Assembly: GCF_028069655.1 (NCBI RefSeq)
Contig: NZ_JAMCOS010000001.1
Location: forward strand, 4,556,001 to 4,620,000
Reading direction: 5' to 3'
Source: Acidovorax sp. NCPPB 4044
GTDB lineage: Bacteria > Pseudomonadota > Gammaproteobacteria > Burkholderiales > Burkholderiaceae_C
DNA length: 64,000 bases
The translations under genes were made by a program, and so were the position numbers. This document shows positions 1-64,000 of the stretch, piece after piece; position 1 is the stretch's first letter; every line of letters starts with the position of its first letter. The notes below the pieces were generated by a model. The model was not told the origin of the DNA, searched no databases, and saw only the letters and a list, made by a program, of their open reading frames with translations.

Positions 1-647
1 GCGTCCGCCAGGGCCTGCACCACGCTGCCGGCGTCCACCTTGCCGAGCGGCACGGCCTGCTCGGCCACGAACTCCACGCCGGGCTGCGCGGCGGCCAGCA
101 GCTTCTTGAAGGTGGCCACGGCCGACTGGCCGTATTCGTAGTTGGGGTACACGACGGCCCAGCGCTTCTTCTTGAGCGCCGCCGCCTCGGGCACCAGCAT
201 CGCCACCTGCATGTAGGTGGAGGGGCGCAGGCGGAAGGTGTAGCGGTTGCCGTTCTCCCAGACGATCTTGTCGGTGAGCGGCTCGGCCGCCAGGAAGAAC
301 ACCTTGCGCTGGCGCGCGAAGTCGGTGAGCGCCAGCCCCACGTGCGAGAGGAAGCTGCCGGTGAGCACCTGCACCCGCTCGCGCGCGAGCAGTTCCTCGG
401 CCGCGCGCACGGCGTCGCCGGGGTTGCCGTTGTCGTCGCGCGTGACCAGTTCGAGCTTCGCGCCGCCGATGCCGCCGGCCGCGTTGACCTGGCCGACGGC
501 CAGCTCCATGCCCTTGCGGTAGGGCTCCAGGAAGGCCGGCTGGGCCTTGTAGCTGTTGATCTCGCCGATCTTGATCGTGCCCTGGGCATGGGCCAGGGAG
601 GCGGCGAGGCCGAGGGCGGCCAGGAGGAAGCGGGCGGGTCGGAGCAT
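1..647 (-). CDS. ABC transporter periplasmic binding protein, branched-chain amino acid type (partial)
   Basis: This is the N-terminal part of a periplasmic ligand-binding protein of the LivK/Leu-Ile-Val family; the 3' end runs off the left edge. The start at 647 gives a typical signal peptide (MLRPARFLLAALGLAASLAH, then AQG). After it comes the family pattern IKIGEINSYKAQPAFLEPYR and a VNAAGGIGG stretch, the usual first lobe of these receptors. It would capture an amino acid or a small organic acid for an ABC importer, but the ligand cannot be read from sequence. It is divergent from fpr, with about 200 bases between them. The family is clear; the substrate is unknown. Confidence 0.85.
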   Translation of the reverse strand, partial: MLRPARFLLAALGLAASLAHAQGTIKIGEINSYKAQPAFLEPYRKGMELAVGQVNAAGGIGGAKLELVTRDDNGNPGDAVRAAEELLARERVQVLTGSFLSHVGLALTDFARQRKVFFLAAEPLTDKIVWENGNRYTFRLRPSTYMQVAMLVPEAAALKKKRWAVVYPNYEYGQSAVATFKKLLAAAQPGVEFVAEQAVPLGKVDAGSVVQALAD

Positions 648-844
648 GGGCAAACCTGATTTCCGAATGACGTTCTGCGGGCTTGAAATGTACCTGCCGT
701 CCGGGTTTGTCCGACAATGCAGGGGTTTGCCCGCTTGGCAGGGGGCAGCCAGGGTGCCCACGAGGCAGTCCGCACGAGCCACCGGCCCTGCCCTTGAAGG
801 CCACGCGCCCCTCCCGTTTTTCACTTCTCTCCTGCCATCCATCC

Positions 845-1618
845 ATGAGTGCATTCAACGAAGAGCGAGTCCTCACCGTCCACCACTGGACCGACCGCCT
901 GTTCTCCTTCACCACCACGCGCGACACCTCGCTGCGGTTCTCCAACGGCCACTTCACGATGATCGGCCTGCGGGTGGACGGCAAGCCGCTGCTGCGGGCC
1001 TACAGCATCGCCAGCGCCAACTACGAAGAACACCTGGAGTTCCTCTCCATCAAGGTGCCCGACGGCCCGCTCACCTCGCGCCTGCAGAACATCCAGGTGG
1101 GCGACAGCATCGTCGTGGGCCGCAAGCCCACGGGCACGCTGCTCATCGACTACCTGCTGCCGGCCAAACGCCTCTACCTGATCTCCACCGGCACGGGCCT
1201 GGCGCCCTTCCTCTCGGTGATCCGCGACCCCGACACCTACGAGAAGTTCGAGGAAGTGGTGCTGGTGCACGGCGTGCGCCAGGTGAACGAGCTGGCCTAC
1301 CACGACTTCATCACACAGGAGCTGCCCCGGCACGAGTTCCTGGGCGAGACCGTGTCCCAACAGCTCAAGTACTACCCCACGGTCACGCGCGAGCCCTTCC
1401 GCAACCAGGGCCGCATCAACGACCTCATCGAAAGCGGCAAGCTGTTCACCGACCTGGGCGTGCCCCCGCTCGACCCGCTGGTGGACCGCGTGATGCTCTG
1501 CGGCAGCCCCGAGATGCTGGCCTCGCTCAAGGCCATCCTCGAAAAGCGCGATTTCGAAGAGGGCAACACCACCAAGCCCGGCGACTTCGTGATCGAGCGC
1601 GCCTTCGTCGAGAAGTGA
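845..1618 (+). CDS. fpr: Ferredoxin--NADP(+) reductase
   Basis: This 257-residue flavoprotein moves electrons between NADPH and ferredoxin or flavodoxin in the cytoplasm. The FAD-binding motif RAYSIAS lies near residue 55, followed by the phosphate-contacting region PLTSRLQ, the NADP-binding STGTGLAPFLS and the late VMLCGSPEM. The C terminus ends AFVEK, as in the Azotobacter/Pseudomonas subclass, rather than in a Trp as in Escherichia coli. The ATG at 845 was chosen because homology begins there (MSAFNEERV); the open frame extends further upstream but is low-complexity. It is a single gene, followed by a dispersed repeat. Such enzymes commonly support redox defence and iron-sulfur chemistry. 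Confidence 0.93.
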   Translation: MSAFNEERVLTVHHWTDRLFSFTTTRDTSLRFSNGHFTMIGLRVDGKPLLRAYSIASANYEEHLEFLSIKVPDGPLTSRLQNIQVGDSIVVGRKPTGTLLIDYLLPAKRLYLISTGTGLAPFLSVIRDPDTYEKFEEVVLVHGVRQVNELAYHDFITQELPRHEFLGETVSQQLKYYPTVTREPFRNQGRINDLIESGKLFTDLGVPPLDPLVDRVMLCGSPEMLASLKAILEKRDFEEGNTTKPGDFVIERAFVEK

Positions 1619-1690
1619 CGCGCCCCCGGCGGGCAGCGGCCAGGAAGGCCCGCCTGCCAGCCCGGAGAGGCCTTGGAGTCTTTTCGCCTC

Positions 1691-1738
1691 CATGCCGCCG
1701 GATTTATTGAATAGTTTGCTACATATTCAATAGCAAAA
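1691..1738 (+). repeat. Dispersed extragenic repeat, copy 1
   Basis: The element begins CATGCCGCCGGATTTATTG and ends with a hairpin made of TTTGCTA and TAGCAAA arms separated by nine bases. Related copies lie at 6506, 44287 and, inverted, at 58421. It sits just downstream of fpr. Confidence 0.75.
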
Positions 1739-1762
1739 CCCTGGGACGCAGCCCTGATGGAA

Positions 1763-1790
1763 CGAAAACGGGCGGCCCGCAGGCCGCCCG
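1763..1790 (-). terminator. Intrinsic terminator of the glycine-zipper gene
   Basis: A perfect 9-bp stem (CGGGCGGCC / GGCCGCCCG, 1769-1777 and 1782-1790) with a four-base loop is followed on the - strand by TTTT. It lies about 60 bases past the stop of the gene ending at 1851. Confidence 0.8.
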
Positions 1791-1850
1791 TCAGGGTGGG
1801 AGACGCCGTGGCGGTGCGGCCGGCAGGGCCGCCGCGCGCGCCGGGTGCCG

Positions 1851-2648
1851 TCAATAGCCGTTGTCGACCACGCGCACCGACTGCGGCGCCTGGGCATAGC
1901 CACCGCCATAGCCGCCGCCGTAGTTGCCGTTGTCCACGCGGAAGCTGCGGCCTTCCACCCGCACCGCCGTGCCTTCGGCCACCGGCTGCGAACGCGTGAA
2001 GGTGCGCACCGCGCCGTCGTCCATGCGCACGCGGATCTGGTAGGCCGTGGTCGTGCGGGTGCGTTGCTCCACGGTGTGGCCCAGATAGCCGCCGCCCACG
2101 GCGCCCAGCACCGTGGCCGCCGTGCGGCCCGAACCCTTGCCCACCTGGTTGCCCAGCACGCCGCCGAGCACGCCACCGGCCACCGCGCCGATGCCCGTGG
2201 CCGGCGCGGCCTGCTGGACCGCCTGCACGGATTCCACGCGGCCGCAGGTGGCGCACACGGGCGCCGCGGCGCGCTGCATGGCAACCGGCTGGCCCTGCGA
2301 GCCCGGGTAGTACGACGAAGAGGAAGAAGGAGCCCCCTGCGATGGGGCGCGCTGGGCGATGTTCTGCACCGGCGCCGCAGCGCGCGGAGCGGCGTTGGCC
2401 ACCGGGGCCTGCGTGCCTTGCGGCGCGAAAGCCGAGCCGGGCGTGCCGGCCAGTGGCTGGGTGGCGGCATCGGGCGCCGCTGCCGTGGCGGCCGCTTCGG
2501 GCGACGAGCCCCGGTGCTGGACCGCCAGCGTGGCCCCGAGGGCGAGCACGCTGACACCCAGCGCGCCGATCGCAGCCCAGAGCCATTTCACCGAGGCGCC
2601 GCCAGCGGCAGGGCCCGAATCGGAGTTGGAGCGGACAACGAGAGTCAT
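1851..2648 (-). CDS. Glycine-zipper 2TM domain membrane protein
   Basis: This 265-residue protein has one N-terminal membrane anchor (about residues 21-43, WLWAAIGALGVSVLALGATL). A long Ala/Pro/Ser linker follows, then a glycine-zipper segment near residues 150-185 (GIGAVAGGVLGGVLGNQVG, then TVLGAVGGGYLGH) of the Rickettsia 17-kDa antigen / SlyB type. The C-terminal part is a beta-rich domain (YQIRVRMDDGAVRTF) ending in a Gly/Tyr-rich tail. A CATCG motif near residue 135 is conspicuous. Proteins of this family sit in the envelope, and their molecular role is poorly defined. It is monocistronic with its own terminator. Confidence 0.85.
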   Translation of the reverse strand: MTLVVRSNSDSGPAAGGASVKWLWAAIGALGVSVLALGATLAVQHRGSSPEAAATAAAPDAATQPLAGTPGSAFAPQGTQAPVANAAPRAAAPVQNIAQRAPSQGAPSSSSSYYPGSQGQPVAMQRAAAPVCATCGRVESVQAVQQAAPATGIGAVAGGVLGGVLGNQVGKGSGRTAATVLGAVGGGYLGHTVEQRTRTTTAYQIRVRMDDGAVRTFTRSQPVAEGTAVRVEGRSFRVDNGNYGGGYGGGYAQAPQSVRVVDNGY

Positions 2649-2820
2649 GGTGTTCCCTTTCTATGGGTGTTATGCCCGCAGGGTACACGCGGCCCCGGTT
2701 CACATAACGGCCGGTTCTGTAAACACCGTAAAAAGCTGTAGAGCTGCCCGAATCCGTCCGACAGGCATGCGCGCAGATGGCCGTCAACCGGCGAAGGGGG
2801 CCCTCGGCACAGTCGGCGCC

Positions 2821-3753
2821 ATGGGCACCCCAGCGGCCGCGGCCGCACAGATCCGCATCGGCGTTTCGGGCTGGCGCTACGCACCGTGGCGGGGTGTTTT
2901 CTACCCGGACGGCCTGGTCCAGGCCCAGGAACTGGCCTTCGCGTCGCGGCAATTCCCGGTGATCGAACTCAACGGGTCGTTCTATTCGCTGCAGCGGCCC
3001 TCCAGCTATGCCGCCTGGGCGGACGGCACGCCCGAAGGCTTCGTCTTCACGGTGAAGGCGCCGCGCTTCATCACCCACATCCTGCGGCTGCGCGAGCCCC
3101 GCGCGGCCATCGCCAACTTCCTGGCCTCGGGGCTGTTCGCGCTGGGGCCGAAGCTCGGGCCCATCCTGTGGCAACTGCCGCCGAGCCTGCCTTTCGATGC
3201 AAGGCTGCTGGGCGACTTCCTGGCGCTGCTGCCCCACGACACCACGCAGGGCGCGGCGCTGGCGCACGAGCGCGAGCCGCGCATGCGCGGCCGCGAATGG
3301 CTCGCACCGCCGCCGCGGCCCTGGCGCATCCGCCATGCGCTCGAAGTCCGGCACGAGAGCTTCGCCTGCCCCGAATGCATCGGCTTGCTGCGCCGCCACG
3401 GCGTGGCGCTGGTGGTGGCCGACACCGCGGGCCGCTGGCCCGAACTGGGCGACGTGACGGCCGATTTCGTCTACCTGCGGTTGCACGGCGCGCAGCAGCT
3501 GTACGCGAGCGGCTACAGCGCCGCGCAGATCGGCACCTGGGCCGAGCGCATCGGCGCGTGGCACCGCGGCCGTGCAGCGCGCGGCATGGCGCTGGCCGGG
3601 CTCGCCGCACAGGCGCCCGCAGCGCCCCCGGGCGGCCGCGACGTGTTCTGCTTCTTCGACAACACCGAGAAGCTGCACGCGCCCGGGAACGCCCACCACC
3701 TCGCCCGGGCCCTGCGTCTGGACCCGGCGACGCTGCGCCCCGCCGTCCGCTAG
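2821..3753 (+). CDS. DUF72 domain-containing protein
   Basis: This 310-residue cytoplasmic protein belongs to the DUF72 (YecE-like) family, which has a TIM-barrel-like fold and no firmly established reaction. Family hallmarks are visible: the N-terminal RIGVSGWRYAPWRGVFYP, the ELNGSFYSLQ segment, the core FTVKAPRFITH, the HALEVRHESF strand, DFVYLRLHGA, and the closing VFCFFDNTEKLHAPGNA. The ATG at 2821 places the conserved start about 12 residues in; an in-frame ATG at 2767 is possible. Its stop overlaps by four bases the stop of the convergent YihY gene, so the two transcripts must overlap. Confidence 0.88.
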   Translation: MGTPAAAAAQIRIGVSGWRYAPWRGVFYPDGLVQAQELAFASRQFPVIELNGSFYSLQRPSSYAAWADGTPEGFVFTVKAPRFITHILRLREPRAAIANFLASGLFALGPKLGPILWQLPPSLPFDARLLGDFLALLPHDTTQGAALAHEREPRMRGREWLAPPPRPWRIRHALEVRHESFACPECIGLLRRHGVALVVADTAGRWPELGDVTADFVYLRLHGAQQLYASGYSAAQIGTWAERIGAWHRGRAARGMALAGLAAQAPAAPPGGRDVFCFFDNTEKLHAPGNAHHLARALRLDPATLRPAVR

Positions 3754-4712
3754 CGGGCCGGCGCCGGTGCGGGCGCCGGCGGCACGGCCTGCGCGTGCTC
3801 GGCGTCCAGCCGCCGGCCGAGGTGCTCGGCACGCGCTTCCTGCAGCGCACGCGCGCAGGCGGCGGAAAACAGCAGCACGGCCGAGGAGAAGTAGATCCAC
3901 ATGAGCAGCACCACCAGCGACCCGGCGGCGCCATAGGCCGACACGACGGCCGCCGTGGCGAGGTAGAACGCCAGCAGCTGCTTGCCCACGGTGAACAGGA
4001 TCGCACCCACCACGGCGCCGAACAGCAGGCAGGCCATCGGCGGCTTGGGGCCCGAGCCGATGCGCATCAGGCCCACGAACAGCAGCACCGCGATGCCGAA
4101 GGCCACCAGCTCGTTCACCAACTGCAGCAGCGGCCCCGAGGCCACCGGCAGGCGCGCGCTGGCCCAGGTGGCCACCACGTGGATGGCGGTCGAGACGACC
4201 AGCGAGATCAACAGCAGGAAGCCGATGGCCAGCACATAGGCCAGGCCGCGCAGCCGCAGCGACGCCATGCGCCACCAGGCCTTGTTCTCCGGCGCGGGCG
4301 GGTGGCCCGAGGTCCAGAGCCGCTCCAGCGCCGACTGCAGCTCCACGAACACCCCGGTCGCGCCCGAAAGCAGCAGCACGAAGCCGGCGATGGAGGCGAT
4401 CCGCCCTTCGGACGGCTCGCGCGCGCTCGACAGCGCGAGCTTCACCACCTCGGCGCCGCGCTCGCCCATCACGGCCTGCACCTGCGCGATGAGGTTGGTC
4501 TGCAGGTACGACTTGTCGATCCACCAGCCCATCACGCCCACCAGCAGCAGCAGCAGCGGCGCGAGGCTCAGCATGCCGTAGAACGACATGGCCGCGCTCA
4601 TGCGCAGGCCATCGGCATCGAGCCAGAGGTTGACGGCGCGCACCAGCGGCATGACGGGCTGGACCAGGCGCTTGGCGCGGTCCAGCCAGGGGGTGAGGAA
4701 CGAAGACGGCAT
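3750..4712 (-). CDS. YihY/BrkB-family inner membrane protein
   Basis: This 320-residue polytopic membrane protein belongs to the YihY/virulence factor BrkB family. Five to six hydrophobic spans are visible, starting with the characteristic DGLRMSAAMSFYGMLSLAPLL (split here as residues about 36-56), then GRIASIAGFVLLLSGATGVF, the cluster around 150-190, and the last span VVLLMWIYFSSAVLLFSAAC. The C-terminal tail is Ala/Pro rich. The function is uncertain: the family was once annotated as ribonuclease BN, which is not supported. The start at 4712 gives the canonical N terminus; the longer open frame upstream lacks membrane character. The 275 bases between it and the next gene hold nothing recognisable beyond a presumed divergent promoter. 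Confidence 0.88.
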   Translation of the reverse strand: MPSSFLTPWLDRAKRLVQPVMPLVRAVNLWLDADGLRMSAAMSFYGMLSLAPLLLLLVGVMGWWIDKSYLQTNLIAQVQAVMGERGAEVVKLALSSAREPSEGRIASIAGFVLLLSGATGVFVELQSALERLWTSGHPPAPENKAWWRMASLRLRGLAYVLAIGFLLLISLVVSTAIHVVATWASARLPVASGPLLQLVNELVAFGIAVLLFVGLMRIGSGPKPPMACLLFGAVVGAILFTVGKQLLAFYLATAAVVSAYGAAGSLVVLLMWIYFSSAVLLFSAACARALQEARAEHLGRRLDAEHAQAVPPAPAPAPAR

Positions 4713-4987
4713 CGGCCCATTGCAGCGCAAAGATGAGTCCGCGGGTGTCGGCGCACTTCGCCATTCGCCGATCGGCCCGGCCATGCGCCGCCACGGTGCG
4801 GCTGCGGCCGAGTCAGGGTCGTGTGGTCCTGTCCGACGCGGCCCCGCGCAAGGCCCGCAGACCATTGCATTCGGGTGCCGAAAGCAGGCATCATGGACCC
4901 GCTCCTCTGGCAAGGCACCGGCTGACGGGCGCCGCCATTGCCGGAAATAAAAGAACAGCCCGCCCGAAGCCTGGGAAAAGAGCACGC

Positions 4988-6448
4988 ATGAAGAGGGATT
5001 TCCTGCCATCCGCATCGACGAGCCGGTTTCTGGTCGCGCTCGTGCTGACCTTGACGGCGGCCCAGTTGGTGGCCTTCGTTTTCCTGCACTTCTCCAACCG
5101 GAAGATCGCGATGGAAAGCGTGGACGCCGCACTGGAGGCCGGCGCACAGACCTTCGACTACACCGCCGCCACGCGCCGCGAGTTCCGCCGCGCGACCTCG
5201 GAGCTGATCGCCAAGGACTACGGCCTGCAGAACACCGTCTTCACCGAGACCAACCGGGCCACCGTCGAATCGGCGCTGTTCAACCAGCTCGCGCGGTCCG
5301 GGGCCGAGCTGATCGTGCTGACCGACCTGGACAACAAGGTGACCGCGCGGGCCTCCGTGACCGGCTTCCTCAACGAGCGCGACGAGGCGCTGGACGAGCA
5401 GTTGGGCAAGCTGGTGGCCGGCATCCAGGAGAACGGGCGCAACATGCGCACCCTGCTGGGAGGCGACGGGCGCCTGGTGCTCCACAGCTGGGTCAAGGTG
5501 ACGATGCGTGCGCCCGTGCCCGTCGCGCACGTCTACCTGGCCTACCGCATCACGCCGGCGGGCGTGGCGCAGTTCACGCGCATGACGCAGCTCCAGATGG
5601 CTTTCGTCTCGCGCAGCGACGAGCACGACTACACCGTCCACGCGAGCACGCTGCCATCCACCATTCCCCTGGCCGACATCGAGCTCAACGAGAGGACGCG
5701 CACCCCCTTCTCCGCCGCGGACGCCGAGGGTGCGGGCTACCGCGTGAAAGTCATCACGCTGGACGATTCGGCCGGCTACCCGATCTCCGCCATCGTGGCC
5801 AAGCCCTTCGCGCCGGTGTTCTCGCCGTTCCTCAAGCTGGAAGGCCTGTTCGCCTTCAGCGTGCTCTTCAGTTCGTGCATCTCGGTTGTGGCGGTCAAGG
5901 TGGTGGCCAGCCGCGTGGTGTCGCCGCTGGAGGACGTGGCGCAGAAGGACCCGCTCACCCGCCTGGCCAACCGCCGCGCCTTCGAGACGCAGCTGCTGCG
6001 CGCCGAGCAGGACGAGAAGAAATCGCGCGCGGGCTACGCCGTCATGCTCATGGACCTGGACAAGTTCAAGTTCGTGAACGACGAATACGGGCACGAGTCG
6101 GGCGATGTGGTGCTCAAGGAGGTGGCCGCGCGCATCCGCAAGATCATCCGGGCGTCCGACACGCTCGCGCGGCTGGGCGGCGACGAGTTCGCGATCCTGG
6201 TGCGCTCGGACGACGAGCAGACCCTCACCGGGATCGCCTCGGCCATCGTCGACGTGGTGCGGCAGCCCATCGCGCTGCAGCAGGACGTGTCGGTGCAGGT
6301 GGGCACCAGCATCGGCATCGCGTTCTCGCCCGCGCACTCGCGGCACGGCGCCGAGGTGATGCACCGCGCCGACCTGGCGATGTACGCGGCCAAGCGGCGC
6401 GGCGGCGGCTTCGCCATCGCGGAGCGGGGGACGCCGGCCCACGCGTGA
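4988..6448 (+). CDS. Membrane-bound diguanylate cyclase (GGDEF) with periplasmic sensor
   Basis: This 486-residue protein synthesises cyclic di-GMP from two GTP. An N-terminal span (residues 13-34) and a second near 285-305 bracket a periplasmic sensor region of about 250 residues that looks like a Cache-type fold. The cytoplasmic part carries DPLTRLANRRAFE, the metal-binding LMDLDKFKFVND, and an intact GGDEF active site (RLGGDEFAIL). An inhibitory I-site RASD lies exactly five residues ahead of GGDEF, so product feedback is expected. No EAL domain is present. It stands alone and is followed by a dispersed repeat copy. The input ligand is unknown. Confidence 0.93.
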   Translation: MKRDFLPSASTSRFLVALVLTLTAAQLVAFVFLHFSNRKIAMESVDAALEAGAQTFDYTAATRREFRRATSELIAKDYGLQNTVFTETNRATVESALFNQLARSGAELIVLTDLDNKVTARASVTGFLNERDEALDEQLGKLVAGIQENGRNMRTLLGGDGRLVLHSWVKVTMRAPVPVAHVYLAYRITPAGVAQFTRMTQLQMAFVSRSDEHDYTVHASTLPSTIPLADIELNERTRTPFSAADAEGAGYRVKVITLDDSAGYPISAIVAKPFAPVFSPFLKLEGLFAFSVLFSSCISVVAVKVVASRVVSPLEDVAQKDPLTRLANRRAFETQLLRAEQDEKKSRAGYAVMLMDLDKFKFVNDEYGHESGDVVLKEVAARIRKIIRASDTLARLGGDEFAILVRSDDEQTLTGIASAIVDVVRQPIALQQDVSVQVGTSIGIAFSPAHSRHGAEVMHRADLAMYAAKRRGGGFAIAERGTPAHA

Positions 6449-6505
6449 CCGGCGGTGCGGCGCCGGAGGCCGCAGGCGGCGAAAGTCTTTGGGCCCCGGG
6501 GCCCT

Positions 6506-6550
6506 CATGCCGCCGTATCCATTCATTTCTTTGCTATTTTTTCAATAGCC
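6506..6550 (+). repeat. Dispersed extragenic repeat, copy 2
   Basis: This copy starts CATGCCGCCGTATCCATTC and keeps TTTGCTATT...AATAGC, but the 3' arm is degraded (AATAGCCCC). It lies between the diguanylate cyclase and the convergent phospholipase C. Confidence 0.7.
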
Positions 6551-6609
6551 CCCTCGCAGGTGCGGCAGGCAGAGGATTGCGGCAGCGCCTGCCCCCCCCG
6601 CGCCGGGCG

Positions 6610-8883
6610 TCAGCCGGCCTGGCCCATGGCCGGGTCGGACACCGAGTCCTTGCCGGTTTCGATGCGGCCGGCGAACCGACGCACGAAGGCGGGCGCGGCG
6701 CTGCAGCGCACGGCGAAGTCGTACCAGTTGCCGCTCTCGCCCAGGGGCCAGGCCAGTTCGCCCACCGCGCCGGGCTCGACACTGCGGGCCCACGGGCCGT
6801 CCGTGCGGTAGGCCTGCGACTCCACCGAGAAGGTCAGGGTGCTGCCGGTGCGGTTGTGCAGCTTCACGCGCACCTGCGGCGGATCGCACAGCTCGTAGCA
6901 GACCTGGATCTCGGGGCCGCCGCTCGCCGGCTGCTGTGCCAGGTCCCCGGCGAAGCTGCGGTGGTAGCCGTTCGGGCCGAGCACCCAGAGGTCGTACACG
7001 CCGCCGTCGGCGGCCGTGTTCCAGACGCCGCTGAGGCCCTTGCCGGGCTCCACGACGTAGCGGCGCGGAATCGCGTCGAGGTGCTTCCTGTCGTACACGT
7101 GGAACACCGCCGCCGCGGCGCCCGCCTTCCCGGTGTGGGAGAACAGCAGCGTGACCGTGCCGGCGCCGGTGCTGGCCTGCGCGGAGGTGTGCAGCTCGTA
7201 GGGCAGCGCGCGCGAGGGCCGCACGCCGGGGGCCTGCTGCGGCAGGGCGGCGTCGATGCCGGCCGTGGGCTGGGGCAGCCTGGCGGCCTGGCCTTGCGCG
7301 GCCACCCGCGCATCCACCGCCGCCTTGCTCGTGCGCCCCGAGAGCGTGGGCAGGGCTTCCGTGTTGGGGTTCACGAAATTGAAGCAGCTGGTCAGGTCGC
7401 CGCAGACCGCGCGGCGGTAGGGGCTGATCTGCGGCTCGGCGACGCCGAAGCGCTTTTCGAGAAACATCAGCGTGGAGGTGTGGTCGAACACCTGGGAATT
7501 GACCCAGCCCCCACGGCTCCAGGGAGACACCACCCACATGGGCACCCGGGGGCCCGGGCCGTAGGGCTTGCCGTCCGCCGGTGGCTGGCTCGGCGTGGCG
7601 GGCTGGAAGTCGTGGTATTCCACGGCCACGTCGGCGGCGGCCAGCGTGCAGGCCCCGGCCAGGCTGCCGTCCGGATTGCGCGAAGGCGCCGCGGGCGACG
7701 GCAGGTGGTCGAAGAAGCCGTCGTTCTCGTCGAAGTTGATGAGCAGTACGGTCTTGCTCCAGACCTCGGGGTGGGCCGTGAGCGCGTCCAGCACCTCCTG
7801 CACGTACCAGCCGCCCTGCGCCGGGCTGGACGGGCCGGGGTGCTCGCTGTAGACCGAGGGCGGGATGATCCACGACACCGCCGGCAGCGTGCCCTGGCGG
7901 ATGTCCTCGCGGAAGGTCTCCAGGAAGCCCTGCGGCATGGTGTTGCCGAAGCCCTTGGCGAGCGGGCTCAGCGGGTCGTCGATCTTCGCGTCGTAGAACG
8001 GCCCGGCCAGATCGACCGGCTGCGTGATGTCGGTCCTGGCCACATAGACCGGCTTGCGGTCGGCGGGCATCTTCTCGATCTCGGCGCGCCAGTGGCGAAA
8101 GCCCATCATCTCGTTGCAGCCGAAGTTGTCGATCAGGCTCTGGTAGACCTTCCACTGCACGCCGGCCTTTTGCAGGCGGTCGGCATAGGTCGTCCAGGTC
8201 CAGCCGTCGGTGGACGCGCCGATGTCGTTGCCGCCGTTGAACTGGTTGTTCAGCCCCGCGACGCGGACCCGCGCACCGTCGATGGGGCTGGTGCCGTTCG
8301 GGCCGTTGGTGCCCGTCCAGTAGAAGAGCCGGTTGGCGATGGTGCCGGTGTGCATGCCGCAGTGGTAGTGGTCGCACAGCGTGAAGGCATCGGCCAGCGC
8401 GCGCTGGAAAGGCACCTCGGCGGTCTCGTAGTAGCCCATCGACAGCGGCAGCTTGGCGTCGGGCCACCGGTTCATGCGGCCATGGTCCCAGGCGGCCTGC
8501 GAGTCGACCCAGGTGTGCGGCGTGCTGCCGGCCCGCTGCGCGTTGCCCCGGGCCTCGTCCAGGCGGTAGGGCACGTACGTGACCGGCGGCGAGGCCTTGG
8601 TGTAGGTCTGGTAGAAGGCGTTGCGCCCGCCGGGCGTGGGGATGGCAAAACGGTCGCCGAAGCCGCGCACGCCCTTGAACGTGCCGAAATAGCTGTCGAA
8701 CGAGCGGTTTTCCATCATCAGCAGGACGACGTGCTGCACGTCCTGGAGGGTGCCGGTCGCGTTGTGCGCCTCGATGGCCAGCGCCCGCCGGATGGCCGGC
8801 GGGAACGCCGTCAGCGTGGCGGATGCCGCGCCCACGCCGAGCGCGGTCGCGAGGAAATTGCGTTTGGAGGGATCGACGGTCAT
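6610..8883 (-). CDS. Phosphocholine-specific phospholipase C, Tat-exported
   Basis: This 757-residue enzyme belongs to the bacterial phosphoesterase/PlcN-PlcH family, which hydrolyses phosphatidylcholine or sphingomyelin outside the cell or in the periplasm. The catalytic domain opens with VVLLMMENRSFDSYFGTFKG, the conserved ENRSFD signature, and carries INFDENDGFFDH and the DHTSTLMFLEKRFG stretch. Two C-terminal repeats of the DUF756 type (about residues 530-740) follow. The signal SKRNFLATALGVGAASATL has KR in place of the usual twin arginine. Full length matches the family. Secreted PLCs of this group are virulence or phosphate-scavenging enzymes; no Pho box was identified here. Confidence 0.93.
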   Translation of the reverse strand: MTVDPSKRNFLATALGVGAASATLTAFPPAIRRALAIEAHNATGTLQDVQHVVLLMMENRSFDSYFGTFKGVRGFGDRFAIPTPGGRNAFYQTYTKASPPVTYVPYRLDEARGNAQRAGSTPHTWVDSQAAWDHGRMNRWPDAKLPLSMGYYETAEVPFQRALADAFTLCDHYHCGMHTGTIANRLFYWTGTNGPNGTSPIDGARVRVAGLNNQFNGGNDIGASTDGWTWTTYADRLQKAGVQWKVYQSLIDNFGCNEMMGFRHWRAEIEKMPADRKPVYVARTDITQPVDLAGPFYDAKIDDPLSPLAKGFGNTMPQGFLETFREDIRQGTLPAVSWIIPPSVYSEHPGPSSPAQGGWYVQEVLDALTAHPEVWSKTVLLINFDENDGFFDHLPSPAAPSRNPDGSLAGACTLAAADVAVEYHDFQPATPSQPPADGKPYGPGPRVPMWVVSPWSRGGWVNSQVFDHTSTLMFLEKRFGVAEPQISPYRRAVCGDLTSCFNFVNPNTEALPTLSGRTSKAAVDARVAAQGQAARLPQPTAGIDAALPQQAPGVRPSRALPYELHTSAQASTGAGTVTLLFSHTGKAGAAAAVFHVYDRKHLDAIPRRYVVEPGKGLSGVWNTAADGGVYDLWVLGPNGYHRSFAGDLAQQPASGGPEIQVCYELCDPPQVRVKLHNRTGSTLTFSVESQAYRTDGPWARSVEPGAVGELAWPLGESGNWYDFAVRCSAAPAFVRRFAGRIETGKDSVSDPAMGQAG

Positions 8884-9018
8884 TTGGAGGAGTCTTTGTT
8901 GTTGCCGTGGGAAGAAGGTCAGGCACGGGGGCGTGCAAGCCGCGCAAGAACGTGAGGGACGCGGCAGATGGTCATGGCCCTCACAGGCGCACCGGAACTC
9001 CGCGGCACACGGCCCCGT

Positions 9019-9192
9019 TCAGGGCTTAGGCGCGCAGTGCGTGTCGGGGCTGCCGCAGGTGGCGACGCCCGAGGCGCCGGAGCCGGAACCGCCGCAGCCG
9101 GTCAGCAGGAAACCGAGAGCGAACGCGCAGGCGGCCAGCAGCAGCGTACGGCCATGAGAGGACTGCAGCATGGGCCGAGGAGACATGGTCAT
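9019..9192 (-). CDS. Small predicted lipoprotein
   Basis: This 57-residue protein has a lipoprotein signal (LLLAACAFALGFLLTGC). The lipobox LLTGC is followed by a Gly/Ser linker and a short tail with two further cysteines (VATCGSPDTHCAPKP) that could form a disulfide. ATGs at 9192 and 9186 are both possible. It is upstream of and on the same strand as the phospholipase gene, 135 bases away, but co-transcription is not demonstrated. The function is unknown. It is the last gene before the CRISPR array. Confidence 0.6.
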   Translation of the reverse strand: MTMSPRPMLQSSHGRTLLLAACAFALGFLLTGCGGSGSGASGVATCGSPDTHCAPKP

Positions 9193-9315
9193 GGCGTGGG
9201 GAGAAGAATGAGGAGGCTTTGCATTCTTCTCGCCGACTATTGCGCGAGGGTGACGTGCGGGTAACACGAAAGTAACTTGCCTGCAGGTTGCGGAGGCATC
9301 CCTGCGATGCCAGGG

Positions 9316-12300
9316 TTAAGGGGCAAGGCGCATATCCCGGTGATCTGGACTGCGTGCTCTCCGCACCGGAGCGCCGCTTCAGTTCCGGCCAGTGCGCATA
9401 TCCCAGTGATCTAGACTTGCTGCTCTGCGCCCCCAGGCGGATGCGGGGTTCCGGCCAGTGCGCATATCCCAGTGGTCTAGACTCCTCGGCTGGCTTGTCC
9501 TTGCCGCACACCAGTTCCGGCCAGTGCGCATATCCCAGTGATCTAGACTGCGACCATTCCGCGGCCACTGGCCCGCCCAGTTCCGGCCAGTGCGCATATC
9601 CCAGTGATCTAGACTCATCGTGAGGTTGAACACGCAATCGCTCCCGTTCCGGCCAGTGCGCATATCCCAGTGATCTAGACTAGCGTCGTCGATGTAGGCG
9701 TCGACGATCATGTTCCGGCCAGTGCGCATATCCCAGTGATCTAGACTAATCGACGTGGACAGGCACACCGGATGCAGGTTCCGGCCAGTGCGCATATCCC
9801 AGTGATCTAGACTTGCTTTGGAGACGTTCCGTGCCTACCAGGGGTTCCGGCCAGTGCGCATATCCCAGTGATCTAGACTAAACCGTCCAGGGTGAAGCGG
9901 TTCGCAACGGTTCCGGCCAGTGCGCATATCCCAGTGATCTAGACTGCAAAAAGATCGCGGGAGAGCACTCGCCGCGTTCCGGCCAGTGCGCATATCCCAG
10001 TGATCTAGACTCTTCAACTTGAGACGGAGAAAATCGATGGAGTTCCGGCCAGTGCGCATATCCCAGTGATCTAGACTTTGTGGATCGCGTGGTTAATCCT
10101 TGGCGTCGTTCCGGCCAGTGCGCATATCCCAGTGATCTAGACTGCCCGGCCTGGACACCAAGCCGGTGGCGGAGTTCCGGCCAGTGCGCATATCCCAGTG
10201 ATCTAGACTAGACCTGGAGGATTGCCGGAGCGCCGGCTAGTTCCGGCCAGTGCGCATATCCCAGTGATCTAGACTGCCCCACTCCTCCGAATTGAGATCC
10301 ACCGCGTTCCGGCCAGTGCGCATATCCCAGTGATCTAGACTTGCGCCGTGCTTGTCCCAGCGCCCGGTAGCGTTCCGGCCAGTGCGCATATCCCAGTGAT
10401 CTAGACTGCTGGTCATTGCATCAAGCAGCGCCACGGGGTTCCGGCCAGTGCGCATATCCCAGTGATCTAGACTCCAGGGCCTCGCGAGCCATGCGACCGA
10501 TATGTTCCGGCCAGTGCGCATATCCCAGTGATCTAGACTCGCCAGGAGCGGCGGAAAGTAGGTCATCGTGTTCCGGCCAGTGCGCATATCCCAGTGATCT
10601 AGACTTCTCAATACAGCTACGCCTACATATCACGGGTTCCGGCCAGTGCGCATATCCCAGTGATCTAGACTTGGTATATCGATTGGTGGAAGAAGAAAAC
10701 GGTTCCGGCCAGTGCGCATATCCCAGTGATCTAGACTCCCAAAGCCCCCGGGCAGCAGCGCAGCGCAGTTCCGGCCAGTGCGCATATCCCAGTGATCTAG
10801 ACTCGCGTGAGGAACTGCTCAGGCCGGCGCGGAAGTTCCGGCCAGTGCGCATATCCCAGTGATCTAGACTCATGATGCCGTCCACGACCAGGCCGAACAG
10901 GTTCCGGCCAGTGCGCATATCCCAGTGATCTAGACTCGGTGCTCCAGATCGGCGGACACATCCACCGTTCCGGCCAGTGCGCATATCCCAGTGATCTAGA
11001 CTGTGCGGCCCCACCGCCGAAGCCACGCGCGCGTTCCGGCCAGTGCGCATATCCCAGTGATCTAGACTCAATGAAAAAGTACGTCACCGGACTGCGCCGT
11101 TCCGGCCAGTGCGCATATCCCAGTGATCTAGACTACGCTGCAATTTGCTCGGCGTTGATGACCTGTTCCGGCCAGTGCGCATATCCCAGTGATCTAGACT
11201 AACGCCCTTGTGCACTACATATCGGTCCACGTTCCGGCCAGTGCGCATATCCCAGTGATCTAGACTACCGATCCACGCAAGGCAATCTGCGCCACGGTTC
11301 CGGCCAGTGCGCATATCCCAGTGATCTAGACTGGCCACGTAAGCCACGACCTCATCGGCCGAGTTCCGGCCAGTGCGCATATCCCAGTGATCTAGACTTC
11401 GCCCTGATGGCGACGCTTTATCGTCCGGGTTCCGGCCAGTGCGCATATCCCAGTGATCTAGACTCAGCATGGGTAGCTCCATGAGTGGTACATTGTTCCG
11501 GCCAGTGCGCATATCCCAGTGATCTAGACTTCCAAGCGCGAATGAGGGCGGGGGGTTGCCGTTCCGGCCAGTGCGCATATCCCAGTGATCTAGACTCCAC
11601 AGGAGCCGGCGCAGGAGCACCAGCTTGTTCCGGCCAGTGCGCATATCCCAGTGATCTAGACTTAGGTCATAACGTGTTTGCGCAACTTCTGCGTTCCGGC
11701 CAGTGCGCATATCCCAGTGATCTAGACTGTCGCCGCCGTTCTGCTTGAGGCGAGCCCAGTTCCGGCCAGTGCGCATATCCCAGTGATCTAGACTTGACGG
11801 CGAGCTGATGACGCACCGCTGGTGGTTCCGGCCAGTGCGCATATCCCAGTGATCTAGACTCTTCGCGAATTTCAGCTCCACCTGGCGGAGGTTCCGGCCA
11901 GTGCGCATATCCCAGTGATCTAGACTCCGCCGCCCGCGCGGCACGCTGGCCAGCCAGTTCCGGCCAGTGCGCATATCCCAGTGATCTAGACTGGGGCCGC
12001 GGAACTGCACTGCCTTGGCGCCGTTCCGGCCAGTGCGCATATCCCAGTGATCTAGACTCCAGGGGGTTCGCGCCAGCTGCGCGCCCCTGTTCCGGCCAGT
12101 GCGCATATCCCAGTGATCTAGACTTTCATAGGCGTACACCTTGCCGTTGCGGTCGTTCCGGCCAGTGCGCATATCCCAGTGATCTAGACTCCAGTTCGAG
12201 CGCTGGAACCCGAGACAGGCGTTCCGGCCAGTGCGCATATCCCAGTGATCTAGACTCGTTAATTGGGTATACGCAGCATGGCTTACGTTCCGGCCAGTGC

Positions 12301-12585
12301 GCATATCCCAGTGATCTAGACTACAACCTGGGGATCGTGCGGCACCTGATCCGTTCCGGCCAGTGCGCATATCCCAGTGATCTAGACTGGCAGTCGGTTC
12401 CGCTGGAGCAAGCGCAGCGTTCCGGCCAGTGCGCATATCCCAGTGATCTAGACTGAAGGGGATGAGCTGCAGCATGAGCCGGATGTTCCGGCCAGTGCGC
12501 ATATCCCAGTGATCTAGACTGCAACAGCAATGCCCACCTGGGGCAGGTCGTTCCGGCCAGTGCGCATATCCCAGTGATCTAGACT
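9316..12585 (+). CRISPR. Type II-C CRISPR array: 50 repeats, 49 spacers
   Basis: The 36-base repeat starts GTTCCGGCCAGTGCGCAT and ends CCCAGTGATCTAGACT. Forty-nine full repeats start at 9382, 9448, 9514 and so on every 66 bases to 12550. All spacers are 30 bases except one of 31 (10804-10834) and one of 29 (12521-12549). A degenerate repeat (27 of 36 matches) occupies 9316-9351, and the repeat at 9448 has one substitution (GTGG for GTGA). The crRNA sense is the + strand, because only this strand pairs with the tracrRNA anti-repeat (16 contiguous bases) and an intrinsic + strand terminator follows the last repeat. The repeat ends in TAGACT, a -10-like hexamer at the place where Neisseria II-C repeats carry their internal promoter; this is suggestive only. 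The degenerate repeats are at the 5' end of the transcript and the cas genes flank the 3' end. Confidence 0.99.
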
Positions 12586-12596
12586 CTGATCGCGAT

Positions 12597-12623
12597 AACC
12601 CCTTGATTCGTCAAGGGGTTTTT
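12597..12623 (+). terminator. Intrinsic terminator of the CRISPR array
   Basis: A perfect 10-bp stem (AACCCCTTGA / TCAAGGGGTT) with a TTCG loop is followed by a run of T on the + strand, 11 bases after the last repeat. There is no T-run on the other strand, so it ends the array transcript rather than the cas operon. Confidence 0.9.
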
Positions 12624-12656
12624 CGCTTCTACGGTCCAGAAGAACATGGCGTTTGG

Positions 12657-12983
12657 CTAGAAAAGATCGAACTGGTCTGGCGCTTTTTGCGCGGGCTGGC
12701 GTCGGTGTCCATGGAAAGAGATGGCCCGTTCGTACTGTTTGTCAGTGAACTGGAAGATATGCACTTTGCCTCCGGCCGGCAAGGCCTGCTCCACCTGCCG
12801 GCAGAGCGTGTCCACTTGGGTCTGGCTGGTGCAGAAGCGCAGGTAGACGCTGAACTGGCTCATCTGGAAGCCTACGTCCAGCAAGGCATTGCGAAAGCCC
12901 GTGGCGGCCTTGCGTTCGGCCTTGGTGATCACGGGCAGATCGAACATCACCACCATCCACATGAGTCGGTACCCCGTCAGCAT
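12657..12983 (-). CDS. cas2: CRISPR-associated endonuclease Cas2
   Basis: This 108-residue protein is the structural partner of Cas1 in the spacer-integration complex. The ferredoxin-like fold begins with MWMVVMFDLPVITKAERK, where the Asp of MVVMFDLP is the conserved metal-site residue. It continues with FRNALLDVGFQMSQFSVYLRF and closes with VHIFQFTDKQYE, the usual Cas2 pattern for type II systems. It is the last gene of the cas9-cas1-cas2 operon; 39 bases separate it from cas1. It ends 71 bases from the array's last repeat, the expected position for a II-C locus. Confidence 0.97.
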   Translation of the reverse strand: MLTGYRLMWMVVMFDLPVITKAERKAATGFRNALLDVGFQMSQFSVYLRFCTSQTQVDTLCRQVEQALPAGGKVHIFQFTDKQYERAISFHGHRRQPAQKAPDQFDLF

Positions 12984-13022
12984 GGTTGTAATCCTCCCGG
13001 CGGGCGTCCGGTCGGCGTCATC

Positions 13023-13952
13023 TCAATCGGCATCGAGGCTACCCGCCAGCGAGAGCGGCAACCCGGGCAGGGGCAGGTCAAGCCGCAGCCGTTCCCCCAG
13101 GTACACCTGGGCCAGCGAAGTCGCCATGCGCTGCATGCAAACCATGACGGGCGTCACGCCCTGCAGGGTCTGCATATCGTCGTACAGCACACGCACCAAG
13201 GCGCGCTTGGTCTCGGGCGTGACGTGGGCCTCGCCCGCCCGGTGCAGTTGCCAGACTTTGAGGTCCACCACCGGGCGGAAGGGCTCCATCAGATCGTCTA
13301 CCAAGCGCATGGGGTTAGCGTCGTTGCTGTGGTGCAGGCCCAGGCTGGGATGCAGGCCGGCGGCCACCACGGCCCGCGCGGTGGCGGAGCGCAGCACGGT
13401 GTAGCCGTAGTTGAGCAGAGCATTCAGACCCTCGCCGTCCTGGTCGCGCCGGAACTCCGCGCCGAACAGTAGGCTCCAGTAGCGCCGTGCGCCCTGCCCT
13501 TCGATGTTCTCGGGGTCTCCGCTGCGCACTTTGCCCACCAGGGCCAGGAGCGGCGCCGTCGCGGCCCCCGCGGCCTCCAGCGCGGCGGCCTGCTGCTCCA
13601 GCTTGGCCTTGACCACGGTGGCCCAGAGCCGCTTGAGCAGCGGCAGGCCCGCAGTTAGTTGTGCCTCGATGCGCTTGGCCTGCACATGGTGGCCGTCGAT
13701 GGGCAGCAGCATGCCGACCGTATTGTGGTTGGCACCGCAGAGCACGAAGGGCGCACCGCGCTCGGCCAGGCACACCAGCAGATTGTTGGTGTAGCTCAGG
13801 CCATGGGCGTTGGCGATGACGGCCGCGATGTCGTCCAGGGGAATCTGGCCGAGTTCCTTGCGTTCGCCCTCGGTGTCACGCACGACGAGAAATCCCCGGT
13901 GTACGAAGAGATGCCGCCGGTCGTCCGCGATTTCGACGATGCGGCCGACCAT
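13023..13952 (-). CDS. cas1: CRISPR-associated integrase Cas1
   Basis: This 309-residue integrase inserts new spacers into the array together with Cas2. Active-site candidates are visible in family context: Glu151 in NIEGQGARRYW, His207/208 in PSLGLHHSN, and Glu223 in DDLMEPFRPVVD. The N-terminal beta domain (GRIVEIADDRRHLFVHRGF) and the FVLCGANHNTVG strand are typical of type II Cas1. It starts six bases after the cas9 stop, so it is translationally close to cas9. All adaptation genes of a minimal II-C set are present: there is no csn2 or cas4. Confidence 0.98.
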   Translation of the reverse strand: MVGRIVEIADDRRHLFVHRGFLVVRDTEGERKELGQIPLDDIAAVIANAHGLSYTNNLLVCLAERGAPFVLCGANHNTVGMLLPIDGHHVQAKRIEAQLTAGLPLLKRLWATVVKAKLEQQAAALEAAGAATAPLLALVGKVRSGDPENIEGQGARRYWSLLFGAEFRRDQDGEGLNALLNYGYTVLRSATARAVVAAGLHPSLGLHHSNDANPMRLVDDLMEPFRPVVDLKVWQLHRAGEAHVTPETKRALVRVLYDDMQTLQGVTPVMVCMQRMATSLAQVYLGERLRLDLPLPGLPLSLAGSLDAD

Positions 13953-13958
13953 GGTGCG

Positions 13959-16900
13959 TCAGCCCTTGAACCCCGGATCGCGCAACTCGCCGATGGGGGA
14001 GATGGTGACTTGGCGGGCCTTGGCTTTCTGGAAAGAGCCAGCCATCTTGGATACGTAGGCGAGCCCGCCTGATCTGTTGCGCGCATCAGTGTTCGCTTCG
14101 CACACGGGCGCCATGAAAACTTGGCCTGCAGCAGACATTCTGACGACACGTAAAGTCAACAATCCGCCCTCTGTCTCTAGCCGCACGCTATCCCCAATCA
14201 CCAGTCGCATGGCCAATGCCTTGCCGTTCTGACCTTGCGCCGGGTGCCGCAACTGCCGCTGTCCGCCTTCCCGCACGATGCGATACGCATCGAACGTGGA
14301 GATCACCTGCCCTTCCCACTTGCCCTTGTCGTTGACGGTGATCTCGATGCAGTAGTTGCTGCCGCCCACATAGCCTTTGTAAGGCAGCGGCCTGCCTTCG
14401 GCATCGACACCATGGCGCTGGGGCTGGCGGGGCTCGGCGATGCGGATCAGGTTGCTGATCTCGCGCCCGGCACTGCCGTCGGCCTTGCGGCGCTGCCGGA
14501 TGCTGCCGTCCCGCAGGACGCCATAGCTGGTTTCCTCCATCATGGCCCCCTCGTAGCCATGATCGGGCTTGTGGCTGACCCAGATGTGGCGCACGGCGCG
14601 CTCCACGTGGGCGCGGTAGGTAGGCCAGGGCAGCGGCATGGATTCGACCATGCGGGTCAGGCCGCCCTCGCGCGCCTGGGCGCTGGCCTGGGCGAAGCGC
14701 TGCATCAGCCGCTGATCGGTCACGCCGATCACGCAGGCATCTACCGCGTGGTGCCGGTGGTCGTTGCGGTTCTTCTCGCCATCCAGGCCCAGCACATCGT
14801 TCAGGCCGAACTTGCCGCGCAGCAGCGCCGTCATCTGGCCTGGAATCACGCGGGTGGCACTGCCAGGGCACACCAGCCGCAGATATTCCGCCGCCACGCG
14901 CGACAGGTAGCGCGTGTCGTTGAGCGCGCGGGCCAGGAAGTCCTTGTCTTCGCCCAGCCAGCGTTCGTAACCGTCGGGCGCGAAGCGGTAGCGCTTGCGC
15001 AGCGGCATGCGCTCTGCGCGTTGCAGGATGCCGTCATAGCTCCAGCCTTGGGCCTCGAAGTCGGCGTGGGCATCCCAGGGCGTGCGGTTGCGCTTGATGC
15101 GGTTGGCCTCGCGCAAGGCCACCGTGCGGTTGTTGAGGCTGTCGTCCAGCGTGGCCGAAAACGGCAGGATGTGTTCGATCTCCACGCGCTCGCCCAGCAG
15201 CATGTTTGCGCTGATCTGCATGCCGCTGTAGGGGCAGCGCCGGTCGGCGGCGTCGTGGCTCAGCTCTTCCCACAAGATCCATTTCTGGATGTCGAGCGTG
15301 CGCACTCGCTCCTCGCTGATGTGCCGCACTTCAGCGACGGAGCGGCGAATGCGCGCATTGCGGCGCTGGTTGTCCGCCTGCCGCTGCTGCGCTTCCTGCT
15401 TCTGCTCGCGGCTTTGCTTGAGATCGCGTGCCAGCTCGATCACTACTTCGGCCGGCCGGCCATAGCGGCGCATCAGCGCATTGACCACCATGCGCACCTG
15501 GTTCAGGCCGATGTGTACGGTGGGGTTGGCGATCTTGCCGTAGCGCTCTTCGTCGTTGCGCGGATTGTCCTTGGCAAACGCGACATGCCGCTGCAAGGCG
15601 CGGCCATAGTAGGGCAGTTGCTTGAACGCGAAGACCGGCTTGACCTCTCCGGTGGAGGCAATGACGCGCTCGCCGATGCGTTCCACTTCGTCCGCGCCGT
15701 GCTCGAAGCTGAAGCCCAGGTCGCTGTGGTGCGCGAAGCCGGCCGCCTGCACGGCCTTGTCGTAGGTGATGACGTCGCGCTGCAGCTCCGGCACGATGCG
15801 CGCCAGCGCCGTGCGGCCCAGGCTGCCGTAGCCTTCGGGCAGGCCTGCGTTGGCGATGGCCTGCGCCCGCATCTCGTCCACGCCCGTGTTTTCCTGCAGC
15901 CAGGCGATCAAGCGCGGCTCGCTTTCCTCGGTCATCAGCTGCGTGACGATCTCGTCCTGCAGCGTGGTGTCGAACCCGGCCCAGAGCGGGCCGAACAAGT
16001 CCTTTTTGCCCAGCGCCGCCGCGGTGGCATTGCCCTTGAGGCCGTCGCGCTTGGCGTCTTCCAGGTTGAAGAGGGCCGAAAAGCCCAGCGCCTTGCGCAT
16101 GGCGGTGAAGGTCACCTTGGCATGCTTCTCCAACAGCGCCACGATCTGATCGCGTTGCGCCAGGGTCAGCGCCTCTTCGCGCAACTCGTCATGCAGCACG
16201 CGGAGGTGATTCACTTCCTGATAGATGCGGAAGCGCTGCGTGCTAGGCAACGCCAGCAAGGCGCGCGGCTCCTCGGGCACCAGCGTGCAGCGGCCGGGCT
16301 GCACGGGCCGCAGCTTGCGCTGGTGCAGCAGGATGTCGCGCAGTTCGTCGCGGGCCGCCTCGTTGAACAGCACGGGGTTGAAGGCCGCCTGCGCGGCCCA
16401 CAGTGCGTCAAATTCCTGCGCCACCATGGCACGGTCCACGTACAGGTCGTAGCGCTTGTCGATGCGCGGCTTGCCTTCGTCGTTGGTGTAGCGGTTTTCG
16501 CGGTAGCGGGCTCGCACGCCCTGGTTTTTCACCCCCTCGGGCTTGCGCTCCATGCGCACCTTCCAGAACCACTCGCCCACAGTGCGGCAGCCGGATTCGT
16601 GCATCTGCGCCCGCAGCGTGCCGATGGCCTGCTTGAGCGCACCGCTGTCGCTGTCCTTGCGGTCGGTCTTGCGGTTGCTCTGGAAGCCGCGGCGCTGGTT
16701 CAGATGGAAAAGGGCGCGGCCGAATTCCTCGGGCTTCAGCGCGGTTTCCAATCCGCTGGCGCGCAACGCATAGGGATTCAGCTTCTCCAGCGCCTTGCGG
16801 GTCGCCTCTTCCTGCGGGAAAAAGCCATGCCGCTCCAGTGCGGCCAGCATACGGGCCTTGCGCTTCAAAAGGCGGTCCCGCCGACGTCGCATGGCGCGGG

Positions 16901-17087
16901 CCGCGCGGCGGGTGACGGCCAGGGAGGACCCGTCCTTGGGGTTGCGGCCATCGCTGAAAATGCGCACGCCAGCCTTGATGATGGCGGATGGATCGCCCTC
17001 CGCATCCAATCGGAAAACGGCCCAGCCCAGCGAAGTGGAGCCCAGGTCCAACGCCAGGCGATACGCCAGCGGCTTGTCTTTCTTCAT
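13959..17087 (-). CDS. cas9: Cas9 endonuclease, subtype II-C
   Basis: Cas9 has 1042 residues, close to Neisseria Cas9 (1082) and well below the ~1370 of II-A proteins. RuvC-I is LALDLGSTSLGWAVF with catalytic Asp14. The Arg-rich bridge helix spans about 60-80 (RRAARAMRRRRDRLLKRKAR). RuvC-II has Glu551 in EVVIELARDLK. The HNH domain starts at CPYSG (618) and has VEIEHILPFS with His639 and Asn662 in EANRIKRN. RuvC-III is NDHRHHAVDAC (775-785). All catalytic residues are present, so double-strand cleavage is expected; the PAM cannot be read. The ATG at 17087 has an AGAGGGGG ribosome site and follows a sigma-70 promoter that overlaps the divergent tracrRNA promoter. Confidence 0.99.
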   Translation of the reverse strand: MKKDKPLAYRLALDLGSTSLGWAVFRLDAEGDPSAIIKAGVRIFSDGRNPKDGSSLAVTRRAARAMRRRRDRLLKRKARMLAALERHGFFPQEEATRKALEKLNPYALRASGLETALKPEEFGRALFHLNQRRGFQSNRKTDRKDSDSGALKQAIGTLRAQMHESGCRTVGEWFWKVRMERKPEGVKNQGVRARYRENRYTNDEGKPRIDKRYDLYVDRAMVAQEFDALWAAQAAFNPVLFNEAARDELRDILLHQRKLRPVQPGRCTLVPEEPRALLALPSTQRFRIYQEVNHLRVLHDELREEALTLAQRDQIVALLEKHAKVTFTAMRKALGFSALFNLEDAKRDGLKGNATAAALGKKDLFGPLWAGFDTTLQDEIVTQLMTEESEPRLIAWLQENTGVDEMRAQAIANAGLPEGYGSLGRTALARIVPELQRDVITYDKAVQAAGFAHHSDLGFSFEHGADEVERIGERVIASTGEVKPVFAFKQLPYYGRALQRHVAFAKDNPRNDEERYGKIANPTVHIGLNQVRMVVNALMRRYGRPAEVVIELARDLKQSREQKQEAQQRQADNQRRNARIRRSVAEVRHISEERVRTLDIQKWILWEELSHDAADRRCPYSGMQISANMLLGERVEIEHILPFSATLDDSLNNRTVALREANRIKRNRTPWDAHADFEAQGWSYDGILQRAERMPLRKRYRFAPDGYERWLGEDKDFLARALNDTRYLSRVAAEYLRLVCPGSATRVIPGQMTALLRGKFGLNDVLGLDGEKNRNDHRHHAVDACVIGVTDQRLMQRFAQASAQAREGGLTRMVESMPLPWPTYRAHVERAVRHIWVSHKPDHGYEGAMMEETSYGVLRDGSIRQRRKADGSAGREISNLIRIAEPRQPQRHGVDAEGRPLPYKGYVGGSNYCIEITVNDKGKWEGQVISTFDAYRIVREGGQRQLRHPAQGQNGKALAMRLVIGDSVRLETEGGLLTLRVVRMSAAGQVFMAPVCEANTDARNRSGGLAYVSKMAGSFQKAKARQVTISPIGELRDPGFKG

Positions 17088-17111
17088 GCATTTCCCCCTC
17101 TGCTCTACTGT

Positions 17112-17145
17112 TTGCCGTTTGTAGCGGATTCGGGTAAATTCGCAA
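17112..17145. promoter_or_regulatory. Overlapping divergent promoters of tracrRNA (+) and cas9 (-)
   Basis: On the + strand, TTGCCG (17112-17117), 17 bases, then TAAATT (17135-17140) predict a tracrRNA start near 17147. On the - strand, TTGCGA (17145-17140), 16 bases, then TACAAA (17123-17118) predict a cas9 start near 17111. The -10 of one lies over or next to the -35 of the other, so polymerases cannot occupy both at once. The assignments are by consensus match only. Confidence 0.65.
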
Positions 17146-17146
17146 G

Positions 17147-17237
17147 CACTCAGTTCACTGGGATATGCGCTCTGGACGCTAACAAGCTGAAAGATGCACC
17201 AAATGGAAGGCCCCGCAAGCGGGGCCTTCGTCTTTTC
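17147..17237 (+). ncRNA. tracrRNA
   Basis: The anti-repeat (17155-17183) pairs with the CRISPR repeat. TCACTGGGATATGCGC is a perfect 16-base complement, then CTGG pairs with CCAG and AAC with the repeat's leading GTT, leaving an internal loop of CCGG (crRNA) against ACGCT (tracrRNA). The 3' part has a short linker (AAGCTGAAAGATGC) and ends in a strong terminator hairpin (AGGCCCCGC / GCGGGGCCT) followed by TTCGTCTTTT. The 5' end is inferred from the promoter at 17112-17140. It would guide RNase III processing and form the Cas9 scaffold. It is divergent from cas9. Confidence 0.93.
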
Positions 17238-17279
17238 GGGATAGCTTGGTGAGTTTGCTTGGAGCAAATACCATCTGCA

Positions 17280-17969
17280 TCACCAATGCAAGGGTTTGCT
17301 TGCCGGCTTCTTCTTGGTTGTGACATGTTGCGGCAACTGTGATTGCGCCAGTTCGTCGTCCCGGATGTGATGGCGCACCCAGTGCGCCAGTGGTGTGAGC
17401 CGTTTGTTAGGCACCTTGCCATCCCCTGTGTCCTTGTCGCGCAACGGCATGACCAGCCCTATCCTCGCGTCCGGTACATCTTCGCGGATCATCTTCAATG
17501 CGGGTTCCAGATCGCTGTCGTTTGAGCAGATCACCAATTGGTCGTATGCGCCACGCACAGCATCGCGGTAGGCGTGCAGCGCAATATTCACGTCGGTCTG
17601 TTTCTCTTCGATCATCCAAACCCGCGAAACCTTGTCCTTGGAAGGACCGGCACCTTCCTGATAGCTCGGCAGGGAGGCAGGTCCGAAGATATGAAAGCCG
17701 TTGATGACGTGGACGAGGCCAGGATGGCGTGACTGAATGGCACGCAAATACTGGGTCTGTGCCTGCGATGACGCTTCGGCGTGCCGGGCGTAGTTTGCTT
17801 TGACGGGGGCGGTGAAGTATTTGATCGATATGACCGTCGCACTGGGGTCTTGCGGCAACAGGATGCGATCACGGAAAAGCGCCGCGATGTCCAGCCATTT
17901 GTACGGCGTGCCCTTGAGGCGGGAGTAGTAGAGGTTATAGCCGTCGATATAGACAGAGATTCTTGTCAA
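17280..17969 (-). CDS. NYN-domain (PIN-like) putative ribonuclease
   Basis: This protein has 229 residues from a TTG start at 17969, chosen because GGGGGGAG lies about seven bases ahead and the NYN core begins at once (RISVYIDGYNLYYSRLKG). Acidic residues typical of the NYN/PIN metal site are visible: Asp in YIDGYN, the KQTDVNIAL motif, and the strand LVICSNDSDLEPAL. Such domains are Mg-dependent RNases. The Lys-rich tail (TTKKKPASKP) could bind RNA. It sits between the two tracrRNA-tail copies, on the strand opposite to both, and its GC is lower than that of the flanking genes. A link with CRISPR function is inference from position only. A terminator-like hairpin lies in its leader. Confidence 0.85.
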   Translation of the reverse strand: MTRISVYIDGYNLYYSRLKGTPYKWLDIAALFRDRILLPQDPSATVISIKYFTAPVKANYARHAEASSQAQTQYLRAIQSRHPGLVHVINGFHIFGPASLPSYQEGAGPSKDKVSRVWMIEEKQTDVNIALHAYRDAVRGAYDQLVICSNDSDLEPALKMIREDVPDARIGLVMPLRDKDTGDGKVPNKRLTPLAHWVRHHIRDDELAQSQLPQHVTTKKKPASKPLHW

Positions 17970-17988
17970 TACACTCTCCCCCCAAGTG

Positions 17989-18014
17989 AAAAGGCCACCT
18001 TGCGGTGGCCTTTT
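17989..18014. terminator. Bidirectional terminator or leader attenuator
   Basis: An 11-bp perfect inverted repeat (AAAAGGCCACC / GGTGGCCTTTT) with a four-base loop gives a T-run on both strands. It could stop metH transcripts coming from the right. It also lies only 20 bases ahead of the NYN start codon, leaving no room for a promoter between the two. Confidence 0.8.
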
Positions 18015-18142
18015 CGCCCTAAGCCAAGCCAATTGAATGACACGGCGAAGGGATTGTGGGCCTGATTGTAGCAGGGCGAATTTGCGCGATTGTACGGCAG
18101 GCCGGGGTGGTCTGTGGAGGTAGAAATTAATTTACACTCTCA

Positions 18143-18257
18143 TTCGTGTTGACCATGTGTGGAGGTGTTCCGGTAGCGGGAGCTTGCATCCTGCTGACGC
18201 TAACAAGCTGAAAGATGCACCAAATGGAAGGCCCCGCATGCGGGGCCTTCGTCTTTT
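18143..18257 (+). ncRNA. Putative natural single-guide RNA (tracrRNA-tail paralogue with fused repeat handle)
   Basis: Bases 18196-18257 repeat tracrRNA 17175-17236 with one difference in 62, including the terminator hairpin and T-run. No anti-repeat precedes it. Instead, 18167-18173 is GTTCCGG, identical to the start of the CRISPR repeat, joined by an 8-bp stem (TAGCGGGA / TCCTGCTG, two G-T pairs) and a seven-base loop to GACGCTAAC. GTT pairs with AAC, and the internal loop is CCGG against ACGCT, the same as in the crRNA:tracrRNA duplex. A -10-like TACACT (18133-18138) would start the RNA near 18144, giving a 5' guide of about 21-24 bases ending at 18166. The -35 is poor. Expression and Cas9 loading are inferred; it could be a relic or serve only as a terminator. 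Confidence 0.6.
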
Positions 18258-18262
18258 ACGGC

Positions 18263-21001
<2,739 letters not shown>

Positions 21002-21134
21002 GGGGCTCACCTGCGCGGACGGTGGGGTTACAGGTGAGCGTCGTTCGGGGGCTTCTCGCACCTTCCGAGCCTGACGGCGCGCCCGCGGCCGTCGAGGCCG
21101 ACGGCGCCGGGCGGACCGCTGCAACGCTCCTCGG
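21002..21134 (-). promoter_or_regulatory. SAH riboswitch controlling metH
   Basis: Read on the - strand, it has the conserved CCGAGGAGCGTTGCAGCGG (21134-21116), CAGGCTCGG (21073-21065) closing the CCGAG/CTCGG stem, and AACGACGCTCACC (21045-21033), whose CGCTC can pair with GAGCG as the known pseudoknot. Downstream, GCTCACCTG (21039-21031) is also perfectly complementary to CAGGTGAGC (21013-21005), which holds the metH ribosome site. SAH binding should capture the CGCTC strand and free the site, giving an ON switch when S-adenosylhomocysteine builds up. Confidence 0.9.
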
Positions 21135-21182
21135 AAGGCCGGGCGGATTTTAGAACGGGTTGGGGCGTTCCGAGGGGCGGGC

Positions 21183-21953
21183 TCAGCGCACCGGCAGGAA
21201 CTGCAGGAAGCTGCCGCCCATGAAGCCCTGCAGGTAGCTGATGGCGGCGCGGCGGTATTTCTCGGCGGCCATGCCGGCCATCAGGTCGAGACGGCCGATG
21301 ATCTTGCCGAATTCGCGCTCGAAGCTCAGGTTGCGCTCGCGCTCGTTGATCTCGTCGGCCAGCAGCAGCGGCCGGCCCGCGGCCGTACGGCGCTGGGCCA
21401 GCACCCATGCGGCGGATTCGACGTTGCGGGCGGCGTTGTAGAGGTACTGCGCATCCAGGCTGTCGATCAGAAAGAACTCGGTCTTGCCGCCGTGGGCGGT
21501 GATGAGCATGTCGGCCGTGGCGTGGATGAAGGCGGCCACGCGGTCGCCCGGGAACTCCGGCGAGAGCGCGAATGCCATGGCCGCGATGTCGCGGCGGCCC
21601 TGCAGCGGTGCCCACGGCTGCCGCTGCTCGACGGCCTCGCGCACCTGGATCAGCGCCTGCTCGCGGCTGGCGGCCGCGCCCTTGCGCCACTCGGCAGGGT
21701 TGCGCCGGTAGAGCTTGTCCGCCAGGCGGTAGAGGCTGTCGAGGTTGTCGCGCATGGCCAGCGTGGCCATGCGGTTCACGTCGGACTGCGCCAGCTCGCC
21801 CGTTTGCGTGGGCGCGGCCTGCCCCTCGCCGCGGGAGGTGGGCGCCGGTGCCGCGCACCCCAGCAGCCCGCCGGCGCACGCGCCCATCGCCCAGGCCAGG
21901 ATCGGGCGCCTGGAGACGAGGAGGTCCGCCGCGGGGAACAGGTGTGCGCGCAT
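21183..21953 (-). CDS. Predicted lipoprotein of unknown function
   Basis: This 256-residue protein has a lipoprotein signal ending GGLLGCAAP, with the Cys about 33 residues in. The mature part is mainly helical ([20 protein letters not shown], then an [14 protein letters not shown] segment), with [17 protein letters not shown] and a late [20 protein letters not shown]. No catalytic motif was recognised. It is probably anchored in the outer membrane facing the periplasm. An ATG 12 bases upstream (21965) is also possible. It is transcribed towards metH, and the riboswitch lies in the gap, so it is probably a separate unit. Confidence 0.75.
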
Positions 21954-22134
21954 AGAGCGCCGCATTATCCCGGCGTGCGGCGGCGGTCCCGCCGCGCAGA
22001 AAGGCCGGCACCGCGCTGCTGCGGAAAACGCCTATGCATTGCCGGAAATCTTCCAAGCGCAGGGACCGCCGGAGGGGCCGCCGGGCCTATGGTGGCGCCT
22101 TTGTCGCCCTGCGCCGCTCACCCGCCTTCCAGCC

Positions 22135-23769
22135 ATGCCCGACTTCTCCACCGCGCTGACCGCCACCCGCCCCGATGTTCCTGCCGCCGATGCGGCCACC
22201 GTGCGCGGCTGGCTGCAGGACGGCCAGGAAATCGCGCTGCTGGACGTGCGCGAGGCCGGTCCCTTCGGCGAGGGCCACCCCTTCCTGGCCATCCCCGCGC
22301 CGTACAGCCGCCTCGAATCCGAAGTGACGCGGCTGGTGCCGCGCCGCGCGGTGCGCACCGTGCTGGTGGACGGCGGCGACGGCGTGGCCGAGCGCGCAGC
22401 AGCGCGGCTGGCGGCGCTGGGCTACAGCGACCTGCATGTGCTGCACGGTGGCGCGCCTGCCTGGGCCGCTGGCGGGCGGGCGCTGTTCAAGGGTGTGAAC
22501 GTGCCCTCCAAGACCTTCGGGGAACTGGTCGAGCATGCCTTCGGCACACCCCACATCGGCTCGGGCGAGCTGCGGCGGCGCCAGCAGGCGGGCGAGCGGA
22601 TCGCGCTGCTGGACGGGCGGACGTTCGCCGAGCACGGCCGCATGACCGTGCCGGGCGCGGTATCGGTGCCCAACGGCGAACTGGCGTTGCACTGGCGCGC
22701 GCTGGTTCCCGATGCAGGCACGCCCATCGTCGTCCACTGCGCCGGCCGCACGCGCAGCATCATCGGCGCGCAGATCCTGCGCAGCCTGGGCATTCCCAAC
22801 CCCGTCGTGGCGCTGGAGAACGGCACCCAGGGATGGGCGCTCGTGGGCCTGGCACTGGAACACGGCAGCACGCGCCGCCCCGCGGGGCGCTCCGCGGCCA
22901 GCGCAGAAGACCGCGCGGCCGCCGAGCGCCTGCGCTCGGGCACGGGAGCGGACCGGCTCTCCGCGGCCGAGGCCCAGCGCTGGATCGACGATGCGGCGCG
23001 CACCACCTATGTGCTCGATGTGCGCAGCGCGGAGGAATTCGCGGCGGGCACGCTGCCCGGTGCGATCCATGCGCCGGGCGGGCAACTGCTGCAGGCCACG
23101 GACCAGACGATCGGCGTGCGCAACGCCCGGGTGCTGCTGCTGGACGACGAAGACGTGCGCGCGCCGGTGATCGCCGCGTGGCTCTGGCGCCTGGGCTACG
23201 AGACGGCCACGGTGCACGGCGGCATCCGCGCGCCGCTGCAGTTGCCGCCAGCCGCCGTGGTGCCTGCCCCGCCGCCCGCGCCGCAGCGCATCGCGGCGCA
23301 CGCGCTGGCCGGCTGGAATGCCGCGCACGGCCCGGCCGTGCTGGACCTGCAGCCGTCCCAGGACCACCGGCGGCGCCATGCGCCCGGAGCCCGCTGGTCG
23401 ATCCGCCCGCGCGTGGCGGAGGACGCACTGGCCGCCGGCTGGCCCGCGCGGCCCCTGCTGCTGCTGGCCCCCGATGCCGGGACGGCGGCATGGGCCACCG
23501 CGGAACTGGCACCGCACGGCGCCGGCACGGTGGCCTGGGCCCGGCCGCAGGACTGGGCGGACGCCGGCCTGCCCGAAGAGGCCACGCCCCACGTGCCGGA
23601 CGATGCGCAGTGCATCGATTACCTGTTCTTCGTGCACGACCGGCACGACGGCAACCTCGACGCGGCACGCCGCTACCTGGAGTGGGAGACCGGCCTCATC
23701 GCCCAGTGCGCGCCCGAGGAACTGGCGGGTTTCCGCCTGCCCCCGGCGGGCACCCCCGCGGCGCAGTGA
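22135..23769 (+). CDS. Four-domain rhodanese-like sulfurtransferase
   Basis: This 544-residue cytoplasmic protein is made of four tandem rhodanese folds. Only the second carries an active-site loop with cysteine (VVHCAGRTRSIIGAQ, about residue 203). The others have Asp or Ala at that place (VLVDGGDG, LLLDDEDVRA, LLLAPDAGTA), so they are structural or non-catalytic. A conserved NVPSKTFGELVEH linker joins domains 1 and 2. It probably carries persulfide sulfur. The same architecture recurs, fused to a cupin, in the gene ending at 32899. It starts the sulfur cluster, 161 bases ahead of the first binding protein. Confidence 0.9.
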   Translation: MPDFSTALTATRPDVPAADAATVRGWLQDGQEIALLDVREAGPFGEGHPFLAIPAPYSRLESEVTRLVPRRAVRTVLVDGGDGVAERAAARLAALGYSDLHVLHGGAPAWAAGGRALFKGVNVPSKTFGELVEHAFGTPHIGSGELRRRQQAGERIALLDGRTFAEHGRMTVPGAVSVPNGELALHWRALVPDAGTPIVVHCAGRTRSIIGAQILRSLGIPNPVVALENGTQGWALVGLALEHGSTRRPAGRSAASAEDRAAAERLRSGTGADRLSAAEAQRWIDDAARTTYVLDVRSAEEFAAGTLPGAIHAPGGQLLQATDQTIGVRNARVLLLDDEDVRAPVIAAWLWRLGYETATVHGGIRAPLQLPPAAVVPAPPPAPQRIAAHALAGWNAAHGPAVLDLQPSQDHRRRHAPGARWSIRPRVAEDALAAGWPARPLLLLAPDAGTAAWATAELAPHGAGTVAWARPQDWADAGLPEEATPHVPDDAQCIDYLFFVHDRHDGNLDAARRYLEWETGLIAQCAPEELAGFRLPPAGTPAAQ

Positions 23770-23930
23770 GGCGGGCGCCGGGCCAGTCGGCGCATATCGA
23801 TCCTCGGAAAGTTTTGTTGTCGGGGTGCGCACCGCGCCGGAAGATGGCTTCGGCCCGGGAAAGCCCGTCCCGCGCCGGCACCGCGGCTGCGCGCCGCTGC
23901 ACCTCTCATCCTTCCGATCCCTTCCCCGTC

Positions 23931-24776
23931 ATGCGCCACGCCTTCCGCTCCTTGCCCTCCCTGCTTCGTCTCGCCGCCGGCGCCGCTGCCGCCGTGCTGC
24001 TCCAACCCGCCCACGCGGACGCCACGCTCGACAAGGTGAAGCAGCGCGGCAAGATCACCATCGGCGTGCTGGTCAATGGCGGGCCGTTCGGCTCCATCGA
24101 CCCCGCCAACCAGCAGCTCGTGGGCTGGAACCCCGACCTCGCCCGCGCCCTCGCGAAGGGCCTGGGCGTGGAAGCGGATCTGGTGCAGGTGCAGACGGCC
24201 ACGCGCGTGCAGTTCCTGCAGGGCGGCAAGGTGGACCTGCTGATCGCGTCCATGGAACTCAACCCCGAGCGTGCCGAGATCCTGGGCTATGCGCCCACGC
24301 CCTTCTACCGGGTCGGCGGCACCGCCGCCGTGCGCAAGGACAGCGGCATCACCAAATGGGAAGACCTGCGCGGCAAGCCGGTGTGCGTGTCGCAGGGCAG
24401 CAGCTACGCCAAGCCGCTGGCGGCCGACTACGGCGCCGAAGTGCGCGGCTACAAGACGGCGTCCGAATCGCTGCTGGCATTGAAGGGCGGCAACTGCGTG
24501 GCGGCCGTGCACGACAGCACGCTGATCCACCCGCTGCTGCAGAGCAATCCCGAGTGGTCGCAGTACGCCGCTCCCATCGGCAGCACCATCCTGCCGGCAC
24601 TGTCGGTGGTGTGGGCGCGCAAGGGCGAGGCCGACACCATCGCCGCCGTCGACAAGGTGGTGCAGGACTGGCACCGCACGGGCTGGCTGATCGCCACGGA
24701 AAAGCGCATCGGCATCGAGCCTGCGAATCCGTTGCTGCCGGAACTGCAGACCAAGTACCGGGCCGCCGCGAACTGA
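23931..24776 (+). CDS. Amino-acid ABC transporter binding protein 1
   Basis: This 281-residue periplasmic receptor of the polar/cystine-type family (SBP_bac_3) has a signal peptide ending QPAHADA. The fold starts TLDKVKQRGKITIGVLVNGG, with ATRVQFLQGGKVDLLIASM, NPERAEILGYAPTPFY and WEDLRGKPVCVSQGSSY following in the usual order. It is a paralogue of the next gene, only 12 bases downstream, so two receptors serve one membrane complex. Genes for catabolic sulfur enzymes in the same run suggest a sulfur-containing amino acid as ligand; this is inference from context. Confidence 0.9.
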   Translation: MRHAFRSLPSLLRLAAGAAAAVLLQPAHADATLDKVKQRGKITIGVLVNGGPFGSIDPANQQLVGWNPDLARALAKGLGVEADLVQVQTATRVQFLQGGKVDLLIASMELNPERAEILGYAPTPFYRVGGTAAVRKDSGITKWEDLRGKPVCVSQGSSYAKPLAADYGAEVRGYKTASESLLALKGGNCVAAVHDSTLIHPLLQSNPEWSQYAAPIGSTILPALSVVWARKGEADTIAAVDKVVQDWHRTGWLIATEKRIGIEPANPLLPELQTKYRAAAN

Positions 24777-24788
24777 CGGCACGCCGCC

Positions 24789-25688
24789 ATGATTTCTCGC
24801 CCTGCCCGCTCCCTCGCGCTCGTTCTCGCGGCCCTGGGCCTTGCCGCCACCGCCCCTTCGGCGCGCGCCGACGCCACGCTCGACAAGATCAAGGAGCGCG
24901 GCAAGCTCTCCGTCGGCATCGACGGCGCGAGCCCGCCGTTCGGCGTGCTCGACACCGCCACCGGCAAGGTGGGCGGCTATCAGACGGATCTGGCCGCAGA
25001 CCTGGCGCGCCGGCTGGGCGTGCCGCTGGAAACCGTGACCGTCACCGCCGCCACGCGCGTGCAGTTCCTGCAAACCGGCAAGGTGGACCTGTTGATCGCC
25101 AACATCCAGTGGACGCAGGAGCGCAGCGAGATCCTCTCGTTCGCGCCCACGCCCTACGACCTGATCGGCGGGGGTGCGCTGGTGGCCAGGGCGAGCGGCA
25201 TCCGCAGCTGGGAAGACCTGCGCGGCAAGGTGGCCTGCGTCTCGCAAGGCAGCAATTTCGCCAAGCCGCTGGCCGAAAGATACGGTGCCGTGGTGAAGGG
25301 CCTGCGCGGCATTCCTGAATCGCTGCTGGCGCTCAAGGGCGGCACCTGCGCCGCGTCCGTGCACATCCAGCCCGCGCTCTACGAGAAGCTCCACGGCCCG
25401 CACGCCGCGGAGTGGAAGGATTTCACGCTGGCAACCGAAGAGCAGCTCATCCCCTCGCCCACCGTGGTGTGGACGCGCCGCGGCGAAACCGACACCCTGG
25501 CCTTCGTCGACCAGGCCATCCGGGACTGGCACCGTTCGGGCCTCCTGCTGGGCGCCGCGCGCAAGTACGGCGTGCCGGATGCCTGGATCGCCCAGCGCCA
25601 CGAGCGCGCGCAGCAGGGCCGGTTCGACAAGGCACCCCACGACTTCGCGGTATATGCCGAGGCGCAGGCTTCGGCGAAGAAACCATGA
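24789..25688 (+). CDS. Amino-acid ABC transporter binding protein 2
   Basis: This is a 299-residue paralogue of the preceding gene, with a signal peptide ending SARADA and the same frame of motifs: TLDKIKERGKLSVGIDGASP, ATRVQFLQTGKVDLLIANI, TQERSEILSFAPTPYDL and WEDLRGKVACVSQGSNF. It differs in the ligand-pocket regions and has a longer C-terminal tail (ARKYGVPDAWIAQRHERA). This suggests a related but distinct ligand, for example the two enantiomers or oxidation states of one compound. Signal peptide and start are clear. It is 20 bases from the next gene. Confidence 0.9.
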   Translation: MISRPARSLALVLAALGLAATAPSARADATLDKIKERGKLSVGIDGASPPFGVLDTATGKVGGYQTDLAADLARRLGVPLETVTVTAATRVQFLQTGKVDLLIANIQWTQERSEILSFAPTPYDLIGGGALVARASGIRSWEDLRGKVACVSQGSNFAKPLAERYGAVVKGLRGIPESLLALKGGTCAASVHIQPALYEKLHGPHAAEWKDFTLATEEQLIPSPTVVWTRRGETDTLAFVDQAIRDWHRSGLLLGAARKYGVPDAWIAQRHERAQQGRFDKAPHDFAVYAEAQASAKKP

Positions 25689-25708
25689 CTGCCTGACGGA
25701 GCCACCGC

Positions 25709-27175
25709 ATGACCCGAACGCTCATCGACGAACTCCAGGATGCGCTGGGCGCGGCCCATGTGCTCACCGGCGCGGATGCCAGCGGCTACCTGACCGACCA
25801 GCACGGCCGGCTGACCGGCCAGGCGCTGGCCGTCGTGCGCCCGTCCAGTACGGCCGAGGTGGCCCGGGCGGTCAGGCTGTGCCGCGCGCACCGCACGCCC
25901 GTGGTGCCGCAGGGCGGCAATACCGGGCTGATGGGCGGCGCGACGCCCGACGCCACCGGGCGCGCCGTGGTGCTGTCGCTGGGCCGGATCAACCGGGTGC
26001 GCGCCATCGACACGGACAACGACACCCTCACCGTGGAAGCCGGGGCCGTGCTGGCGCAGGTGCAGCAGGCCGCGCGGGAAGCCGGGCGCCTGTTTCCGCT
26101 GAGTTTGGGCTCCGAAGGCAGCTGCACGATCGGCGGCAACCTCTCCACCAACGCCGGGGGCACGCAGGTGCTGCGCTACGGCAACGCGCGCGAACTGGTG
26201 CTGGGCCTGGAGGTGGTCACGGCCGAGGGGCAGGTCTGGGACGGCCTCAAGGGCCTGCGCAAGGACAACACGGGTTATGCGCTGCGCGACCTCTACATCG
26301 GCAGCGAGGGCACGCTGGGCATCATCACCGCGGCCACGCTGCGCCTGTACCCACTGCCGCGGGCGCAGCACACGGCGCTGCTGGCATTCGGCTGCATCCG
26401 CGATGCGGTGGCCTTCCTGTCCATCGCGCGCGAAGGTTTCGGCCCGGCGCTCACGGCCTTCGAGCTGCTGTCCGACACCGCCGTGGGGCTGATCGCGCGG
26501 CACGTGCCGGAGCATCCCCTGCCCCTGCCGGCCGGCGCACCGTGGTTCGCGCTCATCGAGCTGTCGGATGCCGAAGGCGAAGACCACGCCCGCGCGCGCT
26601 TCGAGGACGTCCTGGGCCAGGCCTTCGAAGACGGACTCATCGCGGACGCCGCCATTGCCGAGAGCCTGCCGCAGAGCCAGGCCCTCTGGCGCCTGCGCGA
26701 CGAGGCGCTGGGCACGGCGCAGAAGCGCGAGGGGCGCAACATCAAGCACGACGTTTCGGTGCCGATCTCGCGCATCCCCGACTTCCTGCAGGCAACGGCG
26801 GCGGCACTGCAGCTGCGGTTTCCTGGCGTGCGGCCCATCGTGTTCGGGCATCTGGGCGACGGCAACCTGCACTACAACGTGGCGCATGCCGAAGGCGGCA
26901 CGCCCGCCGATGTGCTGGCCTTCGAGGACGGCATCCACGCCGTGGTGCACGACAGCGCGCACGCCCACGGCGGCTCCATCAGCGCAGAACACGGCATCGG
27001 CCAGACCAAGCGCGACCTGCTGCCCCTCTACAAGAGCCCCGTGGAACTGGATCTGATGCGCCGGCTCAAGCAGGCGCTGGACCCGCTGGGCCTGCTCAAC
27101 CCCGGGAAGGTGCTGGCGTTCGCGCCGCTGCGCCTGCGCGAAGACCAGGAAGCCGCCCCGGCAACGGCCCCATGA
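25709..27175 (+). CDS. FAD-linked D-2-hydroxyacid dehydrogenase-type oxidoreductase
   Basis: This 488-residue protein belongs to the VAO/PCMH flavoprotein family (GlcD, D-lactate and D-2-hydroxyglutarate dehydrogenases). The FAD pyrophosphate loop is VVPQGGNTGLMGGA (about residues 69-82). The second FAD contact is SLGSEGSCTIGGNLSTNAGG, and the family's IGSEGTLGIITAATL follows. The C-terminal cap has FGHLGDGNLHYNV and SISAEHGIGQTKR, both typical of 2-hydroxyacid oxidisers. In this operon a plausible substrate is a 2-hydroxy acid derived from the imported amino acid, such as 3-mercaptolactate; that is inference. Confidence 0.88.
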   Translation: MTRTLIDELQDALGAAHVLTGADASGYLTDQHGRLTGQALAVVRPSSTAEVARAVRLCRAHRTPVVPQGGNTGLMGGATPDATGRAVVLSLGRINRVRAIDTDNDTLTVEAGAVLAQVQQAAREAGRLFPLSLGSEGSCTIGGNLSTNAGGTQVLRYGNARELVLGLEVVTAEGQVWDGLKGLRKDNTGYALRDLYIGSEGTLGIITAATLRLYPLPRAQHTALLAFGCIRDAVAFLSIAREGFGPALTAFELLSDTAVGLIARHVPEHPLPLPAGAPWFALIELSDAEGEDHARARFEDVLGQAFEDGLIADAAIAESLPQSQALWRLRDEALGTAQKREGRNIKHDVSVPISRIPDFLQATAAALQLRFPGVRPIVFGHLGDGNLHYNVAHAEGGTPADVLAFEDGIHAVVHDSAHAHGGSISAEHGIGQTKRDLLPLYKSPVELDLMRRLKQALDPLGLLNPGKVLAFAPLRLREDQEAAPATAP

Positions 27176-27194
27176 CCCCAGCCCCGACGAACCG

Positions 27195-28454
27195 ATGACC
27201 ACCCCCCGCCCCTTCCCGCTCTCCCAGCGCGTGCAGCGCGTGCGCCTCTCGCCCAACGCCGCCGCGAGTGCCCGTGCCGGCGCGCTCGCCGCCCAGGGCC
27301 GCGACGTGATCTCGCTCACCACCGGCGAGCCTGATTTCGACACGCCCGACTTCATCAAGCAGGCGGCCGTGCAGGCCCTGCAGCGCGGCGAGACGAAGTA
27401 CACCCCCACGCAGGGGACTGCGGCACTGCGCCGCGCCATCGCAGGCAAGTACGAGCGCGAGAACGCCCTCGCTTACGGGCCGGACCATGTCATCGTGAGC
27501 AACGGCGGCAAGCAGGTGATCTACAGCGCGTTCGCCGCCACGCTGGACGCGGGCGATGAAGTCATCCTCCCCGCGCCGTACTGGCCCTCGTTCCCGGACA
27601 TGGTGCGGGTGAACGACGGAGCGCCCGTCATCGTGCCCTGCGACATCGCCGCAGGCTTCAAGCTCACCGCCGCCGCGCTGGAGTCGGCCATCACGCCGCG
27701 CACGCGCTGGCTGGTGCTGAACACCCCGGGCAACCCCTCCGGCGCCGTGTACTCGCGCAGCGAGCTGCAGGCCCTGGCGGAGGTGCTGCGCCGGCATCCG
27801 CACGTGCATGTGCTCATGGACGAGCTGTACGAGCACATCTGGTTCACCCCCGAGGCCCCTGTGCACTGGCTGCACGTGGCACCCGACCTGGCCGACCGGA
27901 CGCTGCTGGTGAACGGCGCCTCCAAGACCTACGCCATGACCGGCTGGCGCATCGGCTGGGGCGCGGGGCCCGCAGCGCTGGTGCAGGCCATGGCGGTGGT
28001 GCAGTCGCAGGTGTCCTCCGGGCCGAACGCCGCGGCCCAGGCCGCCGTGGCGGCGGCGCTGACATCGCCCGACCAGAGCTTCGTGGCCGATGCACGGGCC
28101 GCCTACGCGCGCCGCGCGCGCCTGGTGGAGCAGGCGCTCCGTGCCGTGCCCGGCCTGTCGCTGCGGCCTCTGGAGGGTTCGTTCTTCGCCTTCGTGCACT
28201 GTGGCGCGCTCATCGGCCGGGTGCGGCCCGACGGGCGTGCCATCGGCTCCGATGCCGATCTCGTCGAATGGCTGCTGGAGTCCGAGGCCGTGGCGGCCGT
28301 GGACGGCGGGGCCTACGGGCTCTCGCCCTACTTCCGCATCTCCACGGCCGCGGCCGACGACCGGTTGCAGGAAGCCACGCGGCGCATCGCCCGCGCCGTG
28401 GCCACACTGCGGCCGGCCGCCGCGCATGCGCCGCGCGAGGAGGTCGCCGCATGA
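27195..28454 (+). CDS. PLP-dependent aminotransferase, class I/II
   Basis: This 419-residue aspartate-aminotransferase-like enzyme interconverts an amino acid and a 2-oxo acid. The fold-type-I signatures are LTTGEPDFDTPDFIK near the N terminus, TPGNPSGAVYSR, the MDELYEHI strand with the cofactor-binding Asp/Tyr, and NGASKTYAMTGWRIGWG with the PLP lysine. The C terminus ends in Ala/Pro-rich sequence. It overlaps the next gene by four bases (ATGA), so translation is coupled to the permease. With the FAD dehydrogenase it could channel the imported compound into a 2-oxo acid. Confidence 0.92.
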   Translation: MTTPRPFPLSQRVQRVRLSPNAAASARAGALAAQGRDVISLTTGEPDFDTPDFIKQAAVQALQRGETKYTPTQGTAALRRAIAGKYERENALAYGPDHVIVSNGGKQVIYSAFAATLDAGDEVILPAPYWPSFPDMVRVNDGAPVIVPCDIAAGFKLTAAALESAITPRTRWLVLNTPGNPSGAVYSRSELQALAEVLRRHPHVHVLMDELYEHIWFTPEAPVHWLHVAPDLADRTLLVNGASKTYAMTGWRIGWGAGPAALVQAMAVVQSQVSSGPNAAAQAAVAAALTSPDQSFVADARAAYARRARLVEQALRAVPGLSLRPLEGSFFAFVHCGALIGRVRPDGRAIGSDADLVEWLLESEAVAAVDGGAYGLSPYFRISTAAADDRLQEATRRIARAVATLRPAAAHAPREEVAA

Positions 28455-29200
28455 ACGACGCCTGGCTCGTTCACGGCGTGGAGGCCCTGAAGGGCCTGGG
28501 GCTGAACTATGCGTTCGTGCTCGACGCGGGCGAGCGCAACGCCTTCGTGCGGGGCCTGGGCGTGACCGTGCTCCTGTGCCTATGGACCATTCCGTGCAGC
28601 CTGGCCGCGGGCGTGCTGCTGGCCGGCATGATGGCCTCGGGGCGTGCCTGGCTGGCCCGGCCCGCCCGCGCCTTCGTCGAAGTGACGCGCAACACGCCCA
28701 CGCTGGTGCAGCTGTACTGCGCCTTCCTCGTGCTGAACATGCTGATCACGCAGCAGTTGCGCGACTGGGGCGCAGGGCAGAACCCGTTCACGCCCTTCGT
28801 GTGGGTGGTCATCGTGGTCTCGCTGCACAAGGGCGTGTTCCACGCCGAGGCGCTGCGCGCCGGCATCGAGGCCGTGCCCGCCACCACGCTGGAGGCCGCC
28901 CGGTCGCTAGGGTTCTCGCGCCGGCAACTGCTCGTGCGCGTGGAGCTGCCGCTGGCCGCGCGCTTCGCTCTGCCTTCGCTCGTGAACAACCTGGTGGACC
29001 TGGTCAAGATGACCGCCGTGGCCTCGGCCATCGCCGTGGGCGATGTGACCTATGAGGCCATCATGATCTGGACGCAGCGCGACAACGTGCTGGAGCTGCT
29101 GCTCCTGATCCTCGCCTGGTTCGGCCTGCTCACCTGGCTCGTGAGCATGGTAGGGCGCTGGCTCGAACAACGCCTGAGGATGCCCGGCTATGGCCAATGA
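28451..29200 (+). CDS. Amino-acid ABC transporter permease 1
   Basis: This 249-residue inner membrane permease belongs to the His/Glu/Gln/Arg/opine family. Spans are visible at about residues 35-60, 95-115, and near the C terminus (LLLLILAWFGLLTWLVSMV). The EVTRNTPTLVQLY segment and the ATPase-docking EAARSLGFSRRQLLVRVELPLA loop (EAA motif) identify it. Its ATG overlaps the aminotransferase stop. It pairs with the second permease, which starts ten bases before its own end. Confidence 0.93.
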   Translation: MNDAWLVHGVEALKGLGLNYAFVLDAGERNAFVRGLGVTVLLCLWTIPCSLAAGVLLAGMMASGRAWLARPARAFVEVTRNTPTLVQLYCAFLVLNMLITQQLRDWGAGQNPFTPFVWVVIVVSLHKGVFHAEALRAGIEAVPATTLEAARSLGFSRRQLLVRVELPLAARFALPSLVNNLVDLVKMTAVASAIAVGDVTYEAIMIWTQRDNVLELLLLILAWFGLLTWLVSMVGRWLEQRLRMPGYGQ

Positions 29201-30020
29201 CGCGACGCTGCCCCTGCCCGCGCATCCCGCCAGCGCAGCCTCCATCCGGCGACCCTGGCCCGGCGTGCTGCGCAGCCCCTGGCTGCTGGCCGCGCTGGCC
29301 GGCCTGGCCGTGGTGCTCGGCTGGCAGGCCACCGGCACCACGCCCGTGGCCTTCAGGCACCTGTGGCAATGGCTGCCCACGCTATTGCGCGGCATGTGGG
29401 TGAACATCGAGATCAGCCTGCTGGCCGTGGCGCTGGGCACCGCGGTGGGGCTGGTGGTGGGTGCGCTCTCGCTCTCGCCGGCCGCGGCGGTGCGCATGGG
29501 GATGCGCTGGTACGTGCAGATCTTCCGCAATGCGCCCATCCTGGTGCTCATCTACTTCACCACCTACGTGTTTCCCTTCGAGGTGCGGCTGGCGTCCTGG
29601 ACCTTCCCCTTTCCCGACGGGGTGAAGGTCGTGCTGGGGCTCGCCCTGCCCACGAGCGCCAACGTGGCCGAGATCTTCCGCGGGGCCATCCAGTCGATTC
29701 CGAGCACGCAATGGGAGGCGGCCCAGTCGCTCGCCTTCCGGCGCGCGCAGATCTTCCGCCTGATCGTGCTGCCGCAGTGCCTGCGGCGCATGCTGCCACC
29801 GTGGATGAACCTCTATGCCAGCATCACCATGAGCACCTCCCTGGCGTCGCTGGTGGGCGTGCACGATGTGGTGGACACGGCCCAGATCGCCAGCAACACG
29901 GTGGCGCGCACGGATTTCACGATCCTGGTCTATTTCACGCTGCTGGCACTGTTCTTCGCTTACTGCTATCCGATTGCCCGCGCCACGCGCGCGCTGGAAA
30001 AACGCCATGAACGCCACTGA
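29190..30020 (+). CDS. Amino-acid ABC transporter permease 2
   Basis: This 276-residue permease of the same family completes the heterodimeric channel. Hallmarks are FRNAPILVLIYFTTYVFPFE, the EAA-type coupling loop EAAQSLAFRRAQIFRLIVLPQC, and SIPSTQWEAAQS just before it. The N-terminal span lies at about residues 27-47 and the last one ends in ATRALEKRHERH. The gene overlaps permease 1 by 11 bases and the ATPase gene by 14 bases, a tight translational unit. Confidence 0.93.
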   Translation: MANDATLPLPAHPASAASIRRPWPGVLRSPWLLAALAGLAVVLGWQATGTTPVAFRHLWQWLPTLLRGMWVNIEISLLAVALGTAVGLVVGALSLSPAAAVRMGMRWYVQIFRNAPILVLIYFTTYVFPFEVRLASWTFPFPDGVKVVLGLALPTSANVAEIFRGAIQSIPSTQWEAAQSLAFRRAQIFRLIVLPQCLRRMLPPWMNLYASITMSTSLASLVGVHDVVDTAQIASNTVARTDFTILVYFTLLALFFAYCYPIARATRALEKRHERH

Positions 30021-30870
30021 CGCCTTCATTTCTTCCCTGCAGGCCCCGGCGGCGGCCACCGTCCCCCCGCTGGTCCACCTGAAAGACGTGCACCTGTCCT
30101 TCGGCGACAACGCGGTGCTCAAGGGCATCGACGTCGAGGTGCACCGCGGCAAGGCCGTCTCCATCATCGGCCCCTCGGGCTCGGGCAAGTCGACCATCCT
30201 GCGCTGCATCACCGGCCTGCTCAGGCCGCAGCGCGGCGAGACCGTGGTGGCAGGCACGCGCGTGGACACCCTGCGGACCGAGGCCGAGCTGATCGCACTG
30301 CGCAAGCGCGTGGGCTTCGTCTTCCAGCAGTACAACCTGTTCCCCCACCTCACCGTGCTGGAGAACCTCGTCATCGCGCCCACGCGGGTCGCCGGCCGTG
30401 GCCGTGCCGAGGCGGCCAGGACGGCCCGTGCGCTGCTCGAGAAGGTGCGCCTGGGCCACAAGGAGGGCGCGTATCCCGGCGAGCTGTCGGGTGGTCAGCA
30501 GCAGCGCGTGGCCATTGCGCGGGCCCTGGCCATGCAGCCCGAGCTGATCCTGTTCGACGAGGTGACCTCGGCCCTGGACCCCGAAACCGTGGGCGAGGTG
30601 CTCACGGTGATCCGCGATCTGGTGGAGGGCGGCATGACCTGCGTGCTCGTCACGCACGAGATGCGTTTCGCCGAAGAGGTGAGCGACCAGGTGTATTTCA
30701 CCGAGGCGGGCCGCATCGTCGAACATGGCCCCGCGGCGCAGATCTTCGGCAATCCGCGCAGCGAGCGCACGCGCGAATTCCTGCAGCGCGCGCTCGGCGA
30801 AGGCGCCCGCTCCCGGCCCGCCGCCGCCAGCGCACCCCTGCCTTTCAACCAGTTGCGGTTCGCTCTCTGA
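30007..30870 (+). CDS. Amino-acid ABC transporter ATP-binding protein
   Basis: This 287-residue ATPase energises the importer. Walker A is GPSGSGKST (about residues 55-63), the Q-loop VFQQYNLFPHLTVLENL, the signature LSGGQQQRVAIARAL, Walker B LILFDEVTSALDPE, and the H-loop VLVTHEM. All are intact. The start at 30007 is inside the preceding permease frame (14-base overlap); homology begins shortly after at VHLKDVHLSFGDN. The C terminus has an Ala/Pro-rich extension of about 35 residues. It is a GlnQ/HisP-type protein. Confidence 0.94.
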   Translation: MNATDAFISSLQAPAAATVPPLVHLKDVHLSFGDNAVLKGIDVEVHRGKAVSIIGPSGSGKSTILRCITGLLRPQRGETVVAGTRVDTLRTEAELIALRKRVGFVFQQYNLFPHLTVLENLVIAPTRVAGRGRAEAARTARALLEKVRLGHKEGAYPGELSGGQQQRVAIARALAMQPELILFDEVTSALDPETVGEVLTVIRDLVEGGMTCVLVTHEMRFAEEVSDQVYFTEAGRIVEHGPAAQIFGNPRSERTREFLQRALGEGARSRPAAASAPLPFNQLRFAL

Positions 30871-30901
30871 GCCGCAGGCACACCCCCACGAGGACCACGC
30901 C

Positions 30902-31531
30902 ATGAGCACCACCCCCTCCTCCCCGATCGCGGCGCAGCGCCGCCAAGCCATTGACGCCACGCTGGCGGAAGTCCGGCGCCTCATCGAGCCCGGCACGCCC
31001 GACCGCGCCACGTTGGCGGCCATCACCGCGCGGCTGGAAGCGCTGGCCGGGAACAAGGCATTGTTCAGCCGCGCCGACTTTCCTCCGCCCGCCGAAACCG
31101 AGGGCGTGGGCGCCTCCACGCGCTACCGCCTCAACCCCGAGGGCGGCGACGGCGGACTGGCGCTGTACCTGAACTCCATCAACCCCGGCAAGACCACCGC
31201 ACCGCACAACCACACCACCTGGGCCGTGATCGTGGCGGTGGAAGGCCAGGAGGTGAACCGCCTGTACGAACGCACGGACGACCGCAGCGACCCGGCGCGG
31301 GCGCAGATCCACGTGGCCAGCGAGTTCACCGTGCAGCCGGGCGCCCCCATCGCCTTCCTGCCCGACGACATCCACAGCATCCACGTGGTCGGCACGGAAC
31401 CCACGCTGCACTTCCACCTGTACGGCCAGCCGCTGGAGACGCTGACGGCCCGCGTGGCCTTCGACCCGGAAACCGGCGAGGTGAAGAACTACAACGCGGC
31501 CTACTTCCGCCCCAGCGAGGCCGTGGCATGA
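30902..31531 (+). CDS. Cysteine dioxygenase-type (thiol dioxygenase) cupin protein
   Basis: This 209-residue protein has the cysteine-dioxygenase cupin fold. The iron ligands are expected in PHNHTTWAVI (two His) and in the later DDIHSIHVVG strand; the HNHTTW pattern is typical of bacterial thiol dioxygenases. Such enzymes use O2 to oxidise a thiol such as cysteine, 3-mercaptopropionate or mercaptosuccinate to a sulfinate. The N-terminal 60 residues are helical. It lies 31 bases after the ATPase gene and overlaps the next by four bases. A homologous domain is fused to rhodaneses in the gene ending at 32899. Confidence 0.85.
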   Translation: MSTTPSSPIAAQRRQAIDATLAEVRRLIEPGTPDRATLAAITARLEALAGNKALFSRADFPPPAETEGVGASTRYRLNPEGGDGGLALYLNSINPGKTTAPHNHTTWAVIVAVEGQEVNRLYERTDDRSDPARAQIHVASEFTVQPGAPIAFLPDDIHSIHVVGTEPTLHFHLYGQPLETLTARVAFDPETGEVKNYNAAYFRPSEAVA

Positions 31532-32751
31532 GCACCCCGCACCCAGCGTCCTCCCTGGGCGCCGCCACGCGGCTCCTGCATGCCGGCGCACCCGCGCTGC
31601 GGGGCGGCTCCGGCCCCGTGAACGTTCCGGTGGTGCGCACCAGCACCGTGCGCTTCGAGAACACCGCGGCCTACGCCGACCACCACCACCGGCGCACCGC
31701 CGGAGAGCGCGTGGCCTCCTATGGCCGCCATGGCCTCGACACCCATCGCGCGCTGGAGGACGCCGTCACCGCGCTCGAAGGCGGGCACCGCGCCTTCCTG
31801 GCGCCGTCGGGCCTGTCCGCCATCACGCTGGTGCTGGTGGCGCTGCTTTCGCCCGGCGACCACGCGCTGGTGGCCGACAGCGTGTATTCGCCCGTGCGCC
31901 GCGTCGATGCCACGCTGCTGCAGCGCCTGGGCATCACGCTCGAATACTTTTCGCCTTCGCGGGACGACTTGGCCGCGAAGATCCGGCCGAACACCCGGCT
32001 CGTGTACCTGGAGTCCCCCAGCTCGCTGCTCTACGAGGTGCTGGACCTGCCCGCACTGGCCGCCACGGCGCGCGAGCGCGGCATTCCCGTGGCCGCCGAC
32101 AACACCTGGAGCGGCGGCTGGTTCTACCAGCCCCTCGCGCTGGGCGCCAACCTGTCGATCCAGGCGGCCACCAAGTACATCGCCGGGCACTCCGACGTGA
32201 TGCAGGGCATCGTCGTCACCGACTCGCCTGCGCTGTCGGAGAAGATCGGCACTGCCTACGAAGCCTTGGGCCTGACTGTCGGCGCGGACGACGCCTACCT
32301 GGCCCTGCGCGGCGTGCGCACGCTGCCCGTGCGCCTCGCGCAGCACCAGCGCCATGCCACGCAGGTGGCCGAGTGGCTGCAAAACCAGCCCCAGGTCGGC
32401 CGCGTGTTCTATCCGGCGCTGCAGTCAGACCCGGGCCACGCGCTCTGGAAGCGCGATTTCAGCGGTGCGAGCGGACTCGTGTCGTTCGCGTTCGAAGACG
32501 GCGCGGATGCACGCACCGCCAACGCCTTCATCGACGCGCTGCGCTTCTTCGGCATCGGTGCGTCATGGGGCGGCTACGAAAGCCTGGCGCTGGTGGCATC
32601 GCCTGACCGCCTGCGCGAGCACAGCGCCTGGCGGGGCACGCAGCCCGTGGTGCGCCTGCATGTCGGCCTGGAAGACCCCGATGACCTGATCGCCGACCTG
32701 GACCAGGCCTTTGCCCGCGTGGCTTCACGCGGCCGGCTGGCCGCGGCTTGA
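31528..32751 (+). CDS. metC: Cystathionine beta-lyase-type PLP enzyme
   Basis: This 407-residue enzyme belongs to the Cys/Met-metabolism PLP family. It opens AATRLLHAGAP and has YGRHGLDTHRALEDAVTALEGG, AFLAPSGLSAITL, and ADNTWSGGWFYQPLALGA. The PLP lysine is in QAATKYIAGHSDVMQG. The family cleaves C-S bonds in cystathionine, cystine or related thioethers, releasing thiol, pyruvate and ammonia. Its place at the end of this operon, beside thiol oxidation and persulfide proteins, suggests beta-elimination from an imported sulfur amino acid rather than methionine synthesis. The ATGA overlap with the dioxygenase indicates coupling. Confidence 0.88.
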   Translation: MSTPHPASSLGAATRLLHAGAPALRGGSGPVNVPVVRTSTVRFENTAAYADHHHRRTAGERVASYGRHGLDTHRALEDAVTALEGGHRAFLAPSGLSAITLVLVALLSPGDHALVADSVYSPVRRVDATLLQRLGITLEYFSPSRDDLAAKIRPNTRLVYLESPSSLLYEVLDLPALAATARERGIPVAADNTWSGGWFYQPLALGANLSIQAATKYIAGHSDVMQGIVVTDSPALSEKIGTAYEALGLTVGADDAYLALRGVRTLPVRLAQHQRHATQVAEWLQNQPQVGRVFYPALQSDPGHALWKRDFSGASGLVSFAFEDGADARTANAFIDALRFFGIGASWGGYESLALVASPDRLREHSAWRGTQPVVRLHVGLEDPDDLIADLDQAFARVASRGRLAAA

Positions 32752-32898
32752 GGAAAGGCGTGGCGGCCGGGGGCCCAGCCCCCCGGCCTGGAGCCGCAGG
32801 CCGGCCGAGGCCGGGGACCTGCGAAACCATGAAATGGTGAGCCGGTCGGGCAGGCGCTGCAGACGCAGATGGCCGATCCCGCCCTCTTCGAATCCGGT

Positions 32899-35127
32899 TC
32901 AGCCAGCGGGAGCCGCCTCCGGCTGCAGCAGCCGGATGCCTGTCGCGCCCTCACGCTCCAGTTGGGCCACCAGTCCCAGTTCCCAGTCCAGGTATTCCTG
33001 GAATCCGGCATCGCGCAGCCGCCGGTCGCTGTGTGCGTAGGGGCTGTACCAGTGGTCGTCGTCGCCGGTCAGCACGCCCTCGGCGCCGTGCGCCAACGGC
33101 AGGCCGCCCGCGGCCCAGGCGCTGGAGCCGCCAGCGATGGCCCGCACATCGCGCCCTGTGCGCGCCGCCAGCTCGGCCGCCACGCTGCGCGCCAGCACGC
33201 CGTCGGGCGAGGTGAGCAGCACGGTGCTCGCGGCCGGCAGGTCTGCCACGAACGCGGCCAGGCGGTCGGGCACGGCGAAGCGCGCACCGTCGATGTGCTG
33301 GCGCTCGAACGCGGCACGGCGGTCCACGTCGAAGACCACGGCGTTGCCCTCCTGCAAAAGGGTCGAAGCCTGCTGCGGCGACACGGCCGGGGCCGGCGCG
33401 TGCGATGCCAGCACGCGCAACGGCTCCGGGCCCGCAACCAGTGCCGGCAGCGCGGGCGGCGTGAACACATAGACCTCGTAGCCTCCGAGCTGGGCGAGCC
33501 AGGCACCGGTGGTGAGCGCACGCACGCCATCCCAATCGGCCAGCACGATGCGGGCGCCTCGCGTGCCGGCGTATTCATCGGTAGCCTGCACGAGCTGGCC
33601 CCCGGGGGCCCAGCGCCAGCCCTCCAGATGGCCGGCCAGGTATTCGCCCTGCGTGCGCACGTCGAAGCGGTAGAGCGTGCGCTCCTGCGTTTCGGCCTCG
33701 AAGCGGGCCAGCCCGGCCGCGTCGATGCGCTGCACCCCGGCGCGGCGGGCCACGCACGCCGCGCGTTCGCGTGCCGCGGCGAGCGTGCCGGCCGAAGGCT
33801 CGGGCAGCGGCGTGGCGCGGCCGTGCGCCAGCGTCCGGCCCGTCAGCAACCAGTCCATGGTGCCGTTGCGCAGCGAGGCCACGCGGTTGGGAATGCCGGC
33901 ATCGATGAGCGTCTGCGCGCCGACGATGCTGCGCGTGCGGCCTGCGCAGTTGACCACCACGAAAGTGTCCGGGTCGGGCGCGATCTCGCCGATGCGGTAG
34001 ACCAGCTCCGCACCCGGCAGGCTGTGCGCGAACGGCAGGCTGAACGCCGCGAATTCCTCGGGGGTGCGGCTGTCGACCACCACGATGTTGTCGCCGCGCC
34101 CGACGCGGTCGTGCAGCTCCTGCGAGGTGATCCAGGGCGTGTGCTTCTCGTGCTCGATGACCTCGCCGAACGCCTTGCTCGGCACGTTGGTGCCGCTGAA
34201 GACCTCGTAGCCCGCAGCGGCCCAGCCGTCGGTGCCGCCCGCCAGCACCGACACGTTGCGCCAGCCCAGCCGCACCAGCTTGGCGGCGGCCTCGTGCGCG
34301 ATCGTTTCGTCGCCGTCCACCAGCACGGTGCGCGTGCCGCGGCGCGGCACCAGCCGGTCGATGAGCAGTTCCAGCCGCCATGCCGGAGCGGATGCGGCGA
34401 ACAGGAGGTGGCGGTGTGCGAACACACCGGTCTCGCGCACGTCGAGCACGGCGATCTCTTCGCCGTCGGCCAGCGCGGCCTTCAGCGCCTGCGGCGTGGT
34501 GAGCGGATGGCGGATGGATTTCGGCGGCGCGAAGGTGCGGTAGGTGCCGCCCGCGAGGCCCTCGAACACCACGCGTTCGGGCATGCGCTCCAGGCCGCGG
34601 CCGTAGAAGTGCAGGTGCAGGCCCGGCTCGTCGCCCACCAATTCGATGGTGTGCACGTCGGTGGGCGACAACTGCACCGACACGCCGGGCACCACGTCCA
34701 CCGTGCGCTCGGCAGAGAGCGTGTCGCGCAGCGGGTCGGTCGTCGTGCCGCGCCGGTAGAGGACGTTGCGCTCGTTGCCGCGGATGCCGGCGATCAACGC
34801 CCAGGTGGTGTGGTCGTGGGGGGGCTGGGCCTTTCCCGGCAGGCCGGCCGAAACGTAGAGCGCATAGCGGCCGTCCGGCTCTTCGCTCAGTCGGTACACC
34901 TGCGCGGGATGGTCTGCCGAAACCGGGAAGTGCTCCGGAGGGAACAGCTCGCGCTGCAGCCCCAGCGCCTCCAGGGCCTGCGCCACGCCGCGCAGTTGCC
35001 CGGGTGTGGCGCTTTCCGGATCGGGCACGAGGCGGCGGGCGGTGGCAAGGAATGCGGCGACGGCCGAGGCGCGGCGGCTGGCGGGATCGCTGCCCGAGAA
35101 ATCGAGGGAGACGTGGGTCTGGGTCAT
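32899..35127 (-). CDS. Cysteine-dioxygenase-like cupin fused to four rhodanese domains
   Basis: This protein has 742 residues. The first ~190 form a thiol-dioxygenase cupin (PPHDHTTWALI, SPTDVHTIELVGDEPGLHLHF), homologous to the gene at 30902. The remaining ~550 are four tandem rhodaneses homologous over their whole length to the gene at 22135, including NVPSKAFGEVIEHE and a single catalytic cysteine loop VVNCAGRTRSIVGAQ. The fusion puts thiol oxidation and persulfide transfer in one chain, as in persulfide dioxygenase-rhodanese fusions but with a different oxygenase. It is convergent to the metC-like gene. The start at 35127 (MTQTHVSLDFSG) fits the cupin boundary. Confidence 0.9.
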   Translation of the reverse strand: MTQTHVSLDFSGSDPASRRASAVAAFLATARRLVPDPESATPGQLRGVAQALEALGLQRELFPPEHFPVSADHPAQVYRLSEEPDGRYALYVSAGLPGKAQPPHDHTTWALIAGIRGNERNVLYRRGTTTDPLRDTLSAERTVDVVPGVSVQLSPTDVHTIELVGDEPGLHLHFYGRGLERMPERVVFEGLAGGTYRTFAPPKSIRHPLTTPQALKAALADGEEIAVLDVRETGVFAHRHLLFAASAPAWRLELLIDRLVPRRGTRTVLVDGDETIAHEAAAKLVRLGWRNVSVLAGGTDGWAAAGYEVFSGTNVPSKAFGEVIEHEKHTPWITSQELHDRVGRGDNIVVVDSRTPEEFAAFSLPFAHSLPGAELVYRIGEIAPDPDTFVVVNCAGRTRSIVGAQTLIDAGIPNRVASLRNGTMDWLLTGRTLAHGRATPLPEPSAGTLAAARERAACVARRAGVQRIDAAGLARFEAETQERTLYRFDVRTQGEYLAGHLEGWRWAPGGQLVQATDEYAGTRGARIVLADWDGVRALTTGAWLAQLGGYEVYVFTPPALPALVAGPEPLRVLASHAPAPAVSPQQASTLLQEGNAVVFDVDRRAAFERQHIDGARFAVPDRLAAFVADLPAASTVLLTSPDGVLARSVAAELAARTGRDVRAIAGGSSAWAAGGLPLAHGAEGVLTGDDDHWYSPYAHSDRRLRDAGFQEYLDWELGLVAQLEREGATGIRLLQPEAAPAG

Positions 35128-35347
35128 GGCGGTGCGGGGCCGGACAGGCAGGGGGAGGTAAGAAACCCACGGTACGGGCCCGGCGGCCCTGCGGCAACGA
35201 CCGAATCCGTCTATGGATATGCACCGGCCTCGCGCCGCGCCGCAGCAGTGCATGCGCGCATCGATGACCGATATGCGCCTTTCTTCGTTCACGCAGCGGG
35301 CCTGCCTGCCTAGATTGGCACACCTCCTCCACCCGCACCCGCCTGCC

Positions 35348-36357
35348 ATGACCGCGACCGACAAAAGCCGCCTGACGCGCCTCCTGACCTTCCTCCTGGC
35401 GCTGGGGGTCCTGGCCGCCACCACGCTGCATTCGGCCGCGCTGCAGGCCGCGCCGGACGCCGCGGCGGCCTTTCCGTCCAGGCCCGTGCGCATCGTCGTG
35501 CCGGTGGCCGCGGGCGGCAGCGCCGACAAGCTCACGCGCACGCTGGCCGACAGGCTCTCCGCGCTCTGGGGCCAGAGCGTGGTGGTGGAGAACGTGGCCG
35601 GCGCGAGCGGCACCATCGGCGCGGGCCGCGTCGCCAAGGCGGCGCCGGACGGCTACACGCTGCTGCAGCAGGGCGAGGGCATCACGCTCAACGGCATCCT
35701 TTTCCGCGACCTGCCCTACGACACGCACAAGAGCTTCACGCCCATCATCAAGGCCGTGGTGAACCCGCAGATCCTGGTGGTGCACCCGGGCACCGGCATC
35801 AGCAGCCTGGGCGAGTACGTGACGCGCGCCAGGGCGCAGCCCGAGAGCATCAGCCTGGGGCTGCCGGGCAACGGCGGCATTGCCCATGTCGCGCACGAGA
35901 TCCTGTCGCAGGAGACGGGCGCCAAAGTCAACTACATCCCCTACCCGGGCGGCGGTCCAGCCACGCTCGACGTGCTGGCGGGCCACACCAACGCAACCCT
36001 CATCACCCTGGCCGCCGTGACCGAGCCGGCAAGCTGCGCGCCCTGGCCGTGACCACGTCCTACCGCTCTCCCGCGCTGCCCGGCGTGCCCACCGTGGCCG
36101 AGGCCGGCGGCCCTGCCGGCTTCTCGGTGGAAAGCTGGCAGGGTTACTTCGCGCCGGCCGGCACGCCGCCGGCCATCGTGGAGAAGATCAACCGCGACAT
36201 CGGCGCGGTGCTGCAGTCGCCCGAGGTGCGCGCGCAACTGGAAGCGCAGGGTTTCAAGGTGGCCGGGGGCACGCCACAGGCGCTGGCCGAGAGCCTGCAG
36301 GCCGAACAGCCGCGCTACGCCAAGGCGATCAAGACCGCCGGGCTGACGCTGCGCTGA
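35348..36357 (+). pseudogene. Bug/TctC-family binding protein, frameshifted
   Basis: This is a periplasmic binding protein of the Bug family, common in this bacterial group. The N-terminal part runs from a signal peptide through FPSRPVRIVVPVAAGGSADK, VVENVAGASGTIGAGRVAKA and IPYPGGGPATLDVLAGH. After LAAVTE the frame breaks near 36028 and stops at 36052. The rest (GKLRALAVTTSYRSPALPGV to the end at 36357) continues two bases out of frame. Family members usually read LAAVTEQVRAGKLRAL here, so roughly ten bases appear to be deleted. The interrupted frames are otherwise clean, suggesting recent loss or an assembly error. Confidence 0.85.
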
Positions 36358-36445
36358 AAGAAGACCTGCGGACGCGGGCCACTCCGTCCCAGGCCGCACA
36401 GGCCTCGCGCTGCAGGGCTTCTGCAGACTGCCGGGGCAGGCACGC

Positions 36446-37354
36446 TCAGGCCGGTACGGGCCCTGCCCCCTCCCCACACAGCCGCTCGGCCAGGAAGTCA
36501 ATGAAGCTGCGCAGCTTGGGCGGCATGTGCCGCCGGCTGGCATACACGGCGAAGAGCGTGCCCGCGAAGCGGGTCTCGCCCGGCAACGGCACCAGCCGCC
36601 CCGCAGCCAGGTCGTCCTCGACCAGCCAGTCCGGCAGGAAGGCCGCGCCCATGCCGGCCACCACCGCGTGGTAGCTGAGCGTGGTGTCGCTGGATTTCAT
36701 CACCGTGTCGATGCGCCGCTGCACGCTGTCCTGCAGCATCTTCGCGAAGCGGTCGGACGGCAGGTAGTTGGGCATCACCACCGGCACCGGGAGAAAGCCG
36801 GAGGCTGGATCCTCGCCCGCAGGCGCAGGCACGCCCGGGGCGGCGACGAGATGGAACGCCACCGGGCACAGGGGGCGTGCGATCAACTGCGGCGCGGGCT
36901 CGGCCGTCATTCGGAGCGCCACGTCGAACCCCTCCGACACGATGTCGACCATGCGGTTGTCGAGGTGCAGATCCAGCCGCACTTCAGGGAACGCCTGTCG
37001 ATAGGCCGCGAGCAGCCGGGCGAAGCGCGGCGTGGCGCACCAGACCGGCGCGCTGATCCGCAGCTCGCCGCGCGGCCGGTCCTGCCCCAGGCCCACCGAT
37101 GCCGCGGCCGAATCGAGCAGTTCCAGGGCCTGCCGGCCCTGCGCATAGAACGCGGTGCCGGCCTCCGTCAGGCTCATGCTGCGGCTGGTGCGATGGAGCA
37201 GCCGGGCACCCAGCGTGCGCTCCAGCCGTGCGATGTGCTTGCTCACCATGGGTGGCGCCATGCCCAGCCGGTCTGCCGCCGCGCTGAAGCTGCCGGCTTC
37301 GACGATGGCCTGGAACACGCGCACCCCGGTCAACTCCAGCTCGGAAGGCTCCAT
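36446..37354 (-). CDS. LysR-family transcriptional regulator
   Basis: This 302-residue regulator has an N-terminal winged helix-turn-helix (FQAIVEAGSFSAAADRLGMAPPMVSKHIARLE) and a LysR substrate-binding domain starting RGELRISAPV, with VALRMTAEP and the closing LRSFIDFLAERL. It is divergent from the doxX-dioxygenase pair with about 117 bases between, the usual arrangement for a LysR activator and its target. The start at 37354 (MEPSELELTGV) is preferred; 37381 is an alternative. The effector is unknown, perhaps an aromatic compound given the target. Confidence 0.92.
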   Translation of the reverse strand: MEPSELELTGVRVFQAIVEAGSFSAAADRLGMAPPMVSKHIARLERTLGARLLHRTSRSMSLTEAGTAFYAQGRQALELLDSAAASVGLGQDRPRGELRISAPVWCATPRFARLLAAYRQAFPEVRLDLHLDNRMVDIVSEGFDVALRMTAEPAPQLIARPLCPVAFHLVAAPGVPAPAGEDPASGFLPVPVVMPNYLPSDRFAKMLQDSVQRRIDTVMKSSDTTLSYHAVVAGMGAAFLPDWLVEDDLAAGRLVPLPGETRFAGTLFAVYASRRHMPPKLRSFIDFLAERLCGEGAGPVPA

Positions 37355-37471
37355 GGTTGCCTCAAAAGGAAACGATGCCATCACTTTAGCGCCATCGATT
37401 TCTTTCTGAGGAAATCCTAATCTGGCAACCGTCGCCACACGCCGTGGCTTTCCTCCAAGGAACCTCCAGCC

Positions 37472-37912
37472 ATGACCTCCGCTTCCTACGGCACCCCTAT
37501 CTCCTCGCGCCCGGCCGGCAAAACCCTGCGCGTCGCGCTGTGGACCGCGCAGTGCCTCGTGGCCCTGGCGTTCTGCGCTTCCGGCGCCATGAAGCTCACC
37601 ACGCCCATCCCTGAACTGAGCGCGATGATGCCGTGGGCGGGGCAGTACCCCGTGGCCTTCGTGCGGACCATCGGGCTGATCGATCTGGCCGGCGGCCTCG
37701 GCATCCTGCTGCCCGCGCTGTCGCGCATCCTGCCCCGGCTGACCGTGTGGGCAGCGCTGGGATGCACGGTGCTGCAGCTCTTCGCCATCGCCTTCCACCT
37801 CGGCCGCGGCGAGGCGATGGTGCTGCCGCTGAACTTCGTTCTGCTCCCGTTGTGCGCCTTCGTGCTGTGGGGCCGTGCGCGGCGCGCGCCGATCCGCGCC
37901 CGCGGCGGCTGA
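37472..37912 (+). CDS. DoxX-family membrane protein
   Basis: This 146-residue inner membrane protein has four hydrophobic spans: about residues 25-45 (WTAQCLVALAFCASGAMKL), 64-82, 88-110 and 113-135. The FCASGAMKLTTP motif after the first span and a late LPLNFVLLPLCAFVLW are characteristic of the DoxX-like family. Its biochemical role is not settled. It is 45 bases ahead of the dioxygenase and probably co-transcribed under the divergent LysR protein. Confidence 0.85.
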   Translation: MTSASYGTPISSRPAGKTLRVALWTAQCLVALAFCASGAMKLTTPIPELSAMMPWAGQYPVAFVRTIGLIDLAGGLGILLPALSRILPRLTVWAALGCTVLQLFAIAFHLGRGEAMVLPLNFVLLPLCAFVLWGRARRAPIRARGG

Positions 37913-37957
37913 ACCGCACCGGCCCCTGCCCCCGATCCACCTTCGATGTAACCCCCC

Positions 37958-38764
37958 ATGCCCACCACAGCACTCCTTCCCACCTACTTCATCTCGCACG
38001 GCGGCGGCCCGTGGCCCTATGTGCCGGAGATGCGCCGCGCCATGCACGCCCTGGAACAGTCGCTGCAGGACATTCCGCGCCAGATCGGCACGCGGCCCGA
38101 GGCCGTGCTGGTGGTGTCCGGCCACTGGGAGGACGATGCCTTCGCCGTGATGTCCAGCCCCCGGCCGCCGATGGTCTACGACTACTTCGGATTCCCGCCC
38201 CACACCTACGAGGTGCGCTACGCGGCGCCGGGTGCGCCGGCCCTGGCCGGGCGGATCGCGTCGCTCATCGAGGCGGCCGGTTTGCCGTCCCGGCTCGATG
38301 CCGGGCGCGGTTTCGACCACGGCACCTTCGCGCCGCTGCAGGTGATGTACCCGGATGCCGACGTGCCGGTGGTCCAGGTCGCCCTCCAGCAGGGGCTGGA
38401 TCCCGCGCAGCACCTGGCGCTCGGCCGCGCGCTGGCGCCGCTGCGCGCCGAAGGCGTGCTGATCGTGGGCAGCGGGCTCAGCTACCACAACCTGCGCCGC
38501 TTCGGCGACGCCGGGCGCGCGCCCTCGGCCGCCTTCGACCAGTGGCTGCAGGACGCGCTGGTGCGCACCGCGCCGGCCGATCGGGCAGCCCGGCTGGTGG
38601 ACTGGGAAAGCGCCCCGGCCGCCCGGCTGGCCCACCCGCGCGAAGACCACCTGATCCCACTGATGGTCGCGGCCGGCGCTGCCGAGGCCGAACCGGCCCG
38701 GTGCGTCTACCACGAGGAAAACATCTTCGGCGGCGTGACCGCCTCCAGCTTCCGCTTCGGCTAG
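37958..38764 (+). CDS. Class III extradiol dioxygenase (4,5-DOPA dioxygenase / YgiD-like)
   Basis: This 268-residue enzyme of the LigB superfamily has metal-binding histidines expected in YFISHGGGPWPY, VVSGHWEDDAF and GFDHGTFAPL, plus the late REDHLIPLMVA. Proteins of this branch open catechol rings (DOPA in plants and YgiD) or act on related aromatics; the substrate here is unknown. The VMSSPRPPMVYDYFGFP segment is typical of the YgiD branch. The operon position after doxX and the divergent LysR regulator is a recurrent arrangement. Confidence 0.88.
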   Translation: MPTTALLPTYFISHGGGPWPYVPEMRRAMHALEQSLQDIPRQIGTRPEAVLVVSGHWEDDAFAVMSSPRPPMVYDYFGFPPHTYEVRYAAPGAPALAGRIASLIEAAGLPSRLDAGRGFDHGTFAPLQVMYPDADVPVVQVALQQGLDPAQHLALGRALAPLRAEGVLIVGSGLSYHNLRRFGDAGRAPSAAFDQWLQDALVRTAPADRAARLVDWESAPAARLAHPREDHLIPLMVAAGAAEAEPARCVYHEENIFGGVTASSFRFG

Positions 38765-38793
38765 CGGCCGGGTCCGGGCGCCGCCTCGGGCCC

Positions 38794-39288
38794 TCAGCCC
38801 GGCACGCCCGCCACGGGCGTACTCGTCCCCGCCTGCGCCGACGCAGGCAGGCCGAACACGCGGTCGAACGCCCAGTTGAAGACGAAGGTGTAGACCAGGA
38901 AGAACAGCAGCAGGCCCAGGTCCATGAGCAGGGCTTCCCACAGGCTGACGCCGAACCACCACGCCAGGACCGGCACGAGGATCACGGCCAGCCCGCCCTC
39001 GAAGCCGATGGCGTGGGCCACGCGCCGTGCCGTGCTGCGGCCGCGCACCGCCTGGCGCGATTCCCAGCGCTCGAAGGCCCAGTTGAACGCCAGGTTCCAG
39101 ACGATGGCGATGGCCGAGGCGATCACCGCCACCCCGCCCGAATGCCCCGCACCCTGGCCGGTCGCCCACATCATCCCGAGCGTGGCGAACGCGATGGCGA
39201 TCAATTCGTACAGCGACACATAGACCACGCGGCGAACGGGGCCCTGCAGGCCGGACGGGCGAAAAGAGACGGAGGAATGGGAAGGCAT
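38794..39288 (-). CDS. PACE-family efflux transporter (AceI-like)
   Basis: This 164-residue membrane protein is made of two bacterial-transmembrane-pair units: spans at about 20-42, 52-70, 90-110 and 117-140. The hallmarks RRVVYVSLYELIAIAFAT, WNLAFNWAFERWE and the second-unit FVFNWAFDRVFGLP identify the proteobacterial antimicrobial compound efflux family, whose founder exports chlorhexidine. It is divergent from a LysR gene across a 73-base gap, the arrangement known for aceI/aceR. The start at 39288 is preferred over 39309. Confidence 0.9.
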   Translation of the reverse strand: MPSHSSVSFRPSGLQGPVRRVVYVSLYELIAIAFATLGMMWATGQGAGHSGGVAVIASAIAIVWNLAFNWAFERWESRQAVRGRSTARRVAHAIGFEGGLAVILVPVLAWWFGVSLWEALLMDLGLLLFFLVYTFVFNWAFDRVFGLPASAQAGTSTPVAGVPG

Positions 39289-39361
39289 GCACCGGACTTT
39301 ATTTGCCATGGATTGACATATAAAGTCGGCTTCTTTCAGTTTTTCTGACAGGTTGCGGCCC

Positions 39362-40294
39362 ATGGCATTCTCTTCCGACAGCGTGCAGGTGTTCCTGGCT
39401 GTGCTGGACCACGGCTCGTTTTCGGCGGCGGCGCGCGCCCTCTCGCGCGTGCCCTCGGCCGTGAGCATGACCATCGGCCATCTGGAGGCCGAGCTGGCCG
39501 TGCAACTCTTCGACCGGGCCGGCCGCGAACCCCGGCCCACGGCCGCCGCCCGGGCGCTGGAACCCCAGGCGCGGCTCTTCGCGGCGCAATTGCGGCAGCT
39601 GAACGCGCAGGCGCTGGCGCTCACCCAGGGGCTGGAGGAGCGCCTGACGCTCGCCATCGCGCCGGAGCTGCTGGCCGGCCACTGGAACAGCCCGCTCGCC
39701 GCACTGGCGCAGGAGCACCCGCTGCTGCAGGTGGAAGTGCTCGCCGCGCCCCAGGCCGACGCGCTCGCGCTGCTGCACGCGGGCCGCGCCCAGCTCGCGC
39801 TGGTCTTCGAACGCCCCAGCCTCGACGGCCGGGAGGGCTTCCAGGAAGTGGGCAGCGAAACCCTGGTGGCGGTGATGGCTCCCGACCACCCGGTGCTGGC
39901 CGCCGTGCGCGGCGCAGGGAGCACGGGCGGCCCCGGTGGTCCAGGTGCCCGGCTGCGCGAGGAACACCTCACCACCACCCGCCAGATCGTCGTGGCCGGC
40001 CGCGACCTCGCCCACACCGATCCCCGCCTGGTCTTCGCACGGCACCACTGGCGCACCGACAACCACCTCGCCGCGCTGGGCCTCATCGAAGCGGGCCTCG
40101 GCTGGGGCTGGCAACCCCGGGCCCTGGCCGAACCGCGCATCGCCGCCGGCACGCTGGCGGAGATGCCCTTCGAGAACCTCAGCAACGGCATCGCCCTCTG
40201 GGTGGACGTGGTGTGGTCCAAGGAGCGCCCCCTGGGCCTGGGCGCACGGCGATTCGTGGAATTGATGGCCCAGCAGGCCGGGCGGAACGCGTAA
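39362..40294 (+). CDS. LysR-family regulator, probable controller of the PACE gene
   Basis: This 310-residue protein has the LysR helix-turn-helix at residues ~5-35 (VQVFLAVLDHGSFSAAARAL) and an effector-binding domain starting ERLTLAIAPELL. A Gly/Pro-rich insert (GAGSTGGPGGPG) lies near residue 185. The upstream gap shared with the efflux gene contains AT-rich sequence (CATTTATATGTCAATCC on the complement) suitable for divergent promoters. AceR-type regulation by the exported biocide or polyamine is plausible by synteny; it was not demonstrated from sequence. Confidence 0.9.
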   Translation: MAFSSDSVQVFLAVLDHGSFSAAARALSRVPSAVSMTIGHLEAELAVQLFDRAGREPRPTAAARALEPQARLFAAQLRQLNAQALALTQGLEERLTLAIAPELLAGHWNSPLAALAQEHPLLQVEVLAAPQADALALLHAGRAQLALVFERPSLDGREGFQEVGSETLVAVMAPDHPVLAAVRGAGSTGGPGGPGARLREEHLTTTRQIVVAGRDLAHTDPRLVFARHHWRTDNHLAALGLIEAGLGWGWQPRALAEPRIAAGTLAEMPFENLSNGIALWVDVVWSKERPLGLGARRFVELMAQQAGRNA

Positions 40295-40459
40295 GCGGCG
40301 CGGGGCGGCACGGAACCCCCTATCCATGGATTCACCGAGCGGTGGCCAAAATTCCTGTTAACCCATAGTTAAAAGCAAGTTTGCTTTTCTGGACAGAAAG
40401 TACCGTGATAAACCCTTAGCATCCGCCCCGAAGCAACCGAACGGGAAGGGATCGAGGCG

Positions 40460-41395
40460 ATGACTGCGGAACTTGCCGCCACGTTTTTCACGATGGGCTA
40501 TGCCCAATCCGTGGCCCAGTCGATGGAACAGAACCGGGTGGACGTTCTGGTGCTGACGCAAGGCCAGTACCTGGGCATCTTGCAGGACAAGGCCCGCAAC
40601 AACCCCTCCTTGGAGTTCACCCTGCGCAAGATGCTTGCCCAATCGACCTTCGGCCAGTACTGGCAGAAGAGCTTCAGCCCCAACGCAGGCGAGCCCTGGG
40701 TAGGCCCCGCGGCCCAGGGCGCCAACGACGCCATCGCCATCACCCGGACGCTGAATGCCATCGGCATGGCGGGCATCACGAGTTACGTGAAAACCACCGC
40801 CACGGGCACGTACATCATCATCAAGGGCTACTCCGCCCAGCGCAGCGGCGCACTCCAGGGCACCCGCTACCTGGCCACCCATCCGAAGATGCTTCAACTG
40901 GGGTTGGGCATGAAGAGCCTCCAGGGCATTGCCAAGGGGGGATTCATGCTGGGCGTAGTGGTGTCCACGGGGATCGAGGTGATGGACTTCATGTTCAACA
41001 ACGAGAAGACCATGTACGACCTGGTGGGAGGGATCGGTGTGGAAGCGGTGAAGGGAGGATTGGGCGGGTTGGTTGCTTATGCCGCAGCCGCAGGGGTCGC
41101 CGGTGTAACGGCTGTGGCGGTGCTGCCGCTGGTCGTGATGGCCTTAGTGGCTGTATCCGGGGGCGTCGCGCTCAACATGCTGGACAACCAATATGGAATC
41201 AAACAGAAGGTCATCAGCGCCCTCAAAATGCTGCCAGAAAAAACCGAACTGGGCATCTACTACATCGACACCAAGTCCCAAGCGTGGCAGGACGATCTTC
41301 AAAGCGCCATCGCGCACAAGACGATGGAACTGAGACATTCAATCGACAGGGGCGCCAAGAATTGGCTCTGCCGAATCACCCGCCTGTGTTACTAG
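40460..41395 (+). CDS. Unknown membrane-inserting protein, possible toxin/effector
   Basis: This 311-residue protein belongs to no family I recognise with confidence. The first 130 residues are soluble (MTAELAATFFTMGYAQSVAQ, then TLRKMLAQSTFGQYWQKSF). The middle has IIIKGYSAQRSGALQGTRY, HPKMLQLGLGMKSLQGIAKGG, then two Gly/Ala-rich hydrophobic helices (about 165-185 and 200-240, GGLGGLVAYAAAAGVAGV). The C terminus is polar. There is no signal peptide. The hydrophobic hairpin within a soluble chain resembles pore-forming colicin-like or type VI effectors. A small polytopic membrane protein follows 27 bases later, as an immunity gene would. GC is clearly lower than in its neighbours, suggesting transfer. 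Confidence 0.6.
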   Translation: MTAELAATFFTMGYAQSVAQSMEQNRVDVLVLTQGQYLGILQDKARNNPSLEFTLRKMLAQSTFGQYWQKSFSPNAGEPWVGPAAQGANDAIAITRTLNAIGMAGITSYVKTTATGTYIIIKGYSAQRSGALQGTRYLATHPKMLQLGLGMKSLQGIAKGGFMLGVVVSTGIEVMDFMFNNEKTMYDLVGGIGVEAVKGGLGGLVAYAAAAGVAGVTAVAVLPLVVMALVAVSGGVALNMLDNQYGIKQKVISALKMLPEKTELGIYYIDTKSQAWQDDLQSAIAHKTMELRHSIDRGAKNWLCRITRLCY

Positions 41396-41422
41396 ATCGA
41401 TCAGCCAAGCGCTCCAACCGAA

Positions 41423-41920
41423 ATGCATGACATTCCCGCACTGCGCAAAACCATGCTCTGGAGCACTCCGCTCTTTCTGGGCATCGCGGCAAGCTGTGTT
41501 TTGGTGACCTTGCATGGGGTCGTGCCGGTGCTGCGGGCGCTTGCTGCGCTGGCACCCGTGGTGCGTATTGCTCCTGCTGCCCAACTGGCACCATTTGTTG
41601 CGGTCGTTTGCATCATGGCGATCATGCTCGGCGCCATGCGGATCGCCCGGTGCAGCGAAGTTGCAATCCGGAAATTCGAACGGGCTTTCACCATTGCGGT
41701 GTTTGCCAGCGGTCTCGTGATGTTGCTGATTCCGGTCACATCGTTGATCCAGCGCTCTTACATGCCGAGCCTTGGCTACACGGCCTGCCCCGTCCTTCAG
41801 GGCAGCCCCACCTTGTGGTTTACCGACTGGGTGCGCGATCCCGCGTGGTGCGTACCGGGAAAAAGCCTGCACTGGGTCAACGAACAGGCTGCCGCAGGGA
41901 AATCGGCAGCGCCTCGCTGA
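41423..41920 (+). CDS. Small polytopic membrane protein, possible immunity partner
   Basis: This 165-residue protein has four predicted spans: about residues 12-34, 38-58 (weak), 60-78 and 93-112 (FTIAVFASGLVMLLIPVTSLI). A C-terminal periplasmic or cytoplasmic tail contains YTACPVLQGSPTLWFTDWV and a second Cys (DPAWCVPGKSLHW). No family is assigned. Its position directly after the candidate toxin gene, its shared lower GC, and the pairing of a small membrane protein with a membrane-acting protein are why an immunity role is proposed. This is inference. Confidence 0.6.
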   Translation: MHDIPALRKTMLWSTPLFLGIAASCVLVTLHGVVPVLRALAALAPVVRIAPAAQLAPFVAVVCIMAIMLGAMRIARCSEVAIRKFERAFTIAVFASGLVMLLIPVTSLIQRSYMPSLGYTACPVLQGSPTLWFTDWVRDPAWCVPGKSLHWVNEQAAAGKSAAPR

Positions 41921-41968
41921 GAAAAACGCAAGCAAGGCGGCCGGCGAACAACGCCCGAAATCGTTCAA

Positions 41969-41990
41969 CAATGAGAATTACTCTCATTTT
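41969..41990. promoter_or_regulatory. Fur box upstream of the siderophore receptor
   Basis: The sequence AATGAGAATTACTCTCATT (41970-41988) is an interrupted palindrome (AATGAGA...TCTCATT) that matches the Fur-binding pattern of GATAAT-like hexamers. It lies about 105 bases ahead of the receptor start codon, consistent with iron repression. Confidence 0.8.
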
Positions 41991-42093
41991 GATATGATCG
42001 CCCGCCACGGCCGAGCCCGGGCCCCGCATGGGATGCGGGGCCCCGGTGCTCCTGCCGCGGCCACGCCCTTCCCCCGTTCCCACCGATTCCGCC

Positions 42094-44235
42094 ATGCCCC
42101 ACCCGATGCACCGGGCGCCCTCGCGCCGCCGGCCTCCCCTTGCCCTGTCCACCTTCACGCTCTGCATGCTGTCGGCCGCCCCGTTCGCCGCGGCGCAGAC
42201 GGCGGCAGAGGCGCCCACCACGCTGCAGGAGGTGCAGGTGCGCGATGCCGGCGATGCGGCCGGCGGTTACCAGGGGGCGCAGCGCGGCACGGCCGCCACG
42301 CGCACCGAGACGCCGCTGATCGAGACGCCGCAGGCCGTGCGCGTGGTGCCGCGCCAGTTCATCGACGACCTGGGCGCCACGCGGCTGGCGGACACGGTGG
42401 ATTTCGTGAGCGGCATCACGCGGCTCAACGACTTCGGCGGCACCTGGGACAACTACGCCATCCGCGGCTTCAGCAACACCGACGGCGGCACGCTGCTCAA
42501 CGGCTTCGCGTCGTCGCGCGGCTACGGCCCGCAGCGCGACATGGCCACGGTGGAGCGCGTCGAATTCCTCAAGGGCCCGGCGGCCGCGCTCTACGGCAGC
42601 AGCGAGCCGGGCGGCACGGTCAACGTGGTCACCAAGAAGCCGCAGTTCACGCCTTCGCGCACCGCGAGCCTGCAGGTGGGCGGCCTGGGCTACCGCCGCG
42701 CGAGCCTCGACGCCACGGGCCCGCTCGCGTCCAACCTGGCCTACCGGCTGAACGTGGCGGCCGAGGACGGCGCGAGCCGCACGGGCCTCGCGGACAACCG
42801 CAAGAGCGTGCTGGCGCCGGCCCTCACCTGGACGCTGGGCACGGGCACGGTGCTGCAGTACGAGGCCGAGTTCATCCGCATCCGCACGCCGCTGGACCGG
42901 GGCATCGTCCAGGTGAACGGCAACCCCGGCGCGCTGCCCGCGGACCGCTACCTGGGCGATCCCTCGCGCTCCAACCTGCATGTGAACGGCGACACCCACC
43001 AGTTCACGCTCGACCACGAACTGGGCCCGGGATGGCGCACGCGCCTGGGGCTGTCGCACCGCGAAACCGATCTCTACGGCGATGCCGTGGACCTGAACGG
43101 CACATTGCGCGCCGATGGCCGCACGCTCACGCGGCGCGACAGCTGGCGCAGCCTGCCGGCGCGCGACACCTCGGTGCAGGCCGAGGTGGAGGGCAGGCTG
43201 CGCACCGGCGGCCTCGGGCACACGCTGCTGGCCGGCGTGGAATCGTGGCGGCTGTCGATGGGCCAGGACATCCGCTACTCCAACCTCGCCACGCAGCCCT
43301 TCGCGATCGACATCTTCCAGCCCGTCTACGGCCAGGCGCCCGGCACGCTCACGCCCGGCTTCGACACCCGCGACCGCCAACGCGCCACCGGCCTCTTCGT
43401 GCAGGACCAGCTCGACCTGACCGACCGCTGGAAGCTGCTGCTGGGCGCGCGCTTCGACCGTTTCCACCAGGACTACGAGAACCGCCTCGCCGGCACCACG
43501 CAGGCCCAGGAGCATTCGGCGGCCACGCCGCGCGCCGGCCTCACCTACCTGCTGAGCGACCGCGCGTCGCTCTACGTGTCGGCCGGCCGCTCGTTCCGCC
43601 CCAACACGGGCGCGGGCGAAGACGGCGGCGCGTTCGCGCCCCAGAAGGGCAAGGCGTTCGAGGCCGGCGCCAAGTGGCAGTCGGCCGACCAGCGCCTGAG
43701 CGGTGCGGTGGCGGTCTTCGACATCCGCAAGACCAACGTGCTCACGCGCAGCCCGACGAACGCCAACTTCAGCATCGCCGCGGGCGAGGTACGCAGCCGC
43801 GGTGCCGAAGCCGACCTGGCCGGGCAGCTCGACGCGCACTGGCGCCTGTCCGCCAACCTGGCCTACACCGACACCGAAGTCACGCGCGACAACAACCCCG
43901 CGCTGCTCGGCAAGCGCCTGGCCAACATCCCGCGCGTGGCTGCCGGCCTGTTCGCGATCCGCGAGGACCGGCTCGCCTCCGGCGGGCGCTACGGGCTGGG
44001 CGGCGGGCTCGTGCACGTGGGCGAGCGCACCGGTACCGCGACCGACACCTACCGCCTGCCCGCCTACACCACCGCGCGCGCCACGGCCTACTGGCAGATC
44101 GATCCGCGCACGCGGCTCACGCTGGACGTGCACAACCTGTTCGACAAGACCTACTACACCGCCTCCTGGGGAGCGCTCACGGTACTGCCCGGCCTGGGAC
44201 GGCAGGTGGTGGCGGGCCTGCAGGTGCAGTTCTGA
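42094..44235 (+). CDS. TonB-dependent siderophore receptor
   Basis: This 713-residue outer membrane receptor imports ferric siderophores with TonB energy. A signal peptide ending FAAAQT is followed by a TonB-box region (TTLQEVQVRD). The plug domain has ETPLIETPQAVRVVPRQ, DTVDFVSGITRLNDFGG, AIRGFSNTDGGTLLNGF and the KGPAAALYGSSEPGGTVNVV signature. The 22-strand barrel ends with DVHNLFDKTYYTASWG and the terminal aromatic residue (VQF). The length is normal for the ferrichrome/coprogen group. The ligand cannot be assigned. No biosynthesis genes adjoin it. ATG 42094 and 42106 are both usable. Confidence 0.94.
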   Translation: MPHPMHRAPSRRRPPLALSTFTLCMLSAAPFAAAQTAAEAPTTLQEVQVRDAGDAAGGYQGAQRGTAATRTETPLIETPQAVRVVPRQFIDDLGATRLADTVDFVSGITRLNDFGGTWDNYAIRGFSNTDGGTLLNGFASSRGYGPQRDMATVERVEFLKGPAAALYGSSEPGGTVNVVTKKPQFTPSRTASLQVGGLGYRRASLDATGPLASNLAYRLNVAAEDGASRTGLADNRKSVLAPALTWTLGTGTVLQYEAEFIRIRTPLDRGIVQVNGNPGALPADRYLGDPSRSNLHVNGDTHQFTLDHELGPGWRTRLGLSHRETDLYGDAVDLNGTLRADGRTLTRRDSWRSLPARDTSVQAEVEGRLRTGGLGHTLLAGVESWRLSMGQDIRYSNLATQPFAIDIFQPVYGQAPGTLTPGFDTRDRQRATGLFVQDQLDLTDRWKLLLGARFDRFHQDYENRLAGTTQAQEHSAATPRAGLTYLLSDRASLYVSAGRSFRPNTGAGEDGGAFAPQKGKAFEAGAKWQSADQRLSGAVAVFDIRKTNVLTRSPTNANFSIAAGEVRSRGAEADLAGQLDAHWRLSANLAYTDTEVTRDNNPALLGKRLANIPRVAAGLFAIREDRLASGGRYGLGGGLVHVGERTGTATDTYRLPAYTTARATAYWQIDPRTRLTLDVHNLFDKTYYTASWGALTVLPGLGRQVVAGLQVQF

Positions 44236-44286
44236 GCACGCCACCGGGGCACCGGCACGCTTGCAGGGTTGCAATAAAATGTGCTC

Positions 44287-44334
44287 CATGCCGCCGTATT
44301 CATTGAATAGTTTGCTATATATTTAATAGCAAAT
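44287..44334 (+). repeat. Dispersed extragenic repeat, copy 3
   Basis: This is the best-preserved copy: it starts CATGCCGCCGTATTCATTG and has a hairpin of TTTGCTA and TAGCAAA with an AT-rich loop. It lies between the siderophore receptor and the PPK2 gene. Confidence 0.75.
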
Positions 44335-44410
44335 CATTTCCATGGATTCCCTGGCGGGCCGATGCCCCACAATGCCGTCGGCCCCGCCTTCCTTTTCCGG
44401 AGACGCACGC

Positions 44411-45289
44411 ATGGACGACCCGATTTCCCGCGCATTCGACCTCGGCGACACGGACACCGCCCGGGCGTGGCGTGCCTGGCAGCCGGCCGCGGCGGGCGCG
44501 AAGGGCAAGGCACACGCCTTCTCGCTGGCGGACTTCGATCCCTCGGCCAAGCCGTTCTCGCGCGGCGACAAGGCGCAGGACAAGGCGGCCGTGGAAAGCC
44601 TGGCCGCCGAACTCGACCGGCTGCAGGACGTGTTCTATGCCGACCGGCGCTTCAAGCTGCTGGTGATCCTCCAGGGCATGGACGCCTCGGGCAAGGACGG
44701 CACGGTGCGCGGTGTGTTCGGCCGCATGAGCCCCCTGGGCGTGCGCGTGACCGGCTGGAGAGCGCCCACCCCGGCCGAGCGCGCGCACGATTTCCTCTGG
44801 CGCATCCATGCCCAGGTGCCCGGTGCGGGCGAGACCGTCGTGTTCAACCGCAGCCACTACGAAGACGTGCTGGTGCCCGTGGTGAACGGCGAGATCACCG
44901 CCGCTCAGCACCGCCAGCGCCTCGCGCACATCAACGACTTCGAGCGCATGCTGGCCGAGACCGGCACCGTGGTCCTGAAGTTCATGCTGCGCATCGGCCG
45001 CGAGGAGCAGCGCCAGCGCCTGCAGGAGCGCCTGGACGACCCGTCCAAGCACTGGAAGTTCGAGGCCGGCGACCTCACGGTGCGCCGCCAGTGGGACGAT
45101 TACGAGCGCGCCTACGAGGCGCTGCTGCCCGCAACGCACACCCCCTGGGCGCCATGGACCATCGTGCCCGCCGATTCCAAGACGCACCGCAACCTGATGA
45201 TCGCGACCGTGCTGCGCGACGTGCTCCAGCGGCTGGACCTGCACTATCCACCCGGCGACCCGTCGCTGTCCGACCTGCGCGTGGCGTAG
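44411..45289 (+). CDS. Polyphosphate kinase 2 family protein
   Basis: This 292-residue cytoplasmic kinase transfers phosphate between polyphosphate and a nucleotide (AMP, ADP or GDP, depending on class). The Walker A motif is LQGMDASGKDGTVRGVFG, the Walker B region VVFNRSHYEDVLVP, and the lid ERLDDPSKHWKFEAGDL; RQWDDYERAYE and VPADSKTHRNLM complete the family pattern. The start at 44411 has a CGGAGA ribosome site; an in-frame ATG at 44342 overlaps the repeat and is unlikely. The single-domain form suggests a class I or III enzyme. The nucleotide is not assigned. Confidence 0.92.
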   Translation: MDDPISRAFDLGDTDTARAWRAWQPAAAGAKGKAHAFSLADFDPSAKPFSRGDKAQDKAAVESLAAELDRLQDVFYADRRFKLLVILQGMDASGKDGTVRGVFGRMSPLGVRVTGWRAPTPAERAHDFLWRIHAQVPGAGETVVFNRSHYEDVLVPVVNGEITAAQHRQRLAHINDFERMLAETGTVVLKFMLRIGREEQRQRLQERLDDPSKHWKFEAGDLTVRRQWDDYERAYEALLPATHTPWAPWTIVPADSKTHRNLMIATVLRDVLQRLDLHYPPGDPSLSDLRVA

Positions 45290-45338
45290 CATTTCTTCAG
45301 TTTATGCAACGAATGCATAACACCGTGCCACACCGGCC

Positions 45339-45367
45339 TTGGACAGTCCCGGGCGGGCGGGCATAAG
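45339..45367 (+). promoter_or_regulatory. Sigma-70 promoter of the glutamate dehydrogenase gene
   Basis: TTGGAC (45339-45344), 17 bases, then CATAAG (45362-45367) predicts a start near 45374 and a leader of about 35 bases. Consensus match only. Confidence 0.5.
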
Positions 45368-45408
45368 CTTTGCAGCTGCACAGATTCTTCAACCAGGACA
45401 TCACCCCT

Positions 45409-46722
45409 ATGTCGAACCACGCCGCATCCAACGCCGCGCACCTGCAGTCGCACCCCCTGCCCTCCTACCTCCAGGCCGACGACCTCGGCCCCTGGGGCAA
45501 CTACCTGCAGCAGGTGGACCGCGTCACCCCTTACCTGGGCAACCTGGCGCGCTGGGTGGAAACGCTCAAGCGCCCCAAGCGCGTCCTGATCGTGGACGTG
45601 CCGATCGAGCTGGACAACGGCACCATCGCCCACTACGAGGGCTACCGCGTGCAGCACAACCTGAGCCGCGGCCCCGGCAAGGGCGGCGTGCGCTTCCACC
45701 AGGACGTCACGCTCTCCGAAGTGATGGCCCTGTCGGCCTGGATGTCGGTCAAGAACGCGGCCGTGAACGTGCCCTACGGCGGTGCCAAGGGCGGCATCCG
45801 CGTCGATCCCAAGAAGCTCTCGCGCGGCGAGCTGGAGCGCCTGACGCGCCGCTACACCAGCGAGATCGGCCTGCTGATCGGCCCCTCCAAGGACATTCCC
45901 GCCCCTGACGTGAACACCAACGGCCAGGTCATGGCCTGGATGATGGACACGTACTCCATGAACACCGGCGCCACCGCCACCGGCGTGGTCACCGGCAAGC
46001 CGGTCGATCTGGGTGGATCGCTCGGCCGCGTCGAGGCCACCGGCCGCGGCGTGTACACCGTGGGCGTGGAAGCCGCCAAGCTGACGGGCCTGCCGCTGGA
46101 AGGCGCGCGCATCGCGGTGCAGGGCTTCGGCAACGTGGGCGGCATCGCCGGCAAGCTGTTCGCCGAAGCGGGCTCCAAGGTCGTGGCCGTGCAGGACCAC
46201 ACCGGCACCATCTACCGCCAGGGCGGCCTGGACGTGCCTGCCCTGCTGGAGCACGTCAAGGCCACCGGCGGCGTGGGCGGCTTCGCCGGCGCCGAAGCGA
46301 TGGCCAAGGAAGACTTCTGGGGCGTGGACTGCGAGATCCTCATCCCTGCCGCACTGGAAGGCCAGATCACCAAGCACAACGCCGGCCAGATCAAGGCCAA
46401 GCTCGTGATCGAAGGCGCCAACGGCCCCACGACCACCGAGGCCGACGACATCCTGCACGACAAGGGCGTGCTGGTGCTGCCCGACGTGATCGCCAACGCC
46501 GGCGGCGTGACGGTGAGCTACTTCGAATGGGTGCAGGATTTCTCCAGCTTCTTCTGGAGCGAGGACGAGATCAATGCCCGCCTCGTGCGCATCATGCAGG
46601 AGGCCTTCGCCGGCATCTGGCACGTGGCCCAGGAGCACAAGGTGAGCCTGCGCACCGCCACCTTCATCGTAGCCTGCCAGCGCATCCTGCACGCCCGCGA
46701 AATGCGCGGCCTGTACCCCTGA
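45409..46722 (+). CDS. gdhA: Glutamate dehydrogenase (Glu/Leu/Phe/Val family)
   Basis: This 437-residue enzyme interconverts glutamate and 2-oxoglutarate plus ammonia. The substrate domain has [18 protein letters not shown] and the active lysine in [17 protein letters not shown]. The Rossmann domain has [19 protein letters not shown], and the late [12 protein letters not shown] and [16 protein letters not shown] are typical of the hexameric NAD- or dual-specific group. The start at 45409 gives MSNHAASN; a longer in-frame start at 45370 lies inside the predicted leader. It is monocistronic, with a promoter ahead and a terminator behind. Confidence 0.94.
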
Positions 46723-46769
46723 AGCGGCGCGCCGGCCCCCTGGGCCGGTGCCGGTCCCGCCGAATTCCG

Positions 46770-46802
46770 CCACCGGTGCCTGCAAGGGCCCGGTGGTTTT
46801 TT
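46770..46802 (+). terminator. Intrinsic terminator after glutamate dehydrogenase
   Basis: CCACCGG (46770-46776) pairs with CCGGTGG (46790-46796), followed by six T. It separates gdhA from the SMR gene 57 bases on. Confidence 0.85.
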
Positions 46803-46859
46803 CTTGGGGATGCGCGGCAGCCATGGCACAAAATCCCCGGTTTGCCGGAGCATTTCCCC

Positions 46860-47195
46860 ATGGCCTCGCCTTACGTTCCCCTCGCCATCGCCATCGTGGC
46901 CGAGGTCATCGCCACCACGGCGATGAAATCCGCCCAGGGATTCACCCGGCCGCTGCCCAGCCTGATCGTGGTGGTGGGCTATGCGATCGCGTTCTGGTGC
47001 CTCTCGCTGACGCTGAAGACCCTGCCCACCGGCATTGCCTACGCCATCTGGTCGGGCGCCGGCATCGTGCTCATCTCCCTGGTGGGGTGGGCAGTCCACA
47101 GGCAGACGCTCGACCTGGCCGCCATCGCAGGCATGGGGCTCATCATCGCCGGCGTACTGGTCATCAACGTCTTCTCGAAAAGTGCGGCCCACTGA
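46860..47195 (+). CDS. SMR-family small multidrug/quaternary-ammonium efflux protein
   Basis: This 111-residue protein has four membrane spans, the size of EmrE. The essential glutamate of span 1 is Glu15 (AIVAEVIATTAMKSAQGF). Span 2 has YAIAFWCLSLTLKTLP, the loop TGIAYAIWSGAG is the classic signature, and span 4 is AAIAGMGLIIAGVLVINVFS. It functions as a dual-topology homodimer driven by protons, exporting cationic compounds or guanidinium; the subclass cannot be settled here. It is monocistronic. Confidence 0.93.
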   Translation: MASPYVPLAIAIVAEVIATTAMKSAQGFTRPLPSLIVVVGYAIAFWCLSLTLKTLPTGIAYAIWSGAGIVLISLVGWAVHRQTLDLAAIAGMGLIIAGVLVINVFSKSAAH

Positions 47196-47231
47196 ACGCC
47201 GGATTGCCGGCCGGCCGACAGGGCGCGCGGC

Positions 47232-48374
47232 TCAGGGGCCTGCGGAGCGCTGCGGCGGCATGACGCGCAGCGCCATGCAGAACGGCTGCGCGCACGGCGC
47301 ACGGTCCGCATAGGGGCAGCCGGGGGTGTCGCACAGCGGCGCGCCGCCCCGGCGTGCCGCGGCCTCTGCCTCTTCGTCCTCCCGCCGGTAGCCGCTGGCC
47401 TGCAACGCCGCCATCTGCAGCCACGGGTCGGGGCGCAGGGACGGCAGCATCCATTCGCGCGCATAGAGGCCCTGCGCGGGCGGGGGCTGGAACTCCAGCG
47501 ACAGGAGCGCGCTGGTGCGGGTGGCGCCACCGGCCTCGTCCCTCCCTTGCAGCACCAGCGCGAACACGCCGGACTCCAGGCGCGCGAGCCGGCCCGGAAA
47601 AGGCACCGTGAGCGCACCGGCCGCCGCGCTGCCGGCACCCACAGGCGTGGCGGCGGCGGGCAGGCCCGCCTCGGCCAGCCCGGCGGCAGCCGCCCCGCGC
47701 GGCATCGCCGCCGGCGCCTGGAGCGTGAACGAGAAACCCCGCTCACCGTCCTCCGCCTGCACGCTGCCCTGCCCGACGCGCCACGTCTGCAGGGGGCCGG
47801 GGCCGTCCGGCGCGAGGGTGCCGGCCCGCAGCGCCCGAGCCAAGTCCGCCGTCCAGGGCTGGGCGGCCACCACGCCGAGGCCCGAGGCGCCGCCCCCCAG
47901 TTGGTGCACGAGCATGCCGAGCAACGCGCGCGTGGGGCCGGCAACGCCGCCCGCCGGCCAGGCAGTGCCCGCCCCGGCCACCACGGCCGCTGCAGGGGCG
48001 GGCACCGGAGCGGCCAGGCCGGCGGAACCGGCAGGAGCCCGCCCGCCCGTGGAGGGCCCGCCGCCCCCCGGCCCCGCCACCGCGGGGGCGCCAGCGGCCT
48101 GGGGCGCGCCGGCTGCGCCCCCTCCCGCCGCATCCGCGCGCGCACGGGCCTCGGGCGACACGCTCACGCGCTCGCCGGGCGGCAGGGATGGAGACGATGG
48201 GATGGGCAGCGGGGGCTGCCCGGGCACGGTGGCCTGGGCCGGTGCGGAGGCACCGGCAGGGGTGGCCGGGTCCGTGCCGCCGATCAGCATGTTCTGCCGC
48301 TGCAGTGCGGCCTCGGCCATCAGGCGCGCCAGGGCGCCCTGCGGCTGGCGTGGCGGATCGATGGACGACGGCAT
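47232..48374 (-). CDS. Unknown Ala/Pro/Gly-rich protein with C-terminal cysteine cluster
   Basis: This 380-residue protein is from the start at 48374 (MPSSIDPPRQPQGALARLMAE), chosen because GGAG lies about ten bases ahead; the frame stays open upstream. Residues ~40-150 are low-complexity linker. A folded part starts about residue 160 (TRALLGMLVHQLGGGASGLG), with GFSFTLQAPAAM and VFALVLQGRDEAGG strands. The end carries four cysteines in 20 residues (CDTPGC, PCAQPFC), a possible metal site. A FliK-like linker arrangement is a loose resemblance only. The function is unknown. Confidence 0.6.
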   Translation of the reverse strand: MPSSIDPPRQPQGALARLMAEAALQRQNMLIGGTDPATPAGASAPAQATVPGQPPLPIPSSPSLPPGERVSVSPEARARADAAGGGAAGAPQAAGAPAVAGPGGGGPSTGGRAPAGSAGLAAPVPAPAAAVVAGAGTAWPAGGVAGPTRALLGMLVHQLGGGASGLGVVAAQPWTADLARALRAGTLAPDGPGPLQTWRVGQGSVQAEDGERGFSFTLQAPAAMPRGAAAAGLAEAGLPAAATPVGAGSAAAGALTVPFPGRLARLESGVFALVLQGRDEAGGATRTSALLSLEFQPPPAQGLYAREWMLPSLRPDPWLQMAALQASGYRREDEEAEAAARRGGAPLCDTPGCPYADRAPCAQPFCMALRVMPPQRSAGP

Positions 48375-48501
48375 GGGCGCGGCACTCCGGAAGACGGGCC
48401 GCCCGGGGTGGGCAGCCTGCACCGGATTCTGCGGTGTCGCGGCGCCCGGCGCCATGGGTACGCCGGACCGGGGCGCGAAGCCGCCGCGCCGCGCTCGCCC
48501 G

Positions 48502-49371
48502 TCAGGGTGCGGCGGATTCCTCGGCCGCCACCTGGGCCAGGTGGGCACGCAGGGTCTGCAGGGCCGATTCCGGCACCGGCAGCGCCGCGTTGTCGTCGGA
48601 TGCCTTGTAGACGATGCCCGTCCCGTCGCCCCGGGCCGTCGCCACGCGGCGCACGACGAGGAATTGCTGGGCGCCGGTGCCGGCGGTCTGCGAATAGCCC
48701 TCGCCGTCGTTGACGCTGTACGACATGAGGTAGGAGCGCTGCAGCGTGCCGCCGCTGCTGACCCGCACGCACACCACGTTGCCCGACAGCGTGCCGGAGG
48801 TCTGGTGCTCGCAGCCGAAGAGCCCGTCGCTGCTTACCATGAGTCCGTTGCCGTTGGCCGTGCCCGCCCCCGGGGTGGTGAGCTGCACGACATCGGCCCG
48901 CATGCCTTCGTTGCCGAAGGAAGTGAAGGTCCAGTAGCCCGCCAGGCTGGCCGGCACGCGCGGGTAGCCGAAGCTGAAGCGGGAGATGGGCTTCTCGGGC
49001 TCGTTCGGGAAGGTGATGAAGCCGGTCGTGCCGCTCGTGAAGCGCACGGTGACGTTCCCCGGGCTCTGCGCTTCGGTGCCGGACTGCGCCCCGCTGCCGA
49101 AGAAACGGCCGCCGGTGTAGCGGTTCAGGCGCGCAGTGACCTTGTTGTCGGCCACCGGCCCCACTGCCAGGTAGAACGTGGGCTGGCCGCTGCTTTCGTA
49201 GGCGTACATCTGCAGGGCGAGCGTGCCGTTCTGCACGTCGACCGACAGGCCCCGCCCCGGCCTGCCATCCACCTCCGACGACACGACCCAGGTACCGGCC
49301 TGGGGCTCATAGGCGTGTGCGCCCGCGGCACATGCCAGCAGCGTGGCTGCGGTCCATTGCTTGAAAGCCAA
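48502..49371 (-). CDS. Secreted protein of unknown function
   Basis: This 289-residue protein has a clear signal peptide (WTAATLLACAAGAHA, cleaved before YEPQAGTW). The mature part is beta-rich with repeated strands (GTLALQMYAYESSGQPTFYLAVG, NVTVRFTSGTTGFITF, GYWTFTSFGNEG). One Cys pair (LFGCEHQ and VVCVRV) could form a disulfide. It is expected in the periplasm or exported. It is on the same strand as the previous gene, with 127 bases between. No family was recognised. Confidence 0.75.
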   Translation of the reverse strand: MAFKQWTAATLLACAAGAHAYEPQAGTWVVSSEVDGRPGRGLSVDVQNGTLALQMYAYESSGQPTFYLAVGPVADNKVTARLNRYTGGRFFGSGAQSGTEAQSPGNVTVRFTSGTTGFITFPNEPEKPISRFSFGYPRVPASLAGYWTFTSFGNEGMRADVVQLTTPGAGTANGNGLMVSSDGLFGCEHQTSGTLSGNVVCVRVSSGGTLQRSYLMSYSVNDGEGYSQTAGTGAQQFLVVRRVATARGDGTGIVYKASDDNAALPVPESALQTLRAHLAQVAAEESAAP

Positions 49372-49510
49372 AAGCGCTCTCCTCCCGAGGTGTTTGGACA
49401 GTTATACCCAACGGATCGGAAAGCGTGAAATTTTGTAAGCGATAGACCCCCTGGGGCGCTAGGACCGCGCCTCCAAGTCAGTGCCACGTAAGGAAGCTGT
49501 TCTAGTCCGC

Positions 49511-50092
49511 TCAGCGCCCGCCCGGCAGCATGCGCATCAGCACGCCGTCGCGCCGCACCCGGTGATGGAACAGCGCGGCCGCCACGTGTAGCAGCACCAC
49601 GGCCCAGGCCACGAACTTCCCGATGAAATGGTGGACGGCATCGACCGGGGCCTCGAATGCCTCCCAGCCCACGCCCCAGGTAAGGTGGATCCAGGCGAAC
49701 AGCGCGGTGTCATTGAAGCCGGTGACCGAGAACAGACCGAAGTCCGTCGGCGCCCCCGTGCCGAGGTACCCGGTGACCGGCATCACGATCAGCAGGCCGT
49801 ACAGCGCCCAGTGCGCGGCGTGCGCCAGTGCGTGCTCGAGCGCCGGGCCCGGCGGGTCTTCGGGTTGCACGTCCAGCCACCGCCACAGCAGCCGGGGGAG
49901 CACCAGGAAGCCGACCAGCAGCCCCAGCACCCAGTGGATGTTGAGCACCGGAAGGGACTCGTCCGCCGTGTCGTCCATGAACCAGATGACGTAGTAGACG
50001 ACGGCATAGGCGCCGATGAAGGCGGCCGCGCTCGTCCAATGGAAGCATTTCGCGAGCGCTCCGAATCGGGTCGCGGTGTTGTGCCATTGCAT
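49511..50092 (-). CDS. Cytochrome b561
   Basis: This 193-residue di-haem inner membrane cytochrome has four spans. Candidate haem histidines are in AKCFHWTSAAAF, LNIHWVLGLL, HAAHWALYGLLI and the late VDAVHHFIGKFVAW. The FHWTSA start and the MPVTGYLGTG stretch are typical of the prokaryotic b561 group (CybB-like), which oxidises quinol or passes electrons to superoxide. It lies 37 bases after the TetR gene on the same strand, so the two are probably one operon controlled by the palindrome at 50752. Confidence 0.92.
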   Translation of the reverse strand: MQWHNTATRFGALAKCFHWTSAAAFIGAYAVVYYVIWFMDDTADESLPVLNIHWVLGLLVGFLVLPRLLWRWLDVQPEDPPGPALEHALAHAAHWALYGLLIVMPVTGYLGTGAPTDFGLFSVTGFNDTALFAWIHLTWGVGWEAFEAPVDAVHHFIGKFVAWAVVLLHVAAALFHHRVRRDGVLMRMLPGGR

Positions 50093-50129
50093 TGCCGTGG
50101 GCTCCTGGGTTCGTGGGGGAAGGGTGTCT

Positions 50130-50753
50130 TCAGGGTGCGCGCAGGCCGCCCAGCAGCCGGTCCAGCCCGGCCAGCGCATCGGCCAGGCGCGATGCCTGGT
50201 CGCCGTCGGGCTCGGCGATCCAGAACGATGCTTCGGTGACCGCGCCATAGAGCATCCGGGCCGTTGCACCCGCGTGGACGGGCACCACCGCGCCCTCGGC
50301 GATCAGCCCCTGCAGGGCCGTTTCCAGCGCAGCGATGCCGACCGACTGCGCGGCTTGCGGCACGTCGCCGAAGACCGCGCGGGCATCCTGCAGGACGATC
50401 CGGCGGATCTCGGGCTCCAGGGCGAGTTCCAGATAGGTCCGGCAACGGCGGCGCAGGCCTTCCCACGGGGTGGGCGCCGCATCGGACACCGCCTGCAGGC
50501 GCTCGCCCACCTCGGCCTCGATCTGCTCGATGACCGCGACGAGCAGGCCCTGCTTGCTGCCGAAATGGTGGTAGAGCGCGCCGCGGGTCAGGCCCGCTTC
50601 GCCGGTGAAATCGTCCATCGACGTGCCGGCGTAGCCCCGGGCGGCGAAGGCGCTGCGCGCCGCGGCCAGCAGGCTGGCGCGCGTGGCCTCCATCATTTCC
50701 GCCCGCGTGCGGCGCTGGCGTGGCGGGGTTTTCGGTTCCGGGGTTTTTGGCAT
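50130..50753 (-). CDS. TetR-family transcriptional regulator
   Basis: This 207-residue repressor has an N-terminal helix-turn-helix (AARSAFAARGYAGTSMDDF, then GLTRGALYHHFGSKQGLL) and a helical ligand-binding C-terminal domain resembling TetR_C33-type regulators. It heads an operon with cytochrome b561. A perfect 15-bp inverted repeat covers its own start codon, so autorepression is strongly suggested. The inducer is unknown. Confidence 0.93.
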   Translation of the reverse strand: MPKTPEPKTPPRQRRTRAEMMEATRASLLAAARSAFAARGYAGTSMDDFTGEAGLTRGALYHHFGSKQGLLVAVIEQIEAEVGERLQAVSDAAPTPWEGLRRRCRTYLELALEPEIRRIVLQDARAVFGDVPQAAQSVGIAALETALQGLIAEGAVVPVHAGATARMLYGAVTEASFWIAEPDGDQASRLADALAGLDRLLGGLRAP

Positions 50754-50787
50754 ACGGCGCGTATGTTAATTCACATACGCGCCGTAT
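50752..50787. promoter_or_regulatory. Palindromic TetR operator
   Basis: ATACGGCGCGTATGT (50752-50766) and ACATACGCGCCGTAT (50773-50787) form a perfect 15-bp inverted repeat with a six-base centre. It overlaps the TetR start codon and its probable ribosome site or promoter. Confidence 0.88.
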
Positions 50788-50809
50788 CCGAATAAATCCC
50801 ACCCGTGAT

Positions 50810-53173
50810 TCAGACCGCCCACCACGCCGGCAGCAGCCCGCGCACCTGGGGCCGCGCGAAGCGGTCGTCGATGAGGTGCACCACCCCTTCGTCCTCGGGC
50901 GTGCGGATCACGCGGCCCGCGGCCTGCACGACCTTCTGCAGCCCGGGGTAGAGGTAGGTGTAGTCGTAGCCCGCGCCGAACAACCGGTCCATGCGCTCGC
51001 GGATCTGCTCGTTCACCGGGTTGACCTGCGGCAGCCCCAGCGTGGAGAGGAATGCGCCGATCAGCCGCCGCCCCGGCAGGTCGATGCCTTCGGCGAACGC
51101 GCCCCCCAGCACGGCGAAGCCGATACCCTGCCCGTCCTCGGTGAAACGGCCCAGGAATTCGCGCTGCCCGGCCTCCTGCATGCGGCGGGACTGGCACCAG
51201 TGCGGCAGGCCGGCATGGCGCTGCGCGAACACCTCGGCCACGCGCTCAAGGTAGTCGTAGCTGCTGAAGAAGGCGAGGTAGTTGCCGGGCCGCTCGGCGA
51301 ATTGCCGGGCCATCAGGTCGGCGATCGGCACCGCCGAGGCCGCACGGTGCGCATAGCGGGTGGAGATGTGGCGCGCGACACGCACCTGCAGCTGGGCTGC
51401 CCGGAACGGCGAGGCGACGTCCACGCGGGCATGGCCGTCCGGCAGGCCCAGCAGATCGGCGTAGTACGGCATGGGCTGCAGCGTGGCCGAAAACAGCGCG
51501 CTGGCCTGGGCGGCCTGCAGGCGCGGCCCCAGGAAGGGCGCCGGCACCAGGTTGCGCACGCAGAGCACCGAGGTGCCGGCAGCCCCTTGCGAGGGGCGCG
51601 CCAGGTCCACCATGGAATGCGCGTCCAGCAGCTCGGCCATGCGCTGTAGCTGCAGCGCCTCCAGGTAGAAGGCCTGCAGCGCGGCATCCATCTGCTCGGG
51701 GTGGTCGGCGAAGTGCTCCCCGAGCGCCACCGTGCATTGCTGCAATGCCCCGGCCATCGCGGCGGGAAACCCCTCCAGCACGGTGTAGTCGGCGGCGTGC
51801 GCCCGGTCCAGAGCGAGCCAGGCGCGGCGCACGCGGTCCAGCGCCTTCTTCAGGCGCGGCACGGCGGCCGCGGTGGCCGACCGGCGGGCCTGGAGCAGCG
51901 TGTCCGGCAGCAGCTCGGCCGAATACATGCGCCGCCCGCGCTCGACGAGGTTGTGGGCCTCGTCCACCAGCAACGCCACGCGCCATTGGCCGGCCTGCGC
52001 GAGGCCATGCAGCAGCCCGCCCGCGTCGAAGTAGTAGTGGTAGTCGCCCACCACCACGTCGGCCCAGCGGGCGAGTTCCTGGCCCAGGTAGTAGGGGCAG
52101 ATGCCGTGGCGCAGCGCGGCCTCGCGCACGGCAGCCTGGTCCAGCGCAACGGGGCCGGCAGCTCCGTCCGGCGGGCACAGCGCATCGGCGCGCGCGCCGG
52201 GCAGGCGGTCGTAGAAGCCGCGCGCGAGCGGGCAGGCATCGCCATGGCAGGCGCTGCCCGGGTGTTCGCAGGATTTCTCGCGCGCCACGAGTTCCAGCAC
52301 GCGCAGGGGCGGCGGGCCGCCTGTGCCCGGCGGCGGCGCGGCGATGCGGGCCATGGCATCGAGCGCCACCTGCCGCCCCGAGGTCTTGGCCGTGAGGAAG
52401 AACACCTTGTCGATGCGCCCGCCAGGCGCCGCCTTGAGCACGGGGAACAGCGTGCCCACCGTCTTGCCGATGCCCGTGGGCGCCTGCGCGAGCAGGCAGC
52501 GGCCGGCCGTGGCCGCGCGGTACACGGCCTCCGCCAGAGGCCGCTGCCCGGTGCGGAACCCCTGGCCGAACGGGAACGCCAGCGTGCGCAGGGCCGCATC
52601 CCGGGCGGTGCGGTGGGCCACCTCGGCCGCGGCCCAGTCCACGAAACGGCGGCACAGCGCCTCGAAATGCGCGCGCAGCGCATCGGCCGTGCAATGTTCG
52701 GACAGCACGGTTTCGCGCTGCGTGCCGATGTCGAGGTAGACGAGCGCCACCGTGACGGCCGCCAGCCCGCGGGATTCGCACAGCAGCCAGCCGTACACCT
52801 TGGCCTGCGCCCAGTGCAGCGCGCGGTGCGAGGCGGGTTGCCGGTCCAGGCGGCCCTTGTAGGTCTTGACTTCGTCGAGGCGGGCCTGCCCGGCATCGAA
52901 ACCGTCGGCGCGGCCGCGCACGCGCAGCAGCCCGCAGGCGCCCACCAGGGGCACCTCGGCCTCGTAGCCCGGGCCGGCCGCGCTGCGGCGCGCCGCCACG
53001 GCGGCATGGCCCTCCATGCCCTCGCGCGCCGTGGGCGCGGGGGTGAAGCGCAGATCGAGATCGCCCTGCTTGGCGGTGAACTCGCACAGCTCGCGCACCG
53101 CGACGGTGTAGGTGGGCGGCGGCGCCCCGGCCGGGGCTGCGCCGGCCTGCTCGGGTGCGGGAGCCGCAACCAT
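50810..53173 (-). CDS. DinG/XPD-type iron-sulfur helicase with N-terminal nuclease-like domain
   Basis: This 787-residue protein has, in the first ~150 residues, a PD-(D/E)XK-like fold with the motif ARLDEVKTYKGRL. The helicase part has Walker A QAPTGIGKTVGTLFP, four cysteines for a 4Fe-4S cluster (SCEHPGSACHGDACPL and GICPYY), the DEAH box LLVDEAHNLVERGR, and late motifs GAFAEGIDLPG and QAAGRVIRTPEDEG. XPD/DinG proteins unwind 5'-3' and resolve R-loops and damaged forks. It follows the EVK-motif nuclease-like gene by 16 bases, so the two probably act together. The start at 53173 is the best fit. Confidence 0.9.
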   Translation of the reverse strand: MVAAPAPEQAGAAPAGAPPPTYTVAVRELCEFTAKQGDLDLRFTPAPTAREGMEGHAAVAARRSAAGPGYEAEVPLVGACGLLRVRGRADGFDAGQARLDEVKTYKGRLDRQPASHRALHWAQAKVYGWLLCESRGLAAVTVALVYLDIGTQRETVLSEHCTADALRAHFEALCRRFVDWAAAEVAHRTARDAALRTLAFPFGQGFRTGQRPLAEAVYRAATAGRCLLAQAPTGIGKTVGTLFPVLKAAPGGRIDKVFFLTAKTSGRQVALDAMARIAAPPPGTGGPPPLRVLELVAREKSCEHPGSACHGDACPLARGFYDRLPGARADALCPPDGAAGPVALDQAAVREAALRHGICPYYLGQELARWADVVVGDYHYYFDAGGLLHGLAQAGQWRVALLVDEAHNLVERGRRMYSAELLPDTLLQARRSATAAAVPRLKKALDRVRRAWLALDRAHAADYTVLEGFPAAMAGALQQCTVALGEHFADHPEQMDAALQAFYLEALQLQRMAELLDAHSMVDLARPSQGAAGTSVLCVRNLVPAPFLGPRLQAAQASALFSATLQPMPYYADLLGLPDGHARVDVASPFRAAQLQVRVARHISTRYAHRAASAVPIADLMARQFAERPGNYLAFFSSYDYLERVAEVFAQRHAGLPHWCQSRRMQEAGQREFLGRFTEDGQGIGFAVLGGAFAEGIDLPGRRLIGAFLSTLGLPQVNPVNEQIRERMDRLFGAGYDYTYLYPGLQKVVQAAGRVIRTPEDEGVVHLIDDRFARPQVRGLLPAWWAV

Positions 53174-53189
53174 GGCGCCCGGCCTTCCC

Positions 53190-54077
53190 TCAGGGCTGCG
53201 CCGCGGGCTGCGGGCGGCCATCGGGCTGCAGCAGCCCGGCACCCGCGGGCTCGCCGGCGCCAGGCGGCATGCCTTCGTCGCCCGCACCCAGCAGCGCCTG
53301 CGCAGGTTCGCCATCGGCATGCAGGGGCGTGGCCTTGCACAGGGCCATCCAGACGGCGAAGGGCAGCGGGCAACGCGCATGGCGGGCCGGGCGCAGCAGC
53401 TCGAAGCGTCCCGATTCCACGGGGCCATGCAGGACCCACACGCCGAAGGCCTCGGGAATCTCCTCGGGCTCCGCGACCCCCGCGGGAAAGACGTAATAGC
53501 ACTCCTCGCAGAGCCACTGGTAGGCCTCGCGCTTGGCCGCGTGCCGAAGGTCGGAGAGCAGGTCGGCGCGGCTCGCCTTCACCTCGTGCACCATCGGCTG
53601 CAGGTAGGACGGCACGCTCGTGTTGCGGATCGAAAACAGGTCGGGCCGCGCCATGCGCCAGACACGCGCCACGGCCGGCGGGGGCAAATCGCCGTCCTCG
53701 CCGGCCGACCACAGGCCGGTGGGCGGCGGTACCGCGAGGGCCGGCACGCCGGGTGCCGGCGGCGCATCGACGGCCGCGCGCAGGGAGAGTTCGCGCCAGA
53801 CGATCCGGCCGGCCGCGAGCAGTTGCCCGGAGAAGCGCATCGCGAGCCGGTCGTGCAGGCTCAGCGCCCGCGCGCCGCGCTGGCGCGCCTCGGCCAGGCA
53901 GGCGATGCCGGCGTCCGTGAGCCGCAGCACCTCGTGGCCGCCCGGCTCCTCCGCCAGCCGCACCATGCCGGCGGCGAGCAGATCGATCTCGACAGGGTCG
54001 CGGCAGGGCCAGCCCGCGGAGCGCCAGATCTGCAGCAGGCGCGTGCGGTGGGTGCGGTGCAGGGTGATGTCCGGCAT
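53190..54077 (-). CDS. Putative PD-(D/E)XK nuclease partner of the DinG-like helicase
   Basis: This 295-residue protein has a helical N-terminal third (MPDITLHRTHRTRLLQIW, winged-helix-like with RLTDAGIACLAEA). The central region PDLFSIRNTSVPSYLQPMVHEVKASRADLLSDL carries Asp...Glu-x-Lys in the order of PD-(D/E)XK nucleases. WLCEECYYVFPAGV follows, as in restriction/recombination-type nucleases that act with helicases. The last 40 residues are Ala/Pro/Gly rich. It is the first gene of the two-gene unit with the helicase. Nuclease activity is inferred from the motif. Confidence 0.72.
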   Translation of the reverse strand: MPDITLHRTHRTRLLQIWRSAGWPCRDPVEIDLLAAGMVRLAEEPGGHEVLRLTDAGIACLAEARQRGARALSLHDRLAMRFSGQLLAAGRIVWRELSLRAAVDAPPAPGVPALAVPPPTGLWSAGEDGDLPPPAVARVWRMARPDLFSIRNTSVPSYLQPMVHEVKASRADLLSDLRHAAKREAYQWLCEECYYVFPAGVAEPEEIPEAFGVWVLHGPVESGRFELLRPARHARCPLPFAVWMALCKATPLHADGEPAQALLGAGDEGMPPGAGEPAGAGLLQPDGRPQPAAQP

Positions 54078-54207
54078 GGTGGGAAGGCCAAAGGACTGAT
54101 TGTAAATACAGTGCTTTGCCCGCCCGCACCCCGGGGTTTGTGCCCCGGGGGCTGCAAGGGGCAGTTGCCCTACGGCCGGGGCCGCCCGCGGCCGCTAGGG
54201 TTCGGCG

Positions 54208-55491
54208 ATGCCCTCAGCCTTCCGAACCCGATCCCGATATGCCTCCATCCGCCGCCTCTGGCAGGCCGCCCGCGCCTGGACCGCATCGGCGCTGGTGCTG
54301 GCCGCCGGCAGCCCTGCGCAGGCCCAGCCCGACACCGCGCCCGCCACGCCGGGCCCCATCGCGCCCTGGGTGCGCCCGCTGGAGCGCGCGCTGGCCCAGG
54401 CCGAGGCATCCAGCGGCGTGCGCATCGGCGTGCATGTGCGCGACCTGGAGACCGGGGCCTCGGCCTCGCTGCACGCCACGGAGCCCTGGTACCTGGCGTC
54501 CTCGGTGAAGGTGCCGGTGGCGATCGCGGTGCTGCGCGGGGTCGAGCGCGGCGACTTCACCCTGGATACGCCGCTCACGCTGCGCGCGGCCGACTACGTG
54601 GACGGCGCCGGGGCCACGAACAGCCGGCCGGCGGGGGCGCCCCTCACCGTGCGCTACCTGCTGGAGCAGATGATCGTCTACAGCGACAACACGGCCAGCG
54701 ACATGCTGATCGGGCTCGTGGGCATCGGCACGGTGAACGCGGTGGTGCAGTCGCTGGTGCCGGCGGGCATCGGGCGCATCACCACGCTGGCCGACGTGCG
54801 CCGGCATGTGTACGGCGTGCTCACGCCCCAGGCCGACCATCTCTCGGGCCCCGACTTCCTCGCGCTGCGCCAGCAGCAGCGGCTGCACGGCGATGCGGCG
54901 GCGCGCGCGGCGCTCGCCCACCTGCTGCAGCTGCCCGAGCGCTCGCTCGCCCCCGCGAGCCTCGCCTCGGCCTACGAGACCTACTACGCCGGCGGCCTCA
55001 ACAGCGGCCGCCTCGACGCCTATGCCGACCTGCTGGAGGCCCTGGTGGCCGGCCGCGCGCTCGATGCGCGGCATACCGCCTACCTGCTCTCGGTGATGGA
55101 ACGCGTGAAGACCGGCACGCAGCGCATCAAGGCCGGACTACCGGCCGGAGCGCGGTTCGCCCACAAGACGGGCACGCAGCGGGCGCGAACATGCGACTCG
55201 GGCCTCATCACCGTGCCGCACCCGGCCAGGGAGCGGCGGGTGCTGGTGGTGGCCTGCACGCGCGGCGAACCTTCCACGGCCCGGTCCGATCGCGCGCTCC
55301 GGCAGGTGGGCATCGCCCTGTGCCAGTCGGGCCTGCTGTCCGACGGGAGATCGCATGAACCACGCTGCCCCACCCTGCCCTCCCGGTCCGCCGGCCCGGG
55401 CTTCCCGGCCGACGCGCCCGCGGTTCGCCCGCCCGCTGCTGGCGGCGGCGGCGCTGCCCCTGCTGACGGCGCTGTGGACGACGACGCCTGA
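54208..55491 (+). CDS. Class A beta-lactamase-fold serine hydrolase 1
   Basis: This 427-residue protein has a long signal segment (ARAWTASALVLAAGSPAQAQ). The active-site motifs are SSVK (WYLASSVKVPVAIAVLRG), the SDN loop (MIVYSDNTASDMLIG) and KTG (FAHKTGTQ). A clear class A Glu166 omega-loop motif was not found, so penicillin hydrolysis is uncertain. The last ~45 residues are Pro/Ala-rich and overlap the next gene by 137 bases; the shifted frame would stop at the ATGA of that gene. The extension may therefore reflect a frameshift. It is a tandem paralogue of the next gene. Confidence 0.82.
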   Translation: MPSAFRTRSRYASIRRLWQAARAWTASALVLAAGSPAQAQPDTAPATPGPIAPWVRPLERALAQAEASSGVRIGVHVRDLETGASASLHATEPWYLASSVKVPVAIAVLRGVERGDFTLDTPLTLRAADYVDGAGATNSRPAGAPLTVRYLLEQMIVYSDNTASDMLIGLVGIGTVNAVVQSLVPAGIGRITTLADVRRHVYGVLTPQADHLSGPDFLALRQQQRLHGDAAARAALAHLLQLPERSLAPASLASAYETYYAGGLNSGRLDAYADLLEALVAGRALDARHTAYLLSVMERVKTGTQRIKAGLPAGARFAHKTGTQRARTCDSGLITVPHPARERRVLVVACTRGEPSTARSDRALRQVGIALCQSGLLSDGRSHEPRCPTLPSRSAGPGFPADAPAVRPPAAGGGGAAPADGAVDDDA

Positions 55492-56521
55492 ACGCGCGAT
55501 CGCCGCGCCCGCCTGGGCGGAGGCCATGGGAAAGGAGGTGGAGCGCCTCGACCGCGAGACCCCGGGCCAGTTCGGCCTCTACGTGCGGCGGCTGGACAAC
55601 GGCGAGACCTTCGCCTACCAGGCGGACCGGCGCTGGTACCTGGCCTCCTCCGCCAAGCTGCCGCTGGCCATCTCGGTGCTCCAGGAGGTGCAGCAGGGCC
55701 GCCTGCGCCTGGACCAGGAACTGCGCGTGGAAGACCGCGACAAGGTGGACGGCTCGGGCGCGCTGGTCTGGCAGCCCGCGGGCACGCAGCACAGCGTGGA
55801 GACACTGCTGCGCCGCATGCTGATGGACAGCGACAACACCGCCGCCAACCTGCTGATCCGCACCATCGGCGCGGACACCTTCAACACCCGCGCGCAGGCG
55901 CTCATCGGCACGCGCAACGTGGGCACGCTCACCAACTTCACGCAGGTGCGCCAGGAGGTCTATGCGGAGCTGGACCCGCGGGCGCGCGAACTCGCTCCCA
56001 TAGACCTGGTGCGCGTGGCCGCGGCGCCCATGGGCCCGCAGCGCGTGCAGGCCGTGGCCCGCGCCCTGGACGTGAAGAAGGCCGACCTGAAGGTCGGCAC
56101 CATGGACGAGGCCTACACGCGCTACTACACGCGCGGCCTGAACAGCGCCACCCTGGCGGGCTACGGCGGCATGCTGGAGCAGCTCGTGCGCGGCCGGCTG
56201 CTGACGCCGGAAAACACGCAGAGGCTCTTCAAGGACCTGAAGTTCGACACCTACGACGCCTACCGGCTCGAAGCGGGCCTGCCGCGCACCGTGCGCTTCA
56301 TCCACAAGACCGGCACGCAGTGGCACCGCGCCTGCCACATGGGCGTGATCGACCCGCAGGACGGCGGCGCCCGCGCGATCGTGGTGGCGACCTGCGCCGA
56401 GGGCCTGGACGAGATGCGGCAGGCCGGACGGCTGTTCGAGCAGCTGGGGCGCACGATCACGCGCACCCTGCTGAAGGACCGGCCGCCCTCTGCCGCCAAC
56501 GCGGCGCAGGCCAGCGGCTGA
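55355..56521 (+). CDS. Class A beta-lactamase-fold serine hydrolase 2
   Basis: This 388-residue paralogue of the preceding gene has a signal peptide ending PERAIAAPA. The motifs are SSAK (WYLASSAKLPLAISVLQE), SDN (LMDSDNTAANLLI) and KTG (FIHKTGTQWHRA), with DEAYTRYYTRGLNSATL before the last. The C terminus is a regular helix (GRLFEQLGRTITRTLL). The start at 55355 has a GGGAGA ribosome site inside the first gene. The two probably arose by duplication. Substrates could be peptidoglycan or beta-lactams; no AmpR/LysR regulator adjoins them. Confidence 0.88.
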   Translation: MNHAAPPCPPGPPARASRPTRPRFARPLLAAAALPLLTALWTTTPERAIAAPAWAEAMGKEVERLDRETPGQFGLYVRRLDNGETFAYQADRRWYLASSAKLPLAISVLQEVQQGRLRLDQELRVEDRDKVDGSGALVWQPAGTQHSVETLLRRMLMDSDNTAANLLIRTIGADTFNTRAQALIGTRNVGTLTNFTQVRQEVYAELDPRARELAPIDLVRVAAAPMGPQRVQAVARALDVKKADLKVGTMDEAYTRYYTRGLNSATLAGYGGMLEQLVRGRLLTPENTQRLFKDLKFDTYDAYRLEAGLPRTVRFIHKTGTQWHRACHMGVIDPQDGGARAIVVATCAEGLDEMRQAGRLFEQLGRTITRTLLKDRPPSAANAAQASG

Positions 56522-56540
56522 CCGCCGGCGCGGGGCCGTG

Positions 56541-58412
<1,872 letters not shown>

Positions 58413-58420
58413 AAGGTTTT

Positions 58421-58464
58421 ACTCTCTTTTTTATAGCAAAGAATTCAATGGATCCGGCGGCATG
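58421..58464 (-). repeat. Dispersed extragenic repeat, copy 4 (inverted)
   Basis: Read on the - strand it is CATGCCGCCGGATCCATTG then AATTCTTTGCTATAAAAAAG; the 3' hairpin arm is lost. It begins nine bases ahead of the recQ start codon. Confidence 0.7.
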
Positions 58465-58672
58465 AAGCAGATTTGATGCATGACTTGCGGGGCGGGTGGC
58501 GCCCGGGCCCGGTGCCGGCGTGGCGGGCCGCCTATTGTGCTCCGCGGCCCCGGGGCCGGCAGCGGCCCCTCCATGCGCAGCCGCCGTGGATCGCTCCTGC
58601 GGCACTTCGCGCCCCCTTCCGGGCGCGGGCCGCCGGCCCACCGGGTGGCGGCGCTTTTCTACAATGGCGCCC

Positions 58673-59737
58673 ATGACCCCGCCCCGCTATACCCGCGCCC
58701 AGCAGCTCCCCGACATCCTCGCCCGGCGCATCGCCATCCTCGACGGAGCAATGGGCACCATGATCCAGCGCTTCAAGCTCGGCGAGGCGCAGTACCGCGG
58801 AGAAGGGTATTCCGGCCCCGACGGCGCGGGCGACCGCTTCAAGGACTTTCCCCGGGACGTGAAGGGCAACAACGAGCTGCTCTCGCTCACGCGGCCGGAC
58901 GTGATCCGCGACATCCACGAGCGCTACCTGGCCGCGGGCGCCGACCTCATCGAGACCAACACCTTCGGCGCGACCACCATCGCGCAGGAGGACTACAGGA
59001 TGGCCGATCTCGCGCGCGAGATGAACCTGCAGTCGGCCCGGCTGGCGCGCGCGGCGTGCGACAAGTTCTCCACGCCGGACAAGCCCCGCTTCGTGGCCGG
59101 CGCCCTGGGCCCCACGCCCAAGACGGCCAGCATCAGCCCCGACGTGAACGACCCGGGCGCCCGCAACGTCGATTTCGAGCAGTTGCGCGCGGCCTACTAC
59201 GAGCAGACCGAGGCGCTGGTCGAAGGCGGCTCCGACGTGCTGCTGGTCGAGACCATCTTCGACACGCTCAACGCCAAGGCCGCGCTTTTCGCCATCGACG
59301 AATTCTTCGAGAAGAGCGGCGAGCGGCTGCCGCTCATCATCAGCGGCACGGTGACCGATGCCTCGGGCCGCATCCTCTCGGGCCAGACGGTGACGGCCTT
59401 CTGGCACAGCGTGCGCCATGCGCGGCCGCTGGCCATCGGCCTGAACTGCGCCCTGGGCGCGACGCTGATGCGCCCCTACATCCAGGAGCTGAACCGCGTG
59501 GCGGAAGACACCTTCATCAGCTGCTACCCCAACGCCGGCCTGCCCAACCCGATGAGCGACACCGGCTTCGACGAGACGCCCGAGGTCACGAGCCGCCTGG
59601 TGCATGAATTCGCCGCCGAAGGCCTGGTGAACATCGTGGGCGGCTGCTGCGGCACCACGCCGGACCACATCGCCGCCATCGGCCGCGCGGTGGCGCCCGT
59701 GCCCACGCGCAAGCTCTTCTACCCCGAAGCGGCCTGA
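58673..59737 (+). CDS. metH: Methionine synthase, homocysteine-binding domain (split MetH)
   Basis: This 354-residue protein is equivalent to the N-terminal domain of MetH. It binds and activates homocysteine through zinc; ligand cysteines are in GLNCALGA and [10 protein letters not shown]. It starts [18 protein letters not shown], followed by [15 protein letters not shown] and the [17 protein letters not shown] loop. It ends at the expected domain boundary. The folate/cobalamin/activation domains are encoded at 18263-21001, about 38 kb away on the other strand. No SAH riboswitch was found here, so the two halves seem to be controlled differently. An in-frame ATG lies nine bases upstream. Confidence 0.95.
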
Positions 59738-59842
59738 CAGGACCCCGGGGCCCGGCACGGCGGCAGCCGCACCGCCCCCCTTCGCCCGTTCGCCCGGATA
59801 TGGGCGGCTCTCCTACCGCCGGCTCATCCGTGGCGGCTTAGC

Positions 59843-61314
59843 ATGCGCCGTCTCCACCACGCCGGACCTGCCGTGCGCTCTCTGCGTCTTCAACTGCTTC
59901 TCTTCTGGGCGCTGCTGCTCGGGGCCTGCGCCCTGGTGGCGGTGGTCATCGTGGTGCTCTACCAGGCAGGGTCCGGCGCGCAGGTGGCCACCGGCCGCGC
60001 GCGGGCGTCCCAGTCGTGCGAGGAGATCGCATCGCGCTACGCCCAGTCCGTGCCCACGGTGGCGGCCGACGCGCCGCGCACCGATCTGCTGCGCGTGCTG
60101 CTGCACGTGGTGCTGCTGGAGGCCCCGCACGTCGAGGGCGGCGTGTGGAGCGCCGCCGAAGGCATGGTCGCCTACGCCTACCCCACCTACGAAGGCAGCG
60201 GGGTCAAGAACGACGTGCCCTCGGCAGAGGAGCCGCTGATCGTGGAAATGGCGCGCCAGGCCGCCGCCGCCCACCACCCGCTCGTGAACATGGTGCGCGG
60301 CAGCCGCGAGGTACTGATCGTCGCGGCCTGCCCGCTCGCCGCGCACCCGGACACCGCCGTGTGGACCATGACGCGCGCCCACTCCGGCGCCATCGCCGCG
60401 CAGGACAGCCTGCGCGCGGGCATTGCGCTGCTGGCACTGCTGGTGGTGGTGTCCGGCGCGTGGCTGGGCTGGATGCTGCTGCGCGGCCGCAGCCAGGTGC
60501 AGCGCCTGGAGCATGCGCTGGCCGAGGCCGGGGGCGACGCGGTCCCCGTGCTGGAGCGCACCGGCATCCGCGAGTTGGACCGCATCGTCGACGGCTTCAA
60601 CGCCTTCGGCCAGCGGCTGGACGAAACCCGTGCCCGCCTGAAGGAGGCGCAGGCCCGGCACCACCGCGACATGCGCCTCACCGCCCTGGGCCGCATGACG
60701 GCCTCGGTGGCGCACGAGATCCGCAACCCCATCGCCGCCATGCGGCTGAAGGCCGACAACGCGCTGGCCGCGCCGCCCGCGCGGCATGCCGATGCGCTGG
60801 CAGCCATCGGCACGCAGATCGACCGGCTCGAAGGGCTGGTGCAAAGCCTGCTGTCGCTCGTGCAGCCCCTGGCGCTGGACCCGCGGCCCGTGGCACTCGC
60901 GCCCTGGCTTGAGGAGCGCCTGGAGGCCGCGCGGCCCGCGGCACAAGCGCGCGGCGTGCGGTTGTCGCTGCGCGATGGCGCGCCGGACGCGGCCACCTTC
61001 GACCCGGTGCACACGGCCCGCGCCATCGACAGCCTGCTCGACAACGCGGTGCGGCACGCGCCCGAGGGCGGCGAGGCCGTGCTGTCGGCGCAACGCGATG
61101 CCGGCCACGGGCTTTTCACGCTGGCGGTGGAAGACGACGGTCCCGGCGTGCCCGAGGCCCTGCGCGCGCAACTCTTCGAGCCCTTCGCCACCGGCCGCAC
61201 CGACGGCAACGGCCTGGGCCTGGCGCTGGCGCGCGAAGTGTCGCTGGCGCACGGCGGCGAACTGCACTACGTGCCCCGCGACGGCGGCGGCGCGCGTTTC
61301 ATCCTGGAGCTGCC

Positions 61315-61330
<16 letters not shown>
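59843..61330 (+). CDS. Membrane sensor histidine kinase
   Basis: This 495-residue kinase has a first span at about residues 19-41 (LLFWALLLGACALVAVVIVVLY) and a second at ~190-213 (AGIALLALLVVVSGAWLGWML). The periplasmic sensor between them has two Cys (QSCEEI and VAACPLA). A HAMP-like linker leads to the phosphoacceptor SVAHEIRNPIAAMRLKA. The ATPase boxes are SLLDNAVRHAPEGG, DDGPGVPE and GNGLGLALARE. It overlaps the response regulator by 16 bases, so the pair is co-translated. The signal is unknown. Confidence 0.94.
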
Positions 61331-62718
<1,388 letters not shown>

Positions 62719-62730
62719 CGCGGGCGCTGG

Positions 62731-62747
62731 TGTCCGGACTCCGGACA
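62731..62747. promoter_or_regulatory. Palindromic upstream activating site
   Basis: TGTCCGGA and TCCGGACA flank a single C, a perfect 8+1+8 palindrome. It lies 13 bases past the regulator's stop and about 80 bases ahead of the -24 element, the usual enhancer position for an NtrC-class protein. Confidence 0.7.
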
Positions 62748-62820
62748 ACGTGTCGCCGGGCCATCCACCGGTAGCCGCACCGGCGCAACGCAAGTGTTTG
62801 ATTCATAAGGAATTGCAGGC

Positions 62821-62836
62821 TGGCACGGCTCTTGAG
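62821..62836 (+). promoter_or_regulatory. Sigma-54 (-24/-12) promoter
   Basis: TGGCACGGCTCTTGAG matches TGGCACG-N4-TTGC(A/T), with a perfect -24 block and one deviation at the -12 GC. The next ATG is 43 bases downstream. Confidence 0.75.
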
Positions 62837-62878
62837 AACAGGGTTTGCACCATCCACCCTGACCGAAGGAGCCTTGAG

Positions 62879-63577
62879 ATGACTTTCCGCACCTTGACCC
62901 GTACCGGCCTGATCGCCGCCCTGATCGCCTGCGGCGCAGCACAGGCCCAACCCCTGCCCCCGGCCGCGCCCGGCCAACCGCCCGCACCCATCGGCCAACC
63001 CCCGGCCGTGGAATCCGCCACGCACGGCGGCACGCTGCAGCGCTGGCTGCTCAACCCCAACGGCGAAGCCGACGGCCTGCTGATGCAGGACGGCACGCAG
63101 GTGGCCTTCCCGCCCCACCTCTCCCAGACGCTGACCGGCTGGCTGCGCGTGGGCGACGCACTGGAGGTGACCGGCTGGAACCACGCCGGTGTGCCCGTGC
63201 TGCGCGCCAGCACCCTCCGCTCGCAGGGCCGCACCGTGGAAGACACGCCGCCCGTGCCGGGCCAGATGCCGCCGCCCCCGTCCCGCGAGGCGCTGGCCGA
63301 GCTGCAGACCGACGGCCGCGTGGCGCGCGTGCTGCTCAACAGCCGCGGCGACGCGCACGGCCTGCTGCTGGACAACGGCGTGATCGTGCGCTTCCCGCCG
63401 CACGTGGCCGCGTCCGTGGGCAACCTGCTGCAGACCGGCGCCACGGTGTCCGCCCGCGGCTGGGGCACCCGCAATGCACTGGGCACGGCCCTGGAAGCCA
63501 CGCGGCTGGGCACCACGCCCGACACGCTGCAGGACGTGCTGCGCGGCCCCGCCGGCGGCCCGCCCCGCCTGCCCTGA
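62879..63577 (+). CDS. Exported protein with two OB-like repeats
   Basis: This 232-residue protein has a signal peptide ending GAAQAQP and a Pro-rich linker. Two similar units follow: residues ~50-115 (QRWLLNPNGEADGLLMQDGT, FPPHLSQTL) and ~140-205 (ARVLLNSRGDAHGLLLDNGV, RFPPHVAASV). Each looks like a small beta-barrel resembling bacterial OB folds. No enzyme motif is visible. It is the first gene downstream of the sigma-54 promoter and so the probable target of the two-component system. The periplasmic function is unknown. Confidence 0.78.
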   Translation: MTFRTLTRTGLIAALIACGAAQAQPLPPAAPGQPPAPIGQPPAVESATHGGTLQRWLLNPNGEADGLLMQDGTQVAFPPHLSQTLTGWLRVGDALEVTGWNHAGVPVLRASTLRSQGRTVEDTPPVPGQMPPPPSREALAELQTDGRVARVLLNSRGDAHGLLLDNGVIVRFPPHVAASVGNLLQTGATVSARGWGTRNALGTALEATRLGTTPDTLQDVLRGPAGGPPRLP

Positions 63578-63623
63578 TGCCCGGCCGGGCCTTCCCCAAC
63601 CCTTGCAAACCAGGAGTCTCCCC

Positions 63624-64000
63624 ATGAGCCAACCCCAGGAAAAACTGATCGATGTGTGGTCCCTCTCGGGCCGCTTCCAGCACCTGCTGCACAGCCCGCG
63701 CGGCGAAGTGGAGGGCGCGATGGTCGACGTGGACGGCGTGCCCGCGCAGTTCGTCTTCGGCAAGCACGACGAGCCTGCGGCCCGGGCCTTCGGGGCGGTG
63801 CGCCCCGGGCAGGAAGTCGTCATCGAAGGCACGGTGGCGGCGCCCCCGCCCCACGGTGAGGCCGCTCACGAGGTCTATGCCTTCGAGCGCCTCGTGTCGG
63901 TCGATGGCGCGGAACCCGCGCCGGAGGACGCGCCGCAGCGCGCCGAGGGCCGCGTTGCACGCATCCACTACGCCCGCCATGGCGAACCCAACGGCGTGGT
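63624..64000 (+). CDS. OB-like repeat protein, cytoplasmic paralogue (partial)
   Basis: This open frame continues past the right edge; 125 residues are visible. There is no signal peptide (MSQPQEKLIDVWSLSGRF). It shares the repeat pattern of the preceding gene: FQHLLHSPRGEVEGAMVDV, then FVFGKHDEPAARAF, and a second unit beginning RVARIHYARHGEPNGVV. It is 46 bases after that gene and probably in the same sigma-54-driven operon. The family is unknown. Confidence 0.75.
   Translation, partial: MSQPQEKLIDVWSLSGRFQHLLHSPRGEVEGAMVDVDGVPAQFVFGKHDEPAARAFGAVRPGQEVVIEGTVAAPPPHGEAAHEVYAFERLVSVDGAEPAPEDAPQRAEGRVARIHYARHGEPNGV

Follow-up and report, generated by a model that had tools for sequence, protein, structure and literature searches.

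Judged from its sequence, the element at positions 18143–18257 of the 64,000-nucleotide stretch of Acidovorax DNA analysed here (the window) is very likely a stand-alone gene for a natural single-guide RNA (sgRNA). The finding is carried by the layout of the element, by the fact that three species have kept it, and by a copy of the guide's seed that lies 45 nt upstream and mirrors the changes in the seed. On balance, we favour a reading in which the RNA probably loads Cas9 and is predicted to block its own promoter without cutting it.

Genomic setting of the element

The locus runs in the order array, cas2, cas1, cas9, tracrRNA, NYN gene, sgRNA-like element, metH, with the following components:

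9316–12585, plus strand: CRISPR array of 50 repeats (the first degenerate) and 49 spacers
12657–12983, minus strand: cas2
13023–13952, minus strand: cas1 (type II/NMENI)
13959–17087, minus strand: cas9, 1042 aa, HNH and RuvC domains matched
17152–17236, plus strand: genuine tracrRNA, consisting of anti-repeat (17152–17178) and tail
17280–17969, minus strand: NYN-domain gene (PF01936; PADLOC HEC-09) with a predicted TTG start, oriented divergently to the sgRNA gene
17988–18058, minus strand: leader RNA of the NYN gene, conserved and structured, with a terminator-like hairpin at 17988–18015 and a predicted 5′ end
18143–18257, plus strand: sgRNA-like element, between the NYN gene and metH
from 18263, minus strand: metH

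The system is of type II-C, with cas9, cas1 and cas2 as its sole cas genes and a small Cas9 (1042 aa). Judged by spacing, a fourth cas gene such as csn2 or cas4 has no room here, since array, cas2, cas1, cas9 and tracrRNA leave no space between them. Cas9 is also full-length in the other two genomes that carry the element (G006 and G014; the window's own genome is G000). Upstream of metH lies an SAH riboswitch (window 21029–21138, minus strand, Rfam RF01057).

Architecture of the sgRNA-like gene

The element and its predicted promoter region comprise the following parts, all on the plus strand:

18113–18121: candidate target TGTGGAGGT, a 9-nt match to the seed, 45 nt upstream of it
18122–18128: PAM-side flank AGAAATT of the candidate target
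18133–18138: predicted -10 box TACACT (TATAAT in G006, TATACT in G014)
18146–18166: predicted 21-nt guide, with its seed TGTGGAGGT at 18158–18166
18167–18173: GTTCCGG, the initial seven bases of the CRISPR repeat, 7/7 identical across the three species
18174–18196: closed hairpin in place of the remaining repeat:anti-repeat
18197–18257: tracrRNA 3′ half, with the nexus side ACGCTAAC, tail and terminator (18227–18250)

Guide, repeat-derived 5′ strand and tracr tail are thus laid out together, and their transcription as a single RNA is predicted. The initial annotation had described a separate tracrRNA-like gene, about 1 kb from the real one, whose 62 bases at 18196–18257 match the tracrRNA 3′ half at 61 positions. 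Comparison of the two copies agrees: a 62-base repeat (17175–17236 and 18196–18257) is 61/62 identical, its copies 1021 bases apart. The anti-repeat, present in the genuine tracrRNA at 17152–17178, is absent from 18143–18257 and is replaced, again as annotated, by GTTCCGG and a closed 8-bp hairpin. In this hairpin, TAGCGGGA (18174–18181) pairs with TCCTGCTG (18189–18196) through eight pairs, two of them G–U, around the loop GCTTGCA. The strand then returns to ACGCTAAC, which allows GTT to face AAC (18202–18204), as in the crRNA:tracrRNA duplex, and places CCGG opposite ACGCT (18197–18201), so that the internal loop of that duplex can form here too, as annotated.

From the position of the -10-like TACACT, the RNA is predicted to start near 18146, which gives a guide of 21 nt; the initial annotation had noted room for 21–24 nt, which is also the guide length given overall for the element. 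A generic promoter scan does not have the TACACT promoter among its predictions, and a clear -35 box is absent.

Folding, taken alone, is weak support for the sgRNA layout. The proportion of shuffled sequences that are predicted to fold at least as well is 0.11 for G000, 0.10 for G014 and 0.03 for G006. The proposed GTT:AAC pairing can form, and occurs in the predicted fold of the whole G000 RNA, but it is missing from the unforced minimum fold of the 38–40-nt pieces from all three genomes, and forcing it costs 0.6 (G000), 1.4 (G014) and 3.5 (G006) kcal/mol. The hairpin closes in each genome, but the predicted free fold of G006 and G014 prefers another pairing register, without GTT:AAC.

Conservation and occurrence

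A 115-base query finds matches in 24 of 149 relatives (own genome included), and head and tail are both present in three: G000 itself, G014 (93%) and G006 (85%). The whole unit thus recurs in two of 16 same-genus genomes. An exact pattern scan of genome contigs returned two records, the metagenome-assembled genome Acidovorax S3C53_SP339 and Acidovorax sp. SUPP3334 (the window's own record was possibly omitted), which are the same two genomes as found among the relatives. In all three carriers, the element sits between the NYN gene and metH. Between the species, the segment from nexus to terminator is identical at 58–59 of 59 positions, while the hairpin keeps 9–16 of 22–23, yet closes in each. 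Conservation of the pairing in related strains had been set beforehand as a sequence-level check, and it came out in favour: GTTCCGG and CGCTAAC are both kept in the two other species despite the divergence of the hairpin. This conservation is that of a narrow set of three related genomes.

Elsewhere, tail-like matches occur in 29 of 399 family genomes, with two copies in two of them (G000 and G006; two candidates scored per genome), and in 11 of 399 order genomes, with two copies in the own genome only. We inspected 41 tail-match loci by eye (L004–L024 and L170–L189; L213–L220 of the order-genome scan lie outside this set). A nexus motif is nearby in 31 and an anti-repeat is present in 30 of those 31, and GTTCCGG is found in none of the 41. 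At the one remaining nexus locus, L184 (G439), the tracr-like tail is preceded by a degenerate anti-repeat region. No viral contig was found to contain the unit. These scans of relatives, family and order, with the inspection of loci, suggest that the unit is rare and confined to one genus as far as searched. A broader pattern, GTTC...GCTAACAAGC, matches 51 of 399 family genomes and was set aside, as its controls (unsummed) suggest that many of these matches arise by chance.

The tracrRNA tail itself adjoins the end of metH in G008, G009 and G012, and in the three carriers it is the sgRNA tail that does so. The NYN gene and the sgRNA head are hence flanked by 62-base direct repeats, an arrangement that suggests either that the unit was acquired when the tail was duplicated or that it was lost where the two tails recombined.

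The seed and its upstream copy

The nine bases that precede GTTCCGG are TGTGGAGGT in G000, TGCGAAGGT in G006 and TGCGGAGGT in G014, and in each genome they are repeated 45 nt upstream. This copy lies in the predicted promoter of the gene itself and covers the stretch from -35 to -10. Two positions vary between the species, and both copies change identically; base 10 is mismatched at the upstream site in all three genomes. A random 9-mer would recur within 121 nt upstream with a chance of 0.0011–0.0015 per genome. When pairs of initially identical copies evolve on a star tree, all three stay identical with a probability of 8e-5 to 0.0095, and do so with at least two mirrored changes with a probability of 7e-6 to 4e-5, based on 2 to 12 events among 300,000 runs. 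This simulation is a rough guide, since its star tree is an assumption, the events are few and any selection acting on the promoter is left out, and the mirrored changes amount to two substitutions across three related genomes.

The search for guide or seed sites proposed in the initial annotation gave, for the seed, the 9-base match at the own predicted promoter; for the 21-nt guide, no other site within three mismatches was found in the own genome. Nor was there any further match of the seed's last 7, 8 or 9 nt on either strand of the 6.0, 8.0 and 8.0 kb searched in the three genomes. The seed combined with N4RT, a PAM derived from nine spacers and since superseded by a larger protospacer set, gives 4, 4 and 2 hits genome-wide, a yield not above that of reversed-pattern controls (6, 5 and 12), and the own-promoter site is the sole one common to the three genomes. 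The remaining hits (3, 3 and 1) were rejected as targets in trans: they lie inside long stop-to-stop frames, at places that do not correspond. When their flanks were compared by blastn, a single pair had a segment in common, of 579 bp, and neither hit site falls within it. The promoter of cas9 or the tracrRNA was likewise rejected as a target, as the last 7–9 nt of the seed have no match between the two genes in any of the three genomes.

Partial fit of the inferred PAM at the candidate self-target

To infer a PAM, spacers from the window, G008 and G014 arrays were compared with phages and plasmids; window spacers were also compared with 120 relatives, and those of G008, G006 and 15 of the 25 from G014 with 40. 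At three mismatches or fewer, 23 spacers have a protospacer (15 window, 6 G008, 2 G014), and none was found for the nine G006 spacers in the 40 relatives searched. Only fetched loci were aligned, with one flank per spacer taken from the first of its best matches. The PAM was inferred from 22 protospacers overall, the window set of 14 leaving out one spacer that matches its own chromosome. Within this set, base 2 is G in 11, base 3 is C in 13, base 6 is T or C in all 14 and base 7 is G in 11. One window spacer matches its own chromosome (G000:C1:1129627-1129657) at 30/30, next to a flank, TGGTCGC, that is unfit for the inferred PAM, and a G008 spacer matches the G008 chromosome at 29/29 (L142, G008:C1:2023867-2023902). 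L068 number 38, one of the eight G008/G014 spacers, may have no true protospacer, since it matches a stretch found in many relatives as well as in G008.

The flanks of the candidate self-target (AGAAATT in G000 and G006, GGAGATT in G014) fit the inferred PAM at bases 2 (G) and 6 (T) and misfit at bases 3 (A) and 7 (T). An A at base 3 occurs in none of the 23 flanks tabulated and is seen among weaker matches that were left out (25/29, for example). Under the window matrix the flanks score 3.3 (G000), 2.4 (G006) and 1.6 (G014) bits, and leave-one-out scores of known flanks range from -5.7 to 7.1. Among window octamers these scores fall at percentiles 97.4, 95.8 and 93.9, respectively; the high G and C content of the window favours A/T-rich octamers that carry T at base 6. 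With the small matrix from G008 and G014 (eight flanks), the percentiles are 85.1 (G000), 42.6 (G006) and 91.5 (G014). PAMs may differ between relatives, since the C-terminal parts of Cas9 in G006, G008, G009, G012 and G014 are 83–89% identical to the window's. The inferred PAMs seem unlike despite the same repeat: approximately NRCNNYG in the window and more NCGNNT-like for G008 and G014, the latter from eight spacers only. The PAM result is compatible with the self-target reading, does not confirm it, and is its main weakness.

Proposed mechanism and alternative explanations

In the mechanism we favour, a transcript would start near 18146 and load Cas9 without tracrRNA or RNase III, and the Cas9–sgRNA complex would bind 18113–18128, between the -35 and -10 regions of its own promoter. 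The promoter would be repressed and not cut, since a 9-bp match is too short for cutting, and the outcome would be negative feedback on the sgRNA promoter. The level of sgRNA would then track the Cas9 that it can occupy, so that the gene could gauge or restrain Cas9 while limiting itself. Self-repression alone does not account for the purpose of such a gene, and this counts against the explanation.

An alternative that we hold to be unlikely gives the complex a gene to guard: Cas9–sgRNA would hold down the divergent NYN gene with its leader, and loss or inhibition of Cas9 would release the nuclease, as in CreTA. The candidate target sits in the region that separates the two divergent genes, and the start predicted for NYN transcription is about 55–70 bp downstream of it; on the minus strand, a promoter-like pair (18118–18089) has its -35 on the seed copy, with one such pair found and 0.6 expected in shuffles; and the NYN gene, whose protein matches the candidate defence family HEC-09 of PADLOC, is at this place in all three sgRNA genomes. 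Relatives of the NYN protein, at 35–57% identity, also occur in six viral contigs. Its leader has a CCCY...RGGG stem and a terminator-like hairpin, with 23 predicted pairs, five of them showing compensated changes across 11 sequences from seven genera; it matches no Rfam family, the only hit being isrD at E 0.42. We take the order of RNA, terminator and nuclease gene at this locus to resemble that of type III toxin-antitoxin systems. Against a guarding role, the NYN gene and leader also occur without CRISPR, both in other genera and beside metH in G013, a genome in which the search gave no tracrRNA match, so NYN control needs no sgRNA. The distal minus-strand promoter-like pair loses its spacing in G014, as judged by eye. 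Moreover, tail-like tracr matches (29) and the NYN gene (18) are found together in only four of the 399 family genomes, being adjacent in G000 and G006 and on separate contigs in the drafts G043 and G426.

Also rather unlikely is a type II guard circuit, in which Cas9 and a gene-encoded single guide would close the divergent sgRNA/NYN control region. In such a circuit, Cas9 that was lost or inhibited would open the region, releasing a second defence when the first fails. The NYN gene, which also occurs in G013 and other genomes that lack the sgRNA unit, is a possible second target of the sgRNA.

The two 9-mers could instead be operators of a DNA-binding repressor, with the sgRNA-like RNA acting as a Cas9 decoy or on some other target. 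They do form direct repeats that flank the predicted start site, and the motif beside the upstream copy is an imperfect PAM. We nevertheless consider this quite improbable: in all three species the end of one copy coincides with the junction of guide and repeat, and the copies are the same within a genome but differ between genomes, unlike degenerate operators.

It is very unlikely that the element is a decayed tracrRNA duplicate, kept as the terminator of metH or by conversion from the genuine tracrRNA. The near-identical tail is what such a duplicate would have, and it adjoins metH at the position that the tracrRNA tail occupies in relatives lacking the cassette. Two other species, however, keep the element in the same place with GTTCCGG intact and a closing hairpin; conversion could not supply GTTCCGG, since the tracrRNA does not contain it; and the parallel changes of seed and upstream copy, like the conserved GTTCCGG beside a diverged hairpin, are left unexplained. 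Decay and reuse as a metH terminator, both raised in the initial annotation, have accordingly lost ground, the latter also because a terminator needs no guide, GTTCCGG or nexus. That the element is a fixed immune guide directed at foreign DNA is extremely improbable, for all that length and layout suit a working guide. The three species largely share the guide, as inheritance would predict, and 80% coverage of the 30 bases 18137–18166 is reached by no phage or plasmid record (among the matches listed, 10 of 20 and 10 of 45 records, there are only partial ones with E of 2 or more).

Comparison with known systems

Natural sgRNAs as such are already known. In the open-access papers searched we found neither an Acidovorax case nor a separate II-C gene with a truncated repeat:anti-repeat and a seed for its own promoter. 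If the favoured reading is true, evolution built the layout of engineered sgRNAs as a separate type II-C gene, with a short hairpin replacing the anti-repeat; Cas9 would repress transcription under its own regulation in a system other than type II-A; and the scaffold would offer this Cas9 a compact sgRNA shaped by natural selection. The comparisons below draw on extracts of the cited papers.

CreTA, a CRISPR-guarded toxin-antitoxin of type I, has a guide that partially matches an adjacent promoter (PMC9458426). The likeness lies in such a match beside a possibly toxic gene, here a candidate; CreTA uses Cascade, whereas the enzyme here would be Cas9, with NYN control only a candidate. In Listeria monocytogenes (II-A), an sgRNA-like RNA that resembles the crRNA:tracrRNA duplex was predicted in silico (PMC6199352); it differs in type, and the extract describes neither a target nor a co-varying seed.

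Two small CRISPR-associated RNAs (scaRNAs) are also comparable. That of Francisella novicida (II-B) combines a degenerate repeat with a partial match and directs Cas9-dependent transcriptional repression (PMC8730458, PMC9458426). It pairs with tracrRNA, whereas the element here brings its own tail and only 7 nt of repeat, a piece too short for the tracrRNA pairing by which a Francisella-type scaRNA is recognised. The scaRNA of Neisseria meningitidis, a stand-alone small RNA of a II-C system like the present one, is likened to an sgRNA by its authors and binds Nme1Cas9 in vitro without tracrRNA (PMC13431127). Its reported action is on efeO mRNA, and the extract does not describe a copied tracr tail or a seed for its own promoter (PMC13431127).

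The closest known system is tracr-L, a long-form tracrRNA from the type II-A systems of Streptococcus (PMC11417352; PMC8730458), in which a 9-bp match silences the cas promoter (PMC8730458). As described in these extracts, tracr-L likewise unites a guide, a repeat-like part and a tracr tail within a single RNA and represses through a short promoter match. It is the tracrRNA gene in a longer form, whereas here the RNA would come from a second gene, 1021 bases from the tracrRNA, which has a predicted promoter of its own, lies in a II-C system and lacks the anti-repeat. And unlike tracr-L, which represses the cas promoter, the element has as its only shared target candidate the promoter from which its own RNA is predicted to be made.
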